From positions 62,001 through 126,000 of the forward strand of contig JAEESZ010000008.1 of the NCBI GenBank assembly GCA_016286535.1: 64,000 nt of DNA. Reading direction: 5' to 3'. Of this stretch, positions 1 through 64,000 are shown one piece after another (within the stretch, counting starts at the first letter, position 1; each line of letters starts with the position of its first letter). Source of the DNA: Treponema sp. GTDB taxonomy: Bacteria; Spirochaetota; Spirochaetia; Treponematales; Treponemataceae. The position numbers were made by a program, and so were the translations under genes. The notes under the pieces were generated by a model that searched no databases, was not told the DNA's origin, and was given only the letters and a program-made list of their open reading frames with translations.

Positions 1-196
1 CCATGGAATCTTCAAGATCTTTGTAAAGAATACTTTGCCATCTGCTGCTTTTGTAAAGATTGATATATTTTTCTACTTCGCTTCTGTCGCTGTAGGGAAT
101 AACGGTATATTCTTCAACTTCAACATCTGCAAAAAGAGCCGGGCTCGAAAAAAGAATGCAGATAAAAAATATGACTTTTTTAAAGCTTGTTACCAA
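1..196 (-). CDS. Exported protein, N-terminal fragment running off the left edge
   Basis: Minus-strand frame not in the ORF track: TTG start near 196, then VTSFKKVIFFICILFSSPALFADVEVEEYTVIPYSDRSEVEKYINLYKSSRWQ..., a signal-peptide-like start open to the window edge; it overlaps the stop of the upstream gene by a few bases. Confidence 0.6.
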   Translation of the reverse strand, partial: MVTSFKKVIFFICILFSSPALFADVEVEEYTVIPYSDRSEVEKYINLYKSSRWQSILYKDLEDSM

Positions 197-1220
197 TGTA
201 AATTCCTGCCCATTCCCAGTTTCCGTTAATATCAGGATCCAGAGGGTAATATATTTTTCTAAAATACAGATACCAGACAGAAACAAAGGCGTTCCAGCCC
301 CAGGTTCTTAAATATGCTTCATTTGAGTTGGAACTTTCGTCCAGTTCATCTTCAAAACGGATTCTTCTTCCGCTGGCATAATCTCGAATGGAAATTTCTT
401 TCTGAGAGTTTGCATCGTTTTCATCCTGTCTCCAGGACATAGAAAAGAAGTTGATTTTGGCCTTGTACTTGTCAAGGGTTCTCCAGTCGTAGTTGCGGAT
501 TGCAGTCTTAACGGCCTTTTCAAGTTCTGGAAGGGTTTCGAAGGTCCAGTCTTTTGAAGAATTATTAAAATCTACAAGGTGGCGGGCATTCCTGTAGGCA
601 TCAGGTTCGCCTGGAATCTGAATTGTAGAAGCGTCCGGCTGGGCAAGAAAGAGGTTATAGGTTTTTAAGGCCTGTGACCATTGATTATCAACTTCGTATT
701 CCAGGGCAAGGCGCAGATAAAGTTCTGTAATGTTGATGTTCTGCGGAAAGCGGTTTATAAGCTGATTAATATAGTTAATTCTGTGAATTGGAGTTTTACT
801 AATCTGAATAAGGTTCTGCAGACAGAGGTAATGAATGGACTGGCCTTTTACAAGCAGGTCATCACATTCCTGTAAAATTCTGTCAAAATAGTATTCGGCC
901 ATTGGTTCTGCCCCGGTCGAAAGATAGGCATAGGCAGTCATTAAAAGCCAGTAGGAATTGTATAAGTCATCGGGATTATCTTCTACATAATCAGTTAAAA
1001 AGAGGATGATTTCCTGATAGTCCTTCATGGCAAGAAGATTGTTTGCCATCTGGTTTATGATTGTATATTTTTGCTGGGGATTCAGTGTCTGAGTTGCCAG
1101 TATTTCTAATAAATCTTCCTGATTTTGTGAAACTTTGTCGTTTTCTGAATTGTTTTTACAGGAGAAAAGACTTACAGAAAGCAGGCAGAGAAGCAGAAGA
1201 ATATTTTTCTTTAATTTCAT
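180..1220 (-). CDS. Lipoprotein with TPR-like helical repeats
   Basis: Signal sequence with lipobox-like LLSVSLFSC; helical repeat character; 346 aa. Confidence 0.75.
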   Translation of the reverse strand: MKLKKNILLLLCLLSVSLFSCKNNSENDKVSQNQEDLLEILATQTLNPQQKYTIINQMANNLLAMKDYQEIILFLTDYVEDNPDDLYNSYWLLMTAYAYLSTGAEPMAEYYFDRILQECDDLLVKGQSIHYLCLQNLIQISKTPIHRINYINQLINRFPQNINITELYLRLALEYEVDNQWSQALKTYNLFLAQPDASTIQIPGEPDAYRNARHLVDFNNSSKDWTFETLPELEKAVKTAIRNYDWRTLDKYKAKINFFSMSWRQDENDANSQKEISIRDYASGRRIRFEDELDESSNSNEAYLRTWGWNAFVSVWYLYFRKIYYPLDPDINGNWEWAGIYIGNKL

Positions 1221-1324
1221 AATAACTTAAATTTATCATAGTGAATTATTATTGTAAAGATTGTAAAATCCGAGTATCATATATAAACGGAAATTTATAA
1301 ATAAAACCCCATAGGAAACCCATA

Positions 1325-1930
1325 ATGAAGACTGGCGGCACCAGATTTTTAAATATCTTACTTTCAATTACTCTTATTTTTTTTGCTATAGCAGTTGCAA
1401 TTACCATTAATAATCCCTATGTAAAACCTGATTCCTATACTTTCTTTATCTGTGTTTATATTCAGGTGGTAGCAGGTGCTTTTGCCATAACCTGGAGCCT
1501 TTTAAAAACAAAAAAAGCCATACATCTTTTTGTCGGTCTTATTTTCTTTACCTGGTCACTTCTGCTGCTTCTTCTTCACCTTTGCTTTGAATCTTATATA
1601 ACCGTATGGTGGCCAGTATTTGGAATTTTTGCAGGACTGGCCCTCTTTTTGTCCGGCTTATACAAATATAAAAAAATTAAGTTCGGCTATTTATTTCCAT
1701 CCTGCTGTCTTGTATTTATAGATTTATGGTATTTTCTTTTTACCTTTCAGTTTATAAAGGTTCCTTTTTCTAAAGTTTTACGTTATTCCTGTCCCGCTTT
1801 TTTTGTAATCGTTGCAACAATTCTGATTTTCTTTTTTGTTTTGCAGCAAAAACATAAAAACCTTGTAATTAAAGATGATGAAACTGGAACATTTTCAGAC
1901 GAAGAACTTCATCTCGAAGATGATGAATAG
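1325..1930 (+). CDS. Multi-pass membrane protein of unknown function
   Basis: Several hydrophobic segments, acidic C-terminus, aggaaa SD upstream. Confidence 0.75.
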   Translation: MKTGGTRFLNILLSITLIFFAIAVAITINNPYVKPDSYTFFICVYIQVVAGAFAITWSLLKTKKAIHLFVGLIFFTWSLLLLLLHLCFESYITVWWPVFGIFAGLALFLSGLYKYKKIKFGYLFPSCCLVFIDLWYFLFTFQFIKVPFSKVLRYSCPAFFVIVATILIFFFVLQQKHKNLVIKDDETGTFSDEELHLEDDE

Positions 1931-1942
1931 GAATTTATAGAA

Positions 1943-3751
1943 TTGAAGGCTGACTTTAATTTCCTTAAGCGAATTATCCTCTTTTTAGCAGTTTTCTGCC
2001 TTTTTACTTTTAGCCTTAGTGCTAAAAAAAAGAAGTCGTCTATAACTTCAAAGGCAACAGGAAACTACGAAGCCGAAGCAGAAAGCCTTCAGGAAGAAAG
2101 TCAGCCAACCCCTGCCGCAGAAGAAGAGACTGCTGAAAGCGAAGAAACAGAAGTAAAGGTAAAGCTTCCTTCTGCCAGAAGAACTTATTTTTCAAAAATA
2201 GATCCTGCAATTGTTGCCGGGGTAGAGAAGGGCTCTCCTTCCTCATTAAAAGAGGCCATGGCAAAAATCAGAAAAAATGAATCAGAGTATACTGACGTTG
2301 AAAAGGTTTTGATAGAGATTGCAAGCGAAATCTTAAAAACCGCCTGGCCCAGCGAAAAACAGACCTGGGATTCCTTCAGCGTAAATAATGATAATTCCTA
2401 TATTGGAGCCATTGAATCTGAACGAAACGGCATTTTCGATTCCAGCACCGGAAATCAGGATTTTCTTTCTACTATTTTACCGGCTTTTATAATCTTCAGG
2501 CCTTCTTATAATCTTAGTCAGAATCAGAACTGCTATAACGCAATTTCTGCATCTTTGCAGCTCAATCCTTCTTCGGTACTGGCAAATTATATGATGGGAC
2601 TTCTGTGCGAAAAAGAGCAGAACAATGCAGAGGCAAAAGGCTTTTTTCAGACTGCCTATGAACTTGATCAGCCAGCTCTGGAGCTTTCCCTTTCCTATGC
2701 AAGAATACTTCAGAAAACAGGTGATTTAACTACTGCTTCTTCCATTATGAGTACCCTGCCTTCCGATTCCTTAAATCTGGACCTTCTAAAACAAAAGGCC
2801 TATGTAGCCTTTGCATCAAAGGAATACGAGCTTGCAGAAGAGTATGTAGGTAAGGTTTTACAGCAGACTCCAAATGATCTTGATTTTGTTTTGTTCAGGG
2901 CAAAAATCCTTACAGAAAAAAAAGATTATATTCATGCGGTATCTTTACTGGATATGTATGCGCGGCAGAATAATACTGCCATTGATTATTTGATTTTGAG
3001 GGCGCGGGTGCAGATGGACTGGAGTAAAAACACCTCTGCCGCTACAGATACAATAGAAAAAGCTTTGCAGCTTTATCCTGATAATCTTGAAGCCCTTATG
3101 TTTGCTGCCCGCATTTCTTCCGTAACAGATTCTCCTGTTGCCGGTAAATATGCCGATGAACTGTCTTCAAAAGTTTTGCAGGCAGAACCGGATAATGAAG
3201 CCGCTCTTTACTATGCCCTTAATGGTCTTGCAAAAAGAGAAAACTGGCAGGAAGCATATCTTATAAGCAGCAAACTTGTTCAAAAAGCTTCTCCTGCTTC
3301 TGAAATCATAGAAAAGCATGTTCAAATCTGTATAAAACTTGGAAAGAAAAACGAAGCCTTTGAATGTGCAAAAAAGGCTCTGGATATTAACCCTAATGAT
3401 GAAACTCTTCTTCAGGCATATATCCTTGCCTACAGCGAAACTGCTTCAAGGGATCTTGTTGTAAAATATATTAATTCCCTGCTGGATTCTTCTTCTGCAA
3501 AAATGAAAAGTTATCTTTATTATAGAAGAAGTTATCTTCAGTACAGCGAAGATAATGCCCTTTCCGATTTACGTTCCTCTTTAATTTCTAATCCAAGAAA
3601 TTCAGATGCCCTTTTCCGTCTTTACGAAATTTACTATGCAAAAAAAGATTACCGTAAGGCCCAGTATTACCTGCGTCAGGTAGTTGCAATAAATCCAAAT
3701 GATACTTCCGTTAAAAAACTTAATGAAGCCCTTACTAAACTTATTCAGTAG
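1943..3751 (+). CDS. Exported TPR-repeat protein
   Basis: Signal peptide (FLKRIILFLAVFCLFTFSLSA), many TPR-like repeats; probable TTG start. Confidence 0.8.
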   Translation: MKADFNFLKRIILFLAVFCLFTFSLSAKKKKSSITSKATGNYEAEAESLQEESQPTPAAEEETAESEETEVKVKLPSARRTYFSKIDPAIVAGVEKGSPSSLKEAMAKIRKNESEYTDVEKVLIEIASEILKTAWPSEKQTWDSFSVNNDNSYIGAIESERNGIFDSSTGNQDFLSTILPAFIIFRPSYNLSQNQNCYNAISASLQLNPSSVLANYMMGLLCEKEQNNAEAKGFFQTAYELDQPALELSLSYARILQKTGDLTTASSIMSTLPSDSLNLDLLKQKAYVAFASKEYELAEEYVGKVLQQTPNDLDFVLFRAKILTEKKDYIHAVSLLDMYARQNNTAIDYLILRARVQMDWSKNTSAATDTIEKALQLYPDNLEALMFAARISSVTDSPVAGKYADELSSKVLQAEPDNEAALYYALNGLAKRENWQEAYLISSKLVQKASPASEIIEKHVQICIKLGKKNEAFECAKKALDINPNDETLLQAYILAYSETASRDLVVKYINSLLDSSSAKMKSYLYYRRSYLQYSEDNALSDLRSSLISNPRNSDALFRLYEIYYAKKDYRKAQYYLRQVVAINPNDTSVKKLNEALTKLIQ

Positions 3752-3839
3752 CCTCTTTTGCGCATATAAAAAATACTAGAATATTATTGTAATCAATGCT
3801 AAAATATTAGAACTAGTATTGTAACTAGAAAATTCAAAA

Positions 3840-4280
3840 ATGGATGGTATAAATATGTCTTTTATTCCTTTTCTACAAGCTGCACCTTCAATGTCAACTA
3901 CAGGTGCATTATTCCAGGGCGTTGTTCCTTTTGTATTAATTATCATAATTTTTTATTTCTTTTTGATTCGTCCTCAGAACAAAAAACAGAAAGAAACAGA
4001 GAAAATGCTTAATGCCTTAAAAAAAGGTGACAAGGTAATAACAATTGGTGGTATTCACGGTGTTGTTTCTTCTGTAAAAGAGCATACTGTAATCGTAAAA
4101 GTTGATGATAATTGCAAAATTGAATTTAACCGCACTGCAATTTCTTCTGTAGAACTTTCTGATGAAGAAAAGGCTAAGTTAGAAGAAGCCGCTGCTGCTA
4201 AAAAAGCAGAAAAAGAAGCAGCTAAACTTGCAAAGAAAAATAAAAAAGCAAAAAAAGAAGATTCTTCAACTGAAGAATAA
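3840..4280 (+). CDS. yajC: Preprotein translocase subunit YajC (start may be 3855)
   Basis: Single TM followed by FFLIRPQNKKQKETEKMLNALKKGDKVITIGGIHG; directly upstream of secD. Confidence 0.93.
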   Translation: MDGINMSFIPFLQAAPSMSTTGALFQGVVPFVLIIIIFYFFLIRPQNKKQKETEKMLNALKKGDKVITIGGIHGVVSSVKEHTVIVKVDDNCKIEFNRTAISSVELSDEEKAKLEEAAAAKKAEKEAAKLAKKNKKAKKEDSSTEE

Positions 4281-4315
4281 AAAATATTTATAAAAATATT
4301 GAGGTTTATAAAAAG

Positions 4316-6055
4316 ATGAACAAACGAACACGTTTAGTAATTCTTCTTGCTGTAATTGCAGTTTGTTTTGTTTTCCTCTGGCCTTCAATCAGCTGGTATG
4401 GAAGAACTCCAAAAGAAAACCAGCAGTTGGCTTTAGGTTCAACAGAAAATATTAAAAGCTATGCAGAATTGCAGGCAGCCGAAGATGTACGCACTATTGT
4501 AGCTATGGATAAAAATTCAGTTCTTTCTGAAGATTATGCCTGGGTTGGTAAAAAAGCAGCTAAGCAGTATAAGAAACTTGGTAAAAAAGTTCCTTCTCCA
4601 CTTACTGTAAAAGATGTTCTTTCTATTTATGATAGTGAAAAAGAATTCTTAGATGATTTACAGGAAAAATATCGTTCAGAAATTTTAAAGGCTAAGAGCT
4701 ATTATGATAACTCTGTAAAATTAGGTCTTGATCTTTCTGGTGGTATGAACGTAATTGTAAAAGCAGATCTTGATGCCGCTGTTGCATCTATGAATGAAGA
4801 TAATGCTACAGATAACATTGCCGCTTATAAAAAAGAAGCAATGGCTAATGCTATCGAAAATCTTACAAGCAGAATTGACCGCTTTGGTTTAACTTCTCCT
4901 ACTGTACGTCAGCAGGGCGAAGACAGAATCTACATTGAAATTCCAGGTGCTGCTCAGGCCGAAACAATCAATACTTTGATTATGGGTAAGGGTATCCTGA
5001 ATTTCCGTCTTGTTGATAACGAAGCAACAAACGCTTTCAAAGCATATTATGTTCAGCATCCTGCAACAACCTTCAATGCAGTTGGAGAACTGATGGATAA
5101 ATCAATTATCCCTGAAGACTGCGAAGTTTTTGGTGTTTATAAAAAAGATTCTTACGGAATTGACGAACGCTATGACTGGGTTGTAGTAAAGAAAGAAATT
5201 GCCCTTAATGGTGACCATGTAAAATCTGCAATGGTAACTTCAGATTCTATTACAGGTCAGATTGAAGTAGACTTCAAACTTGATCTTGAAGGTGCTCAGA
5301 TTTTTGCTGACTTTACTTCTGCACACGTTGGAGACAACCTGGCAATCGTAAGCGATAACAAAGTAAAATCAAATGCAACTATCCGTGATGCAATTACTGG
5401 TGGTTCTGTTTCCCTTTCTGGTGGTTTCAGCCAGGCAGAAGCAGAAAACATTCAGAAAGTATTACAGAGTGCATGGTTAAATGTTCCTCTTGAAGTAGAG
5501 AGCCAGCAGGTTATTGGTGCTTCTTTAGGTGATGCCGCAATTAAACAGGGAGAAATGGCTATTGCTCTCGGTTTAGGATTAATTCTCATCTTTATGCTTT
5601 TCTTCTATCATGCTTCAGGAATTAATGCTGTTGTAGCTCAGGTATTAAACCTTTACATAATGTTCTCAGTTCTTTCTGCTTTCAACTATACTCTTACACT
5701 TTCTTCTATTGCCGGTATGATTCTTACAATCGGTATGGCAGTAGATGCTAACGTATTGATTTTTGAACGAATCAAGGAAGAGTTAAGAGCCGGAAAGAGC
5801 AGGGTTGCCGCTATTTCAATGGGTTTTGATAATGCTTTCTGGGCAATTATGGACTCAAATATTACAACTTTCATTGCTGCTTTATTCCTTGCTGCACTTG
5901 GAACTGGCGCAATTCAAGGTTTTGCTGTTTCTTTAGCAATTGGTGTTTGTTCATCTGTATTTACTGCTTTGTTCGTTTCCCGCTTAATTTTTGACTTTGA
6001 TACAGATGTTTTACATGCTAAGAAAGTAAGCATTGGTTGGGGGATTAAACAATAA
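4316..6055 (+). CDS. secD: Protein translocase subunit SecD
   Basis: LGLDLSGGMNVIV, SLGDAAIKQGEMAIALGLGLILIFM, GMILTIGMAVDANVLIFERIKEE. Confidence 0.97.
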   Translation: MNKRTRLVILLAVIAVCFVFLWPSISWYGRTPKENQQLALGSTENIKSYAELQAAEDVRTIVAMDKNSVLSEDYAWVGKKAAKQYKKLGKKVPSPLTVKDVLSIYDSEKEFLDDLQEKYRSEILKAKSYYDNSVKLGLDLSGGMNVIVKADLDAAVASMNEDNATDNIAAYKKEAMANAIENLTSRIDRFGLTSPTVRQQGEDRIYIEIPGAAQAETINTLIMGKGILNFRLVDNEATNAFKAYYVQHPATTFNAVGELMDKSIIPEDCEVFGVYKKDSYGIDERYDWVVVKKEIALNGDHVKSAMVTSDSITGQIEVDFKLDLEGAQIFADFTSAHVGDNLAIVSDNKVKSNATIRDAITGGSVSLSGGFSQAEAENIQKVLQSAWLNVPLEVESQQVIGASLGDAAIKQGEMAIALGLGLILIFMLFFYHASGINAVVAQVLNLYIMFSVLSAFNYTLTLSSIAGMILTIGMAVDANVLIFERIKEELRAGKSRVAAISMGFDNAFWAIMDSNITTFIAALFLAALGTGAIQGFAVSLAIGVCSSVFTALFVSRLIFDFDTDVLHAKKVSIGWGIKQ

Positions 6056-7266
6056 TGAAAACTTTTAAATTTAATAAAGGATTTATTCCTTCTGCTGTTA
6101 TTTCATGTGCAATAATAATTTTTGGTATTGTTGGTCTTTGTGTTAAAGGAATTAATTTTGGTCTTGATTTTAGACCTGGTATGATTGAAGAAGTTCGTGT
6201 AGCAAATCCTGTAGCAGAAATTGGTTACAGCGGAGCTGCAAAAGTTTCTCTTGATTTATCTGCCGGTCAGATGGACATTGTAATTTCTGGTGTTGGTGCA
6301 ACTAACGAAACCCGTTCTTTCAATTTTGGAACAATTAAAACAGTTGCAGAACTTGCAGAAGAAGTAAACAAGATTGACGGCGTTGTAATGACTGTAAGAA
6401 ATCCTTCTTACGATACAACTAAATTATTCTTAGACTCAGCAGTTACAAATCAGCTTTCTGATGCTGTAACTTATATTTATCCTGCAGGAACTTCTACAAT
6501 TACAACAGATGATATCCGTCAGGCTTTTGGAGATGAAAGCATTTCTATTAAACAACTTGGTTCTGGAGAAGATGCTTCTTACCAGCTTCGTGTTGGTGTA
6601 AAAGCAGGTGATGTTCAGGCTGAAGTTCTTTCTGGTGTAAACGAAAAGCTTTTTGCTAAATTCGGAAAAGAAAACGTTGCTGTTGTAAAAACAGACTTTA
6701 TTGGTGCCGGAATGTCAAAATCAATTGTAATCCGCTCAATCCTTATGCTTTTACTTACAGTTGTTTTAATCTGGCTTTATGCTGCAATCCGTTTCCACTG
6801 GGATTTTGCTCTTGGTTCAGTAATTGCCCTTATCCATGATACTTTAATCGTAATGACTTTTATTATCTGGACTCAGATGGAATTCTCTACAACAGTATTA
6901 GCTGCTGTATTGACCATCATCGGATACTCAATCAACGCAACTGTAGTTATTCTTGACCGTGTAAGATACAATTTAAAGATGATGACAGAAGCTAAAAGCT
7001 TTAATGAAATCTTAAACAAATCATTAAGCGATACACTGCTTCGTTCTATTCTTACTACTGTAACAACTCTCTTTGCCGTTGTTGCACTTTATGTATTTAC
7101 AACAGGTTCTATTAAGAACTTTGCTATGGCAATGATTATTGGTTTGATCAGTGGTATGTATTCTTCTATCTTTATTTCTTCAGGCTTTATTTCATTATTC
7201 AGAAGAAACTGGAAACCAGAATACGGTGTACATCATTCTTTAAAAACTGTTAAAGACGAAGAATAA
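6055..7266 (+). CDS. secF: Protein translocase subunit SecF
   Basis: GINFGLDFRPG, TIIGYSINATVVILDRVRYN; start overlaps the secD stop. Confidence 0.97.
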   Translation: MKTFKFNKGFIPSAVISCAIIIFGIVGLCVKGINFGLDFRPGMIEEVRVANPVAEIGYSGAAKVSLDLSAGQMDIVISGVGATNETRSFNFGTIKTVAELAEEVNKIDGVVMTVRNPSYDTTKLFLDSAVTNQLSDAVTYIYPAGTSTITTDDIRQAFGDESISIKQLGSGEDASYQLRVGVKAGDVQAEVLSGVNEKLFAKFGKENVAVVKTDFIGAGMSKSIVIRSILMLLLTVVLIWLYAAIRFHWDFALGSVIALIHDTLIVMTFIIWTQMEFSTTVLAAVLTIIGYSINATVVILDRVRYNLKMMTEAKSFNEILNKSLSDTLLRSILTTVTTLFAVVALYVFTTGSIKNFAMAMIIGLISGMYSSIFISSGFISLFRRNWKPEYGVHHSLKTVKDEE

Positions 7267-7286
7267 TTTCTGAATCTTTTAATTTT

Positions 7287-7336
7287 AATCGCCCTGCAGA
7301 CAGATTTTTCTTTCTTACAGGGCGATTTTTTTTTTG
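7287..7336 (+). terminator. Rho-independent terminator after secF
   Basis: aatcgccctg ... cagggcgatt perfect 10-bp stem followed by a T tract. Confidence 0.9.
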
Positions 7337-7356
7337 TTTTCTGATATTTTATAAGC

Positions 7357-8211
7357 ATGCAAATAATTAAATCTGAGGTAATGGGCTTTTGTTTTGGTGT
7401 CAGGAGGGCTGTAGAAACAGCTGAATCTGCCCTGCAAAAATATGGAAAAGGCGTTTATTCCCTGGGACCCTTAATTCACAATGAAAATGCATTAAAAGAA
7501 CTTAAAGAGAAGGGGCTTTTAATTGCAGACGAAAAAGAAATTTCTACTATAGAAGACGGTTCTGTTGTAATTATTCGCGCTCATGGTGTTGCTCCAGACT
7601 TAATTGAGACTCTAAAAAATAAAAAGTGCACGGTAATAGATGCTACCTGCCCCAGAGTAAAGGCAAATCAAAAAATGGTTTCCCGCTATACCTCAGCTGA
7701 GGATTACATAATTTTAACCGGCGATAAAAACCACGGAGAAGTTATCGGTCTTGCAGGTTACGCAAAAAGTAATTTTATTCAGATTCAAAATTATGATGAA
7801 GCAGAAAAAGTTCAGCTTCCTTCAAATCTTAAAGGCCAGATAGTTCTGCTTAGTCAGACAACTTATAATCCTCTTGAATTTTCAAAAATAGAAAGTCTGT
7901 TAAAAAGCTGCTATCCTCAGATTAAGGTAAAAAATACAATCTGTCCTGCAACGGAAGAAAGACAGAATGCCCTGCTTGATTTATGTTCTAAAGTAGATGC
8001 CCTGATTGTTATTGGAGGAAAAAACTCTGCTAATACAAAAAGGCTTTATCAGACAGCTAAAGAGAACTGTAAATTTGCCATTCACATTCAGGATGAAAGC
8101 GAGATTCCGGACGAAATAAGAAAATACGAAAAAATTGGAATTACGGCAGGGGCTTCTACCCCAGATAAAATAATCTCTCTTGTTGAAACTGCTTTAAATA
8201 ATATGGTATAA
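7357..8211 (+). CDS. ispH: 4-hydroxy-3-methylbut-2-enyl diphosphate reductase (IspH/LytB)
   Basis: GFCFGVRRAVETAE, HNENALKELKEKG, RAHGVAPDL, DATCPRVKANQKM, TICPATEERQNA, ITAGASTPD. Confidence 0.96.
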   Translation: MQIIKSEVMGFCFGVRRAVETAESALQKYGKGVYSLGPLIHNENALKELKEKGLLIADEKEISTIEDGSVVIIRAHGVAPDLIETLKNKKCTVIDATCPRVKANQKMVSRYTSAEDYIILTGDKNHGEVIGLAGYAKSNFIQIQNYDEAEKVQLPSNLKGQIVLLSQTTYNPLEFSKIESLLKSCYPQIKVKNTICPATEERQNALLDLCSKVDALIVIGGKNSANTKRLYQTAKENCKFAIHIQDESEIPDEIRKYEKIGITAGASTPDKIISLVETALNNMV

Positions 8212-8218
8212 TATTAAT

Positions 8219-8662
8219 ATGAGTAGATGTTTTGCAATGTTAAAACCGGGTGTAGTAAACAGACGCCTGGTAGGTGAGGTTATTGAACGCCTCGAGAAAA
8301 AAGGATTAAAAATTGTTGGATTAAAGCTTGTTCATCCAACTGTAGAATTGGCACAGGAACATTATTCAGAACATAAAGATAAACCGTTTTTTACTGAACT
8401 TGTAGATTATCTTAGTTCTGGTCCTGTAATTGCAATGGTTTTGCAGGCTGATGATTGTGTACAGCTTACAAGAAAATTAGTTGGAAAAACTAAGCCATGT
8501 GACGCCGAACCTGGTACAATTAGAGGTGATTACTGTATTCACACAAATCGTAACATTATTCACGCTTCTGACAGTGATGAAAATGCAGAAAGAGAAATCA
8601 AACTCTGGTTCAAAGACAGTGAAATTTTTGACTGGAATGATTGTGAGGACGGCTGGTACTAA
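8219..8662 (+). CDS. ndk: Nucleoside diphosphate kinase
   Basis: CFAMLKPGVVNRRLVGEVIERLEKKGLKIVGLKL, RGDYCIHTNRNIIHASDSDENAEREIKLWF. Confidence 0.95.
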   Translation: MSRCFAMLKPGVVNRRLVGEVIERLEKKGLKIVGLKLVHPTVELAQEHYSEHKDKPFFTELVDYLSSGPVIAMVLQADDCVQLTRKLVGKTKPCDAEPGTIRGDYCIHTNRNIIHASDSDENAEREIKLWFKDSEIFDWNDCEDGWY

Positions 8663-8684
8663 TTTTTAGTATAACGTTCTTGTT

Positions 8685-8710
8685 AAAAGCCCCTGACCGG
8701 GGCTTTTTTT
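8685..8710 (+). terminator. Rho-independent terminator after ndk
   Basis: aaaagcccc tgacc ggggctttt followed by T tract. Confidence 0.92.
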
Positions 8711-8755
8711 ATAAAATTTGATATTTGCTAAAAAGAAAAATTTCTGGAAGTAATT

Positions 8756-9808
8756 ATGGAATCTAAAAGTGTAGGAATTATTGGTGGTGGAGCCTGGGGA
8801 ACCGGTATGGCACAGGCTTTGGCTCGTGGAAATCATAAGGTTCAGATCTGGGCTCTGGAAGATGAAGTTGTAGATTCAATTAATAATCAGCATGAAAATA
8901 AAAAATTCTTGCCTGGTTATACTCTTTCAAACTCGATTACCTGTTCAAAAGATATTTTAGAAGTAGCTGCAAATAAAGAGTTTTTAATTATTGCATCACC
9001 TTCGCTTTATCTTGCAAGTACAATTTCTAAAATTGCAGACCTTCCAAATATTAAAGATGGTTCTACAATAATAGCCTGCCTTACAAAGGGCTTTGTTCCT
9101 TCTGCAGACGGTCCAAAATTAGTTCTTGAAACAATAGAATCAGCTCTGCCAGAAATTTATAAGGATTCTACAGTTTATGTAGCAGGTCCTTCTCACGCAG
9201 AGGAAGTTGCAATGGGAAAACTTACAGGCCTTGTTGCGGCTTCGCTAAATCCTAAAAATTCCATCCGTGTAAGGGAACTGCTCAGAGTTCCCGGTTTAAT
9301 GGTTTATTCAAGCTTTGATATTATTGGTGTGCAGATTTGTGCTGCCGCTAAAAACGTTGTTGCCTGTGTTTATGGTGCACTTGATGCCCTTACCGAAAGT
9401 TCAGATATGTTTGGTGATAATACAGAGTCCCTTCTTATGGCAGCAGGCTTAAACGAAATACAGACTCTTGGTTTTGCAATGGGTGCAACTCATGCTGAAA
9501 CCTTTACTTCTATTTCGGGAGTAGGAGATCTTGATGTAACCTGTAAATCAAAATATGGAAGAAACAGACGCTTTGGTCAGGATATAGTAAAAACTGATAT
9601 GCTTTCAAAGTTTAGCAGCATTGATGATTTAATTGCCAATGTAGGAAAAATTGGTTACTTACCTGAAGGTGCCATTGCCTGTAAATATGTTCACGAAATC
9701 AGCCTTAAGAAAGATTTGAAACTTCCATTAACAGATGCTTTATTCAAGATTTTGAATAAGGAAGCTACAGTTGATGATGCAATTACAAGTCTTCTTAGTT
9801 TAAAATAG
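8756..9808 (+). CDS. gpsA: Glycerol-3-phosphate dehydrogenase [NAD(P)+]
   Basis: GIIGGGAWGTGMAQALA, VAGPSHAEEVA, AAAKNVVACVYGALDAL, GLNEIQTLG. Confidence 0.95.
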   Translation: MESKSVGIIGGGAWGTGMAQALARGNHKVQIWALEDEVVDSINNQHENKKFLPGYTLSNSITCSKDILEVAANKEFLIIASPSLYLASTISKIADLPNIKDGSTIIACLTKGFVPSADGPKLVLETIESALPEIYKDSTVYVAGPSHAEEVAMGKLTGLVAASLNPKNSIRVRELLRVPGLMVYSSFDIIGVQICAAAKNVVACVYGALDALTESSDMFGDNTESLLMAAGLNEIQTLGFAMGATHAETFTSISGVGDLDVTCKSKYGRNRRFGQDIVKTDMLSKFSSIDDLIANVGKIGYLPEGAIACKYVHEISLKKDLKLPLTDALFKILNKEATVDDAITSLLSLK

Positions 9809-9847
9809 AAAAGCATAGATTAAGATAAAATCTTATATGAGGTTTAA

Positions 9848-11281
9848 ATGTTAGAGAAAATTACAAATACCTTCAGCGGTATTATAAAAAAGATAAGCGG
9901 TAAATCTACAATTACAGAAAAGAATATTGAAGATGCTGTAGAAGAAATCAAAATGGCCTTACTCGAAGCCGATGTAAACTTAAGGGTTGTAAGACGCTTT
10001 GTTAATTCTACTATCGAAGAAGCAAAGGGAGAAAAGGTTCTTAGATCTGTAAATCCCGGCCAGCAGTTTACAAAAATCATTTACGACAAAATGGTTTCTA
10101 TGCTGGGAGATTCTAAACAGGATTTGCACTTAAAGGGACCAGATACTCAGTCTGTAATTCTTATGCTTGGTCTTCAGGGTGCGGGAAAAACTACTGCAGC
10201 CCATAAACTTGCAGCCCGCCTTTTAAAAGAAGGCAGAAAACCTCTTCTTGCTGCCTGTGACCTTGTTCGTCCTGCCGCAGTTGAACAGCTTTCTCAGTTA
10301 GGAGAAAAAATCGGAGTTCCGGTTTATAAGGAAAACTCTAAGGATGCTGTTAAGAATGCAAAAGAATCAATTGATTTTGCAAAAAAGAATGGTTATGACA
10401 CCATCATTATAGATACTGCCGGTCGTCTTCAGATTGATGAAGAAATGATGGCAGAACTTGTAAAAATAAAGAAGGCTACAGATCCTGTAGAAGTTCTTCT
10501 TGTGGCTGACTCAATGACTGGTCAGAACGCAGTAGAAATTGCAAAGAGTTTTGATGAACAGTTAGGCCTTACAGGGGTAATCCTTACAAAGTTCGACTCT
10601 GATGCCCGCGGTGGTGCAGCCCTTTCTTTAAAAACAATCACAAACAAACCAATTCTCTTTATTGGTACTGGCGAAAAAACAGAAGATTTTGAAGTATTTC
10701 ATCCGGAAAGAATTGCGAGCCGTATTCTTGGTATGGGTGATGTTGTTTCTCTTGTAGAAAAAGCTCAGGAAACTGTAGATGAAGAAGCAGCCTTAAAGCT
10801 TCAGAAAAAATTACAGAGAAATGAATTTACCCTGCAGGATATGCTCGAACAGTTCCAGTCGGTAAAAAAGATGGGAAGCATGCAGTCATTAATGGAAATG
10901 ATTCCTGGCATGAGCGGGGTAGACCCTTCAAGCATGGATTTATCTTCATTAAAGAAGAATGAAGCAATTATCCAGAGTATGACTTATAAAGAAAGATTAA
11001 ATCATCTTATTATAGGACCCAGCCGAAGAAAAAGAATTGCAAAAGGTTCTGGAACTTCTGTTGCCGATGTAAATAAGCTTTTAAAACAGTTTGAAAAAAC
11101 AAAGCTTATGATGAAAAAAGTCAGCAGAAATAAGGGAATGCAGGGTAAGATGATGAATCAGCTTGGCCTTGATCCTTCGGCTTTAGGTGGAATGGGCGGT
11201 CTTGGCGGAATGTCGGATATGTCATCCCTTAAGGGAATGGATATGAAAAAACTGCAGGAGCTTGCTAAGCGTTTTAGATAA
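9848..11281 (+). CDS. ffh: Signal recognition particle GTPase Ffh
   Basis: GLQGAGKTTAAHKLA, DTAGRLQIDEEMM, TKFDSDARGGAALS, Met-rich C-terminal M domain. Confidence 0.97.
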   Translation: MLEKITNTFSGIIKKISGKSTITEKNIEDAVEEIKMALLEADVNLRVVRRFVNSTIEEAKGEKVLRSVNPGQQFTKIIYDKMVSMLGDSKQDLHLKGPDTQSVILMLGLQGAGKTTAAHKLAARLLKEGRKPLLAACDLVRPAAVEQLSQLGEKIGVPVYKENSKDAVKNAKESIDFAKKNGYDTIIIDTAGRLQIDEEMMAELVKIKKATDPVEVLLVADSMTGQNAVEIAKSFDEQLGLTGVILTKFDSDARGGAALSLKTITNKPILFIGTGEKTEDFEVFHPERIASRILGMGDVVSLVEKAQETVDEEAALKLQKKLQRNEFTLQDMLEQFQSVKKMGSMQSLMEMIPGMSGVDPSSMDLSSLKKNEAIIQSMTYKERLNHLIIGPSRRKRIAKGSGTSVADVNKLLKQFEKTKLMMKKVSRNKGMQGKMMNQLGLDPSALGGMGGLGGMSDMSSLKGMDMKKLQELAKRFR

Positions 11282-11365
11282 TTATAATGACAGTTAGGGA
11301 TTTCTGTTATAGAATTAAAGTAATATAACAGAAATCTGTTATTTAAAAAATCAGGGGATTGTTTA

Positions 11366-13228
11366 ATGAAAAAAAGTATTACTCTCTTTTTATCTGTCTT
11401 TCTTTTTGTTTGCAATGTATTTTCTTTGGATTTTGCAATTAGAATAACACCTAAAATGGATTTTCCTCAGGATTCCAATTATGGTCTGGGCTTTGGAGCC
11501 ATGGTCAATGCTGATCTTGATTTATTCAATATCATGACTCTTGGCCTTGAAGGCGGCTATTCAGATATAAAGGTTTCTGCCACAGATTCTGACCTTACTC
11601 TTTTGCAGGGCGGCCTGAATATGGGGCTTTATTATTATCCTGTTTCAAGACTTTACTTAAGTGCAAACGCTTCTTATGGTCTTCACACCTTAAAGGCTTC
11701 TACAATTGCAAATCCTACAAAAGGTACTTATTACAGAGCCTTTGGAGAACTTGGTTTCCGTTTTACTCCAAATTTTGTATTAAATGCCACAGGCGGATAC
11801 GAAAGCATCATGCTTGATAATTCACCATATCTTTCTTATCCTTTTGCCGGAATTTCTGCAAAAATCAATCTTTCTACAAATAAGAATGTTTCAAGCAATA
11901 ATTTTGCAATCAAATTTGAACAGATTTCTGATGCCTATCCTGTATATGCAAATATGTATAAAACCGTTCCTCTTGGTTATGCAACAATTACCAATGTAAG
12001 TTCTGCAGAAGTGAGAGATGTTCACGTAAGCTTCAGAGCCGGTAAATATACTGCAGCAGATAAGGAATGCGAAGTTCTTTCAAAAATGAACCGCTATAAA
12101 AAAATAGAAGTTCCTGTTTATGCTGATTTTGGTCCTGAAATTCTCCGTTACAGCGAAAACGGAAAAATTAATGCAGAGCTTGTAATTTCTTACAGATTAT
12201 TAGGCAAGAGAATGACAGAAGTACAGAATATAGTTCTTGATGTTACCCACAGAAACAGTTTTGTGTGGAACGATCCTGCCTGTCTTTCCTGTTTTATAGA
12301 TACCGGTGCTCCGGAAATTCTTGAAGTTGCAAAATATATTGCAGGAACCGAAATTACAAATCTTAAGCCTGGAATGAACAGTCCTTTACAGTATGCCGCT
12401 GCAGTTATGGAAGGCCTTCGTCTTTCAGGTATTATTTACTCACAGGATACAGTAACTCCTTATAAAGAATATGTATTCACCGATAAGGATGACAGCGTTC
12501 AGTATCCTTTACAGACCCTCAGCCTTATGAGTGGTGATTATGATGATATTGGTATTTTAATCTGTTCCTGCCTTGAATGTGTTGGTATTGGAACCGGTTT
12601 TGTTCCTCTTGAAGATGATTTTATAGTCCTTGTTGATACAACTATTGCTCCGGACAAAAAATCAAATCAGTTCCTTGAAGACGGGGTTATTTCTGATGAA
12701 AATACAACCTGGCTTGCTTTGAGTATGGAAAACTTTTCAAAAGGCTTTACTACAGCCCGTCTTGAAGCTGCCAAAAAATTAAATAAAATTGCAAAATCAG
12801 AAGATAAATCTTTTGAAATTGTTGATGTTCATTCAGCCTGGGAATATTATCCTCCTGTAACCTTCAGTGCTTATTCAGGAGCCTTCAAGAATCCTTCAAA
12901 AGCAGATATTATTGCAGAAGTTAATAAGGCCACTTCATATTATATCAATAATGATGTTTCTGCCTTAATAAAAAAATTCCGTTCAAATGGAGATACAAAG
13001 CGTCTTGCAGACTGTTATGTAAGGGCCGGAATGTACAATGAAGCCTTAAATGAGTATCAGAAGCTGAATACTATAGCCGCCTACAATAATATGGGTATGG
13101 TTTATACTACCTTAAAAAATTATAAGGCCGCTTTGAATATGTATAACAAGGTACTTGCTAAAGAGCCTGAAAATAAAAACGCCCTTGCAAATATTAAAAA
13201 GATAAAGATTCTTACAGGAGAGGAATAA
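11366..13228 (+). CDS. Outer-membrane-type beta-barrel N-terminus, transglutaminase-like domain lacking catalytic residues, C-terminal TPR
   Basis: Signal peptide; barrel-like N-terminus; MSGDYDDIGILICSCLECVGIGTGFVPLEDDF; TPR-like C-terminus. Confidence 0.7.
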   Translation: MKKSITLFLSVFLFVCNVFSLDFAIRITPKMDFPQDSNYGLGFGAMVNADLDLFNIMTLGLEGGYSDIKVSATDSDLTLLQGGLNMGLYYYPVSRLYLSANASYGLHTLKASTIANPTKGTYYRAFGELGFRFTPNFVLNATGGYESIMLDNSPYLSYPFAGISAKINLSTNKNVSSNNFAIKFEQISDAYPVYANMYKTVPLGYATITNVSSAEVRDVHVSFRAGKYTAADKECEVLSKMNRYKKIEVPVYADFGPEILRYSENGKINAELVISYRLLGKRMTEVQNIVLDVTHRNSFVWNDPACLSCFIDTGAPEILEVAKYIAGTEITNLKPGMNSPLQYAAAVMEGLRLSGIIYSQDTVTPYKEYVFTDKDDSVQYPLQTLSLMSGDYDDIGILICSCLECVGIGTGFVPLEDDFIVLVDTTIAPDKKSNQFLEDGVISDENTTWLALSMENFSKGFTTARLEAAKKLNKIAKSEDKSFEIVDVHSAWEYYPPVTFSAYSGAFKNPSKADIIAEVNKATSYYINNDVSALIKKFRSNGDTKRLADCYVRAGMYNEALNEYQKLNTIAAYNNMGMVYTTLKNYKAALNMYNKVLAKEPENKNALANIKKIKILTGEE

Positions 13229-14796
13229 TGAAAAAACTCATAGCTGTTTTAGCTTCAGTTATTATTTCCCTGCCTCTTTTTTCAATAGACTTTGAACTGT
13301 CGCTTATGCCTCAGGTCGATTTTCATTTGCAAAGCTACTTTCAGACTTCTGTTTCCGGAGCTCTTTCCTTTGACGTATATCCCTTTACTTTTTTTGAGCG
13401 CAATAAGGTGGGCTTTTCCTTACAGGGCGGCCTTGCCGCAATAAAGGCTCAAACCTTAAATACGAGTCCCCTTTATTACGGCGACCTTGCCTTAAATTAT
13501 TATTACCGTTTTTCTGACCGCTTTGCGGCAGGCCTTCAATCTTACGCCGGCCTCTGGACTTACCCTCCGGTAAAAGAAAAAAACACAGAGTCTATGTCCG
13601 GCATTCTTTTTGGTTCAAAAGTTTTTGCTGACTTTTATATTCTTCCGGAATTTAAGGCCGGACTATTCTTCGGTTTTTCTGATTTTTACTACAGACCGGA
13701 AGCCTTTACAAAAAGACTGGAAGCAGGAATTAACTTAAAATATTCTTTTTCAAAAGGTATTTTTGGAAAGAGCGGGGTAGTTTTAGATGAATATAATGTA
13801 GAGCCTGTTTTCCCGGTTTTTTATTCATTCTACAATGACAATTCCTTTGGTAAGGTTTCTTTTTATAACGAGGAAGAAAATAAAATTACAGATGTAAGCA
13901 TTTCTGTTTTAATTCCGGAATACATGGTAATTCCTAAGGAATGCGGCCACTTTGATGTAATTGAAAGAAATCAGGCTTTCGAGGTAGATTTAAGGGCCTT
14001 CTTAAACGAAACAATCCTTGAATCTCTTGCCCTGCATTCTTCGGAAGGAAAAGTGATTGTATCTTACCGTTCTTTAGGAAAAAAGGTTTCTTACGAAAAA
14101 TTAATTGATTTTAGTATCTTAAGCAGAAACTCCATGAACTGGGATGACGACAGAAAGGCAGCAGCTTTTGTAAGTAGTCACGATGGAGCTGCAAATAAGA
14201 TTTCTAAATATGCAAAAACCCTTATCCTTAAAAATCCGCAGAATGATTATTCTTTTAATATGCAGATGGCAAGGGCTCTTTTTGCAACCTTAAAAGCCTA
14301 TGGCTTAAGTTATGTAAGAGACCCTACAAGTCCTTTCAGTTCAGAAGCAACAAGGGATGTAGACTTTCTGCAGTTCCCTTACCAGACCCTGCTTTATAGT
14401 GGTGGTGACTGTGACGACCTTGCCATTTTGAACTGTGCCCTTTTTGAATCTGTCGGTATTTCTACAGCCTTTATAACTGTTCCAGGTCATATTTTTATGG
14501 CCTTTGATTCTGGCCTGTCTGTAGAAAAAGCTCCTTCTGTAATTACTGACGGTAGATATATAGTGCAGGACGGAAAGGTCTGGATTCCGCTTGAGATTAC
14601 CTGTGTGCAGGAATCTTTTGCAATGGAAAGAAGTGCAGGTTATAACCAGTGGAAAAATTCGTCTAAAAAGGGAGAAGCAAAACTCTATCCTCTTTCAGAT
14701 GCCTGGAAGTTATATAAACCTGTAAGTATTCCAGAATCTGATGCTCAGATAGATTTACCGGCAGAAAGCCTGGTAATAAAATATTTGAAAAACTAA
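13228..14796 (+). CDS. Paralogue of the preceding gene with an intact-looking transglutaminase-like Cys/His core
   Basis: Signal peptide; SGGDCDDLAILNCALFESVGISTAFITVPGHIFMAFD; co-linear with the 11366 product; overlaps its stop. Confidence 0.75.
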   Translation: MKKLIAVLASVIISLPLFSIDFELSLMPQVDFHLQSYFQTSVSGALSFDVYPFTFFERNKVGFSLQGGLAAIKAQTLNTSPLYYGDLALNYYYRFSDRFAAGLQSYAGLWTYPPVKEKNTESMSGILFGSKVFADFYILPEFKAGLFFGFSDFYYRPEAFTKRLEAGINLKYSFSKGIFGKSGVVLDEYNVEPVFPVFYSFYNDNSFGKVSFYNEEENKITDVSISVLIPEYMVIPKECGHFDVIERNQAFEVDLRAFLNETILESLALHSSEGKVIVSYRSLGKKVSYEKLIDFSILSRNSMNWDDDRKAAAFVSSHDGAANKISKYAKTLILKNPQNDYSFNMQMARALFATLKAYGLSYVRDPTSPFSSEATRDVDFLQFPYQTLLYSGGDCDDLAILNCALFESVGISTAFITVPGHIFMAFDSGLSVEKAPSVITDGRYIVQDGKVWIPLEITCVQESFAMERSAGYNQWKNSSKKGEAKLYPLSDAWKLYKPVSIPESDAQIDLPAESLVIKYLKN

Positions 14797-14853
14797 AAAT
14801 TATTGTTTTACAATATATATAATGTTAGAATATATTCTAATTGGAGGTATTTT

Positions 14854-15219
14854 ATGAAAAAACTTTTTATTGTTTTGGCAGCTTTATTTATAACAACATC
14901 AGTATTTGCCACAGAGTATACTGTTCTTGGTGTTACAGGAAAAGTAACATTCAGCGATTCTGCAAAAGGAAAGGCAAAGGCTGTAACTAATGGTCAGGTT
15001 TTAACTGATGATACAATTCTTACCATTGCTGCAAATTCAAAAATAGTACTTTCTTTCAATGACTCTGAAATTACCCTAAGAACTCCTACAAAAGCAACAG
15101 TTGCTGAATTAATTTCTGCAAAGATGGGAATTGCAGGAAATGCTAAAAAAGGTAAAGGTACCGCAACCGCTGCCTCTCGTGCATCTGATGTAATGGCAGA
15201 AGGTGAACTTGATGACTAA
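14854..15219 (+). CDS. Small exported FecR-like domain protein
   Basis: ggagg SD then ATG at 14854; MKKLFIVLAALFITTSVFA; VTGKVTFSD...NGQVLTDDTILTIAANSKIVLSFNDSEITLRTPTKATV. Confidence 0.7.
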   Translation: MKKLFIVLAALFITTSVFATEYTVLGVTGKVTFSDSAKGKAKAVTNGQVLTDDTILTIAANSKIVLSFNDSEITLRTPTKATVAELISAKMGIAGNAKKGKGTATAASRASDVMAEGELDD

Positions 15220-17506
15220 AAGGAATGTTCTTCACTTTTTTATTCCTTTTATTTGTGTTGCAGTAAGTTCTTTATTTTTATTTACCAGCCTGGATTCAAA
15301 ATTCTCTGATTTATATCAGAGAATTGCCTTGCCCTCTACACAACTTCGTGATGATGTACTTCTTGTTAATATTGATGATTACTCAGTTGATACAATCGGA
15401 AGCTTCCCTTTTACAAGGGATGTTTATGCCGATTGTATTGCTGTTATGGAAGAACTTAATGCAAACGCAATTGTTTTTGATTTGACTTTTATTGATCATG
15501 CAAAAGCAAGTGTAAATGATGATTTCCAGCCCTTCTGGCCGGACGAGGTTATGGAAGAGGCCCTGGAGAAATCAAAAAATGTATATTTAAATTTTACCTT
15601 TGATTACGAAACTGATGTCGACTCAGATGCAAAAGAAGTGATGGACGAAAAAGGTCTTCTTAAAAACTTTGAACTGCTGTCTGATGGTAAAACACAGGAA
15701 TTTACAGGTGTAATGCCTGCCATACCGGAGTTTCTTCAGCATGTAGCAGGAGCCGGTTACGTAAATGCAGATCCTGACAGCGACAATTACTACAGAAGGG
15801 TTAATCCTATTGCCATGTATGACGGAGAATATTACGGACAGTTAATTCTTCCTGCAATCCTAAAAAAATATGGAAATCCTAAAGTTGAAATTCACAAAAG
15901 AAAGCTTGTATTAAAGGATGCCCTGCTTGAAGACGGCAGCCGTAAAGATATTGTTGTTCCCCGTGGAAACGACGGAAAAATCATCCTTAAGTATCCAAAA
16001 CTGCTTTTTAATGATTACAAATATATTTCTATTGGTGATATTTATAAAATTGCCCTTTATCGCCGCTATATGGCAGAAGAAGGCGAAGAATATTACATTG
16101 ATGAATATAATCAGATTTATGATGAATTAAAGGAAAAGTTGAACGGAGCTCTTTGTATTATCGGGACCTGTGCTACTTCAACTTCAGATTATGGTGTAAA
16201 TCAGTATGAGCCTCAGTATCCTCTTCCTGGCGTTCACTATACTCTGGCAAACCAGTATCTTAACGGAGATTTCGTTGCAGAAATTTCACCTTTGTTTTCT
16301 ATCCTCTATGCTCTGATTTGTTCTTTCTTAATTATTTTCTTTACAAACTTTTCAAAGTCTACAGTAGGAAAATCACTTATCGGTTTTATTACCGTTTGTG
16401 TATCTTCCTTCCTGCTTCTGATTTTCTATAAGTTTACAAGAATCTATGTGGGAGAGTCTGTTCCTTTAATTGCTACAGTCCTTACATATTTTTCAACTAT
16501 CCTGATTGAATTCTTTTCAACTTCTAAAGATAAGAAATTCATTACAAATGCCTTCAGTCAGTGTCTTTCTAAAGATGTTGTAAATCAGATTGTTGCTCAT
16601 CCGGACAGTTTTAAACTTGGCGGCGAAAACTTGCAGATGACAGCCATCTTTACAGATATTCAGAAATTCTCTTCTTTCAGCGAATTACTTTCTGCAAGTC
16701 AGCTTGTTGCACTTTTAAATTATTATCTTACAAAAATGTCTGATATTATTATGGCAGAGGGTGGAACCATAGATAAATATGAAGGAGATGCAATTATTGC
16801 CCTTGTTGGTGCTCCATTAAAGTGGGAAGACCACGCTGTAAGGGCTGTAAAGGCTGCTTTGAACATGAAAAAAGCAGAGCGCCTTATGAATGAAGAAATA
16901 AAGAAAACAGTTCAGGCCGAAAAGCCTGATTCAATGGATGAAACTTTATATTCTGCCTTTAAGATTATGGTTCAGAACGGCAAGCAGATATTTACCAGAA
17001 TCGGTATTAATTCAGGCGAGATGATTGCAGGCTACATGGGAAGCGAAAATAAAAAGAATTATACGATGATGGGAAATAACGTAAACCTTGCCGCAAGACT
17101 TGAAGGGGTAAATAAGCAGTATTCAACCTTCGGTATTCTTATAAGCGAAGCCACATATAAATTACTTAATAAGAGTATTATTTGCCGCAGACTGGATACA
17201 GTTCAGGTTGTAAACGTTAATACTCCTATAATTCTTTATGAACCACTTGGTATGGATGATGAAAATCTTGAAAAGTATGCTTCTAACTGGGAAATACTTA
17301 TGAAACTCTTTGATTCCGGAGAATACGCAAAAGCCCTGGAAGGCTTTAAGTCCCTTTCAGAAAAGAATCCTAAAGATATGGTTGCAAAATATTATGTAAA
17401 TCTGCTGGAAAGATTTTTTGTTCAGGGTAAGGTTCCGGAAGAAAAGGATGATTTTGGAGTAGTTTATAATCCTGAGTTAAAGTGTTTCAGATTACTGAGT
17501 AAATAA
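15212..17506 (+). CDS. CHASE2-type sensor fused to class III (IIIb-like) nucleotide cyclase
   Basis: CHASE2-like extracellular region (DDVLLVNIDDYSVDTIGSFPFTRDVYADCIAVM), TM segments, cyclase core FTDIQKFSSFSE, DKYEGDAIIAL, KKNYTMMGNNVNLAARLEG. Confidence 0.88.
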   Translation: MTKRNVLHFFIPFICVAVSSLFLFTSLDSKFSDLYQRIALPSTQLRDDVLLVNIDDYSVDTIGSFPFTRDVYADCIAVMEELNANAIVFDLTFIDHAKASVNDDFQPFWPDEVMEEALEKSKNVYLNFTFDYETDVDSDAKEVMDEKGLLKNFELLSDGKTQEFTGVMPAIPEFLQHVAGAGYVNADPDSDNYYRRVNPIAMYDGEYYGQLILPAILKKYGNPKVEIHKRKLVLKDALLEDGSRKDIVVPRGNDGKIILKYPKLLFNDYKYISIGDIYKIALYRRYMAEEGEEYYIDEYNQIYDELKEKLNGALCIIGTCATSTSDYGVNQYEPQYPLPGVHYTLANQYLNGDFVAEISPLFSILYALICSFLIIFFTNFSKSTVGKSLIGFITVCVSSFLLLIFYKFTRIYVGESVPLIATVLTYFSTILIEFFSTSKDKKFITNAFSQCLSKDVVNQIVAHPDSFKLGGENLQMTAIFTDIQKFSSFSELLSASQLVALLNYYLTKMSDIIMAEGGTIDKYEGDAIIALVGAPLKWEDHAVRAVKAALNMKKAERLMNEEIKKTVQAEKPDSMDETLYSAFKIMVQNGKQIFTRIGINSGEMIAGYMGSENKKNYTMMGNNVNLAARLEGVNKQYSTFGILISEATYKLLNKSIICRRLDTVQVVNVNTPIILYEPLGMDDENLEKYASNWEILMKLFDSGEYAKALEGFKSLSEKNPKDMVAKYYVNLLERFFVQGKVPEEKDDFGVVYNPELKCFRLLSK

Positions 17507-17544
17507 TTTATAAATTGAATTCTTTAAAAGGCAGCTACAAAAAA

Positions 17545-19122
17545 TTATATGCTTGCCTTTTGAAGAATCTCTATTAATTCACCGTATTTTTTTCTTATAG
17601 TCTTTTTGTGGGAATTCTGAATAAAATCAAGTTCATTTCTAAAGAGTCTGTCTTTTGCAGAAACCGGCATGTATTTTATCTTTTCCTGGGAATAATAGTG
17701 TTCTATACAGCCCTTTGGAAGAATATAAACCCGGCCTGCCTCAGCCGCAGCAAGAATTAAAGCCGTAAGATTTTTTATAAGCGGCAAAAGTCCGGCCTTT
17801 TTCGAGTCTAAATTTAGAAGCAGAAGTTCCTGCAAAGCAGATATTCCCTGTAAAAGCACTGTTTTATAAGTATCAATAGCTTCTGCGTTTTCGTATTTTT
17901 CCTGAAGAAGCTTGAGTTTTTGAATAAAAAGATTGAATTCCTCAGTAAGTTGTTTTTTCTGACTGTATTCAGGGAAAATCAGCTGGTCTGCATTTATTAA
18001 AAGAATTTCTTTTCCAAGTTCTGTAAGCAGGAATTCCAGTTTTCTTATGAGCCTTGAAAGAGATACTGGCTGTAAAAGTTCTTTTTCGCTGAAAATTGTC
18101 TGGTAAAAAGCTTCCTGTTTTTCTTTTTGTTTATCAAGCCACTGGCAGACCCTTTCATCTTCGCAGAAAACATCCCTGAGCTTCCCGCTGAAGAGGGAAT
18201 CTAAATCTGTAATAATTCTTCCGTTTGTGCCAAGAAGAGAACATACCTTGCAGAAAACACCAAGTTCATCTTTTCCGCCAACGTCAATTATGCCCGTTCC
18301 TGCAGCATGATATTCGTTTTCAAGGAAGGGCAGGAGATAGGTAAAAGTCTGCTGGTCGGTATAACCTTCAACGAATATCTGGTTGTCCGAAAAGAAAAAC
18401 TGCTTGTGGTAGGTGTTAAAGCGGGGAAGGAATTTTTTAAAAAGAGCATCATCTTCCCTGGAAAGCTCTTCGATTGTTGTAGGACAGCGGTTTATGTGGC
18501 AGACTATAACGCCGGTTAAATCTTCGCTGCTTCTAAGGTCAATAAAAAAAGGTGAGTGGGTTATAAGAAAGAAAATCTTTCTGGAAGTATGGCTCACTTC
18601 TTTCCTTATTTCGTTCATAAAGAAGGTCTGGAACTGGGGATGAAGATGAAGCTCGGGTTCATCAAAAAAAATGCATTCTCCCACGCCCGGCTGCTCATTG
18701 TTTTTGTAAAGATTAATCAGTAAGGAAATAATTTCTTTTAATCCGTGACATTCCACGTCTTCGAGCATATATTCAACATTCCAGGCCTTGTTCTCTACAA
18801 TAGGGATAAGGCTTCCGTCAATGTCTTCAATGAATTTGATTGATTTTGCAAAAATGCTTGAAAGGACCTTTTCTATTTTTGTTCTGATTTTTTCGTCGTT
18901 TTTAAGAAGGGTAAGCTCTTTTGTTCGCTTACCGCGATCAGCTTTTATAAAACTTATTGAATAGCCTTTTTTTGAAAATTGCCGGGCAAGATTTTGTGCC
19001 AGAATGGTTTTTCCTGAACCGTTAGGGCCTACAATCAGGTTTATTTGAGTCCAGTTTGATTTTTTGAATACCGATTTTCCCCACAGATAAGGGATTTTCA
19101 TTCTGGTTTCAACTTCAATCAT
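17545..19122 (-). CDS. OLD-family-like AAA ATPase with C-terminal TOPRIM domain
   Basis: Walker A GPNGSGKT, Walker B CIFFDEPELHLHP, ITHSP; TOPRIM-like IFVEGYTDQQTF...DVGGKDELG...IITDLDSLF. Confidence 0.8.
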   Translation of the reverse strand: MIEVETRMKIPYLWGKSVFKKSNWTQINLIVGPNGSGKTILAQNLARQFSKKGYSISFIKADRGKRTKELTLLKNDEKIRTKIEKVLSSIFAKSIKFIEDIDGSLIPIVENKAWNVEYMLEDVECHGLKEIISLLINLYKNNEQPGVGECIFFDEPELHLHPQFQTFFMNEIRKEVSHTSRKIFFLITHSPFFIDLRSSEDLTGVIVCHINRCPTTIEELSREDDALFKKFLPRFNTYHKQFFFSDNQIFVEGYTDQQTFTYLLPFLENEYHAAGTGIIDVGGKDELGVFCKVCSLLGTNGRIITDLDSLFSGKLRDVFCEDERVCQWLDKQKEKQEAFYQTIFSEKELLQPVSLSRLIRKLEFLLTELGKEILLINADQLIFPEYSQKKQLTEEFNLFIQKLKLLQEKYENAEAIDTYKTVLLQGISALQELLLLNLDSKKAGLLPLIKNLTALILAAAEAGRVYILPKGCIEHYYSQEKIKYMPVSAKDRLFRNELDFIQNSHKKTIRKKYGELIEILQKASI

Positions 19123-19170
19123 TCTGCGGCTACCTCTGTCCTGCCCGGCAGTATGTATTAGTCTTCGAAA

Positions 19171-20220
19171 TTAGTCTCCGAAGCGGATTTTCTGCCAGCG
19201 TTCGTTGTATTTGTCCAAGTCTTCTCCAAGATCAAACTTGAGTTCACAATTATCCATCTGTGAAGCTTCGTACAATGGAGTTGTTGTCATGTACTGCTCT
19301 GCCTCAGGTACAATATAATCCGGGAAGTTGAAGAAATCAAGGAATTTTGCATAATTTTCAGGATTATAAATGTAGTTGATGAATTCGTTTGCAAGTTCGT
19401 AATGAGGAGCATCTTTAAGAATCATCATGCTGTCAAGGTAACAAGGACCGCCTTCTTCTGGAATAAAGAAGTCAATTGTTTCTGCCCATTTTTCCTGTGG
19501 AACTTCACCGTAAACAACTTCTGCATAACCCTGGCATAACCAGAAATCGCCTGAAGCAAATGATTTTCCAAAGCCTTCTGCATCAAATTTTACAAGGTTT
19601 GGATTCCATGAATCTGTAATAAGTTTTGCAGCTTCATCAAGTTCTGCATCATTTACAGAGTTCAAATCATATTTAAGGGTAACAAGAGCGTCAGCAAAAA
19701 CTTCACGCATATCATCCATCATTGTTGCATGATCCTTGAAACGTGGGTCTGCAAAAATATTCCAGTTCTTTTCATAGTCCCAGTTTACTTTTGTCTTGTT
19801 TACGCTGATTCCTGCAGCTCCAAGATAGTATGGAGCGGCATATTTCATTTCAGGGTCATAAGTTGCTTTTTCAAAAATTGCAGGATTAATATATTTGCGG
19901 TTAGGAATTTTTTCCTGATCAAGTTCGCGAACCATTCCCTGTTCAATCATAATTGAAGCATAATCCTGAGAAGGAACAACGATATCATAGCCTTTTGCAC
20001 CGGCTCTTAATTTTGAATACATTTCTTCGTTAGAGGCATAGTTGTCTAATTTAACTTTTACACCGAAATCTTTTTCAAACTGAGCAACTACGTCTTCAGG
20101 AGTGTAGTAAGTCCAGTTATAAATGTACAATGTCTTGCCGTTATCTTTTGAACAAGATGCAAGACCCAGAAGTGCAGTAAAAACAAGGGCTGCACTTAAA
20201 GATGTGAAAAACTTTTTCAT
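19171..20220 (-). CDS. potD: Spermidine/putrescine-type ABC transporter substrate-binding lipoprotein
   Basis: Lipobox LLGLASC; LYIYNWTYYTPEDVVAQFEKDFGVKV; downstream of potABC. Confidence 0.9.
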   Translation of the reverse strand: MKKFFTSLSAALVFTALLGLASCSKDNGKTLYIYNWTYYTPEDVVAQFEKDFGVKVKLDNYASNEEMYSKLRAGAKGYDIVVPSQDYASIMIEQGMVRELDQEKIPNRKYINPAIFEKATYDPEMKYAAPYYLGAAGISVNKTKVNWDYEKNWNIFADPRFKDHATMMDDMREVFADALVTLKYDLNSVNDAELDEAAKLITDSWNPNLVKFDAEGFGKSFASGDFWLCQGYAEVVYGEVPQEKWAETIDFFIPEEGGPCYLDSMMILKDAPHYELANEFINYIYNPENYAKFLDFFNFPDYIVPEAEQYMTTTPLYEASQMDNCELKFDLGEDLDKYNERWQKIRFGD

Positions 20221-20271
20221 TAAAGTTTCCTCCATTCCTTATATTGCAAAAATATTTCTTCTATTAGCGTA

Positions 20272-21135
20272 TTAGCGTGACGCTGCAAAAGATTTTAAAC
20301 TTTTTCTTAAAATGATTGTAAGAATACAGATAATCAATACCAGTACAAAAGAAAGGGCATTGATTACAGGACTTACGCCAAAACGAATCATTGAGTAAAC
20401 ATAGAGAGGAAGGGTTGTACTTCCAGGTCCGCTTACCAGTGATGTAATGACATAATCTTCCATGGACATTGTAACACTCATCATAAAGCCGCTTAAAATA
20501 CCAGGGAAAATTGCAGGTATAATAACTTTAAAGAGAGTCTGGATTTCTGTTGCACCCAGGTCATGACTTGCTTCAATAATTGAATAGTCAAATTCGTCTA
20601 CGCGGGAACTTACCATAAGGTAAACAAATGGCAGACAGAAGGTTGTATGTGCAATAAAAATTGTAAACAGTCCAAGAGGAATTTTAATCCAGCTGAAGAA
20701 AATCAGCATTGAAACTCCCATAATTACTTCCGGTAATACCATTGGTAAAAATCCGATTGACTGAATGTAATTACGGCCTTTAAATTTGTACCAGTTAATA
20801 CCGATTGCGGCAGCAGAACCAAGAATTGTTGCAACAATTGAAGAAGTAATTGCAACTAAAACTGTATTCCATAAAGCCTGCCATAAAGGAAGTGAATCCA
20901 TAATCAGCTTTTCGTACCATACGAAAGAAAAACGTGTAAAGTTTGTATCCTTTGCTTCGTTGAAAGAATAAAAAATTACAACTAAAAGCGGTACAAAAAG
21001 AAAGAAAATTGTCAGATAAAGAACAAAATTTGAAAAACTGAAGTTTTTATTTTTTCTTACCCATAAGCGTCTTGCGTGTCTTGCATTTTCGCTTGCTTTT
21101 CTTTTTGAAGAGAAGATTTTAAAAGGATTTTTCAT
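20272..21135 (-). CDS. potC: Spermidine/putrescine ABC transporter permease PotC
   Basis: Six-TM permease with EASHDLGATEIQTLFKVIIPAIFPGILSG. Confidence 0.92.
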   Translation of the reverse strand: MKNPFKIFSSKRKASENARHARRLWVRKNKNFSFSNFVLYLTIFFLFVPLLVVIFYSFNEAKDTNFTRFSFVWYEKLIMDSLPLWQALWNTVLVAITSSIVATILGSAAAIGINWYKFKGRNYIQSIGFLPMVLPEVIMGVSMLIFFSWIKIPLGLFTIFIAHTTFCLPFVYLMVSSRVDEFDYSIIEASHDLGATEIQTLFKVIIPAIFPGILSGFMMSVTMSMEDYVITSLVSGPGSTTLPLYVYSMIRFGVSPVINALSFVLVLIICILTIILRKSLKSFAASR

Positions 21136-22106
21136 TATTTTGAACCTCCTTCTTTTAAGCTTGCAGCTAAGGAAGGTTCTTCTACACCAGAATCTTCTTT
21201 ATTTGAGGATTTTTTAAGGTTTGCATCTTTACGGTTAGAAGCAAGCATCCATAAGATAGCCAGCATGGAAATAATGGTAATAAGCATAGAGAAAGCAGAG
21301 GCTAAAGGCCAGTTACGTACTTTCTGTACCTGATCAACAATAATGTTTCCAAGCATGTATGAGTCTTTTCCACCAACCAGCTGAGGAACGGTGTAGTTAC
21401 CAAAAATTGGAATAAAGGTAAAAATAAGGGCAGAAATAATACCGCTGCTTATTCCTGGCATTAAGATTTTAATCATTGACTGGGCTTTATTTGCTCCAAG
21501 GTCGCGGCTTGCTTCAAGAAGGCTGAAGTCAAAGCGGTCTACTGCTGTAAAGACCGGCAGAATTGCGTAAGGGAGATACATGTAAACGCTAACAAGGATT
21601 ACAGCCCCCTGTGTGAACATGTATTTTTTAGGTACAAAAACTGCATCGTCTTTAATAAAGCCAATCTTCTGCCATAGGGCAAAGAAAGAGCGCCCAACAT
21701 TGTTGAGAATTCCGTTATCACCTAAGATGGTAATCCAGGCAAAAATACGGATCAGACTGTTTGTTAAGAATGGAATTATTACCAGAATTAAGAAAAGAGT
21801 CTGATGCTTACTTCTTGCCATTGCATAACCGCAGGGCAGGGAAATTACAATTGTAATAAAGGTTGAAATTATTGTAATCCAGAGGGTGCGTAAAAAGATT
21901 TTACCATAAGCTGCACTTAAAACCTGCTGATATGCTTTTAAGGTAAACTGGGCTACAACACCGCCATGTACATCTCTTTTCATAAAAGAGTAGCAGACAA
22001 TAATTGCAATAGGAATTATAAAAAATACTGTAAACCACAAGCCCATTGGCCAGGAATAAGCAGGACCGGGATTTGTTTTTTTATATTTAATTTTTTTGCC
22101 GTCCAA
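21135..22106 (-). CDS. potB: Spermidine/putrescine ABC transporter permease PotB
   Basis: EASRDLGANKAQSMIKILMPGISSGIISA; overlaps potC. Confidence 0.92.
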   Translation of the reverse strand: MDGKKIKYKKTNPGPAYSWPMGLWFTVFFIIPIAIIVCYSFMKRDVHGGVVAQFTLKAYQQVLSAAYGKIFLRTLWITIISTFITIVISLPCGYAMARSKHQTLFLILVIIPFLTNSLIRIFAWITILGDNGILNNVGRSFFALWQKIGFIKDDAVFVPKKYMFTQGAVILVSVYMYLPYAILPVFTAVDRFDFSLLEASRDLGANKAQSMIKILMPGISSGIISALIFTFIPIFGNYTVPQLVGGKDSYMLGNIIVDQVQKVRNWPLASAFSMLITIISMLAILWMLASNRKDANLKKSSNKEDSGVEEPSLAASLKEGGSK

Positions 22107-22136
22107 AATTATCTCCAGATAAAAATCGTTATAAGA

Positions 22137-23324
22137 TTAACTGCGAACATCTTCTACGATGTAGCCATCTTCAGAAGACCATGAAATATAAACTGTATCT
22201 TTCCATGCAATATCAGGACCATCATCAAGATAGTTTGTATGCTGCTTGAAAACTTTTACGATTGTACCGTTTTCCAGTCTTACATAGAATTTTGACTGGA
22301 AGCCTGTGTAAACAGGTTCTTCAACAATACCTTTAAATACATTTATATCCTGTCTTCCGCCAACATTTGGTATTTCTGTTGTAATACGAATTTTTTCCGG
22401 GCGGATAGTAAAGGCAACCTTTTGTCCTTCTGCAGTCTTTTCGTAGTCTGTAACGAGGATGTTTTTATCCTGTTCCTTAGTCTGCTGGGTATCGCCGGGA
22501 AGGGGAGTCTGAATGCCCAAAGCTGGTGTGTTAAGGGTAACATTATATTCAGTTCCTGTCTTTCCTTTGAACTCTTCGCATTTAACTACGGTAGATTCAA
22601 AAAGATTTGTTTCGCCAATGAACTGTGCAACAAACTGGGTTGCAGGCTGTTCGTAAATTTCGTAAGGGGTTCCTACCTGTAATACATGACCTGAATTCAT
22701 AACTGCAATTCTGTCACTTACAGCAAGGGCTTCGCTCTGATCGTGAGTTACATAGATAAAGGTAATTCCAATTTTGTCATGGAGGGCATCAAGATCGAGA
22801 AGAAGATTTGCCCTTAATTTTGCATCGAGGGCAGAAAGAGGTTCATCAAGCAGAAGAACCCTTGGTTCATTAATTAAGGCTCGGGCAATAGCAACACGCT
22901 GCTTCTGTCCGCCAGAAAGCTGATTAGGCTTTTTGTACATGTGCTGTTCCAGCTGAACAAGCTTTACGTATTCCTTTACCTTTTTGTCAATTTCATCTTT
23001 TGGTAATTTCTTAAGCTTTAATGGAAAAGCAATGTTGTCATATACCGAAAGATGTGGGAAGAGTGCATAGGTCTGGAATACTGTGTTGGAATGTCTTTTA
23101 TCTGGCGGAAATGGAATAATATTTGTGTCGTCAAAAAGAACTGCACCTTCATCAGGAAATTCAAATCCTGCAATAATGCGTAAAAGTGTGGTTTTACCAC
23201 AACCTGAAGGGCCTAAGAGAGAAAAGAACTCTCCCGGCTGAATTGTAAAGTTGATGTCATCCAAAGCAACAAAGTCGCCAAATCTTTTGGATACATGATC
23301 AATGGTAACCTGACTTCCTTTCAT
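22137..23324 (-). CDS. potA: Spermidine/putrescine ABC transporter ATP-binding protein PotA
   Basis: GPSGCGKTTLLRIIAGFE, LSGGQKQRVAIARAL, LLLDEPLSALDAKLR, C-terminal TOBE-like region. Confidence 0.94.
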   Translation of the reverse strand: MKGSQVTIDHVSKRFGDFVALDDINFTIQPGEFFSLLGPSGCGKTTLLRIIAGFEFPDEGAVLFDDTNIIPFPPDKRHSNTVFQTYALFPHLSVYDNIAFPLKLKKLPKDEIDKKVKEYVKLVQLEQHMYKKPNQLSGGQKQRVAIARALINEPRVLLLDEPLSALDAKLRANLLLDLDALHDKIGITFIYVTHDQSEALAVSDRIAVMNSGHVLQVGTPYEIYEQPATQFVAQFIGETNLFESTVVKCEEFKGKTGTEYNVTLNTPALGIQTPLPGDTQQTKEQDKNILVTDYEKTAEGQKVAFTIRPEKIRITTEIPNVGGRQDINVFKGIVEEPVYTGFQSKFYVRLENGTIVKVFKQHTNYLDDGPDIAWKDTVYISWSSEDGYIVEDVRS

Positions 23325-23538
23325 TCAAGCAACCTCAATCTTAAAAATGATAAGTTCCGCATACGCAGAACTAAAAGCACTTCCAAAAACTTAGCAATTC
23401 GCGTAAGGCTAGGGTCGTTTTTTTCTGTCTAAAGAGTAAAATGCAACATATATTCAATTGTGTCAATAAACTTTTTAGATTTTTTTTCTTATTTTTTTAT
23501 TTGTAGAAAGGGCTCTGTAACTATATAATGATAGTATT

Positions 23539-26022
23539 GTGAATAAAGGTGAATATGATTACGGGATTTTTGAAGCACATAAGGTTTCTTCCAGAGCAGA
23601 AAATCTGGATATGCTGGAAGGAGCTCTGAGTGAAGATGAAATCAAAAGAAAAAGGATTCTTGCAGTAAAAAGAGCAAGAATCAAAATGGAAAATAAAGAT
23701 TCTCAGACTAAAGTTTTTCAGACTCCTGCAGGTCAAACTTCTGCAGGTCAGTCTCCTGCCAGTCAAAAAGATTCAGATGACCAGCTGAATATAGAAGATC
23801 CTTCTGAAAGCGTTATTTTTGACTGGGAAGTTCCCTTCATGGATGACGATACAGTTACTGACTATAAAGAGAACCGTAAATCCGAAAAAAGCGAAAAATC
23901 ACAAAAATCTGCAAAAAAAGATGATCATGTCATCCTTACAAAAACAAAATTCCCTATCGGCGCAAAGCTCATAGGCATCATATCCTCCTTACTGATTATC
24001 TCCTTAATGGGAGTAACCTATCTGGTATCTTATTTTATTTCTGCAGATACAAGACTTAGTGCAGAAGAAAATAATATGACTATAAACAGCCGCACTGCCA
24101 TGGATGTTCAGAATCGTCTGGACACCCTTATTTCCAATGTAGAAATCTTTCTGGATTTACAGCAGGGAAAAAAAAGCGACATAGTTGAAGTTCAGAAAAA
24201 TTCAAATAACTTCTTTTCCCGCTATAAAGAAATTGCGGCAATTTATCTTCCCGAAACAGAGGATATTTATACAAACAGAAGCCTTTTGATTTCTAATGAA
24301 GTAAGCGAAAGCAGCATAAAGAATTATATTCTTGGCCAGGATAAATTAATTGCTTCGGCTAAAAACGGCCTTATGGAAATAGACAATTCAAGTCCTGTTC
24401 TGAACTTTCCATGCTTTTCTATTTTCTGTCCTATAAAATCTGACGAAATTACAAACTTTGTTGTTCTTTATTCCTGCGAAAAGCTTGCAAACGATTTTTC
24501 TTCCGGCAGTGTTAATCAGTCCTTTATGGTAAATTCCGAAGGAATTGTTTTAGTTCATCCCGATCTTTCTGCAATGCTTTCTGCCGCAGACTATTCAAAA
24601 AATCCGATTGTTGCCCAGCTTTTGAATGATAATCAGAAAAGCGAGCAGTTTTATTACAGACAGCTGGAAGGGGAGACTGAGGTTGAATATATTGGTGCTT
24701 ACGAAAGACTTGAAAAAGGCAACTGCGGAGTTATAACTACAGTAAAAACAGATATAGTACTTGAAGGTATTAAAAGAACTACAAGAAGAAATATCTACCT
24801 TACAATCGCCACCTTAAGCATTGCAATTATGATAATCTGGTTCTTTTCTGCTTCCTTGAGTACCCCGTTAAAATCACTTACCGAAGTTACAAATCAGATA
24901 AACCAGGGTAATTTTGATGAAGATGTATTCGAAAGCCTCGATTTTAAGCGCAGGGACGAAATCGGCGTTTTAATCTCAAGTACAAAAAATGAACATCAGA
25001 TTCTTAATACCTTCTCGCACCTTACAAACAAGGCTGTAACCAAGGCCGTTATTCGTAAGGAAATTGATTTTGATGCCCACCTTAAAGACATCACAATTTT
25101 CTTCAGCGATATCCGCGGCTTTACTGCAATATCAGACGGCTTCAGCAAACGCTTCGGAGAAAAATCTGCCGGCGAAATCATAGGCTTTTTAAATGATTAT
25201 ATGAGCCGCATGGTTGAATGTATTACGATTACCGGTGGAAATGTAGATAAGTTTGAAGGCGATGCAATTATGGCCTGCTGGGGTGTTCTTAGAAATGACA
25301 GTCTTGATTATGAACAGCTTGCAGATTCTGACCCTCAGAAGCAGCTTTTACAGAAAGAACACGAAGAGCATGTAAAGCAGGATGCCATAGCCGCAATTAA
25401 GACTGTGGTTGCCATGCGCTATGCCCTTATGAAATATAACAAGGATGCAGAGATTTTTACAAAAGAACATATGAATGATGAATATGCCCAGTACAAGCCT
25501 CACATCAGAATTGGCTGCGGTATTAATACGGGAAGGGCAACTGTCGGTTTTATGGGCTCTTTTGATAAGATGGAATTTACTTCTATTGGAGATTCCGTAA
25601 ACCTTGCCAGCCGAACAGAAGCTTCCAACAAGCCTTGTGGAACTGACGGCTTAATGACAGAAGCAACCTATAATCTTCTTAAAAAAGACTTTATACGCTG
25701 CGAAGAAAACAATTATACGCTTTCTGCTGAAAACGAAGAAAATGAAATTATTGTAGAGCAGATTCCGGTTACCTTTGAAGTAAAGGGAAAGGGAAAACAG
25801 CATTTTTATGGCATTGTAAACATGCCTCAGTTAGATATAGAAAAATTCTTTAGAACTACAAATAAAGACTTTGTTGCAGATTCTGATTGTGTGAACTGCG
25901 TAGGACGGAATGGCCCAAAGAACTTAAACGAAGTTCGTAATCTTCTGGGAATTCCAATTCCTGATTTTGAGGGAGTTAATCTGGATGAAGAAGAAAATAA
26001 GACTAAAATTACTGCTCAGTAA
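23539..26022 (+). CDS. Membrane sensor (Cache-like) with HAMP and class III nucleotide cyclase domain
   Basis: Two TMs flanking a periplasmic domain, HAMP-like segment, cyclase core FFSDIRGFTAIS, DKFEGDAIMACWG, KMEFTSIGDSVNLASRTE; probable GTG start. Confidence 0.85.
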   Translation: MNKGEYDYGIFEAHKVSSRAENLDMLEGALSEDEIKRKRILAVKRARIKMENKDSQTKVFQTPAGQTSAGQSPASQKDSDDQLNIEDPSESVIFDWEVPFMDDDTVTDYKENRKSEKSEKSQKSAKKDDHVILTKTKFPIGAKLIGIISSLLIISLMGVTYLVSYFISADTRLSAEENNMTINSRTAMDVQNRLDTLISNVEIFLDLQQGKKSDIVEVQKNSNNFFSRYKEIAAIYLPETEDIYTNRSLLISNEVSESSIKNYILGQDKLIASAKNGLMEIDNSSPVLNFPCFSIFCPIKSDEITNFVVLYSCEKLANDFSSGSVNQSFMVNSEGIVLVHPDLSAMLSAADYSKNPIVAQLLNDNQKSEQFYYRQLEGETEVEYIGAYERLEKGNCGVITTVKTDIVLEGIKRTTRRNIYLTIATLSIAIMIIWFFSASLSTPLKSLTEVTNQINQGNFDEDVFESLDFKRRDEIGVLISSTKNEHQILNTFSHLTNKAVTKAVIRKEIDFDAHLKDITIFFSDIRGFTAISDGFSKRFGEKSAGEIIGFLNDYMSRMVECITITGGNVDKFEGDAIMACWGVLRNDSLDYEQLADSDPQKQLLQKEHEEHVKQDAIAAIKTVVAMRYALMKYNKDAEIFTKEHMNDEYAQYKPHIRIGCGINTGRATVGFMGSFDKMEFTSIGDSVNLASRTEASNKPCGTDGLMTEATYNLLKKDFIRCEENNYTLSAENEENEIIVEQIPVTFEVKGKGKQHFYGIVNMPQLDIEKFFRTTNKDFVADSDCVNCVGRNGPKNLNEVRNLLGIPIPDFEGVNLDEEENKTKITAQ

Positions 26023-28813
26023 CTTTTTCATCTCTATAATCTGTCTTTCGGTGGCGGCTTACTCGGTTTTTCTTTTCTGGAAAGATTTGAACCTTTCTAC
26101 AGAAAGAAATGATAAGACTGCCATTGCAAAAATTGAATTTAAGCAGAGAATTGCCCAGCGAAAATTTTCAGACAGGGTTGTATGGGAACGCTTACAGAAT
26201 TTTTCTCCTATATATAATGAAGATACTGTTCGTACTTCCAGTCAGTCTGTCGCCGTAATTACCTTTAAAAATAATGCTTCGATAGAGATTCACGAAAATA
26301 CAATGCTTCAGATTTTCTATTCGCCGGAAGAAGGACTTTCGCTTTCGGTAGGAGAAGGAAATATTGATGTTGATACTTCTAATGTTACAGAAAGCGGTAA
26401 GGAAAATCAGAAGGATGCAGTTATTTCCCTAAAAACAAAAGACGGCTCTGTCTTAAATGTTTCTAAGGGCAGTAAGGTAACCTCGTCCGTAAACGAAGAT
26501 TCTTCTGTAAGCAGTTTTAATGTTCAGTCGGGTTCTGCTTCTGTAGAAAAGAAAGGACAGAAGGTAAAACTTAACGAAGGCGAAGTTGTAAAAATAGAAG
26601 AAAATGGAAGTATAGAAAAGGCTCCACTTAACGTTACTTCCATTTCAAGTAATTTCCATGTTCTTAATTTTGAAGAAGAGGCCGTTCTTGTAAAACTGGA
26701 ATGGACAAGCAGCGAAAACCTTAAGAATAAACCTGTTACAATTCAGGTTTCTAGCGAAAAAGATTTTTCTACTATACAGAATACTTATGTTGTAGAAGAT
26801 GATAATTCCTTTACCCTGCCGGCTCAAAACGGAACCCTTTACTGGAAGCTTTTTGTAGAAGATGAAGAGCCGGTAGAAGGAAAAATCCACGTAGATAATG
26901 TGGAAGATTTGAATCTTATATCACCTGCTTCCGGGGCAGCCTTCAGCTATAAAAAGAATCTGCCAAGAATTAATTTCAACTGGAATGATAATCAGTATGC
27001 GGTAAAGTATAAATTTGAACTTTCCCAGACCGCAGATTTTTCAAAGCCAACAGAAGAGAGGGAACTTACAGATAACAGCCTCATTCTTTCTTCTCTGGAA
27101 GAGGGGCAGTATTACTGGAGGGTAACTCCATATTACAATGTGAATAATACCGGTTTTACAAATACATCAAAAATCAATACCTTTACAATCAGTAAAAATG
27201 ATAAAGTTCTGCCACCAGCTCTCACTCTCCCTGCCCAGAACTCAAACCTGACCTACCAGGCAAAAGATTTTAATGTAACTTTCCTCTGGAAGAGCGAAGA
27301 AGAAAATGCAGATTACACCCTTTTAATTTCAAAGGATGAAGCTTTTACAAATCTGGTATATCAGGAAAAACTGCAGCAGAAACGTCTCTTTAAAGATTTT
27401 TCTAAAGAACTTGCTACCGGCGAATATTTCTGGAAGGTAATTTCGGACAGTGATGGCGAAGAACTTGTTTCAGAGGTAAATCACTTTTCTGTTATAAAAT
27501 ATGTTCCTGCCAGAAACAGGCTTTTATTCCCTCCTGAAAATTATTCTGTTGAGCAGTCAAAAGTCTCAGGCATGAATTTTATATGGAAACTTTCTGAGGA
27601 TTTTGAAGGCAGTGAATCAATCCTGGAAATTTCTAAGGATGATACATTTAAAAATCCTCTTGTTACAAAAAAATCAGAATTAATGGAAACTTCCGGTTTT
27701 GACCTTAAAAAGGACAGCTATTACTGGAGGGTTGGTGTTTATAATCCATCAGATGCTTCTTATGTTTATACAGACGCAAGAAAATTCATTGTACTTGGAG
27801 AACTTGCCACCCCTGTAATTACTTATCCTCAGCCTGACGAAAATCTTGTCTGCCTTGCAGATACAGCCTTAAATGTAAAATGGAACAAAGTTCCTGAGGC
27901 TGATTTTTATAAGGTAAAAATTACAGATAAAAATAATTCAGAAAAGGTTTATTACGATAAAAATGTGACTTCAGAAGCTCTTACAGATTTTACTTTACCT
28001 GAAGAAATAAATAATGCGACTTTGAATCTTGAACTTTCGGTACAGGCCTTTACAAATCAAAATGAATTAAGCGAGATGCGTTACGGAAAGAGAGCAGTAA
28101 GTCAGATTTCTGTTCGCGCTCCAGACAGAGTAAAACTTATCTATCCTTCAGATAATGTAAGGATTGATGGCCTTACAGCGCTAAGGAAACCTGTTCAGCT
28201 GCAGTGGAAGACTGGTCTTGATAAGGCAGAAAAGGCGACCCTCGTGGTAAAAAAAGTAATGCCTTCAGGAAGTGTAAAGGAAGTTACAAGAATTGCAAAT
28301 GCAAAGCCAAGTGAAAATCTTAAAAGGCTTTCTTCCGGAACTTACCGCTGGACTGTTTATGCTTCAAGTCAGAGTGGACTTCCTCTTGAGCCTCTTGCAG
28401 AAGCTTCTTTTGTTATTACTTCTGTTCCAAAATTAAAGGCACCAAAGCTTTCCCTTCCGGCAAATAATTTTATTATCGATTCTGATTATTTAAGAAAGAA
28501 TCGTCAGATTGCCTTTGAATGGAATCCTGTAACTGGTGCAAGTGATTATACTTTTGCCCTTTATAAAAAGGGCAGTGATGGAAAATTAAAGAGAATTTAC
28601 GTAGAAAAGAATATAAAAAGTACCTCAGTAAAGTTTAAAAAGCTTTCTGATCTTGATATTGGCAGCTTTGAATGGCGGGTAACAGCATACTGTCATGCAA
28701 AGGATGGATTTGAAGAGCAGTTGAGTGATGCTTCCGCAAACAGATTCTCAATTAAGTTTGATTTACCTTCTGCAATCACTACAAATGATCCGGGAAAAGT
28801 CTATGGTGAATAA
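25985..28813 (+). CDS. FecR-domain protein with repeated Ig/fibronectin-like modules
   Basis: N-terminal TM; SVAVITFKNNASIEIHENTMLQIFYSPEEGLSLSVGEGNIDVDT; repeated YYWRV/YFWKV/FEWRV modules; overlaps the cyclase 3' end. Confidence 0.78.
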   Translation: MKKKIRLKLLLSNFFISIICLSVAAYSVFLFWKDLNLSTERNDKTAIAKIEFKQRIAQRKFSDRVVWERLQNFSPIYNEDTVRTSSQSVAVITFKNNASIEIHENTMLQIFYSPEEGLSLSVGEGNIDVDTSNVTESGKENQKDAVISLKTKDGSVLNVSKGSKVTSSVNEDSSVSSFNVQSGSASVEKKGQKVKLNEGEVVKIEENGSIEKAPLNVTSISSNFHVLNFEEEAVLVKLEWTSSENLKNKPVTIQVSSEKDFSTIQNTYVVEDDNSFTLPAQNGTLYWKLFVEDEEPVEGKIHVDNVEDLNLISPASGAAFSYKKNLPRINFNWNDNQYAVKYKFELSQTADFSKPTEERELTDNSLILSSLEEGQYYWRVTPYYNVNNTGFTNTSKINTFTISKNDKVLPPALTLPAQNSNLTYQAKDFNVTFLWKSEEENADYTLLISKDEAFTNLVYQEKLQQKRLFKDFSKELATGEYFWKVISDSDGEELVSEVNHFSVIKYVPARNRLLFPPENYSVEQSKVSGMNFIWKLSEDFEGSESILEISKDDTFKNPLVTKKSELMETSGFDLKKDSYYWRVGVYNPSDASYVYTDARKFIVLGELATPVITYPQPDENLVCLADTALNVKWNKVPEADFYKVKITDKNNSEKVYYDKNVTSEALTDFTLPEEINNATLNLELSVQAFTNQNELSEMRYGKRAVSQISVRAPDRVKLIYPSDNVRIDGLTALRKPVQLQWKTGLDKAEKATLVVKKVMPSGSVKEVTRIANAKPSENLKRLSSGTYRWTVYASSQSGLPLEPLAEASFVITSVPKLKAPKLSLPANNFIIDSDYLRKNRQIAFEWNPVTGASDYTFALYKKGSDGKLKRIYVEKNIKSTSVKFKKLSDLDIGSFEWRVTAYCHAKDGFEEQLSDASANRFSIKFDLPSAITTNDPGKVYGE

Positions 28814-30800
28814 AATAAAAGCATATTTAACAGCCGGATTTTTCTCTCTTCTTTTTATGACTCTGGCAGGTCAGGAACATGGTTTTAAGCAGAAGCTTTC
28901 CTGGCAGGTAGATAAAAATGCCTTCCGCTATGAAGTTGAAATTCAGAATCTTTCTTCTAAAAGTAACAGTCACTACGAAACGTCAGATAATTTTATAGAA
29001 GTTTCGCTCAAGGCAGGGCTCTATCAGTACAGGGTTATTGCCTATGATTTTCTTGACAGAAAGGCCAGCGTTTCTTCCTGGAGAAGTTTTACGGTAGAAA
29101 AAGCTCTGCAGCCGGTTATTGATGATATGCCCAATAATGTTGCCGTAAGCGAAAAAGACAAGCTTTCCTTTGATTTTGATGTTGATGTTTCTTCAATTAC
29201 CGAAGAGACTGAGGTGCTGCTTGTTAATACTGCAACCAATAAGGTGGTAAAAGGCGAGTTTGAAATTAAAAAGGAAAGTGACGGCGGGGGCGAAAAAACA
29301 AACCAGGTAGTTTTCCCAAAGGTCGAAGAAGGTTCCTGGCAGATGAAAATTACAAATCCGGGCGGACTTTCTGTAACCTCGGAAGAAATATCTGTTGTAT
29401 CGAAGAAAGAAGATGCAGTTGAGCTGGCGGTGGAAAATCCGGAGACAAAGCGCTATGACCAGAAGATTATAGAGGAAGTACTCAAAAAGAAAGAGCCTTC
29501 GAAGAAGGAAAAGGAAGAAGTTGCACGTGCCGAGGAGCTTGTCCGCGCCGAGGAAGAAAAGCGCATTGCCGAAGAAAAAGCTCGCGCCGAGGAAGAGAAG
29601 CGCATAGCAGAAGAAAAAGCTCGCGCCGAGGAAGAGAGATTACGTGCGGAAGAACTTGCTCGCGCCGAGGAAGAAAGATTACGCGCCGAGGAAGAGAATC
29701 GCATTGCGGAAGAGAAGGCTAGAGCCGAGGAAGAGAGAATTCGCGCAGAAGAATTGGCACGTGCGGAAGAACTTGCTCGCGCCGAAGAGGAAAGATTACG
29801 TGCGGAGGAATTAGCTCGCGCCGAGGAAGAGAAGCGCATAGCGGAAGAGAATGCCCGCGCAGAAGAAGAACGCAAGCTTGCAAAAGAACAAGGCCTCGAA
29901 AACTGGCAGAAGGCTACTGACTTTGAAGCTTTAGATAAAATCTATCAGGATGCCCTTGCAAAAATAGAAGCAATCAATAAGGCTGAAGAAGAAAAACGAC
30001 GAGAGAAAGAACTTCAAAAAGGCCTTGAAGACTGGGAAAAGCAGACAGACATTGCTGCTCTTGAAAAAATCTATCAGGATGCCCTTGCGATCGTTGAAGC
30101 TGCAGATAATTCGCTGCTAGCAGACGATGATTCCTCACTTGAAGAGAAACTTGCCGTTTCAGAGGAAAAGGCAGATTCAGAGGAAGCAGAAGAAGATATC
30201 CAAGTTACTATGGATGATGTATTCCCCGGCAGAAAGAAAAAGGATACAAGTCCTTCCAACGTATTTGTCTTCCTGGGTAACGGTTTCTTAATCAACCTTT
30301 ATGACGGAGACCTTTTTGCCTATAATGAAAATCCAATTCTTGTTTCAGAAGAAAATCAGAATTGTGCCCTGGATATGCAGTTTTCTCTTACCTGTGTACC
30401 TTTCGAAAAAAACAGGGCAAGACTTGGCTTTGAATTCTCTTCAAGTCTTTTTGGCCTCAGGACCCAGAATGACTATTTTTCAAATACAATGATTTTCGCC
30501 TATGAGCAGCTGAACTTTGTCTATCACACTCTTATTGGAAGTTCCAGAAAACTCTGGGGGTCTTTTAAAACCGGTATGGGCTATGCTGTTCTTTTAAATA
30601 TGGGAGATTCTTCAAGTGCCTCTTCCGGTGAAAGAAATACTTTATATGGTTATTTTGGAATGCAGGCAGGTTTTTCTGTAGTTTTAATACCTGTTAAGCA
30701 TTTTGCAATAGAAAGCGGTATGGATTTTACCCATCTCTTTATACCGGATATGCCTACCGGTATTCTAAAGCCTTATATAAGAATAGGAATAAGGTTCTGA
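28803..30800 (+). CDS. Exported protein: Ig-like N-terminus, long charged ER/K helix, C-terminal barrel-like domain
   Basis: Signal peptide; RAEEEKRIAEEKARAEEE repeats; C-terminal segment ending in GILKPYIRIGIRF, typical of outer-membrane barrels; overlaps preceding stop. Confidence 0.72.
   Translation: MVNKIKAYLTAGFFSLLFMTLAGQEHGFKQKLSWQVDKNAFRYEVEIQNLSSKSNSHYETSDNFIEVSLKAGLYQYRVIAYDFLDRKASVSSWRSFTVEKALQPVIDDMPNNVAVSEKDKLSFDFDVDVSSITEETEVLLVNTATNKVVKGEFEIKKESDGGGEKTNQVVFPKVEEGSWQMKITNPGGLSVTSEEISVVSKKEDAVELAVENPETKRYDQKIIEEVLKKKEPSKKEKEEVARAEELVRAEEEKRIAEEKARAEEEKRIAEEKARAEEERLRAEELARAEEERLRAEEENRIAEEKARAEEERIRAEELARAEELARAEEERLRAEELARAEEEKRIAEENARAEEERKLAKEQGLENWQKATDFEALDKIYQDALAKIEAINKAEEEKRREKELQKGLEDWEKQTDIAALEKIYQDALAIVEAADNSLLADDDSSLEEKLAVSEEKADSEEAEEDIQVTMDDVFPGRKKKDTSPSNVFVFLGNGFLINLYDGDLFAYNENPILVSEENQNCALDMQFSLTCVPFEKNRARLGFEFSSSLFGLRTQNDYFSNTMIFAYEQLNFVYHTLIGSSRKLWGSFKTGMGYAVLLNMGDSSSASSGERNTLYGYFGMQAGFSVVLIPVKHFAIESGMDFTHLFIPDMPTGILKPYIRIGIRF
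29521..29880 (+). repeat. In-frame, mostly 39-nt (13-aa) repeats encoding ARAEEE(K/R)xxAEEx
   Basis: Reiterated gctcgcgccgaggaagagaagcgcat-type units, locally GC-rich. Confidence 0.85.
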
Positions 30801-30820
30801 TAAAGGAATAGACTGTTGAT

Positions 30821-32038
30821 ATGAAAATAAAAGATACTTTTTTTAGGATATTCAATTTTTTTCTTCTCATATTTTTGCCTTTAGCATCTTTTTCCTGTGA
30901 AGGATTTGTGTTTTATCATAACGGACGATTAAAAGATGACCTGGAAGCAAAATATGCTTCTACAGTTCGTTTTTTTGCAGAAAAGGGAGATCTTGAATCC
31001 ACCGCTTATGTGTCATATTCCTATAAAATGGGAACTGAATTAAGTATTTATGATTTACTCAAGGACAGTAAAATTGCTTCTCTTAATCCCGGCTATTATC
31101 TTTCTACTATAGATTTTTACAGAATTGTTCTTGGCGACCTGGATGATGATGATTCTTCAAATTATTCTTCGTCTTATCCGGATAATATTGTTTTTGATGA
31201 TGATGGACATCTTGTATCATATGTTGTAGGAAAAAAGAATGTAGATTTTGTTCTTAACTGGTCAGAAAAACCTGTGGCCTTTTACACGGTAAATCATTAT
31301 ATAGAAAATGTGGATGATGATTATTTTACTCTTTATAAGAGCGAAAAAAAATATGGCTTGGTTGGAGAATATACTTCGTCTGAACCTTTAGATACAAGCA
31401 GTGAATTAATTGGCTTTGTGTCTCCGTCTCCATTTGAAACAACTGTTCAATCGGATAATTCTACAGAAATAGCTTATTTGTATTATAGAATTGTAACCTG
31501 TATACACTTTTATATGAACGGTGGTTCTTATAATGGTGAAGGCAGCATAGATGTTGAAGGTAAATACGGGGCAAAGTTTCCGGAAGATAAGATTGATTAT
31601 TCTCTTTTATCTTATCCCGGATATAAATACAGCCATGTAATTGACAGTAATGGAGAAACCGTGGACCTTTCTGATATTGTATATGGACTTGAGGACAATT
31701 ATTTTAAAGTTATCTGGGAAGAAGATGATTCAATACCGGCAACTGGTTCAATAAGTATAAATGTAGAATATCCGGAAGATTCTGCAAGCGGAGAAATAAA
31801 CCTTACTGTTTCTCTTGAAGGTTCTAAATTAACAGCCGTCGCAGATATTACTAGTGGAACAGCGGCATCTTCACTTTATACCTGGATTTTTAATAATGAA
31901 GTAATCAGCGGGCAGACCGGCAGTTCCTTCTCTCTTGATATTTCTTCTTATTCTGCAGGAGTTTACGAACTGATGGTTATAGCTGAACTTGAAGAAGATG
32001 AGGCGTCAGCAGCTGCACAAATAACAATAACAAGGTAA
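30821..32038 (+). CDS. Putative lipoprotein with C-terminal Ig-like domain
   Basis: Signal sequence with lipobox-like LASFSC; Ser/Asp-rich; Ig-like C-terminus (SLYTWIFNNEVISGQTGSSFSLDI). Confidence 0.7.
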   Translation: MKIKDTFFRIFNFFLLIFLPLASFSCEGFVFYHNGRLKDDLEAKYASTVRFFAEKGDLESTAYVSYSYKMGTELSIYDLLKDSKIASLNPGYYLSTIDFYRIVLGDLDDDDSSNYSSSYPDNIVFDDDGHLVSYVVGKKNVDFVLNWSEKPVAFYTVNHYIENVDDDYFTLYKSEKKYGLVGEYTSSEPLDTSSELIGFVSPSPFETTVQSDNSTEIAYLYYRIVTCIHFYMNGGSYNGEGSIDVEGKYGAKFPEDKIDYSLLSYPGYKYSHVIDSNGETVDLSDIVYGLEDNYFKVIWEEDDSIPATGSISINVEYPEDSASGEINLTVSLEGSKLTAVADITSGTAASSLYTWIFNNEVISGQTGSSFSLDISSYSAGVYELMVIAELEEDEASAAAQITITR

Positions 32039-32042
32039 AGGT

Positions 32043-34928
32043 ATGGGATTTAAAAATACTACAATCAGACAATTTGCTCTAATAACATTTTCTCTTTTCT
32101 TTCTTTCCTGTTCTTTTAATTCTTTTGTAAAAAATAAGGGGAATGAGAAATCAGGAGAACCGGCACTTACAAAAATTTCTTTTTCGCTTAGTAAAAGGGC
32201 CGGAATGGAAAAGCCTTCTTCTCTGTCCAGATCAGTTCTTTTACCGGATGGTCATCTTGAAGCTTCTTCTGTTCATCATTTTTGTTTATCTGCAAAGAGA
32301 ACTTCTGATGAATATGAATCCAATCCTGACTTTGATGTAAATAAGGCTTCTTTTACTGTTACTTTTGAACAGATTGGAGGTAAGTCACCGTCAGACTTTC
32401 TGGATGAGTATGCCGCAGAAATTTATGAGGGGGAATGGACTTTTTATTTAACAGCCCATAATTCGGATGATGTAATTATAGGTATGTCAGAAGTTACGCA
32501 AAATATTACAAGTGATGGTGCTGTAATTATTTTTTCCCTGAGCGAAGCAAAAGATTCTCCGGGTAATGCTTATATAAAAATAAATTTTCCAAAAGGTGGA
32601 GCACAAAGTGTTTTATACACAGTATATCCCCTTGATAATAACCGGACATTTTTTTCAGATATTAAAAATGATGGTGATACTTCTTATGTAATTTTTGATA
32701 CACAACTTGCGGCTGGAAATCATCTTTTAAAACTTGATTTTTGTTCAGATTCTTCGGGCTCAAATGTTATTGCAAAAAGAATAATTCATTTAAAGATATC
32801 GTCGGGTTTTACAACAAGAGGCGAAATTACTTATGACAAAATTAATACCCGTTATTACATAGATTATAATTTTGGAAGCGATTCGGCTGGAAATGAACTT
32901 TCTGCCTGGAACGAAGAATATGTTACTGCATATGGCATTCCAGAAGATTTTAACGAGTTTATGACAGTCACCCTTCCGGATGCCTCTTTTGTTACAAGAG
33001 ACGGCTATGATTTTGGCGGCTGGTATGAAACAGAAGATTGCAGTGGAAGTCCCTGTACCGGCTGGTCTTATGGAGAAAAAACAGAAGACATAACTCTTTA
33101 TGCTAAATGGACTGCTAAAACTTATTCCCTTTCTTATGCCAACTATTCTGCAGGTCTTACAGATGAAGAGGGAAATCCTCTTGCAAAAACTTTTACTGGC
33201 TCCGAAAGTGGTCTGCCCCAAAATTTTACTTACGATACAGCTCTCACAATTCCAACACCTTCAACCGAAATATCTGCTGCCACTTTTGAAGGCTGGTACA
33301 CAAGTGCCGACTGCAGTGAAAGCAGTAAACTTTCGGACAACCTTCTTAATGCTGAAGCAATCTCTTCAGATACTGTAGATACTGTTGTTTTATATGCAAA
33401 ATGGACTTTTACGGAACTATATGTAAATCCTTCTGCAGCGTCAAGCTTAGATTCAGGACAGGATTCTTCCCATCCTTTAAAAACTATTGAAGAGGCACTC
33501 TTATTATCGGGGGGGTATGGAACGAATATATATCTTTTATCTACGCTGGTAATTAATGAAAGCAAAACTTTAGATTTTGATTATGAATATGTATACAGAA
33601 CCTTTGCTTCCGGCTCTCTTATATATGTACGTTCGACTGATGGTTCGGAAGTAAATCTGACTATTACAGGAACTCCACGCTTTGACGGCGGCTATAGTAC
33701 CACTTCAACTGATTCTATACAGGCAGAAGGGCCTCTTCTTCAAGTTAATTCGGATTGCAGTGTAAACGTCACTGGAGCATATTTTCAAAACCATTATTCA
33801 AGTAATTCTGATGGGGCTATTGTAATTACTGGAACCGGTAAGGTCTTTTTATATACTTGTTATATACAGAATAATTATGCACGAAGTGCAGGTGCTGTAA
33901 GAGTTGGCACAACTGATTCAGATTCTCCAACTTTTTATATGGAAGGTGGAAGTCTATTTATGAATAAAGCCGTAGATGGTGATGGAGGGGCTCTTGTTGT
34001 TTATGCAAAAAAGAATACAGGTTATGCCATGCTTGATGGGGTTTCATTTATAGGAAATACTGCTAGTGAAAATGGAAATGATGTAAGCATCAGACATGGA
34101 CAATATTTATACCTGAATAATTGTAGTTTTAATCAATTAACATCAGAAAATATACATTCTAACGGTACACTTATACTCTCTGGTTCTACTGCTCCCTGTA
34201 TTATTGGTTTCGGTTTTTTTTCTGATCCAGTTAATATTGTTACACAGGAAAATACCTTTCAAAGTCCTTATGATGGTTCATATTTATCACCATTGTCCTT
34301 AAAATCGGGAGAAAGTAGTGTAGCTTCTATAATTTTAGATAGTGTACCTTTAGCATCAGCTTCTTTACAGGTTTTACAGGATGCTTCATCTTCTTCTGCA
34401 AGCCTGGAAGGTTTTAATACTTTATTTTCTATAAAAAATACTGCTAAGGAATATTCCATAAACACCAGCGGTTATGTCTGCTTCGATTCCGGAACTTCAG
34501 GAAGCAGCGGAAATACCTCTGTTAATGTTCAGGATCCTTCTGTAACAGAAATAGACATCGGTACTTTTGAATATACTTTTATAAGTGAATCTTCGGGGGT
34601 AAATCAGCTTACATTTTATATAAGTGAGGATGCCCAGAAAGTTATAAGCGAGGCATATACAAAGGTTCTTAAGTGTGATTTTTATTCAGTTGAAAGTGGA
34701 GAAAAACTTGAGGAAACGGTTACTTCGTCTCAAGTTTCGGACAGTGTAGAAATAGAAGGTAATACGGTTTATCCGGTTACATTTGAAATTGGTACACTAA
34801 AAAGTGCGGGACCAGGAGAGTATAAGGCTGTTATTTATGCTGTAACCTCCGGTTCTTCAATTAATTCTTCTTCATCTGAGTTAACATCACTTAATTCACA
34901 AGTCTTTACAATATGGGTGGTTTATTAA
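32043..34928 (+). CDS. Large surface lipoprotein with InlB B-type repeats and beta-helix-like region
   Basis: Lipobox LFFLSC; two FxGWYxxxDC...LYAKWT repeats; right-handed beta-helix-like region (DGAIVITGTGKVFLYTCYIQNNYARSAGAVRV). Confidence 0.75.
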   Translation: MGFKNTTIRQFALITFSLFFLSCSFNSFVKNKGNEKSGEPALTKISFSLSKRAGMEKPSSLSRSVLLPDGHLEASSVHHFCLSAKRTSDEYESNPDFDVNKASFTVTFEQIGGKSPSDFLDEYAAEIYEGEWTFYLTAHNSDDVIIGMSEVTQNITSDGAVIIFSLSEAKDSPGNAYIKINFPKGGAQSVLYTVYPLDNNRTFFSDIKNDGDTSYVIFDTQLAAGNHLLKLDFCSDSSGSNVIAKRIIHLKISSGFTTRGEITYDKINTRYYIDYNFGSDSAGNELSAWNEEYVTAYGIPEDFNEFMTVTLPDASFVTRDGYDFGGWYETEDCSGSPCTGWSYGEKTEDITLYAKWTAKTYSLSYANYSAGLTDEEGNPLAKTFTGSESGLPQNFTYDTALTIPTPSTEISAATFEGWYTSADCSESSKLSDNLLNAEAISSDTVDTVVLYAKWTFTELYVNPSAASSLDSGQDSSHPLKTIEEALLLSGGYGTNIYLLSTLVINESKTLDFDYEYVYRTFASGSLIYVRSTDGSEVNLTITGTPRFDGGYSTTSTDSIQAEGPLLQVNSDCSVNVTGAYFQNHYSSNSDGAIVITGTGKVFLYTCYIQNNYARSAGAVRVGTTDSDSPTFYMEGGSLFMNKAVDGDGGALVVYAKKNTGYAMLDGVSFIGNTASENGNDVSIRHGQYLYLNNCSFNQLTSENIHSNGTLILSGSTAPCIIGFGFFSDPVNIVTQENTFQSPYDGSYLSPLSLKSGESSVASIILDSVPLASASLQVLQDASSSSASLEGFNTLFSIKNTAKEYSINTSGYVCFDSGTSGSSGNTSVNVQDPSVTEIDIGTFEYTFISESSGVNQLTFYISEDAQKVISEAYTKVLKCDFYSVESGEKLEETVTSSQVSDSVEIEGNTVYPVTFEIGTLKSAGPGEYKAVIYAVTSGSSINSSSSELTSLNSQVFTIWVVY

Positions 34929-34929
34929 T

Positions 34930-36057
34930 ATGAAAAATAAAATAATTCTTTTTCTTATAGGCATTCTTTTATTATCTTCCTGCAAAAACAATGTAAAAGC
35001 AGATTATTCAAAAGGCTTACGCTTAAATATTCAGATTGGAGGGGAAGAATCTTATTATTCAGCCCGTTCTGCTTTTATACCATCTGCATCTTCAGCGCTC
35101 TCTTCGCTTTCAGTTTATGCCATTTATGCAAGTACAAACGGCCTTACTCCGGTATTAGAATTTATCCGGGCGGAAGAAAGTGATAAAACTATAGATCTTT
35201 CTTCCGGTTATGAATGGAAAATAGAAATTTGTGGTTATGGAGACAGCCTTTCTACCTTAGAAGGTCTTTCTCTCACAGATCTTGTAAAGCCTCTTTATTA
35301 CGGCACTAAAACCCTTTCTGTTTCAGACGATACTGAAACTATAGATCTGGAAGTAAATCCTATAACTGTTGTGCCAGACAGTTCAAATCTTATACAAGGC
35401 CTGGATGCAAAGGGAAAAATTGAACTTAAGCTAAGTTTTTCTGAAGCTTCTGTTTCCGGCAATCTTACTGTCAGCTGTTTAAACTCTGAGCATAGCGATT
35501 CGGATGATTTTGGCACTTTTGAAATTACGGAAAATCCTGCAACTTTCTATATAGAAGCAGAGGCCGGCCTGCATCAGCTATTACTTAAAATCGGGCTGGA
35601 TGATGCTAAGACAGTATTCGAAACCTGTGATGTTTTTTGTGCAGCAAACCTTATAACCAGTGCAGATGTTAATGTAGAAGTCCTTGCGAATAATGAAGAT
35701 TGTAGTCCTAATACTATTGTTTTTATATCTTCAGACCCTTCCTCTGTTCTTGATATAGGCTATACAGAAGGTGTCGAGTCTTATAATGCGGATTTTTCAA
35801 CTACACCAGGTATAGATTCTTATTACCTTTATGTTGAGCAAAAACTTGGACAGAAAGTATCTGTAACAGCAGTAATGGATGACGGAAGTACTACAGATAT
35901 AAGCTTTGATCCTGCCAGATTAAATACAGACATAAGCAATGGAAGGCAAACCCTGCAGTTTCCTTTATATGAATACAGTTATTTGTCTAAGCTTATTGTT
36001 AAAGTGTCTAGTGGCAGCTCCAGTAAAGAATATACTATAAATATTATAAGCGCGTAA
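34930..36057 (+). CDS. Putative lipoprotein of unknown function
   Basis: Lipobox ILLLSSC; starts 2 nt after the preceding gene. Confidence 0.7.
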   Translation: MKNKIILFLIGILLLSSCKNNVKADYSKGLRLNIQIGGEESYYSARSAFIPSASSALSSLSVYAIYASTNGLTPVLEFIRAEESDKTIDLSSGYEWKIEICGYGDSLSTLEGLSLTDLVKPLYYGTKTLSVSDDTETIDLEVNPITVVPDSSNLIQGLDAKGKIELKLSFSEASVSGNLTVSCLNSEHSDSDDFGTFEITENPATFYIEAEAGLHQLLLKIGLDDAKTVFETCDVFCAANLITSADVNVEVLANNEDCSPNTIVFISSDPSSVLDIGYTEGVESYNADFSTTPGIDSYYLYVEQKLGQKVSVTAVMDDGSTTDISFDPARLNTDISNGRQTLQFPLYEYSYLSKLIVKVSSGSSSKEYTINIISA

Positions 36058-36137
36058 GTTGGACTCCTATTTTTCTTGTCAGAGAAAAATAAATCTATTA
36101 AAATATATAAGATATTTAATTAAATGAGGTAAATAAA

Positions 36138-37100
36138 GTGAAAAAAATCATCTCTACAGGTGCAGTTATTCTTTCTGCATTATTAATGTTTTCTGCATGT
36201 TCAAAGGCTAATGCTCAAAAAGATTACATTTTAGCTACAGGCGGAACTTCTGGAACTTACTATCCATTTGGCGGTGCAATCGCAAATATCTGGAATACTA
36301 AGATTGATAATATGAACGTTACTGCTCAGGCAACCGGTGCTTCTGCAGAAAACTTACGTTTAATTAATAAAGGTGAAGCAGAATTTGCTACAGTTCAGAA
36401 CGATGTTATGGACTATGCTTACCACGGAACAGATATGTTTGCCGGCGAAAAATTAGAGAATGTAATGACAATTGGAACTATGTATCCTGAAGTTGTTCAG
36501 ATTGCAGCTTCTAAGGCAAGCGGAATTAAGTCTATTGCTGACTTTAAGGGAAAGCGTATTTCGGTAGGTGATGCCGGTTCCGGAGTAGAATTCAATGCAA
36601 AACAGATTCTCGAAGGTTATGGACTTTCTTTTGATGATATTAAAAAGAGCAATCTTTCATTTAAGGAATCTGCAGAAGGTTTGCAGAATGGAACTTTAGA
36701 CGCATGTTTTATTACTGCTGGTGTTCCAAACTCAGCTTTACAGGAACTTGCATTTACTGCAGGTCTTATTCTTATTCCTGTTGATGGAGAAGCTGCAGAT
36801 AAAATCTGTCAGAAATATGGCTTCTATACAAAAACTGTAATTCCTGCAGACACATATAAGGGAACTGAATCAGATACAGCAGCCCTTGCAATTAAGGCAA
36901 CTCTTGCAGTTTCTTCAAAACTTGATGAAGAAATTGTTTATGAAATGACAAAGGCTCTCTTTGAAAACCTTGATGAACTTGCTCAGGGACATGCAAAGGG
37001 TAAGGAAGTAAGTGCAGAAAAGGCTGTTACCGGTGTTTCTGTTCCTTTCCATCCTGGTGCAAAGAAATACTTCAAAGAAATCGGTTTGAATGTAGACTAA
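36138..37100 (+). CDS. TAXI-family TRAP transporter solute-binding protein
   Basis: YILATGGTSGTYYPFGGAIANIWN, GKRISVGDAGSGVEFNAKQILEGYG; GTG start with gaggt SD. Confidence 0.92.
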   Translation: MKKIISTGAVILSALLMFSACSKANAQKDYILATGGTSGTYYPFGGAIANIWNTKIDNMNVTAQATGASAENLRLINKGEAEFATVQNDVMDYAYHGTDMFAGEKLENVMTIGTMYPEVVQIAASKASGIKSIADFKGKRISVGDAGSGVEFNAKQILEGYGLSFDDIKKSNLSFKESAEGLQNGTLDACFITAGVPNSALQELAFTAGLILIPVDGEAADKICQKYGFYTKTVIPADTYKGTESDTAALAIKATLAVSSKLDEEIVYEMTKALFENLDELAQGHAKGKEVSAEKAVTGVSVPFHPGAKKYFKEIGLNVD

Positions 37101-37106
37101 AAACTC

Positions 37107-37634
37107 TTGACTATAAATAAAATGAAAAAGCTTCCTGTTATACTTACATCCTGTCTAATTCTTTTATTTATAGTTTCTTCCTTCCCTTGTATTTCTGTGC
37201 TGTCTCTTTGCGGCAGAAAAAATCCTGCTAAAGAGTATTTTCACAGAATTAAAAGGGGGGATTGTTTTGTAATATCTTATACACATTCAGTAAATAAAGG
37301 CCGCGTTCATGATATTTATCAATATACAGGCGGCAAAAAATTACTTCTGGATGAAACAGAATTTGTTTCTTACGGGGCAGGAATTCCCGAACTTGAAGAA
37401 AATGAGGGCGCTGTTTTTTATCAGACATCAGATTCTTATGTTTTAAAAAACTTAAAGAGGGAAATGGAAAGCCTTGTAATGGCAGTAGGCCTTATTGCTA
37501 ATCATACTATAAAATTTGGTCTTTCTGATGATTTAGAAGAAATACCCTTTACAAAATTTTTTGAAGCGCAGACCAGTGTGGTTATTTCGATAAAAAAAGT
37601 AAATCTAATTGAATATCTTATATATAAAATCTAA
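37107..37634 (+). CDS. DUF1850-type protein (start may be 37122)
   Basis: FVISYTHSVNKGRVHDIYQ, FVSYGAGIPE; located between TAXI and TRAP permease genes. Confidence 0.75.
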   Translation: MTINKMKKLPVILTSCLILLFIVSSFPCISVLSLCGRKNPAKEYFHRIKRGDCFVISYTHSVNKGRVHDIYQYTGGKKLLLDETEFVSYGAGIPELEENEGAVFYQTSDSYVLKNLKREMESLVMAVGLIANHTIKFGLSDDLEEIPFTKFFEAQTSVVISIKKVNLIEYLIYKI

Positions 37635-37653
37635 ATGAAACAGGGGTGTAATA

Positions 37654-39753
37654 ATGGAAATAGATGAAACTTCCAGCGGTGCTATCGAACAGATTTTACC
37701 TACAACCAATGAAGAAGAAATGAAAAATCTTATGAAAGATCTGGACAGGGAACAGGCCTATCGTGAACATAAGTGCTGGCGCCAGTGGATTACCGTACTG
37801 GTTTCTACAGTATTTGTTTTATTCCAGCTTTATGCCACTCTTTCCGGTCACGTTACCGCTCAGGTTTTAAGGGCTTCTCATCTGGCCTTTGTTCAGCTGC
37901 TTGCCTTTTTCTTATTTCCTGCAAGTAAAAAAATGCCTAAGAACACCCTGCCATGGTATGATGTTCTTCTTGGTCTTACCGGTGCAGCCTGCTGGTTGTA
38001 TATTGTAATTAATTTCCAGATGTATGCTCATGGTTTTCCAAATACCCTTGTAAGTCGAAGTGGAAATAATACAGTCCTTGATGTTGTAATTGGTATTATT
38101 GGAATACTTATCCTCTTTGAAAGCTGCCGAAGAATAGTAGGCCTTCCAATTATGCTTATTGCAGCCTGCTTTGTAGTTTATGCCTTTGCCGGAAAATATC
38201 TTCCAGGCTTTTTACATCACAGAGGCTATTCTTTACAGAGAGTTGTATGCCACCTCTTTTATAATACAGAAGGAATTATGGGCACTCCAATTGGAGCCTG
38301 TTCAACCTTTATTTTCCTTTTTATTCTTTTTGGTGCCCTGCTTGAAAAAACAGGAATCGGACAGTTCTTTATAGATTTATGTAATGCAATTGCAGGTGGA
38401 GCAAGCGGTGGACCTGCCAAGGTTGCCGTTCTTTCTTCAGCTTTGCTGGGAACTGTTTCCGGCTCTTCTGTTTCTAATACAGTTGGTTCCGGCTCCTTTA
38501 CAATTCCTATGATGAAAAAACTTGGTTACAAGGGAGAATTTGCGGGTGCAGTAGAAGCCGCTGCTTCTACCGGCGGCCAGCTTATGCCTCCAATTATGGG
38601 AGCTGCGGCCTTCCTTATGGCAGAAAGCATAGGCGTTCCATATGTAACTATCGTAAAAGCTGCAATCATTCCTGCAATCCTCTATTTTACAGGTATCTTT
38701 ATTACCGTTCATCTTGAAGCAAAAAAACTCGGCTTAAAGGGACTTCCAAGAGAACAGCTTCCAAAAATCGGTCCTTTACTTTTAAAAAGCTATATGATTC
38801 TTCCCCTTGTCGTAATTATTGTTTTCCTTTGTCTTGGAAAAACTGCTGTTTTTGCAGCCCTTATGGGAATAGTTGCCTGCCTTATAATTGGAATTGTTAC
38901 TTCCGTTGTAGATTTAGCTATGGGAAGAAAGCCAACCTTTGGTACAAAAGATATTATTGATGTAATTTGTGCTTCTGCCAGAAATATTATTTCTGTTGCC
39001 ATTGCCTGTGGTATGGCCGGAATTATTATTGGAATTGTTACTTTGACCGGAGTAGGCTTAAAACTTGGTGCCGGTCTTGTTACTTTAGCTCATGGAAAAC
39101 TCTTCTGGACTCTTTTCCTTACAATGATTGCTTCAATTATTCTTGGTATGGGGGCTCCAACCACCGCCAATTATCTTATTACATCAACCATTACAGCCGG
39201 TGCAATTATTACCTGCCTTTATGGACAGGGTAGTGAGATAGAAAATGTTATGAAGCTTCCTGCCCATATGTTTGCCTTCTATTTTGGTATTATTGCCGAT
39301 GTTACACCACCGGTAGCCCTGGCGGCCATAGCGGGGGCGGCCATTGCAAAGGCAAAGCCTATGAAAACTGCAGTCAACGCAACAAAACTTGCAATCGGCG
39401 CTTTTATTATTCCTTATATGTTTGTTTATAATCCAAAAATGCTTATGATTAATTCAAGCTGGGCTTCTGTGTTTGGAATTATTGCAACCGCCTTAATCGG
39501 AATGTTTGGAATAAGCGTTGCCCTGGAAGGTTACGGCTTTAATTTTACTGGACTTTTTCATTCAAGCGGAAAATCAAAGGCTTTAACACTTTCCTTTGAT
39601 TTGCTGGAACGTTTACTTTTTGCGGCCGCTGGTTTATTATGTGTAATACCAGAGACTAGAACTGATATTATTGGAATTTCCATGATGGTTATTCTGATTG
39701 CTTATCAGATTATTGTAAGAAGAATTAAAACAAATAAAAATATAGAGAGGTAA
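37654..39753 (+). CDS. TRAP transporter fused 4TM/12TM permease
   Basis: Polytopic; SGSSVSNTVGSGSFTIPMMKKLGYKGEFAGAVEAAASTGGQLMPPIMGAAAFLMAE; GMGAPTTANYLI; DVTPPVALAAIAGAAIA. Confidence 0.93.
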   Translation: MEIDETSSGAIEQILPTTNEEEMKNLMKDLDREQAYREHKCWRQWITVLVSTVFVLFQLYATLSGHVTAQVLRASHLAFVQLLAFFLFPASKKMPKNTLPWYDVLLGLTGAACWLYIVINFQMYAHGFPNTLVSRSGNNTVLDVVIGIIGILILFESCRRIVGLPIMLIAACFVVYAFAGKYLPGFLHHRGYSLQRVVCHLFYNTEGIMGTPIGACSTFIFLFILFGALLEKTGIGQFFIDLCNAIAGGASGGPAKVAVLSSALLGTVSGSSVSNTVGSGSFTIPMMKKLGYKGEFAGAVEAAASTGGQLMPPIMGAAAFLMAESIGVPYVTIVKAAIIPAILYFTGIFITVHLEAKKLGLKGLPREQLPKIGPLLLKSYMILPLVVIIVFLCLGKTAVFAALMGIVACLIIGIVTSVVDLAMGRKPTFGTKDIIDVICASARNIISVAIACGMAGIIIGIVTLTGVGLKLGAGLVTLAHGKLFWTLFLTMIASIILGMGAPTTANYLITSTITAGAIITCLYGQGSEIENVMKLPAHMFAFYFGIIADVTPPVALAAIAGAAIAKAKPMKTAVNATKLAIGAFIIPYMFVYNPKMLMINSSWASVFGIIATALIGMFGISVALEGYGFNFTGLFHSSGKSKALTLSFDLLERLLFAAAGLLCVIPETRTDIIGISMMVILIAYQIIVRRIKTNKNIER

Positions 39754-39756
39754 AAG

Positions 39757-39993
39757 ATGATTTCTATTATTCTTGGAATAGTATTCATAGGATTTTGTGT
39801 TTTTTCTTTACTGCCAATGTGTCCTTTAAACTGGGGTTCTTATGTAATTGACTTCTTTAAAGGCTTTTTGCCGGTATTGTCAGCCTTTATTGGTTTAATC
39901 TGTCTTTTTATTGGTGCTGCCGATATAAAAGACAAAAAAGAAGCTAAGAAAGAGGCAAAAAAAGAAGAAGAAACTACTGAAGAAAACAAGTAG
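39757..39993 (+). CDS. Small membrane protein with Lys/Glu-rich tail, linked to TRAP genes
   Basis: Two hydrophobic segments, KDKKEAKKEAKKEEETTEENK tail; starts 3 nt after the TRAP permease stop. Confidence 0.6.
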   Translation: MISIILGIVFIGFCVFSLLPMCPLNWGSYVIDFFKGFLPVLSAFIGLICLFIGAADIKDKKEAKKEAKKEEETTEENK

Positions 39994-40020
39994 AGATATT
40001 GACCAAAAGGGGTAAAAAAA

Positions 40021-40143
40021 TGTAATATATTATACCCCGTATAGCAATTTAGACTGCTCATCTGAATTGCCGGCGTTTTATAAATCAGATGCAAAGTTTT
40101 ATTAAACGCAGATAAACTTATTTTTTATTTTTAAGGTATTATC
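40021..40143 (+). promoter_or_regulatory. Structured 5' leader upstream of rplM
   Basis: catctga (40059-40065)/tcagatg (40085-40091) stem and AT-rich promoter-like sequence upstream. Confidence 0.3.
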
Positions 40144-40572
40144 ATGGAAACAATTTTCGTTAAAGAATACGAACAGGCTCGCAAATGGTATATTATTGAT
40201 GCAGCCGGAAAACCAATGGGTCGTGTAGCTGCTAAAGCTGCATATATCGCTCGCGGTAAAAACAAATCAACATTTACAAAGAATCAGTTAATGGGTGATT
40301 TCGTAATCATCATTAATGCAGAAAAAGCAATTGTTACTGGCGGAAAAGAACAGAAAAAAATCTACTATCATCACACAGGATTTGTAGGTGGACTTCGCGC
40401 TCATACTTATGAAAAACTTCTTGCTAAAAAACCTACTGAACCAATGAAAATTGCTGTAGAAGGTATGCTTCCTAACGGACGTCTTGGTCGCAAGATGATG
40501 GACAATGTTAAGATTTATGCAGGTGATGCTCATCCACACGCTGCTCAGAATCCACAGCCAATCGAACTTTAA
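40144..40572 (+). CDS. rplM: 50S ribosomal protein L13
   Basis: KWYIIDAAGKPMGRVAAKAAYIARGK, MLPNGRLGRKMM. Confidence 0.97.
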   Translation: METIFVKEYEQARKWYIIDAAGKPMGRVAAKAAYIARGKNKSTFTKNQLMGDFVIIINAEKAIVTGGKEQKKIYYHHTGFVGGLRAHTYEKLLAKKPTEPMKIAVEGMLPNGRLGRKMMDNVKIYAGDAHPHAAQNPQPIEL

Positions 40573-40587
40573 TTTAGGGGATAAAAA

Positions 40588-40980
40588 ATGGTAAAAAATA
40601 TTGCTATTGGTACAGGAAGAAGAAAGACTGCTGTAGCTCGCGTATTTGTTCGCGATGGTTCAGGCAAAATTGTTGTAAACGGAAAAGATGTAAAAGATTA
40701 TTTTAATTCTGATGCACAGATTCAGACTGTAAATCAGCCTTTGTTAGTAACTTCAATGGGAAATAAATACGATATTCTTATTAATGTTCAGGGCGGAGGT
40801 ATGAACGGTCAGGCTGCTGCTTGTTTACATGGTATTTCTCGTGCATTAGTTCAGATTGATCCAGATGCTCGTACAGCTCTTAAAGCTAACGGATACCTTA
40901 CACGTGATTCACGTATGGTTGAACGTAAAAAGTACGGACAGAAAGGTGCTCGTCGCCGCTTCCAGTTCTCAAAACGTTAG
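40588..40980 (+). CDS. rpsI: 30S ribosomal protein S9
   Basis: GTGRRKTAVARVFVRDGSGKIVVNGKD, C-terminus KKYGQKGARRRFQFSKR. Confidence 0.98.
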   Translation: MVKNIAIGTGRRKTAVARVFVRDGSGKIVVNGKDVKDYFNSDAQIQTVNQPLLVTSMGNKYDILINVQGGGMNGQAAACLHGISRALVQIDPDARTALKANGYLTRDSRMVERKKYGQKGARRRFQFSKR

Positions 40981-40999
40981 TTTTTATTTACTGCGTTAC

Positions 41000-41045
41000 A
41001 AAGCTGCTTAAAAGTTCACAAAGGACTTTTGGCAGCTTTTTTTTT
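41000..41045 (+). terminator. Rho-independent terminator after rpsI
   Basis: aaagctgc ... gcagcttt stem plus T tract. Confidence 0.88.
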
Positions 41046-41082
41046 GCCGCAAGATATACTATACTAAAGACAGGGGGTATTT

Positions 41083-41694
41083 GTGATAATAAAATCTTTT
41101 GTAGAAACTTCTTATAAAGGAATGTATAAACTTACATCCCAAGAGGGTACTTCTTTTTACATGAGAAAAGAATACTCAGATGCTCTTTTAATCAATTTTG
41201 ATTTACTTGAGGCAGGCTATGAACTGAACGAACAGCAGACAGAAAACTGCCTTGATAACGGACTTTGCTGTGCGGCTGAATTTAAGGCCCTGCAGTATCT
41301 TGCAAGGGCAGAACAGTCTTATACAGGACTTTACAAAAAACTTTTAGACAAGGGCCATAAATCAGAATATGCAGCTTTTGCCCTGTCTTATTTACAGAGA
41401 ATCGGATATTTAAGCGACAGGCGTTTTGCCAGGGCCTGGCTTAATTCAAGAAGGACAAATCATTACGAAGGAAAAAGCCGTCTTTTAGCAGAACTTACAA
41501 AAAGGGGGATTTCTAAAGCTACAGCCCTGGATGCTCTTGATGAGTTTTTTCAGGAAAATGATGAAGACGAAATTCTTGCAAAAGCCTACGAAAAGCTTTC
41601 AAAAAATAAAAGCGGCGATAAACTTATCGCCGCCTTACTGAATCAGGGGTTTACCTATAAGCAGATTAAAGCTTTTCAATGTAAATTAACTTAG
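41083..41694 (+). CDS. recX: Regulatory protein RecX
   Basis: ALQYLARAEQSYTGLYKKLLDKGH, LQRIGYLSDRRFARAWLNSRR, LLAELTKRGIS; GTG start with gggg SD. Confidence 0.85.
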   Translation: MIIKSFVETSYKGMYKLTSQEGTSFYMRKEYSDALLINFDLLEAGYELNEQQTENCLDNGLCCAAEFKALQYLARAEQSYTGLYKKLLDKGHKSEYAAFALSYLQRIGYLSDRRFARAWLNSRRTNHYEGKSRLLAELTKRGISKATALDALDEFFQENDEDEILAKAYEKLSKNKSGDKLIAALLNQGFTYKQIKAFQCKLT

Positions 41695-43870
41695 CGCTAA
41701 AATCACCCCAGTCACGTTTTACATTAAAGCCTGCATTTGCAATTGTACTTCCTTTTAAGGTAATGGCAGGGTAGTCATCACTGTTTTCATCAGGGAAGCT
41801 GATTTTATACATTGCATCTTCTGTTAAATTCTGTACCTTTATAAAGCGTGATTTATAGTTAGGATGATTTAATACCTGAACTAAAGTTACTAAAGCCTTA
41901 GATTTATCTTTTGCAATACTTGCCCAGCAGTCAACTTGGCCGCCATTTGAATAGCTTAAGATTCTCTGATAATCACCATTTCGTATAAGATCTCCGTATT
42001 TTTTGTATAATTCAATCTGGTGAGGAATCATGGCTCTGTCTTCTGCAGAAAGTTTTGTAATATCAAGCTCGTAGCCGAATGTTCCGCTTAAAGCAACATA
42101 TCCTCTTGTTTTGAATGGGGTAACGCGGCCAACTGCATGGTTAGGACATACAGAAACGTGGGCGCCCATTGTAGAAAGCGGATAAATTAAAGAGGTTCCT
42201 TCCTGAATGGCAAGTCTTTCTATGGCATCAGTGTCATCACTGCACCAGATTTGAGGGCTATAGAAGAACATGCCGGGGTCAAATCTTGCACCTCCTCCGG
42301 AGCAGTTTTCGAGCAGAAGTTCTGGGAATTCTGTAATAAGACGTTCCTGCATTTCGTAAACTGCAAGTACATAGCGGTGGAAAAATTCACCGGTCTGGTC
42401 TGCAGGTAAATTAAGGCTTCCAATATCACAGAGCTGGCGGTTCATATCCCATTTTACATATTCAATGTTTGCGCTTCTTAAAATCTTTGCAACAGATTCA
42501 TAAGCATAATCGCGCACTTCTTTACGGGTAATATCAAGAACATACTGTTCACGGCTCATTCCAGGTTCTCTTCCTGGAATCTGAATAGCCCAGTCAGGGT
42601 GAGAGCGGAAAAGATCAGAATCAGGAGAAATCATTTCCGGTTCAAACCAGATTCCAAATTTAAGGCCAAGTTTATTTACCTCTTCAACAAGATGCTTTAA
42701 GCCGCCTTTAATTTTTTCTTCGTTTACAACCCAGTCACCTAAAGAACAGTTGTCGCTTTCTCTTTTTCCAAACCAGCCGTCATCCATAACAAGCATTTCT
42801 ATTCCGTCTTTTGAGGCTTCTCTTGCAATGTCTAAGAGCTTGTCTGTATTAAAATTAAAATAAGTTGCTTCCCAGTTGTTGATTAAAACCGGGCGTGGAG
42901 ATTTCTTGTAAGGAGAGCGGATTAAATGGTCACGGTATAAATCATGGAAAGTATTTGTCATGCCATTTAAACCTTTGTTAGAGAAGGTTAATACAGCCTG
43001 TGGAGTCTGGAAGCTGTCTCCTCCCTTAAGTTTCCAGCAGAATTCTTCAGGATTAATTCCCATGGAAATTCTAAGGGAATAAAACTGAGTTTTCTGAACG
43101 TTTGCAATAAAGTTTCCGCTGTAAATAAAGTTTAAGCCCCATACACGGCCGGTGTTAAAGTCTGCATTGTGGTCCAGAAGGGCAATAAATGGATGTTCCT
43201 GGTGACTTGATTCACCTCTAATGGAAACAATGCCCTGGTTTCCCATGTGAACCGGATGACGTTCAATATGGCGTTCTCTTGCCCAGGAACCATGCAGGGT
43301 AATAACATCAAAATTATCATCATCCATATCAAAAGAAGCAGAAAGTGCTTTTGTAATATAAAGATTCTGTGAGCCTTTGTTTATGATTGTAGAAGAGCGG
43401 ATTACTGCATCAAGGTTTTCAAAAATGGTGTAATTTAACACAACCTCAAGATTTAAAACAGGGTCTTCTGTTGTAATTTCAAGAGTCTGACAATCCTTGG
43501 AATCTCCGAATACGTAAGGAAGTCCTTTTAATACCTGGTTTCCCTTAATAATTTTGTGAGATTTATATTTTAATTCAACAGCATTGTTTCCGTTTTCGTT
43601 TTTAATGGCAAGGGCTGTTTCACGAAAATCGCCGATGCCGGAAGTTGGCATTTCCATTGGAAGAAAATCCATAAGGGTGAGTTTTTCGCGAAATGTTGTG
43701 CCGTTTCCCTTGAAGTACTCGTTTTGTCGTGAAAGGTAGCTCAGGTTGTCGTCCAGCTTTGGACCAAAGTAAGAGTGAGAGAGGTAACCCTTTTCAGAAA
43801 TTGTAATAAAATAGCTTGAATTTCTGGTGTTAAGACTAAAAGTCTTGTCTTCCTGATTAAAAATAATCAT
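41666..43870 (-). CDS. GH36-type alpha-galactosidase
   Basis: MLVMDDGWFGKR, FGIWFEPEMI, VKWDMNR, ENCSGGGARFDPGM, CSDDTDAIERL; SD caggagc before ATG at 43870. Confidence 0.93.
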   Translation of the reverse strand: MIIFNQEDKTFSLNTRNSSYFITISEKGYLSHSYFGPKLDDNLSYLSRQNEYFKGNGTTFREKLTLMDFLPMEMPTSGIGDFRETALAIKNENGNNAVELKYKSHKIIKGNQVLKGLPYVFGDSKDCQTLEITTEDPVLNLEVVLNYTIFENLDAVIRSSTIINKGSQNLYITKALSASFDMDDDNFDVITLHGSWARERHIERHPVHMGNQGIVSIRGESSHQEHPFIALLDHNADFNTGRVWGLNFIYSGNFIANVQKTQFYSLRISMGINPEEFCWKLKGGDSFQTPQAVLTFSNKGLNGMTNTFHDLYRDHLIRSPYKKSPRPVLINNWEATYFNFNTDKLLDIAREASKDGIEMLVMDDGWFGKRESDNCSLGDWVVNEEKIKGGLKHLVEEVNKLGLKFGIWFEPEMISPDSDLFRSHPDWAIQIPGREPGMSREQYVLDITRKEVRDYAYESVAKILRSANIEYVKWDMNRQLCDIGSLNLPADQTGEFFHRYVLAVYEMQERLITEFPELLLENCSGGGARFDPGMFFYSPQIWCSDDTDAIERLAIQEGTSLIYPLSTMGAHVSVCPNHAVGRVTPFKTRGYVALSGTFGYELDITKLSAEDRAMIPHQIELYKKYGDLIRNGDYQRILSYSNGGQVDCWASIAKDKSKALVTLVQVLNHPNYKSRFIKVQNLTEDAMYKISFPDENSDDYPAITLKGSTIANAGFNVKRDWGDFSAKLIYIEKL

Positions 43871-43889
43871 AAAATGCTCCTGATTTTTT

Positions 43890-44705
43890 TTATATTTCAT
43901 TTAATACATTTGCAAAATAACCGCTTGAACTTATAGGTTCGCCACCATTTGTAAGGTGATTTGTATCGCCTAAACGTTCAACCCTAAAATCTGCCTGGCC
44001 CGGAATTCTTTCTTCGCTGTTTAAAACAGTAATGGAAGTTGGGGCAACGTAAAAGCCCTGCCATAACTGCATTGGCGATAGCCCTGTAAGATGGGCAATT
44101 ATGGTAAACATAACTCCAAGATGACAGAAGAACAGAAGACAGGTATCTTCCGGGTAATCATTCTTTATTGATTTTAAGTGATAGGGATTTTCCTTGTCTG
44201 AACTGTGCCAGTTAGGATTTTCTACAGGATTTTTTACATAGTAAAAACCCTTTTTATTTCTAGTGTAGCCGTAACTTTCTAAAATTGCGTCAAAGCCGTC
44301 GCAAACTTCCCTGTAGTGCTTTTCTATATTTCCCGATTTAAGATATTTGGTTTTTGTCCATTTGTCCTTGTTAAAAAAATCTTTATGGGCATAAAAGTAT
44401 TCAGGAAGTAAATCCCAGGGCATTTTTTCTTTTCCTGCAAGGCCTGGATCCGGATAATTTTTTGGAAGTATTCCCTTGTAATTAAATTCCTGCAGCCAGT
44501 TTAAGGTTTTTGCTTCTCTTCCAAGTGCTTTAAGGCTTGGGGCTGCAGTTTCTTTTGCTCTTCCAAGAGGGGACTGGTAAATATCTGTAATGTTATTCCA
44601 GCGGCATACCCGCTTTGTAAGTAATTCGACTTCTCTTTTTCCTTTTTCTGTAAGAGAGTCGTGTTCGTAATCAGGATCGCCGTGGCGGATAAAAATTAAC
44701 CTCAT
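43890..44705 (-). CDS. Histidine phosphatase (phosphoglycerate mutase-like) family protein
   Basis: MRLIFIRHGDPDYEHDSLTEKGKREVELL, YQSPLGRAKETA, LLFFCHLGVMFTI. Confidence 0.85.
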   Translation of the reverse strand: MRLIFIRHGDPDYEHDSLTEKGKREVELLTKRVCRWNNITDIYQSPLGRAKETAAPSLKALGREAKTLNWLQEFNYKGILPKNYPDPGLAGKEKMPWDLLPEYFYAHKDFFNKDKWTKTKYLKSGNIEKHYREVCDGFDAILESYGYTRNKKGFYYVKNPVENPNWHSSDKENPYHLKSIKNDYPEDTCLLFFCHLGVMFTIIAHLTGLSPMQLWQGFYVAPTSITVLNSEERIPGQADFRVERLGDTNHLTNGGEPISSSGYFANVLNEI

Positions 44706-44876
44706 GGCCAAAGTATAGCATAGTCTTTTAGTTAAAAAAAGTTATTTTTTACTTTTTTTAGTTAAAAAAAAGTCCGACACAGATAAAAAAAGCCCGCCGC
44801 AGATAAACTTTAGCGCTTGTCATATAAAGATAAGCGGGCGACATAGCTTTTGTTTTTGTGTTATAATAGGAACACT

Positions 44877-46340
44877 ATGAAAAGAAAATGGTATAGCAGT
44901 TTATTAATCAAGTTTGCCCTTATTTTTCTTGTTTTTACTTTAATTGAAGTTGTTTTTAGTGGCGTTACAACTTACTTAAATCAGGTTAATACTTATAAAA
45001 TGCAGAGTCTGCAGAATATCAGTGGAATTGGAGATTACCTGCAGGAGCTGCTTATTTCTGACGGAAAAAGTTTTCAAAACTATCAGAATTATTATATAGA
45101 AAATTATGCAAAGATGAATGTTCCCGCAGATTTTTCTGAAGAGCAGACCATCTCCCTTAACAGCTCTTTTAAGGATTCCCTTTCTTTTTATGAATATCTT
45201 CATAAATACTATCTGCTTGCTTTTGAAAAGGCAAAAAAAGCCTTCAATATTCCTTACGCCTATTATCTGGTTCCCCAGGAAGAAAACTTTCATGTACTTT
45301 ATGTTATAGATGGAAAATCAAGCCTTAAGGATTCTGACGGTAATAAAAGCAGCCAGGGGCAGAATCTTTATCTTGGCGAAAATGTTTATAACGATCCAAA
45401 AGATTATTCTCTTTTATGGAAAACCTGGTTTACCGGCGAAAAACAGGATGATTTTGAACTTTTACATACACAAAGGGGAAGGAACTATGCCTACTATACT
45501 CCTGTAATAATTGACGGAAAAAAGATGGGATTGATTGGAATAGAAATGGAAGTTGTAGATGTCCGAAAATCAATTTTTGATAATACCCTTAAACAGACTT
45601 TGGAAATTTCTTTAGTTCTTATTCTTTTAATTGCCCTGCTGCTTATCTTTATTAATAAAAGGGTAATTTCTAAAATCATAAAACTGGAAGCAAATATTAT
45701 TGAATATTCTGCCCATAAAAATACTAAGATTTCCAAAAATATTAAGGCCATTGCCAGGGGAAATGACGAGATTGATTCTCTTGCAAAACAGTTTGCAAAG
45801 ATGATTGTAAATCTTGAAGATTATATGAAAAACCTTGCCAAAACTTCCCGCGATTTACAGGATACCAAGCAGTGGGCTAACGAGAATAACGTACTTGCAA
45901 ATAAAGACCCTCTTACCGGTGTTCGTAATAAAGTTGCCTTTGAAAATCAGATTAAGCGTCTTGAATGGCAGCTTTCTGATGGTCATACAGATTTTGGTTT
46001 TGTTATTATAAGGCTTAAGGACCTTAAGAAAATTTACAGTAGTGAAGGAAACGAAAAAGGGGATTCTGTTTTAAAAACCCTCTGTTTTTTAATTTGTCAT
46101 GTTTTCAGTAATTCCCTGGTATTCAGAATTGAAAGCGATTCATTCCTTGTAATTCTTGAAAAGGATGATTTTGTAAAAGAAGCTGAACTTATAGAAAACT
46201 TCAATAAACAATTAAAGGAAACTGCTTTTGAAAGTTCAGAAAGTGTAACAACTTCCCTTGGTCTTGCCTTGTATAATCCTAAAGAAGATAAGGATGTTCT
46301 TTCTGTTTACAGCAGGGCAGAAGATGATTTGAATTCTTAA
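44877..46340 (+). CDS. Membrane-anchored GGDEF-like protein with degenerate active-site motif
   Basis: Two TMs flanking an extracytoplasmic domain; DPLTGVRNKVAFENQIK; GGDEF position reads RIESDSF. Confidence 0.8.
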   Translation: MKRKWYSSLLIKFALIFLVFTLIEVVFSGVTTYLNQVNTYKMQSLQNISGIGDYLQELLISDGKSFQNYQNYYIENYAKMNVPADFSEEQTISLNSSFKDSLSFYEYLHKYYLLAFEKAKKAFNIPYAYYLVPQEENFHVLYVIDGKSSLKDSDGNKSSQGQNLYLGENVYNDPKDYSLLWKTWFTGEKQDDFELLHTQRGRNYAYYTPVIIDGKKMGLIGIEMEVVDVRKSIFDNTLKQTLEISLVLILLIALLLIFINKRVISKIIKLEANIIEYSAHKNTKISKNIKAIARGNDEIDSLAKQFAKMIVNLEDYMKNLAKTSRDLQDTKQWANENNVLANKDPLTGVRNKVAFENQIKRLEWQLSDGHTDFGFVIIRLKDLKKIYSSEGNEKGDSVLKTLCFLICHVFSNSLVFRIESDSFLVILEKDDFVKEAELIENFNKQLKETAFESSESVTTSLGLALYNPKEDKDVLSVYSRAEDDLNS

Positions 46341-46347
46341 AGAGCAT

Positions 46348-46384
46348 AAAAAAAGGGAAAGCATTTCTGCTTTCCCTTTTTTTT
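46348..46384. terminator. Bidirectional terminator between convergent genes
   Basis: aaaagggaaagc atttct gctttccctttt, 12-bp perfect stem with A/T tracts on both sides. Confidence 0.9.
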
Positions 46385-46394
46385 AGCTTATTTT

Positions 46395-47897
46395 TTAAGC
46401 CTTTACAAATTCCTTTTTAAGGAAGTCTAAGTCAAGTTCAGGATAAAGTACGTGAGCTGAAAGAAGCTTGTTTACACGTTCGCGTGCTGCAGCTACTGTA
46501 TCATCACTGATTTCGATTTTACCCTTTGCAGGTTTGCCTTCTTTTGTAAGGCCAGGCTTTGTGTTTTTAAGAACAAAATCGATGATATCTGCAACTTCCT
46601 GCATATCTTTTTCGTTCATGCCTAAAGTTGTAAGACCTGGAGTTCCAATACGGATTCCAGATGTCCACCAGGCGCCGTTTTTGTCGTAAGGGAGGGCGTT
46701 AGCGTTAGCTGTTACACCACACTTGAACAATGCAGCTTCTGCCTGTTTTCCTGTTAAGCCGTAAACTGTTACATCACAAAGCATAAGGTGATTGTCTGTA
46801 CCGCCAGTCTGAAGAGGAATATTGTGAGCTTTACAGCCTTCTGCAAGAGCCTGAGCATTCTTTACAACCTGCTGTGCCCATGCCTGGTAAGCTGGTGTGC
46901 GGGCTTCTTTGAAAGCAATTGCTTTTGCTGCCATAATGTGTCCGAGTGGACCACCGAGTACCATAGGACAACCCTTGTTTACGTAATCAGCAAATTCTTT
47001 TTTGCAGAGAATCATAGCACCGCGTGGACCACGTAAAGTTTTGTGAGTTGTTGTTGTTACAATGTCTGCCCATTTTACAGGATCGTAATCACCTGTAAAT
47101 ACTTTTCCGGCAACAAGACCGGCAAAGTGAGCCATATCTACCATTAATACTGCTCCGCATTTGTCTGCAATTTCGCGGAAGCGTTTGAAGTTGATTTTTC
47201 TTGGGTAAGCAGAGAAACCTGTCAAAAGAATAAGAGGTTTAACTTCCATAGCCTGTTTTTCAATTGCATCGTAGTCAAGAAGACCGGTTTCTTTGTCTAC
47301 ACCGTATGGATGACTTTCAAACATGCGGGCAGAAACGTTCATTTTGTATCCGTGGGTAAGGTGACCACCGCAAGAGTAGTCAAGACCCATTAATTTCTGA
47401 TTTCCAAATTTTTTGCGGAGTGCATCAAACTGTTCGTCTGTAAGGTCGTTTAATGATTTTACTCCAAGTTCTTCTAAAGTTGGTGTTTCAACTTTTGCTG
47501 AAAGAATAGCCCAGTAAGCAACAAGGTTTGTGTCAGCTCCGGAATGAGGCTGAACATAAGCATAGTCAGCACCAAATAAAGCTTCTGCTTCGTGGGCTGC
47601 AGTGTTTTCTACAGCATCAATATTAACGCATCCGCCATAATAACGGTGCTCAGGATATCCTTCTGCATATTTGTCTGTAAGAAGGTTTCCCATAGCGGCC
47701 TGTACGTTGAGCGAACAGTAGTTTTCGCTGGCAACGAGCTTTAAGTGACTTCTCTGGTTTTCCAGTTCGTTTACAATGCTTGCGGCAATGTCTGGTCCAA
47801 CTGCAGCAACCTGCTGAAGGTTTGCAACATAAGCAGTCATTGCAGGATTTGGTTTTCCGTTTGTGGCTGCAAGATAGTTTTCTAATGGTGTTGGCAT
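46395..47897 (-). CDS. glyA: Serine hydroxymethyltransferase
   Basis: LVASENYCSLNVQAAMGN, DKYAEGYPEHRYYGGC, VQPHSGADTNLVAY, TTTTHKTLRGPRGAMI. Confidence 0.95.
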   Translation of the reverse strand: MPTPLENYLAATNGKPNPAMTAYVANLQQVAAVGPDIAASIVNELENQRSHLKLVASENYCSLNVQAAMGNLLTDKYAEGYPEHRYYGGCVNIDAVENTAAHEAEALFGADYAYVQPHSGADTNLVAYWAILSAKVETPTLEELGVKSLNDLTDEQFDALRKKFGNQKLMGLDYSCGGHLTHGYKMNVSARMFESHPYGVDKETGLLDYDAIEKQAMEVKPLILLTGFSAYPRKINFKRFREIADKCGAVLMVDMAHFAGLVAGKVFTGDYDPVKWADIVTTTTHKTLRGPRGAMILCKKEFADYVNKGCPMVLGGPLGHIMAAKAIAFKEARTPAYQAWAQQVVKNAQALAEGCKAHNIPLQTGGTDNHLMLCDVTVYGLTGKQAEAALFKCGVTANANALPYDKNGAWWTSGIRIGTPGLTTLGMNEKDMQEVADIIDFVLKNTKPGLTKEGKPAKGKIEISDDTVAAARERVNKLLSAHVLYPELDLDFLKKEFVKA

Positions 47898-47966
47898 TTT
47901 TATCCTCGATATGTGATTTTAATTATATTAAATTATTTTAGCGGATTTTAAGAGTTTGTGGAATAG

Positions 47967-48001
47967 TAAAAAAAAGACCAGAAACTGACAGTCTCTGGTC
48001 T
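47967..48001 (-). terminator. Rho-independent terminator after the 48032-48589 lipoprotein gene
   Basis: agaccaga...tctggtct stem with a T tract on the minus strand. Confidence 0.82.
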
Positions 48002-48031
48002 AAATGAAAAAATCTTTATTAACCGTAACTA

Positions 48032-48589
48032 TTATTCAACAGTTACTGATTTTACAGTTACTTTAATTGAGTCTGTTTCTTCGTCTCCGCCCCATTTATA
48101 AGCATTAAATTTTACGAATAACTGATTTGATTCACTTTCGGCAGTAAAGCTTTTTGTAATTGTACCTGTTGCTGCATCTGCATCAAAATATATGGTTCCA
48201 CCACTTGTAGATGTTGTTGAATACATAGAAGTGCCATCTTTTAATAAAGAACCGCAGAATTTTGGAGTTAATGTGCTGTCTTTCCAGGAATCTGTTGCAT
48301 AATCAAAAGTAACAGTTACTGTTTTACCAGCTGCAATTGAAGATTTATCTTCGTTAATCCATACAATAAAACCACTTCCACTGTATTTACTTACAAAAGT
48401 AGATTCAAATGTACCGTCTCCATTGTCTGTTACAGCAGCAGCACTGCTTACAGCACTTTCCCATTTTCTTGCTGTTTCAGTATTTTCTTCATTTCCTGTT
48501 GTTGGATCAGAAGTTGATGTGTTTGGACAGCCCATAAAGAATACACAAGCAGCCAGTAAAGCTGTTAAACCAAAAATAACTTTTTTCAT
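48032..48589 (-). CDS. Small lipoprotein of unknown function
   Basis: Lipobox VFFMGC; strong aggagg SD; beta-rich Ser/Thr body. Confidence 0.75.
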   Translation of the reverse strand: MKKVIFGLTALLAACVFFMGCPNTSTSDPTTGNEENTETARKWESAVSSAAAVTDNGDGTFESTFVSKYSGSGFIVWINEDKSSIAAGKTVTVTFDYATDSWKDSTLTPKFCGSLLKDGTSMYSTTSTSGGTIYFDADAATGTITKSFTAESESNQLFVKFNAYKWGGDEETDSIKVTVKSVTVE

Positions 48590-48802
48590 GATTTCCTCCT
48601 AATGAAATCTTGTAATTTGTTTTAATTTGAAAGTTTTATTTAACTCTCTAAAAAAATTGTAAAACGATTAATTTGGGGGCGGTATAGGTGAAATCCCTTG
48701 CAATTGAAAAATTATTCAAAAATAGGGAAAAACACTTAGGCACTAAAAGTGTTTAGAATATCCTTTTTGACGAATCCTGCATTTTTCATCTATAATATTA
48801 AT

Positions 48803-49609
48803 ATGTATAAAATTCCTTCCGATTTTATGGACTTTATTAAAAGTGACTGCAATAGAGCATCCTTTATACAAAATTATCTTAATAAGGCTGGCCTGGATAC
48901 GGCTCTTTTACAAATGGAAGGAAAAAATCATATATATGTAAAATTTCCCCTGTCTCAATATAATCCCGCCTTTCGGATAAAAACAGTAATTGCCCATTAT
49001 GACCGCTTTCCCGCAAGTCCCGGTGCAAATGATAATTCTGCTGCAGTTTACTGTCTTTTACAGTTTGCAGCCTTTCTTAAAAATAATTATCATCAGGGCT
49101 TTCATAATATCCGCCTGATATTTACTGATGGAGAAGAGCTTGGAGAAGGTGGTGTAAAAGAGCAGGGGGCTTTTCCTCTTGCGCAGGTATTTCGCCGCCT
49201 TGGAATTAAAAATGATGATGTCTTTGTTTTTGACTGCATGGGGCGTGGGGACATTCCTGTTTTGAGTCAGACTCTTTTGCCTTCTGGCCTTTCGCAAAAA
49301 TTTATAAAAGATTTTATGGAACTTGAAGAAAGAACTAAAAAACTTTTGCTTTCTGCAGGCGGCTCAAAGTTTTTTTGTCTTCCCTGTAATTATTCAGATA
49401 ATGCAAGTTTTTTAGCAAACGGAATTCCTGCTGTTGCCCTTACAATGCTGCCATCTTCAGAAGTAAATCTTGTCTTAAATGGTCAGACGCCCCCTACCTG
49501 GACTTTTTTCCACACAGAAAAAGATAATTTTGAATCCCTTACTCCCGAAAGTTTTGAGATCTTTCTTAAGATATTATACAGGCTTGCAGAATTAAAAACT
49601 CTACTTTAA
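48803..49609 (+). CDS. M28-like zinc peptidase/aminopeptidase
   Basis: VIAHYDRFPASPGANDNSAAVYCLLQFA and IFTDGEELGEGG metal-ligand motifs. Confidence 0.75.
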   Translation: MYKIPSDFMDFIKSDCNRASFIQNYLNKAGLDTALLQMEGKNHIYVKFPLSQYNPAFRIKTVIAHYDRFPASPGANDNSAAVYCLLQFAAFLKNNYHQGFHNIRLIFTDGEELGEGGVKEQGAFPLAQVFRRLGIKNDDVFVFDCMGRGDIPVLSQTLLPSGLSQKFIKDFMELEERTKKLLLSAGGSKFFCLPCNYSDNASFLANGIPAVALTMLPSSEVNLVLNGQTPPTWTFFHTEKDNFESLTPESFEIFLKILYRLAELKTLL

Positions 49610-49617
49610 TCATTCCT

Positions 49618-52600
49618 TTATTCTTTTTCTTTTATTTCTCCTATGGCAATTGATCCGTCAGAATAGATAACAAGACTTGTATAATAATCTCCACAATCAA
49701 TATCGTCTGTAGCCATAAAATAAAAGTCAGAGTAGTTTAATATTTCTGTATTTTTCTTTGTGGCGTAACGATCCCAGTCTTTTGCATCTTCATATGGAAT
49801 ACTGCTTACTGCAGTTGTGACCAAACATGAATTATTACATTTTATGGCAGCTACCTTGTCATTTAAAATTGCAATTCCTTTGTTAGTAATTTCCTGATTT
49901 CCGCTGTAGTAATAAATAGAGTATGTGTTGCTGTGGCCTTCCAAGCCAGTCTGGCTGTTAAAAACCAGGCTGGTGTAGATTCTGAAAAAATCATCATTTG
50001 TTGAGTTCAGAGTAAAGTTACTTAATAGAGGAAAAGAGTCTCTTGCTCCATTTGTGCTTATGACTTCCCAACATTTGTTTGTTTTATTAAATTTTTCTAC
50101 GACGGTTTTTTCATAGACAGAGCCATAAGTTGAACGGGCCTCTGTTTCATCCAGAGAAAAACTTGTAGAAAGATAGACTTGATTTCCATTTTTTTCTGCA
50201 GAAGTAATGCTTGTTTGGGCAGGGGGTGTGTCTATATTAAAGAAAAATTCATAGCCAAAATGAGTGTTTCCTGCTTGGTCATAAGCCTTGGTAACCAGGG
50301 TGTAGTATCCCGGAGGAGTATTACTTACATCAAAAAATAACTCGCCGGTATCTTCAAGTTCTTCTTTACTTATGCAGGTTTTTCTTTCCCTTATATTCTG
50401 ATTCCTTATATACTCTTCTGTAATAGATGATTTGTCAAAACTATAAATATCTTTATAGGGTAGAATCCAGTAGCTTACCCAAAATAAATCATTTTCATCA
50501 AATAAAAGGCCAACGGAGTCATAAACGTCGTAACAATAAACCTTTTGTCCGTCATCAGTGTAGTTTGGATTATTGTCAGATATACTCGGAGGTGAGACAT
50601 CTGTATCCATTTCAAAAGTTAGAGAATCAGAGTCTATATAATAATACTTTCCATCAATAAGTCTTTTTGCCCTTACAAATAATCTTACCTCTCCAAGTTT
50701 TGAATTTGAAATTTCAAAAGACGGGTAATTGTAAAAACTTGGCTCGGACCTGTTTGGGACTTTTACCCCAACTGAAAGAATTGAATCTGAATCATAATTT
50801 TCTGCATTTACATTTATATTATAAATACAACTGTTTTTTGGACCTGGACTTGCTGTAAAAGTGAAATCAGGCTTTGAAACCTGTCCTGTGCTCGCAAAAA
50901 GGTTGGCCTGTTGAACTAATGTTACATAAAAATCAGGATCTCCAGTCTGTCCATGGATGGTATGACTGTTTTCATCAAAATAATCATAAATAATTGCACA
51001 CATAAGGGCAGCACTTATATAGTCCTTACCTGATTTATAGAAATAAACAGGAGTTCCTGTAGACATGTATGTAAGTTCTCTTGTATAACTATTATAGTTA
51101 TAATCATATGGATCAATTAAAGCACAATTCTCCTGAATAGCGCTAAAAGATATTGACAAGGGCTTTTCCAGGTCAGATAAGGTAGTAAAATCACTGTTAA
51201 AGGTGATAGTAAAGTCTGAATGACCTGTTCGCTCACCAGAAGTATATGTAAATGTCCCTGAACCACTTTTTATATCTGTTATTGTTGGACTTTTTGGAAC
51301 CAGATACTCTCTCTGGTATGTATTTCCCACTTCATCTCTGAGTATGATTTTTATAAAGGAATCATCTTCTGTAGAAAAATCATTAAACATAAAGGTGTAG
51401 TCACTTGAGTTGTCTGGGTTCTCTTTTAAATTTGTATATTTTGTGTAATCAGCCTGTGAGCCTTTTTTTGTGTAAAGTTCTATTTCTATATCTTCTTTTT
51501 TTGAAGAATAGTCCGTATGATTATAGCTTGCATAAAGATCCTTTCCGACTGTGATGTACATTTTTTTTACACATTCGTTTACGCTTCCTTCACCGTAAAG
51601 TAAATACTTGTCGTCGACGGCTTCCGGCAGCTTATTAAAGATTTTTACACCATCATTTCTAAAACTGCTGTCCTTTATAATGTAATAAGATATATTTTCT
51701 TCACTGATGTTTTCTGCATAATCAAGAAGATAAAAATCAACTTTGATAATACCATCTTCCAGGTTGTCAAGCTGGTATTCAAAGGAGAAAAAGCCATCTT
51801 CTTCGGCTACTTCAATATCGTTTGTTACAAAGTCTGTGCAGGGACTACCATCAAAAGAATAAAGTCTTGAAGAATGAATCCTTACAGACCTGATTCCTGA
51901 ATCTGAGTCATAGCCCTTCAATTTTGCATAAAATGAGGAGTTGATATGGTTTTGAGAAAAATAAGCAGCCTCCTGAATCTCTCCTTCAGAAAGTGACAGA
52001 GGTGAGAGCCTTTTATAATAAGGGCTTTCTTCTGATTTTGTGGAAAATAAAGTGACTTCCTCAAGAAGAGGTTTTACAGAGTCGATATTTTTATTTAATC
52101 TGAAAATGTATGGTTCAAAAGCGGCAAAGGTAATATTGTTCTCGTCTTTAATATACTGGCTTAAGATAGTGATTTTTATTTCTTTTACCAGCGTGCTGGA
52201 ATCTTCTTCTATAAGCCTTTTTCTTTTGTCTGTAGGAATGTTCAGGGTTATATTGTCATTTGTAAAATAGGCATTTTTTAAAAGATAATAATCATTCAGA
52301 GAATCTTCTTTAATGTCTGTTATGGTTATAAGGGGTGTAAAGAAAGTTTCTATATCTTTGTTCTCAAGCTCAGGAGCTTTGTTAAAAAATATTTGTATAG
52401 TTGAATCCTGGTTATCTCCGGAATTAGAATAGGATGGTAGAATTTTAATTATTTTGGGGAGAAGATAGCAGACAGGTTTTATTGTAATACTATCGCTTTC
52501 TTTTAAAAGTTTAACATTTACCTTATAAATATTGTCTGAACTTACTTTATCAGTAGAAGTAAATGTAATGTAATCTGATGAAAGTTCTGTGTTTGTGTCC

Positions 52601-52869
52601 CGAAGAAATGCAGTCCATTTTACCATCTGGTAATCAGGTGATAACTTAAACTCAAGAGTAAAAGTGTCTCCTGCTTTTTTGCTGAGATTTTTATCTGTTA
52701 AAAATTCACCGCTTTCAGAGTTTGCTTCAAGCCTTATTTCTATGCTTTTTGAATTTGCATAGTCTATGTCGTTTTTCAGTTGATTCTTAAAGTCTGAACC
52801 GGTAATAAAATTTGAACAGGATAAAAAAGTAAGAGGCAGTATAAAAAGGGCGGTTAAAAATCTTTTCAT
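49618..52869 (-). CDS. Very large lipoprotein with multiple Ig-like domains
   Basis: Signal/lipobox LPLTFLSC; 1083 aa beta-rich; aaaggag SD. Confidence 0.75.
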   Translation of the reverse strand: MKRFLTALFILPLTFLSCSNFITGSDFKNQLKNDIDYANSKSIEIRLEANSESGEFLTDKNLSKKAGDTFTLEFKLSPDYQMVKWTAFLRDTNTELSSDYITFTSTDKVSSDNIYKVNVKLLKESDSITIKPVCYLLPKIIKILPSYSNSGDNQDSTIQIFFNKAPELENKDIETFFTPLITITDIKEDSLNDYYLLKNAYFTNDNITLNIPTDKRKRLIEEDSSTLVKEIKITILSQYIKDENNITFAAFEPYIFRLNKNIDSVKPLLEEVTLFSTKSEESPYYKRLSPLSLSEGEIQEAAYFSQNHINSSFYAKLKGYDSDSGIRSVRIHSSRLYSFDGSPCTDFVTNDIEVAEEDGFFSFEYQLDNLEDGIIKVDFYLLDYAENISEENISYYIIKDSSFRNDGVKIFNKLPEAVDDKYLLYGEGSVNECVKKMYITVGKDLYASYNHTDYSSKKEDIEIELYTKKGSQADYTKYTNLKENPDNSSDYTFMFNDFSTEDDSFIKIILRDEVGNTYQREYLVPKSPTITDIKSGSGTFTYTSGERTGHSDFTITFNSDFTTLSDLEKPLSISFSAIQENCALIDPYDYNYNSYTRELTYMSTGTPVYFYKSGKDYISAALMCAIIYDYFDENSHTIHGQTGDPDFYVTLVQQANLFASTGQVSKPDFTFTASPGPKNSCIYNINVNAENYDSDSILSVGVKVPNRSEPSFYNYPSFEISNSKLGEVRLFVRAKRLIDGKYYYIDSDSLTFEMDTDVSPPSISDNNPNYTDDGQKVYCYDVYDSVGLLFDENDLFWVSYWILPYKDIYSFDKSSITEEYIRNQNIRERKTCISKEELEDTGELFFDVSNTPPGYYTLVTKAYDQAGNTHFGYEFFFNIDTPPAQTSITSAEKNGNQVYLSTSFSLDETEARSTYGSVYEKTVVEKFNKTNKCWEVISTNGARDSFPLLSNFTLNSTNDDFFRIYTSLVFNSQTGLEGHSNTYSIYYYSGNQEITNKGIAILNDKVAAIKCNNSCLVTTAVSSIPYEDAKDWDRYATKKNTEILNYSDFYFMATDDIDCGDYYTSLVIYSDGSIAIGEIKEKE

Positions 52870-53034
52870 AATAAACAGTCTCCTTTATCAATAATTATAA
52901 CATATAGCTCTTCTTTTTTGAAAAATATATTTTCTGTAGTAATAATTTATAAGCGGAAACTGTGTTTTTTTTATACTCTTGACTTATTTTTTAACTCATA
53001 ATAGAATTTAAGGACTAATCTTTTGGGTGGGGAA

Positions 53035-54426
53035 ATGATAAAAGATTCAGCAAAAAAAGTTAAAAACTTTTCGCTAAAAATGAAATTCTGGGGCCTTTTT
53101 ATGCCTATTATGGGCCTTGTTTTTGGAGTTTCGGTTTTAGTATCCGGAGTTTTTATTAGAAAAGCAACTTCAAAAATGAATGCCTCTGTACTGGAATATT
53201 CAGAATGTGCTCAGGCAATTACAGCCTTCCGAGAAGCTTCAGATTTTCTTACTAATCAGGTTCGTTTCTTTGTACTTACTCATAATCTTGTAAACCTTGA
53301 AAACTTTTTTATAGAAGAAAATTCAGCCTGTCGCAGGGAAAAGGCCGTAGAAATTGTAGAAAAATACGTTCCCGACGAAAGCGTCAAAAAAAATCTGAAA
53401 GCTGCTTACCGGGAATCAGAGGAATTAACCCTTACAGAATATTATGCAATGCGTCTTGTCTGCGAGGGAATGCACATTTCCATTACCAAACTTCCTCTTC
53501 AGGTTGCAAAAGTTATTCTTAAACCAGAAGATGAAAAACTTTCTGACAGTGAAAAATTCGATAAGGCAAGCCATCTAGTTTATGATTATGATTACCTTGA
53601 TTCAAAAGACAGAATCATAAAATATGTAACCTTAGCCCAGCTGGGCCTTACAATTACCTATACAGACAGCCAGAAAAAGAACAATGAAGGCTTAAAGTCT
53701 CTTTTTAGTAAACAGGATGTTTATATAGTTTTACTTTTTGTTGTCTGTTTTCTTTTTATTCTGTTTATTATATTTTTTGTTCTTGTTCCCCTCGATAATG
53801 ATGTGCTCTGCATCGTTAAAGGAACAAAAATGCAGATTCACGGGGCAGAAGAACTTAAAACTATTGCCAGGGCATATAATCTTCTTTGCGAAAAAAATGA
53901 TTTAACAACAAATGTTTTACGTCATAAGGCAGAGCATGACCCATTAACCGGCTTAATAAACCGTGAAGCTTTTGAAAATATCAAAATTGCTTATAAAAAT
54001 GTAACTGAGCCTCTGGCCTTTATAATGATTGATATTGATTTATTCAAACAGATTAATGATAAGTATGGTCATATGGCAGGAGATGATGTTCTCCGTAAAG
54101 TTTCTGAATATCTTATTGAGCAGTTCAGGTCTACAGACTATATAGCCAGGGTTGGGGGAGATGAGTTTGCAGTTTTAATGACCCAGCTTTCTGATAATCC
54201 TAAAGAAGCAATTACTAAAAAAGTTGAAGCGCTTAATAAAGCTTTATATGAAATGGAAGATGTATTACCTGCTGTTTCATTAAGTGTAGGAGTTGCTTTT
54301 GGTAACAATGGTGTTACTGATGAATTAATAAAACATGCTGATGAAGCTTTATATAATGTAAAAAAGAATGGACGCTGTAACTGTTCGTTCTATGATGATG
54401 AGGTAGATAATAATGGCAACAAGTAA
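53035..54426 (+). CDS. Membrane diguanylate cyclase with intact GGDEF and I-site
   Basis: DPLTGLINREAFENI, IMIDIDLFKQINDKYGHMAGDDVLRKV, RSTDYIARVGGDEFAVLM. Confidence 0.9.
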   Translation: MIKDSAKKVKNFSLKMKFWGLFMPIMGLVFGVSVLVSGVFIRKATSKMNASVLEYSECAQAITAFREASDFLTNQVRFFVLTHNLVNLENFFIEENSACRREKAVEIVEKYVPDESVKKNLKAAYRESEELTLTEYYAMRLVCEGMHISITKLPLQVAKVILKPEDEKLSDSEKFDKASHLVYDYDYLDSKDRIIKYVTLAQLGLTITYTDSQKKNNEGLKSLFSKQDVYIVLLFVVCFLFILFIIFFVLVPLDNDVLCIVKGTKMQIHGAEELKTIARAYNLLCEKNDLTTNVLRHKAEHDPLTGLINREAFENIKIAYKNVTEPLAFIMIDIDLFKQINDKYGHMAGDDVLRKVSEYLIEQFRSTDYIARVGGDEFAVLMTQLSDNPKEAITKKVEALNKALYEMEDVLPAVSLSVGVAFGNNGVTDELIKHADEALYNVKKNGRCNCSFYDDEVDNNGNK

Positions 54427-56557
54427 AGATTCTAAAACAAGTGGAAAAGGACTGGCAGCAAAAGCAAGTGCTGTTGCAGAAACAAAGGGAAAGACAAGTT
54501 CTGCTGCAAAGAAAACTCCAGCTGCAAAAACTACTGCTGCAACAAAGGCGCCTGCTGTTTCGAAGGCTGCTGGCACAAAGACTGCCTCTGCCGCTGCAAA
54601 GACTGCCCCTGCCGCTGCCAAAACAGCTCCTGCCACAGCAAAAGTACCTGCCGCCGCAAAAGCTCCTTCTAAAGCCGCCCCTAAAACTGCCGCCAAAAAA
54701 GTTGCAGCGCCAGCCGCTCCTGTTGTTTATGATGAAGATTCCATTCAGCACCTTGACGGTCTTGAACATATTCGTCTTCGTCCTGGTATGTACATTGGTT
54801 CTCTGGGAGATGGTGCAAACGAAAACGACGGTATTTATATCCTCTTAAAAGAAGGAATCGATAACTCTGTAGATGAATTTTCACAGGGCTTTGGTAATAA
54901 AATCGACATTGAAATAAAAGACGGCCGTGTAAAAATCCGCGACTACGGACGTGGTATTCCTCTTGGAAAACTTGAAGACTGTGTTTCCAATGTAAACACA
55001 GGTGCAAAATATAATAATAATGTATTCAAACAGGCCATTGGTATGAACGGTGTAGGTATTAAAGCTACAAATGCCCTTTCTTCATACTTCCGTGCTGCCT
55101 CTATCCGCGACGGAAAAATGGCTGTAGTAGAATTCAAAAAGGGAGAAAAAATCTCCAGTAAAACCGGCTCTGCAAAGCCTGGAGTTCCAAACGGAACCTA
55201 CCTTGAATTTGAACCTGATACTGAACTTTTTGGAAAATACAGCTTCAATATGGAGTATGTAGAAAAACGTCTGTGGAATTATGCCTATTTAAATCCAGGC
55301 CTTTTAATTAAGTGTAATGGTCAGGAATATATAAGTCAGAACGGTATTCAGGATCTTTTGATTCACGAAATGGATGGAGAAGGTAAGTCTCTTTATAAAA
55401 TCTTCAGCTACAAGGGCGAAAATCTTGAATTTGTTCTTACCCATACAAACTCTCTTGATAAGTATATTTATTCCTTTGTAAACGGTCAGAGTACAGAAGA
55501 TGGAGGTACCCACGTTACTTCCTTCCTGGACGGAGTTACAAAAGGTGTAAATTCTTTCTTTAAAAAAGAATATGATGAAAAAGATGTTTGTGGCGGACTT
55601 ATCTGTGCTTTAAAGATTGGCCTTGATAATCCTATGTTTACCAGCCAGACAAAAAATAAACTTGGTAACGTAGAAATCCGTGCTCCAATTATTAAAGAAG
55701 TTCAGGCAGTTATTGATGACTGGCTTCGTCATAATCCTGATGTTGCAGGGGCCCTTGAAGAAAAAATCATCAAAAATCAGAAGGCCCGCAATGAAATTAA
55801 CAGTGTTACAGAAAAACAGATTCGCGAAGCAGAAAAATCTGTAATGCTCAAAATCCAAAAACTTAAAGATTGCCGCTACCACCTGCAGGATGGTCCAAAA
55901 GGTGCAAACTCTATGATTTTTATTACCGAGGGAGATTCTGCGACAGGTTCTATGGTAGGAAGCCGTGATGTTTCTTACCAGGCAATTTTCTCTCTGCGCG
56001 GAAAACCTGAAAATATGTATGGCCGCAAAAAGTCAGCTTTGTTTGAAAACGAAGAATTAAAAAATCTTACCTTCAGTCTTGGAGTACAGAAAGATATTGA
56101 AGGGCTGCGCTATGATAAAATCATCATTGCAACCGATGCAGATAACGACGGTTTCCATATCAGAAATCTTGTTATGACTTATCTTCTTTTGTATTTTGAA
56201 GAGCTGGTTTTAAGCGGACACGTTTATATTCTTGAAACACCTTTGTTCAGAGTCCGCAATAAGCAGAAAACCGTTTACTGCTATTCAGAAGAAAGCCGTG
56301 ATAAAGAGCTTGCCTCTATGAGGGGAGCAGAAGTAACCCGCTTCAAAGGATTAGGAGAAATAAACCCAAGCGAATTCGGTCAGTTTATCTTTCCCCGCAA
56401 AGAAGGTGAGAGTGAAGATAAGGGAATGCACCTTACACCGGTTACAATTCAGAGCTTAAAAAATGTTCCTGAAGTTCTTGAATTCTATATGGGTAAAAAT
56501 ACACCTGCCCGCAGAGATTTTATTGTTCATCATCTTGCCGCAGAAATAGATGCATAA
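54413..56557 (+). CDS. parE: Type IIA topoisomerase B subunit (ParE/GyrB family) with Lys/Ala/Pro-rich N-terminal tail
   Basis: LDGLEHIRLRPGMYIGSLGD, EGIDNSVDEFSQGFG, GRGIPLGK, ITEGDSATGS, DADNDGFHIRNL; tail 54413-54727. Confidence 0.85.
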   Translation: MATSKDSKTSGKGLAAKASAVAETKGKTSSAAKKTPAAKTTAATKAPAVSKAAGTKTASAAAKTAPAAAKTAPATAKVPAAAKAPSKAAPKTAAKKVAAPAAPVVYDEDSIQHLDGLEHIRLRPGMYIGSLGDGANENDGIYILLKEGIDNSVDEFSQGFGNKIDIEIKDGRVKIRDYGRGIPLGKLEDCVSNVNTGAKYNNNVFKQAIGMNGVGIKATNALSSYFRAASIRDGKMAVVEFKKGEKISSKTGSAKPGVPNGTYLEFEPDTELFGKYSFNMEYVEKRLWNYAYLNPGLLIKCNGQEYISQNGIQDLLIHEMDGEGKSLYKIFSYKGENLEFVLTHTNSLDKYIYSFVNGQSTEDGGTHVTSFLDGVTKGVNSFFKKEYDEKDVCGGLICALKIGLDNPMFTSQTKNKLGNVEIRAPIIKEVQAVIDDWLRHNPDVAGALEEKIIKNQKARNEINSVTEKQIREAEKSVMLKIQKLKDCRYHLQDGPKGANSMIFITEGDSATGSMVGSRDVSYQAIFSLRGKPENMYGRKKSALFENEELKNLTFSLGVQKDIEGLRYDKIIIATDADNDGFHIRNLVMTYLLLYFEELVLSGHVYILETPLFRVRNKQKTVYCYSEESRDKELASMRGAEVTRFKGLGEINPSEFGQFIFPRKEGESEDKGMHLTPVTIQSLKNVPEVLEFYMGKNTPARRDFIVHHLAAEIDA

Positions 56558-56621
56558 AGTAGATTTTTTCTTCTTACACTGATATAATATTGCTTTCATA
56601 AAAAGTTTGCGAGGTATTTGT

Positions 56622-57614
56622 ATGGATTTGAAAGGACGCAATTTTTTGACCTTAAAAGATTTTACTCCGGAAGAAATTATTTACTTACTGGACTTGGCTT
56701 CTGACCTTAAGAAAAAAAAGAAGAAGGGAATTCCTGTTGATATCCACCGGGGAAAAAACATCGCCCTCATTTTTGAAAAAACAAGTACTCGTACCCGTTG
56801 TGCCTTTGAGGTTGCAGCCCACGATTTAGGCATCTCAACAACATATCTTGCAGAAGGCAGTCAGATTGGTAAAAAAGAAAGCATTGCCGATTCAGCAAGA
56901 GTTTTGGGAAGAATGTTTGATGGTATTGAATACCGCGGTTATGAACAGACAATTGTAGAAGACCTTGCTAAATATTCAGGTGTTGTAGTATGGAATGGTC
57001 TTACAAATGAATATCATCCTACTCAGATGCTGGCAGATATGCTTACCATTCGTGAACACTTTGGAAAATTAAAGGGACTTAAACTTGTATACTTTGGTGA
57101 TGCAAGATACAACATTGGAAACTCTCTTTGTATTGTTTGTTCTAAACTGGGCTTAAATCTTACTCTCTGCGGACCAGAAAAATATTTCCCGGACAGAAAG
57201 CTTATTGAAGAATGTGCAGAATGGAACAAGGCAAGCGGAGGTTCAATCACTCTTGAAACAGACAAAGAGAAGGCTTCTGCAGGTGCTGATATTATCTATA
57301 CTGATGTTTGGGTTAGTATGGGGGAACCGGATTCTGTATGGGCTGAACGTATTGCAGATTTAAAACCATATCAGGTTAATACTCAGGTAATGAAGATGGC
57401 AAAACCTGATGCAATTTTTATGCACGATCTTCCTTCTTTCCACGATTTGAATACCAAAATTGGAAAAGAAATCGGCGAAAAATTTGGTCTTACTGCAATG
57501 GAAGTAACTGATGATGTTTTTGAAAGCAGTCAGTCACTTGTATTTGATGAAGCAGAAAACCGTATGCATACTATAAAGGCTGTAATTGCTGCAACCTTAG
57601 GAAATAATTTTTAA
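56622..57614 (+). CDS. argF: Ornithine carbamoyltransferase family protein
   Basis: [52 protein letters not shown]; gaggt SD. Confidence 0.88.
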
Positions 57615-57629
57615 TGAAGGAGAATGAAT

Positions 57630-57899
57630 ATGAACGCAATAATCACAGTTGTAGGAAGCGATAAGGTAGGAATTATAGCAAAGGTAAGTCAATTTTTGTC
57701 TGACCATAAAATTAATATTGCAGATATTACCCAGACAATTTTGTCAGGAAACTTTGTAATGATGATGATGGTTGACCTCAAGAATTCAGACATAGATATA
57801 GAAAATGTCAGAAAATCAATGGAAGACCTCGCTTCACAAATGGGCGTCGAAATCAACATCATGAGCGAGAAAGTCTTTAGCGCTATGCACAGGGTTTAA
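57630..57899 (+). CDS. ACT-domain protein (UPF0237-like)
   Basis: NAIITVVGSDKVGIIAKVSQFLSDHKINIADITQTILSGNFVMMMMVDL. Confidence 0.88.
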   Translation: MNAIITVVGSDKVGIIAKVSQFLSDHKINIADITQTILSGNFVMMMMVDLKNSDIDIENVRKSMEDLASQMGVEINIMSEKVFSAMHRV

Positions 57900-58004
57900 A
57901 GAAGTTTTGCATTCGCAAAACTTCCGGCGTGGTAAAGTAAACTTACATTACGACGAAGATTACGACCACGCCACAACCACGCCAGCTGTGCACAGAGTTT
58001 AAAG
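57882..58004. repeat. Palindromic intergenic element flanked by near-identical 20-bp direct repeats
   Basis: gctatgcacagggtttaaag (57882-57901) and gctgtgcacagagtttaaag (57985-58004), 18/20 identical; internal perfect hairpin gaagttttgc-attc-gcaaaacttc (57901-57924); ggcgtggt (57926-57933) complementary to accacgcc at 57965-57972 and 57976-57983. Confidence 0.7.
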
Positions 58005-59291
58005 TTAAAACGATATTATTTCTTCATACACTTCAATCGCAAACTGATCTGTCATACCCGAAATATATTCAATTATACATTTTGTAAAAGACTCATTATC
58101 ATTCAAATCAAAAACAAGAGGAGTGTTGTATCTTAATAAAGCCTTTTTATTTACATAACTGTGTTTTTCTGTAATAAAAGGTCTGTAGTTTGTATAGCGT
58201 ATAAGCCAGTCTTCAAAAGTCTGCCCCAGCTTTGGATACACTTTAAGTGCCTGTGCAATTCTTCCGTTCTGTGCATAAATATAAGTTTTCTGCAGGGTTC
58301 TGAAGATTGTACTTATAATATTTTCTGCATAAATAGAAAACTCGTTCAGCCTCCAGTGGTTGTAAATCCTTGAAAAACTGAACTTTTTAAGTTCAATAAT
58401 AAATTTAAAATATTCTTCAGAAAAACAAAGACCTTTTTCCGGAGAGCTCTGTTCGCATAAATCAACAATCAGATCATTTATTAAAACTGTGGTGTTTACG
58501 GCTTTTCCGCTTCTTAAGGCATGGGCTCCCTTTCTTTCAAAGCCCAGTGTACTTCCGACAATTTCCCTTAATTCGCGGTAGGCAGTCATATCAATTATAT
58601 GATATGCTCTTGCATCTTCCAGATCTCTTCCCAAAAAAGAAATCTTATCTGCAATTTTTACAACACAGCCTTCCCAGGTGTAGGGCTGTACAATACCGGG
58701 TCTCTTCATGGAATAAAGATCTATTGCTTCCTTTCTCGGTTTTATTCCCTGCTGGTCAATTTCTCCGCAGTGGCAGATTAAACCGTCCCTTACAGCGTAA
58801 GTCAGGTTCAAAGGTTGTTCAACAGCATTCGGATCCTGTAAAGTTTCAATGTAATCTGCAAAAAAGAGGCTGTTTCTTTCGTGCCAGAATTTTTTAGGAG
58901 CATTCTGTCCTTCCTTCTGCTCAAGTAGATTGTTGAGACAGTTTTCTCCATGGTGGCCAAAAGGAGCATGACCAATATCGTGCCCAATGGCAATAGCCTG
59001 GGTTAATTGTTCGTTAAGTCCAAGATATTTTGCAATTGTAGTTGCAACCGATGCAACGTGCAGCACGTGTTCCATTCTTGTACAGATGTGATCATTATGA
59101 GGAGCAAAGAAAACCTGGGTCTTATGCTTCATTCGTCTGAAGGCCTGGCAATGAAGCAGCCTTGTATAATCTCTTTCAAATTCGGAACGAATATCATTAT
59201 TTCTGTTATATAATTCAACTTCCCTTTTATTTGCCTGATTCCATTTTTCACTGTCTTTAAAACATCCTGCCGAAGAAAAAGAATTATGCAT
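58005..59291 (-). CDS. dgt: dGTP triphosphohydrolase-like HD protein
   Basis: FRRMKHKTQVF, TRMEHVLHVASVATTIAKYLGLNE, AIGHDIGHAPFGHHGE. Confidence 0.9.
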   Translation of the reverse strand: MHNSFSSAGCFKDSEKWNQANKREVELYNRNNDIRSEFERDYTRLLHCQAFRRMKHKTQVFFAPHNDHICTRMEHVLHVASVATTIAKYLGLNEQLTQAIAIGHDIGHAPFGHHGENCLNNLLEQKEGQNAPKKFWHERNSLFFADYIETLQDPNAVEQPLNLTYAVRDGLICHCGEIDQQGIKPRKEAIDLYSMKRPGIVQPYTWEGCVVKIADKISFLGRDLEDARAYHIIDMTAYRELREIVGSTLGFERKGAHALRSGKAVNTTVLINDLIVDLCEQSSPEKGLCFSEEYFKFIIELKKFSFSRIYNHWRLNEFSIYAENIISTIFRTLQKTYIYAQNGRIAQALKVYPKLGQTFEDWLIRYTNYRPFITEKHSYVNKKALLRYNTPLVFDLNDNESFTKCIIEYISGMTDQFAIEVYEEIISF

Positions 59292-59362
59292 TTTTTACCA
59301 CCTTAATTTATAATTTATCTTATAAAGATTCATTTTTCAATGTTTTATTATTGAACTTATTG

Positions 59363-59371
59363 TGGTATAAT
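59363..59371 (+). promoter_or_regulatory. Extended -10 promoter upstream of the FIST operon
   Basis: TGgTATAAT about 35 nt before the ATG; no convincing -35. Confidence 0.45.
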
Positions 59372-59406
59372 TTATGTATTAATTTTGATTGAGAGAGAAG
59401 TTTTAT

Positions 59407-60525
59407 ATGCAAAGAACCGTAGTTGCCATGAGTACGGCAGCAAATCCAGAAGATGCATTTTTCGAAGTAAGTAAAAAGGTACGGGATAACTGTATTTCTC
59501 CACAATTAATCATTTTTTTTAGTAATTACGATAACTTTTATTTTTATACAAATAAGATTCATGAAGTTTTTCCCAACAGCGTAGCAATCGGTTCAACAAA
59601 CTATATGAATTTCTGTTCTGCAGGTTTTGCCCACGAAGGCTTTTCTTTAATGGCCATAAATGACGGTATAGAATGTTCCTGCGAAACTCTGTATGAGCTT
59701 TCTTCATATCCAAAACGCTATATAAAACATATTTACCGGGCCCTGGACGAATTAACAAGTACCGAAAATACCTGCTGCCTGGAGTTTTGTACGGCCTATT
59801 CCAACGGCGAAGAATTTGCCATGGATACTTTTAAAGAAGCTTTTATCGGAAAAAATATTCCTGTTTTAGGTTCATCAGCCGGTTCGGGCTTAAGCGATTC
59901 TGAAAAAACTGTTGTAAGTCTTAACGGAAAGTGTTTTGTAAATTCCTGCGTTTTTGTTTTGATTCACAATCTGGAAGGAAGAATTGCCTTTTACCAGGAA
60001 AATATTTTTAAGTCTACGGATTATGTATTTTCTGTTACAGATGTAGACCTGGATAATCGCCGGGTTTATGAATATGATGGAAAGCCTGCCGCCAATGCCT
60101 TTGTAGAAAGACTTGGAATAAGCCGGGAAGAAATAGAAAATTATCTCAGGTTTCATCCTATGGGAAGGCCTTTAGGGAATAAAATCTACATTACAGATTT
60201 AAATAAAATTATGGATGATGGTTCCATTACCTATTATTCTCAGATTTATAATCATTCTAAACTCTTAATGCTGGAACTTGATGATATAAAAAAGGTCTGG
60301 AAAAAAACGAGTAAAGAAATTCAGCAGAAAATACAAAAAGCATCTTTTTCTATAATAATGAACTGTGTTACGAGAACCCGTCTCTTCGAAAAAGAAAATC
60401 TGATGGAAGAATTTAATGATGAGTTAAACAGCAATTATGGCAGTTTTATTGGAATCTCCGGTTTTGGAGAGCAGATGGATTTTATTCATCTTAATCAGAC
60501 TATGGTAATTGTTTTGTTTGAGTAG
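59407..60525 (+). CDS. FIST-domain sensor protein (FIST_N plus FIST_C-like)
   Basis: GSTNYMNFCSAGFAHEGFSLMAI, GSSAGSG, NCVTRTRLFEKENLMEEFNDELNSNYGSFIGISGFGEQ. Confidence 0.85.
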   Translation: MQRTVVAMSTAANPEDAFFEVSKKVRDNCISPQLIIFFSNYDNFYFYTNKIHEVFPNSVAIGSTNYMNFCSAGFAHEGFSLMAINDGIECSCETLYELSSYPKRYIKHIYRALDELTSTENTCCLEFCTAYSNGEEFAMDTFKEAFIGKNIPVLGSSAGSGLSDSEKTVVSLNGKCFVNSCVFVLIHNLEGRIAFYQENIFKSTDYVFSVTDVDLDNRRVYEYDGKPAANAFVERLGISREEIENYLRFHPMGRPLGNKIYITDLNKIMDDGSITYYSQIYNHSKLLMLELDDIKKVWKKTSKEIQQKIQKASFSIIMNCVTRTRLFEKENLMEEFNDELNSNYGSFIGISGFGEQMDFIHLNQTMVIVLFE

Positions 60526-60533
60526 GGTAGAGT

Positions 60534-63500
60534 ATGGCAAGATTTAATGACGGAATTATTTTTACAAATCAAAATTGTATCGTCTGCAATAAATGTATTT
60601 CTCAATGCGATATTCTCGGAGCAAATGTTTCTACCATTCAAAACGGGAAAAAACTCCTTTGTGTAAATGATAAAAAATGTAATCACTGTGGGAAATGTGT
60701 TAATGTTTGTATTCACGATGCCAGAGACTTTAAAGATGATACTGCAACTTTCTTTGAGCTTTTAAAATCAGGCGAAAAATTATCCCTTATTATAGACCAG
60801 ACCTTTTATGTTATTTTTGCAGAAAAAGCTGCAAATGTAATATGGTATTTAAAGAGTCTTGGTGTAGAAAAAATCTATGACCTGGCTTATGGTTCAGAAA
60901 TTTCTTTATGGGCCCATGTAAAGTATCTTTCAGATAATTACAGTAATTTACCGGAAAACAGGGCTTTTATATCAAATACCTGTTCTGCTTTTGTAAATGA
61001 AGTTGAGCTTTATTCACCGGCCCTGCGCTATAAGATAATTCCTGTTCAGAGTCCTCTTATTTGTACGGCAATCTATGCTCATAAATATCTTGGAGACAAA
61101 AACAGGATTGCCTTCTTAAGTTCCTGCATTTCCAAAACAGATGAAATTAGGTGCGAACAAACCGGTCATAATGTAGATTTTAATCTTACCTACCGCCATT
61201 TTATGGACTATATAGATGATTCAGTCCTTACTTCAAAAACAGAAAAATCAGATTTATCTACCAATGGAATTGGAAATATTTTAGGCTACGAAGGCTCTTT
61301 TAAAGATACTGTTGCAAGATTTTTCCCTTCTACAGAACGTTTAATAAGTTTTAAGGGAACTTCAAAGCAGGTTTTCTCAGATCTTGAATATTTTTCTGAT
61401 GGTTACGGAGCTGCCTGTCAGCCTCTTTTTGTAGAAGTCTCTTCCTGTGATTACGGATGCCAGCGCGGTCCGGCCTTTGTAAAGAATAAGTTTGATTATT
61501 CCTATATATACAGTGCTTTTGATAAAATTTATAAAAAAAGCATCAGTAATTTTGAGTATTATGATTTTGATTATCAGAAAAACCGGGACAAGCTTTTTAC
61601 CCGCTTTGAAGAACTCGATTTTGATGACTTCAAACGTGATTATGTAAACCGCTATCATCAGCAGTATAATATTCCTGCCGAAATTTTTGAAAATATCTAT
61701 TCAGTTTTGTTAAAGGATACAGAAGAAAAACGTCAGATAAACTGTGGGGCCTGCGGATATTCTTCCTGTTACGAAATGGCAAAAGCAATTGCCTGCGGTT
61801 ATAACAGAAAAGAAAACTGTCTTCATTATATGAATGACCTTATGGAAAAAAATTATTACACAGATAATCTTACCGGACTCGATAATCAGTCTGGTATTAT
61901 CCGCAAGGGAAATCAGATTATTGAAGCAAATCCTCATAAAAATTATGCAGTATATGCCGGCGATATAAACGGACTAAAAATCATCAATGATATATTCGGC
62001 TTTGACAAGGGAAACGAAGTTTTAAAATATATTGCCCACGTACTTACTAAAACTGTAGGAAATAAGGGAGTTGTCGGTCGAATCGGTGGCGGACTTTTCT
62101 GTATTATAGTAGAACATACTCCGGAATCCATAAAGGCCATCCGTGCTATAAAATCATTTGACTGCAGTCATCTTGGACTACAGATTCCGGTATCTCTGCG
62201 TTTTGGTATTTATGTCTCAGAAAATGAAGGTCTTTCTTTTTCTGATATGTTAAATTACGCAACCTTGTGTATGGACTGCGAGGCTTCTTCAACATTAAAT
62301 ACTTTTACATATTTTACAGATGAATACCGTGCAAAAATGTTCAAGGAGATTGAAATAGCATCTCAACTGCCGTCTGCCCTTAAAAATGATGAATTTATTC
62401 TTTATTATCAGCCACAGTATAAGGCCGGTTCAAAAGTTCTTGTTGGAGCAGAAGCTTTGTGCCGCTGGAAAAAAGAAGACGGAAGCATTGTTATGCCGGA
62501 TTCCTTTATTCCTATTGCAGAAAAAAACGGATTTATTGTAACTCTGGATAAAGTTATATGGAGAAAGGCTTTTTCTACAGTCAAAAATTGGATTGATGAA
62601 GGTATTGAGCCGGTTCCAATTTCCATAAATATTTCAAGGGCAACAGTAGAAAGTGATTCCTTTATAAACACCATAAAGTGCCTTGATGAAGAATTCAGAA
62701 TTCCAAGAAAACTGATTCATTTTGAAATTACAGAAAGTGTTTCTACCCGTAATACAGGTGAACTTGTAGAAAAAATCAATAAGATAAAAGAAATCGGTTA
62801 TAAAATTGCCATGGACGATTTTGGAAGCGGTTATTCTTCTTTAAATTCCTTAAAGGATATTCCTATCGATATTCTTAAACTGGATATGGGTTTCTTTAGG
62901 TCTGATAATAATATGGATAAGGGGGGAAATGTAATTGCATCTGTTGTCCATATGGCTCAGACCCTTGAACTTATAACGGTTGCCGAAGGTGTAGAAACAA
63001 ATGCCCAGGCAAACTTCCTTGCCGGAATTGGCTGTGATGTTATTCAGGGATTTTTATATTCAAAACCTCTTTCCTGCGAAGATTTTACAGAACTTTTACG
63101 TCAGGAAGCTATTGGATATGAAATTTCTAAGCCAAACATTCTTGGCCAGCTTAATGTAAATAAATTCTATAATCCGAATTCCAGCGAAAATTTAATGTTT
63201 GAATTATTTTCAGGCCCTGCCGCCCTTTTTGAATATGATGATCTTGATTACAGGGCTAGACTTTTAAGGGTAAATACTCAGGCTGTTACTTTATTTGACG
63301 CCGAAGGGCTTGTAATTTCTGATATTTCAAATAATCTCCGCTCATATTTCAGTAAATCAACAAGAAAAGAGGTTCTTTCTTTAATGCAGCAGGTAATAAC
63401 CAGTAAGGCTGAAGGAAGTCTTGTAGTGGAGTGCAGGGGATTAAATAAAAAGAATCCTATATGGGTAAAATTCCACTTCTGGGTTTTAAGTTCAATTGTA

Positions 63501-64000
63501 AACAAACATACCCTTTACTGCAGAATGGAAGATTTTACCGAAGAAAAGATTTCTCAGAATAATCTTGCTGTTGCAAATTCCCAGCTGGGTATGGTTTTTG
63601 AGCATTCTGCTGTAGGAATTATATTATTCCACCTTCAGGTAGATACAGAACATCCTCTGGAATTGTTTAAGTTAAAGGTATTGAAAATTAACAGTCAGTT
63701 TACAGAAATGTCCGGTTTTACCCAGGAGGATTTACAGGACTGGAACGAAAAGGAGATTTTAAGCTTAATTCATCCGGTATACAGACCAAAAGTTATGACA
63801 AAAATCTTTTTTGGATATACTAAAAACTTTGAAAAACCTGTTACCTGTAAATATCTTGCCCGTCATAAGGACGGACATTATATGAAAGTTCAGATTCTTA
63901 TTGCGGGAGTAAAGCAGGAAAACGGAAGTTACTTCCTTTCTACAAATTATTTTGTTCTTGATGACAAAATGGCAGATATGGAAGAGCTTTTGGATAACGA
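60534..64000 (+). CDS. Partial multidomain signalling protein: 2x[4Fe-4S] ferredoxin, [FeFe]-hydrogenase-like H-cluster domain, further Fe-S motif, degenerate GGDEF, EAL, PAS-like; continues past window
   Basis: Open from ATG 60534 to window end (missing from the ORF track because no stop): CIVCNKCISQC and CNHCGKCVNVC; NTCSAF, SSCISKTDE, VSSCDYGCQRGPAF; INCGACGYSSCYEMAKAIACGYNRKENC; GGDEF position RIGGGLF; GAEALCRW, NIS, FEITES, MDDFGSGYSS, KLD, AEGVET, QGFLYSKPL. Confidence 0.88.
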   Translation, partial: MARFNDGIIFTNQNCIVCNKCISQCDILGANVSTIQNGKKLLCVNDKKCNHCGKCVNVCIHDARDFKDDTATFFELLKSGEKLSLIIDQTFYVIFAEKAANVIWYLKSLGVEKIYDLAYGSEISLWAHVKYLSDNYSNLPENRAFISNTCSAFVNEVELYSPALRYKIIPVQSPLICTAIYAHKYLGDKNRIAFLSSCISKTDEIRCEQTGHNVDFNLTYRHFMDYIDDSVLTSKTEKSDLSTNGIGNILGYEGSFKDTVARFFPSTERLISFKGTSKQVFSDLEYFSDGYGAACQPLFVEVSSCDYGCQRGPAFVKNKFDYSYIYSAFDKIYKKSISNFEYYDFDYQKNRDKLFTRFEELDFDDFKRDYVNRYHQQYNIPAEIFENIYSVLLKDTEEKRQINCGACGYSSCYEMAKAIACGYNRKENCLHYMNDLMEKNYYTDNLTGLDNQSGIIRKGNQIIEANPHKNYAVYAGDINGLKIINDIFGFDKGNEVLKYIAHVLTKTVGNKGVVGRIGGGLFCIIVEHTPESIKAIRAIKSFDCSHLGLQIPVSLRFGIYVSENEGLSFSDMLNYATLCMDCEASSTLNTFTYFTDEYRAKMFKEIEIASQLPSALKNDEFILYYQPQYKAGSKVLVGAEALCRWKKEDGSIVMPDSFIPIAEKNGFIVTLDKVIWRKAFSTVKNWIDEGIEPVPISINISRATVESDSFINTIKCLDEEFRIPRKLIHFEITESVSTRNTGELVEKINKIKEIGYKIAMDDFGSGYSSLNSLKDIPIDILKLDMGFFRSDNNMDKGGNVIASVVHMAQTLELITVAEGVETNAQANFLAGIGCDVIQGFLYSKPLSCEDFTELLRQEAIGYEISKPNILGQLNVNKFYNPNSSENLMFELFSGPAALFEYDDLDYRARLLRVNTQAVTLFDAEGLVISDISNNLRSYFSKSTRKEVLSLMQQVITSKAEGSLVVECRGLNKKNPIWVKFHFWVLSSIVNKHTLYCRMEDFTEEKISQNNLAVANSQLGMVFEHSAVGIILFHLQVDTEHPLELFKLKVLKINSQFTEMSGFTQEDLQDWNEKEILSLIHPVYRPKVMTKIFFGYTKNFEKPVTCKYLARHKDGHYMKVQILIAGVKQENGSYFLSTNYFVLDDKMADMEELLDN

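Follow-up and report, generated by a model that had tools for sequence, protein, structure and literature searches.

The locus analysed here, a gene that joins a hydrogenase-like module to domains of c-di-GMP turnover, raises the question of what such a module senses. It lies at the end of a 64,000-nucleotide stretch of a Treponema sp. genome (hereafter the window). It is assumed that sensory [FeFe]-hydrogenases detect H2 via the H-cluster, and their large c-di-GMP-linked branch is often found in genomes without known maturases; its EAL-linked members offer a clean test of what the hydrogenase-like module senses. An earlier note on this DNA had proposed that H2, CO or redox state is sensed through an H-cluster-like site, with c-di-GMP degradation as the output.

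The sensor gene starts with an ATG at 60534 and is stop-free to the end of the window (1155 codons within it), and another 22 bases of the parent contig (G000:C8) complete it, giving a single frame of 1162 aa. The earlier note, which had reported a stop-free frame of at least 1155 codons, was therefore correct on this point, and the ferredoxin motifs, H-domain, Fe-S motif, EAL and PAS domains that it had named were all recovered by a Pfam profile search (Table 1). Pfam places a Fer4 dicluster at residues 14-63, and the eight Cys of the ferredoxin motifs are invariant or near-invariant in 47 homologues. The H-domain belongs to the PF02906 family, both by score (Fe_hyd_lg_C, 72.2 bits for a Pfam cut-off of 22.1) and by fold (see below). 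A frameshift, a concern raised by the earlier note, or a chimera can be ruled out because homologues of equal length and domain order occur in dozens of genomes.

Table 1. Coordinates of the sensor gene, its domains, its upstream neighbour and related operons (window positions unless a locus is named).
Feature	Position	Strand	Remarks
FIST_N + FIST_C protein, NosP-like	59407..60525	+	372 aa from ATG; upstream gene of likely operon
Hydrogenase-like c-di-GMP phosphodiesterase (predicted)	60534..64000	+	1162 aa in full; final codons and stop beyond the window
Two ferredoxin-type [4Fe-4S] motifs	60573..60728	+	residues 14-65; Fer4_7 under its own Pfam cut-off
Fe_hyd_lg_C (H-domain)	60822..61472	+	residues 97-313; cubane Cys C150, C198, C305, C309; extra invariant C177
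PF04060 Fe-S motif Cx2Cx4Cx16C	61734..61823	+	residues 401-430; C404, C407, C412, C429
Degenerate GGDEF, motif GGGLF	61857..62273	+	residues 442-580 (Pfam)
EAL phosphodiesterase domain, full catalytic residue set	62364..63068	+	residues 611-845, 216 bits
PAS region	63141..63929	+	PAS_3 1050-1132 significant; first PAS (~870-1010) visible only in homologues
HydABC-type operons in two HydEFG-less Treponema MAGs	L161:6229-9792, L162:7252-10925

To assign the H-domain residues, the protein was aligned to L1-L3 of solved hydrogenases and to group A and B proteins of the same genus; equivalences are given in CpI numbering. The four H-domain Cys already spotted in the sequence are the cubane ligands, C150, C198, C305 and C309 corresponding to C300, C355, C499 and C503. 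K201 (K358) and E204 (E361) are both retained. T149 stands at C299, so the Thr noticed before the L1 Cys indeed occupies the place of the proton-transfer Cys, and S196 and S303 stand at M353 and M497. D88-Q89-T90 occupies the A230-P231-S232 region, and the residues around the diiron site at A230, P231 and P354 are D, Q and S. The C404-x2-C407-x4-C412-x16-C429 arrangement is an exact match to the motif of subclasses M2e and M2f, both putatively sensory (PMC8163306), and sensory hydrogenases carry Gly, Ser or Thr at M353 (PMC10055695). Under the definitions of these two papers, the protein has the anatomy of group C (M2f): two N-terminal [4Fe-4S] motifs, Cx2Cx4Cx16C, no C299, a Gly/Ser/Thr at M353 and a PAS domain. 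We thus consider it a sensory, group C-type module.

The predicted structure and the phylogeny agree with this assignment. The AlphaFold2 model of the sensor part (pLDDT 91.1, pTM 0.89, built on 47 homologues) matches [FeFe]-hydrogenases in all 50 PDB matches listed, the best among them being 8a6t_A (E 7.9e-18, TM 0.68). The sensor is neither a group A enzyme (TIGR02512, 49.7 bits for an NCBIfam cut-off of 405.95; Thr149 at C299) nor a group B protein (TIGR04105, 82.6 bits for a cut-off of 450), and a tree of 91 H-domains, in which no reference HydS sequence was included, also sets it apart from group B: it falls among sensory proteins that carry an MCP, HK or GGDEF output, and a support of 100 separates this clade from groups A and B, its fine placement being unsure because of long branches. 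Domains, residues, fold and tree thus concur with the original reading of a hydrogenase-family module of the sensory kind. A scan of GTDB species genomes yielded 465 relatives, 80 of which were kept, from gut and rumen Treponema, other Spirochaetes, Lachnospiraceae and other Clostridia. The same sensor type is joined to a degenerate GGDEF-EAL, to an MCP, to HisKA-HATPase-receiver or to GGDEF, MCP- and kinase-type relatives emerging from the same search as the EAL-type ones. The EAL-linked architecture occurs widely among gut Treponema and Lachnospiraceae.

What does the protein do with its signal? The metal and catalytic residue set of an active EAL phosphodiesterase is complete in the sensor, and E640, N699, E731, D761, D762, K782, E818 and Q838 are kept in 59-60 of 60 EAL-type homologues (60/60 throughout except for one Q, 59/60). 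The GGDEF-like domain that had been recognized is present, but its active site is not that of a diguanylate cyclase: it reads GGGLF instead of GG(D/E)EF, and the canonical motif is missing in 59 of the 60 homologues. The output is therefore predicted to be that of a phosphodiesterase rather than a cyclase, and c-di-GMP hydrolysis, the output first suggested, gains support from these residues.

The proposed input fares differently. H-cluster synthesis is described as needing three dedicated maturases, HydE, HydF and HydG (PMC3457958, PMC11736057). None of them was found in the sensor's own genome (93% complete), which goes against an H-cluster-bearing group C (M2f) enzyme; the earlier note had named their absence as a weakness for its H-cluster claim. 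They were likewise not found in three T. bryantii isolates that all carry the sensor (XBD1002, i.e. G015, 99% complete; B25; NK4A124), nor in 17 other module-carrying genomes. Clostridium sp. MD294, whose genome is complete and encodes an MCP-type relative, lacks them too, and HydE was missing in all 22 genomes re-checked. Gaps in metagenome-assembled genomes (MAGs) are thus unlikely to be the whole story, because the isolates carry the sensor without maturases and the complete Clostridium genome also lacks them. Across the genus, each maturase occurs in 16-17 of 59 genomes, largely the same ones, and a PF02906 protein in 51 of 59. Among the 11 genus genomes with an EAL-type sensor, six lack all three maturases and five have HydEFG, so that an H-cluster is possible in the latter. 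HydG was found in 7 of about 30 Treponema carriers, close to the genus rate (17/59), and we therefore see no association between the sensor and HydG. Given the absence of known HydEFG genes, the scaffold is most likely devoid of a diiron subcluster in this organism.

Could the protein nevertheless carry a genuine H-cluster and, as a sensory hydrogenase, control c-di-GMP in response to H2 or CO? Such a function is compatible with the retention of K201, E204 and the four H-cluster Cys, with the HydEFG genes accompanying some homologues, and with the replacements at C299 and M353, which match those known from sensory hydrogenases (PMC8163306, PMC10055695). We nonetheless find it rather unlikely because the maturases are missing from its own genome and the T. 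bryantii isolates, because it has D, Q and S at the diiron-site positions A230, P231 and P354, and because, as shown next, this relaxation is class-wide.

We compared site conservation in 60 EAL-type proteins with that in 58 others of the MCP, kinase, GGDEF, A and B types. Every one of the 60 EAL-type proteins has the four cubane Cys and C177. By contrast, retention in the EAL-type drops to 39/60 for K358, 18/60 for A230, 45/60 for P354, 43/60 for S323 and 46/60 for P324, whereas in the 58 non-EAL proteins all these positions and the cubane Cys, but not C177, show no variation (Fisher 1.2e-7 for K358). The tree implies at least 7 changes of K358 but none of C300. That K358 was lost as a consequence of HydG loss is unsupported (Fisher p=0.76); K358 loss being independent of HydG presence, the relaxation belongs to the EAL-linked class and not to maturase-less genomes. 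The lack of maturases and the variation of the residues surrounding the diiron site, while the cubane Cys stay, make an H2 input doubtful. A maturase-poor branch that loses these residues and keeps every Fe-S Cys rather argues that the scaffold was reused as a plain Fe-S sensor. The repeated loss of second-sphere residues in the EAL-linked class might also suggest that the hydrogenase portion has degenerated and lost any sensing role, the EAL and PAS domains doing the work. This is very improbable, however: in 47 proteins that are 34-48% identical to the sensor, 16 Fe-S Cys show little or no variation, which is not expected of a useless domain, and the fold is confidently predicted.

We thus favour, as the probable reading, a redox or gas sensor that works through several [4Fe-4S] clusters, independently of an H-cluster, and switches a c-di-GMP phosphodiesterase. 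The protein would be a one-component transducer whose N-terminal 440 residues form a group C-type [FeFe]-hydrogenase scaffold holding four predicted [4Fe-4S] clusters: two in the ferredoxin motifs, a third at the cubane site of the H-domain and the last in the Cx2Cx4Cx16C motif. This Fe-S module may be altered when the redox state of its clusters shifts, or when O2, NO or another small molecule damages or nitrosylates them; the degenerate GGDEF would relay its state to the EAL domain, which would hydrolyse c-di-GMP. Several points count against this H-cluster-independent reading: (i), K201 and E204 are kept in this copy; (ii), its genome is only 93% complete; (iii), in TamHydS (group D), the redox state of the C-terminal cluster is unresponsive to H2 (PMC13104023); (iv), five of the 11 homologues of the genus have HydEFG in their genomes; (v), K358 loss does not follow HydG presence; and (vi), HydABC operons turn up in two genomes without HydEFG, as described next.

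Two Treponema MAGs that lack detectable HydE, HydF and HydG, G030 and G034 (97% and 96% complete), contain apparently canonical HydABC-type operons (Table 1); either MAGs drop hydEFG or another maturation route exists. Group B proteins whose active-site motifs are intact likewise occur in HydEFG-less Treponema genomes. Together with the presence of C177 in every EAL-type protein, these genomes leave some room for an H-cluster or related cofactor made by a HydEFG-independent route, or for a different, gas-binding metal centre, possibly using C177; either of these, together with the FIST partner described below, would set c-di-GMP in gut treponemes. Such a cofactor seems quite improbable to us since the literature on H-cluster synthesis has it needing HydE, HydF and HydG (PMC11736057, PMC3457958), since MAG gaps could account for the HydABC cases, and since C177 is also present in K358-intact relatives. 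As a separate observation, seven genomes (G080, G085, G086, G095, G100, G101 and G108, i.e. loci L109, L116, L117, L131, L139, L141 and L160) encode HydF but no HydG over the cut-off, and five of them belong to one EAL-type locus clade of rumen Lachnospiraceae, which may possess a divergent or partial maturation set.

Under the favoured reading of a plain Fe-S sensor, a second input probably comes from the neighbouring gene, which was absent from the earlier reading. A FIST gene, for which a longer TTG start exists at 59389, stops 8 nt before the sensor ATG. Its product scores above the Pfam cut-offs of FIST sensors (FIST, 64.2 bits vs 23.2; FIST_C, 43.4 vs 28.5) and below that of the NosP equivalog (NF041558, 128.8 bits vs 450; NCBIfam). 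Of the 57 EAL-type loci of the GTDB scan, 28 have a FIST gene immediately upstream of the sensor and on its strand (gap -16 to +118 nt); with the sensor's own genome and L058 counted, the figure is 30 of 60. The FIST and sensor genes likely share an operon. A scan for sigma-70-like promoters and terminators around this operon did no better than shuffled sequences, and an Rfam scan of the window returned nothing. Solo FIST proteins (NosP) reportedly sense NO, and FIST fused to EAL (CdpA) heme, in c-di-GMP pathways (PMC8846402). By analogy, the FIST protein would probably act in trans on the same phosphodiesterase, perhaps in response to heme or NO. Its alignment with 24 homologues contains 18 fully invariant columns, C124 and C320 among them, and no invariant His; a sequence search against the PDB returned chance matches only.

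Known systems share some parts of this arrangement and differ in others. Like Thermotoga maritima HydS (group C/M2f), the sensor has two [4Fe-4S] motifs, an H-domain and Cx2Cx4Cx16C in this order, no C299, a small residue at M353 and a PAS domain; unlike HydS, it has a degenerate GGDEF-EAL output, a PAS at the far C-terminus and not right after the Fe-S motif, no maturases in its genome, and D-Q-T in the A230-P231-S232 region. It resembles HydDB classes C1 (kinase), C2 (chemotactic), C3 (phosphatase) and [NiFe] 2c (diguanylate cyclase-linked) in coupling a hydrogenase-family sensor to a signalling output; however, HydDB lists a diguanylate cyclase class for [NiFe] enzymes only and, in its 2016 version, no c-di-GMP phosphodiesterase class for [FeFe]. 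The sensor-GGDEF-EAL order and the full EAL catalytic set recall the E. coli DosP type, in which the sensor is a heme-PAS rather than an Fe-S hydrogenase scaffold. As in Legionella NosP and V. cholerae CdpA, a FIST_N-FIST_C protein is tied to a c-di-GMP enzyme; unlike these, it scores below the NosP cut-off, its heme binding is only putative, and it is encoded by a stand-alone gene beside a hydrogenase-like phosphodiesterase, with no kinase between. Treponeme hydrogen sensors were reportedly treated by Ballor in 2012. Hydrogenase does not figure in a c-di-GMP sensory domain census from 2022, and in the open literature we found no paper joining a FIST domain with a sensory hydrogenase and none on a hydrogenase-c-di-GMP combination, of which subscription papers may hold an earlier mention. 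The locus names a possible environmental input to c-di-GMP control in rumen and gut spirochaetes, together with a FIST partner gene.

Some further loci deserve mention. In the sensor's own HydEFG-less genome, contig C17 encodes a 2Fer4-Fe_hyd-FeS-MCP chemoreceptor, group C2-like (L011:5373-7487), and C13 a protein that resembles group B and has its TSCC/GPC/SC..GC motifs intact (L010:4331-5788). A divergent GGDEF-EAL gene (L010:2057-4216) lies ~115 bp from the latter, but none of the five same-genus group B loci examined has this pair. C17 also carries a second FIST gene directly followed by one for a small soluble MCP-like protein (L012:5755-7782), another FIST-plus-signalling pair. Within the window, a GyrB/ParE-like topoisomerase subunit (54413-56557) has an Ala/Lys-rich low-complexity N-terminal extension of ~100 residues. 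Finally, a CheA-CheW/R-CheX-CheY-like chemotaxis cluster (L004:9423-14327) is located just downstream, and a CheA-type gene is also found near the sensor in L054 and L057.
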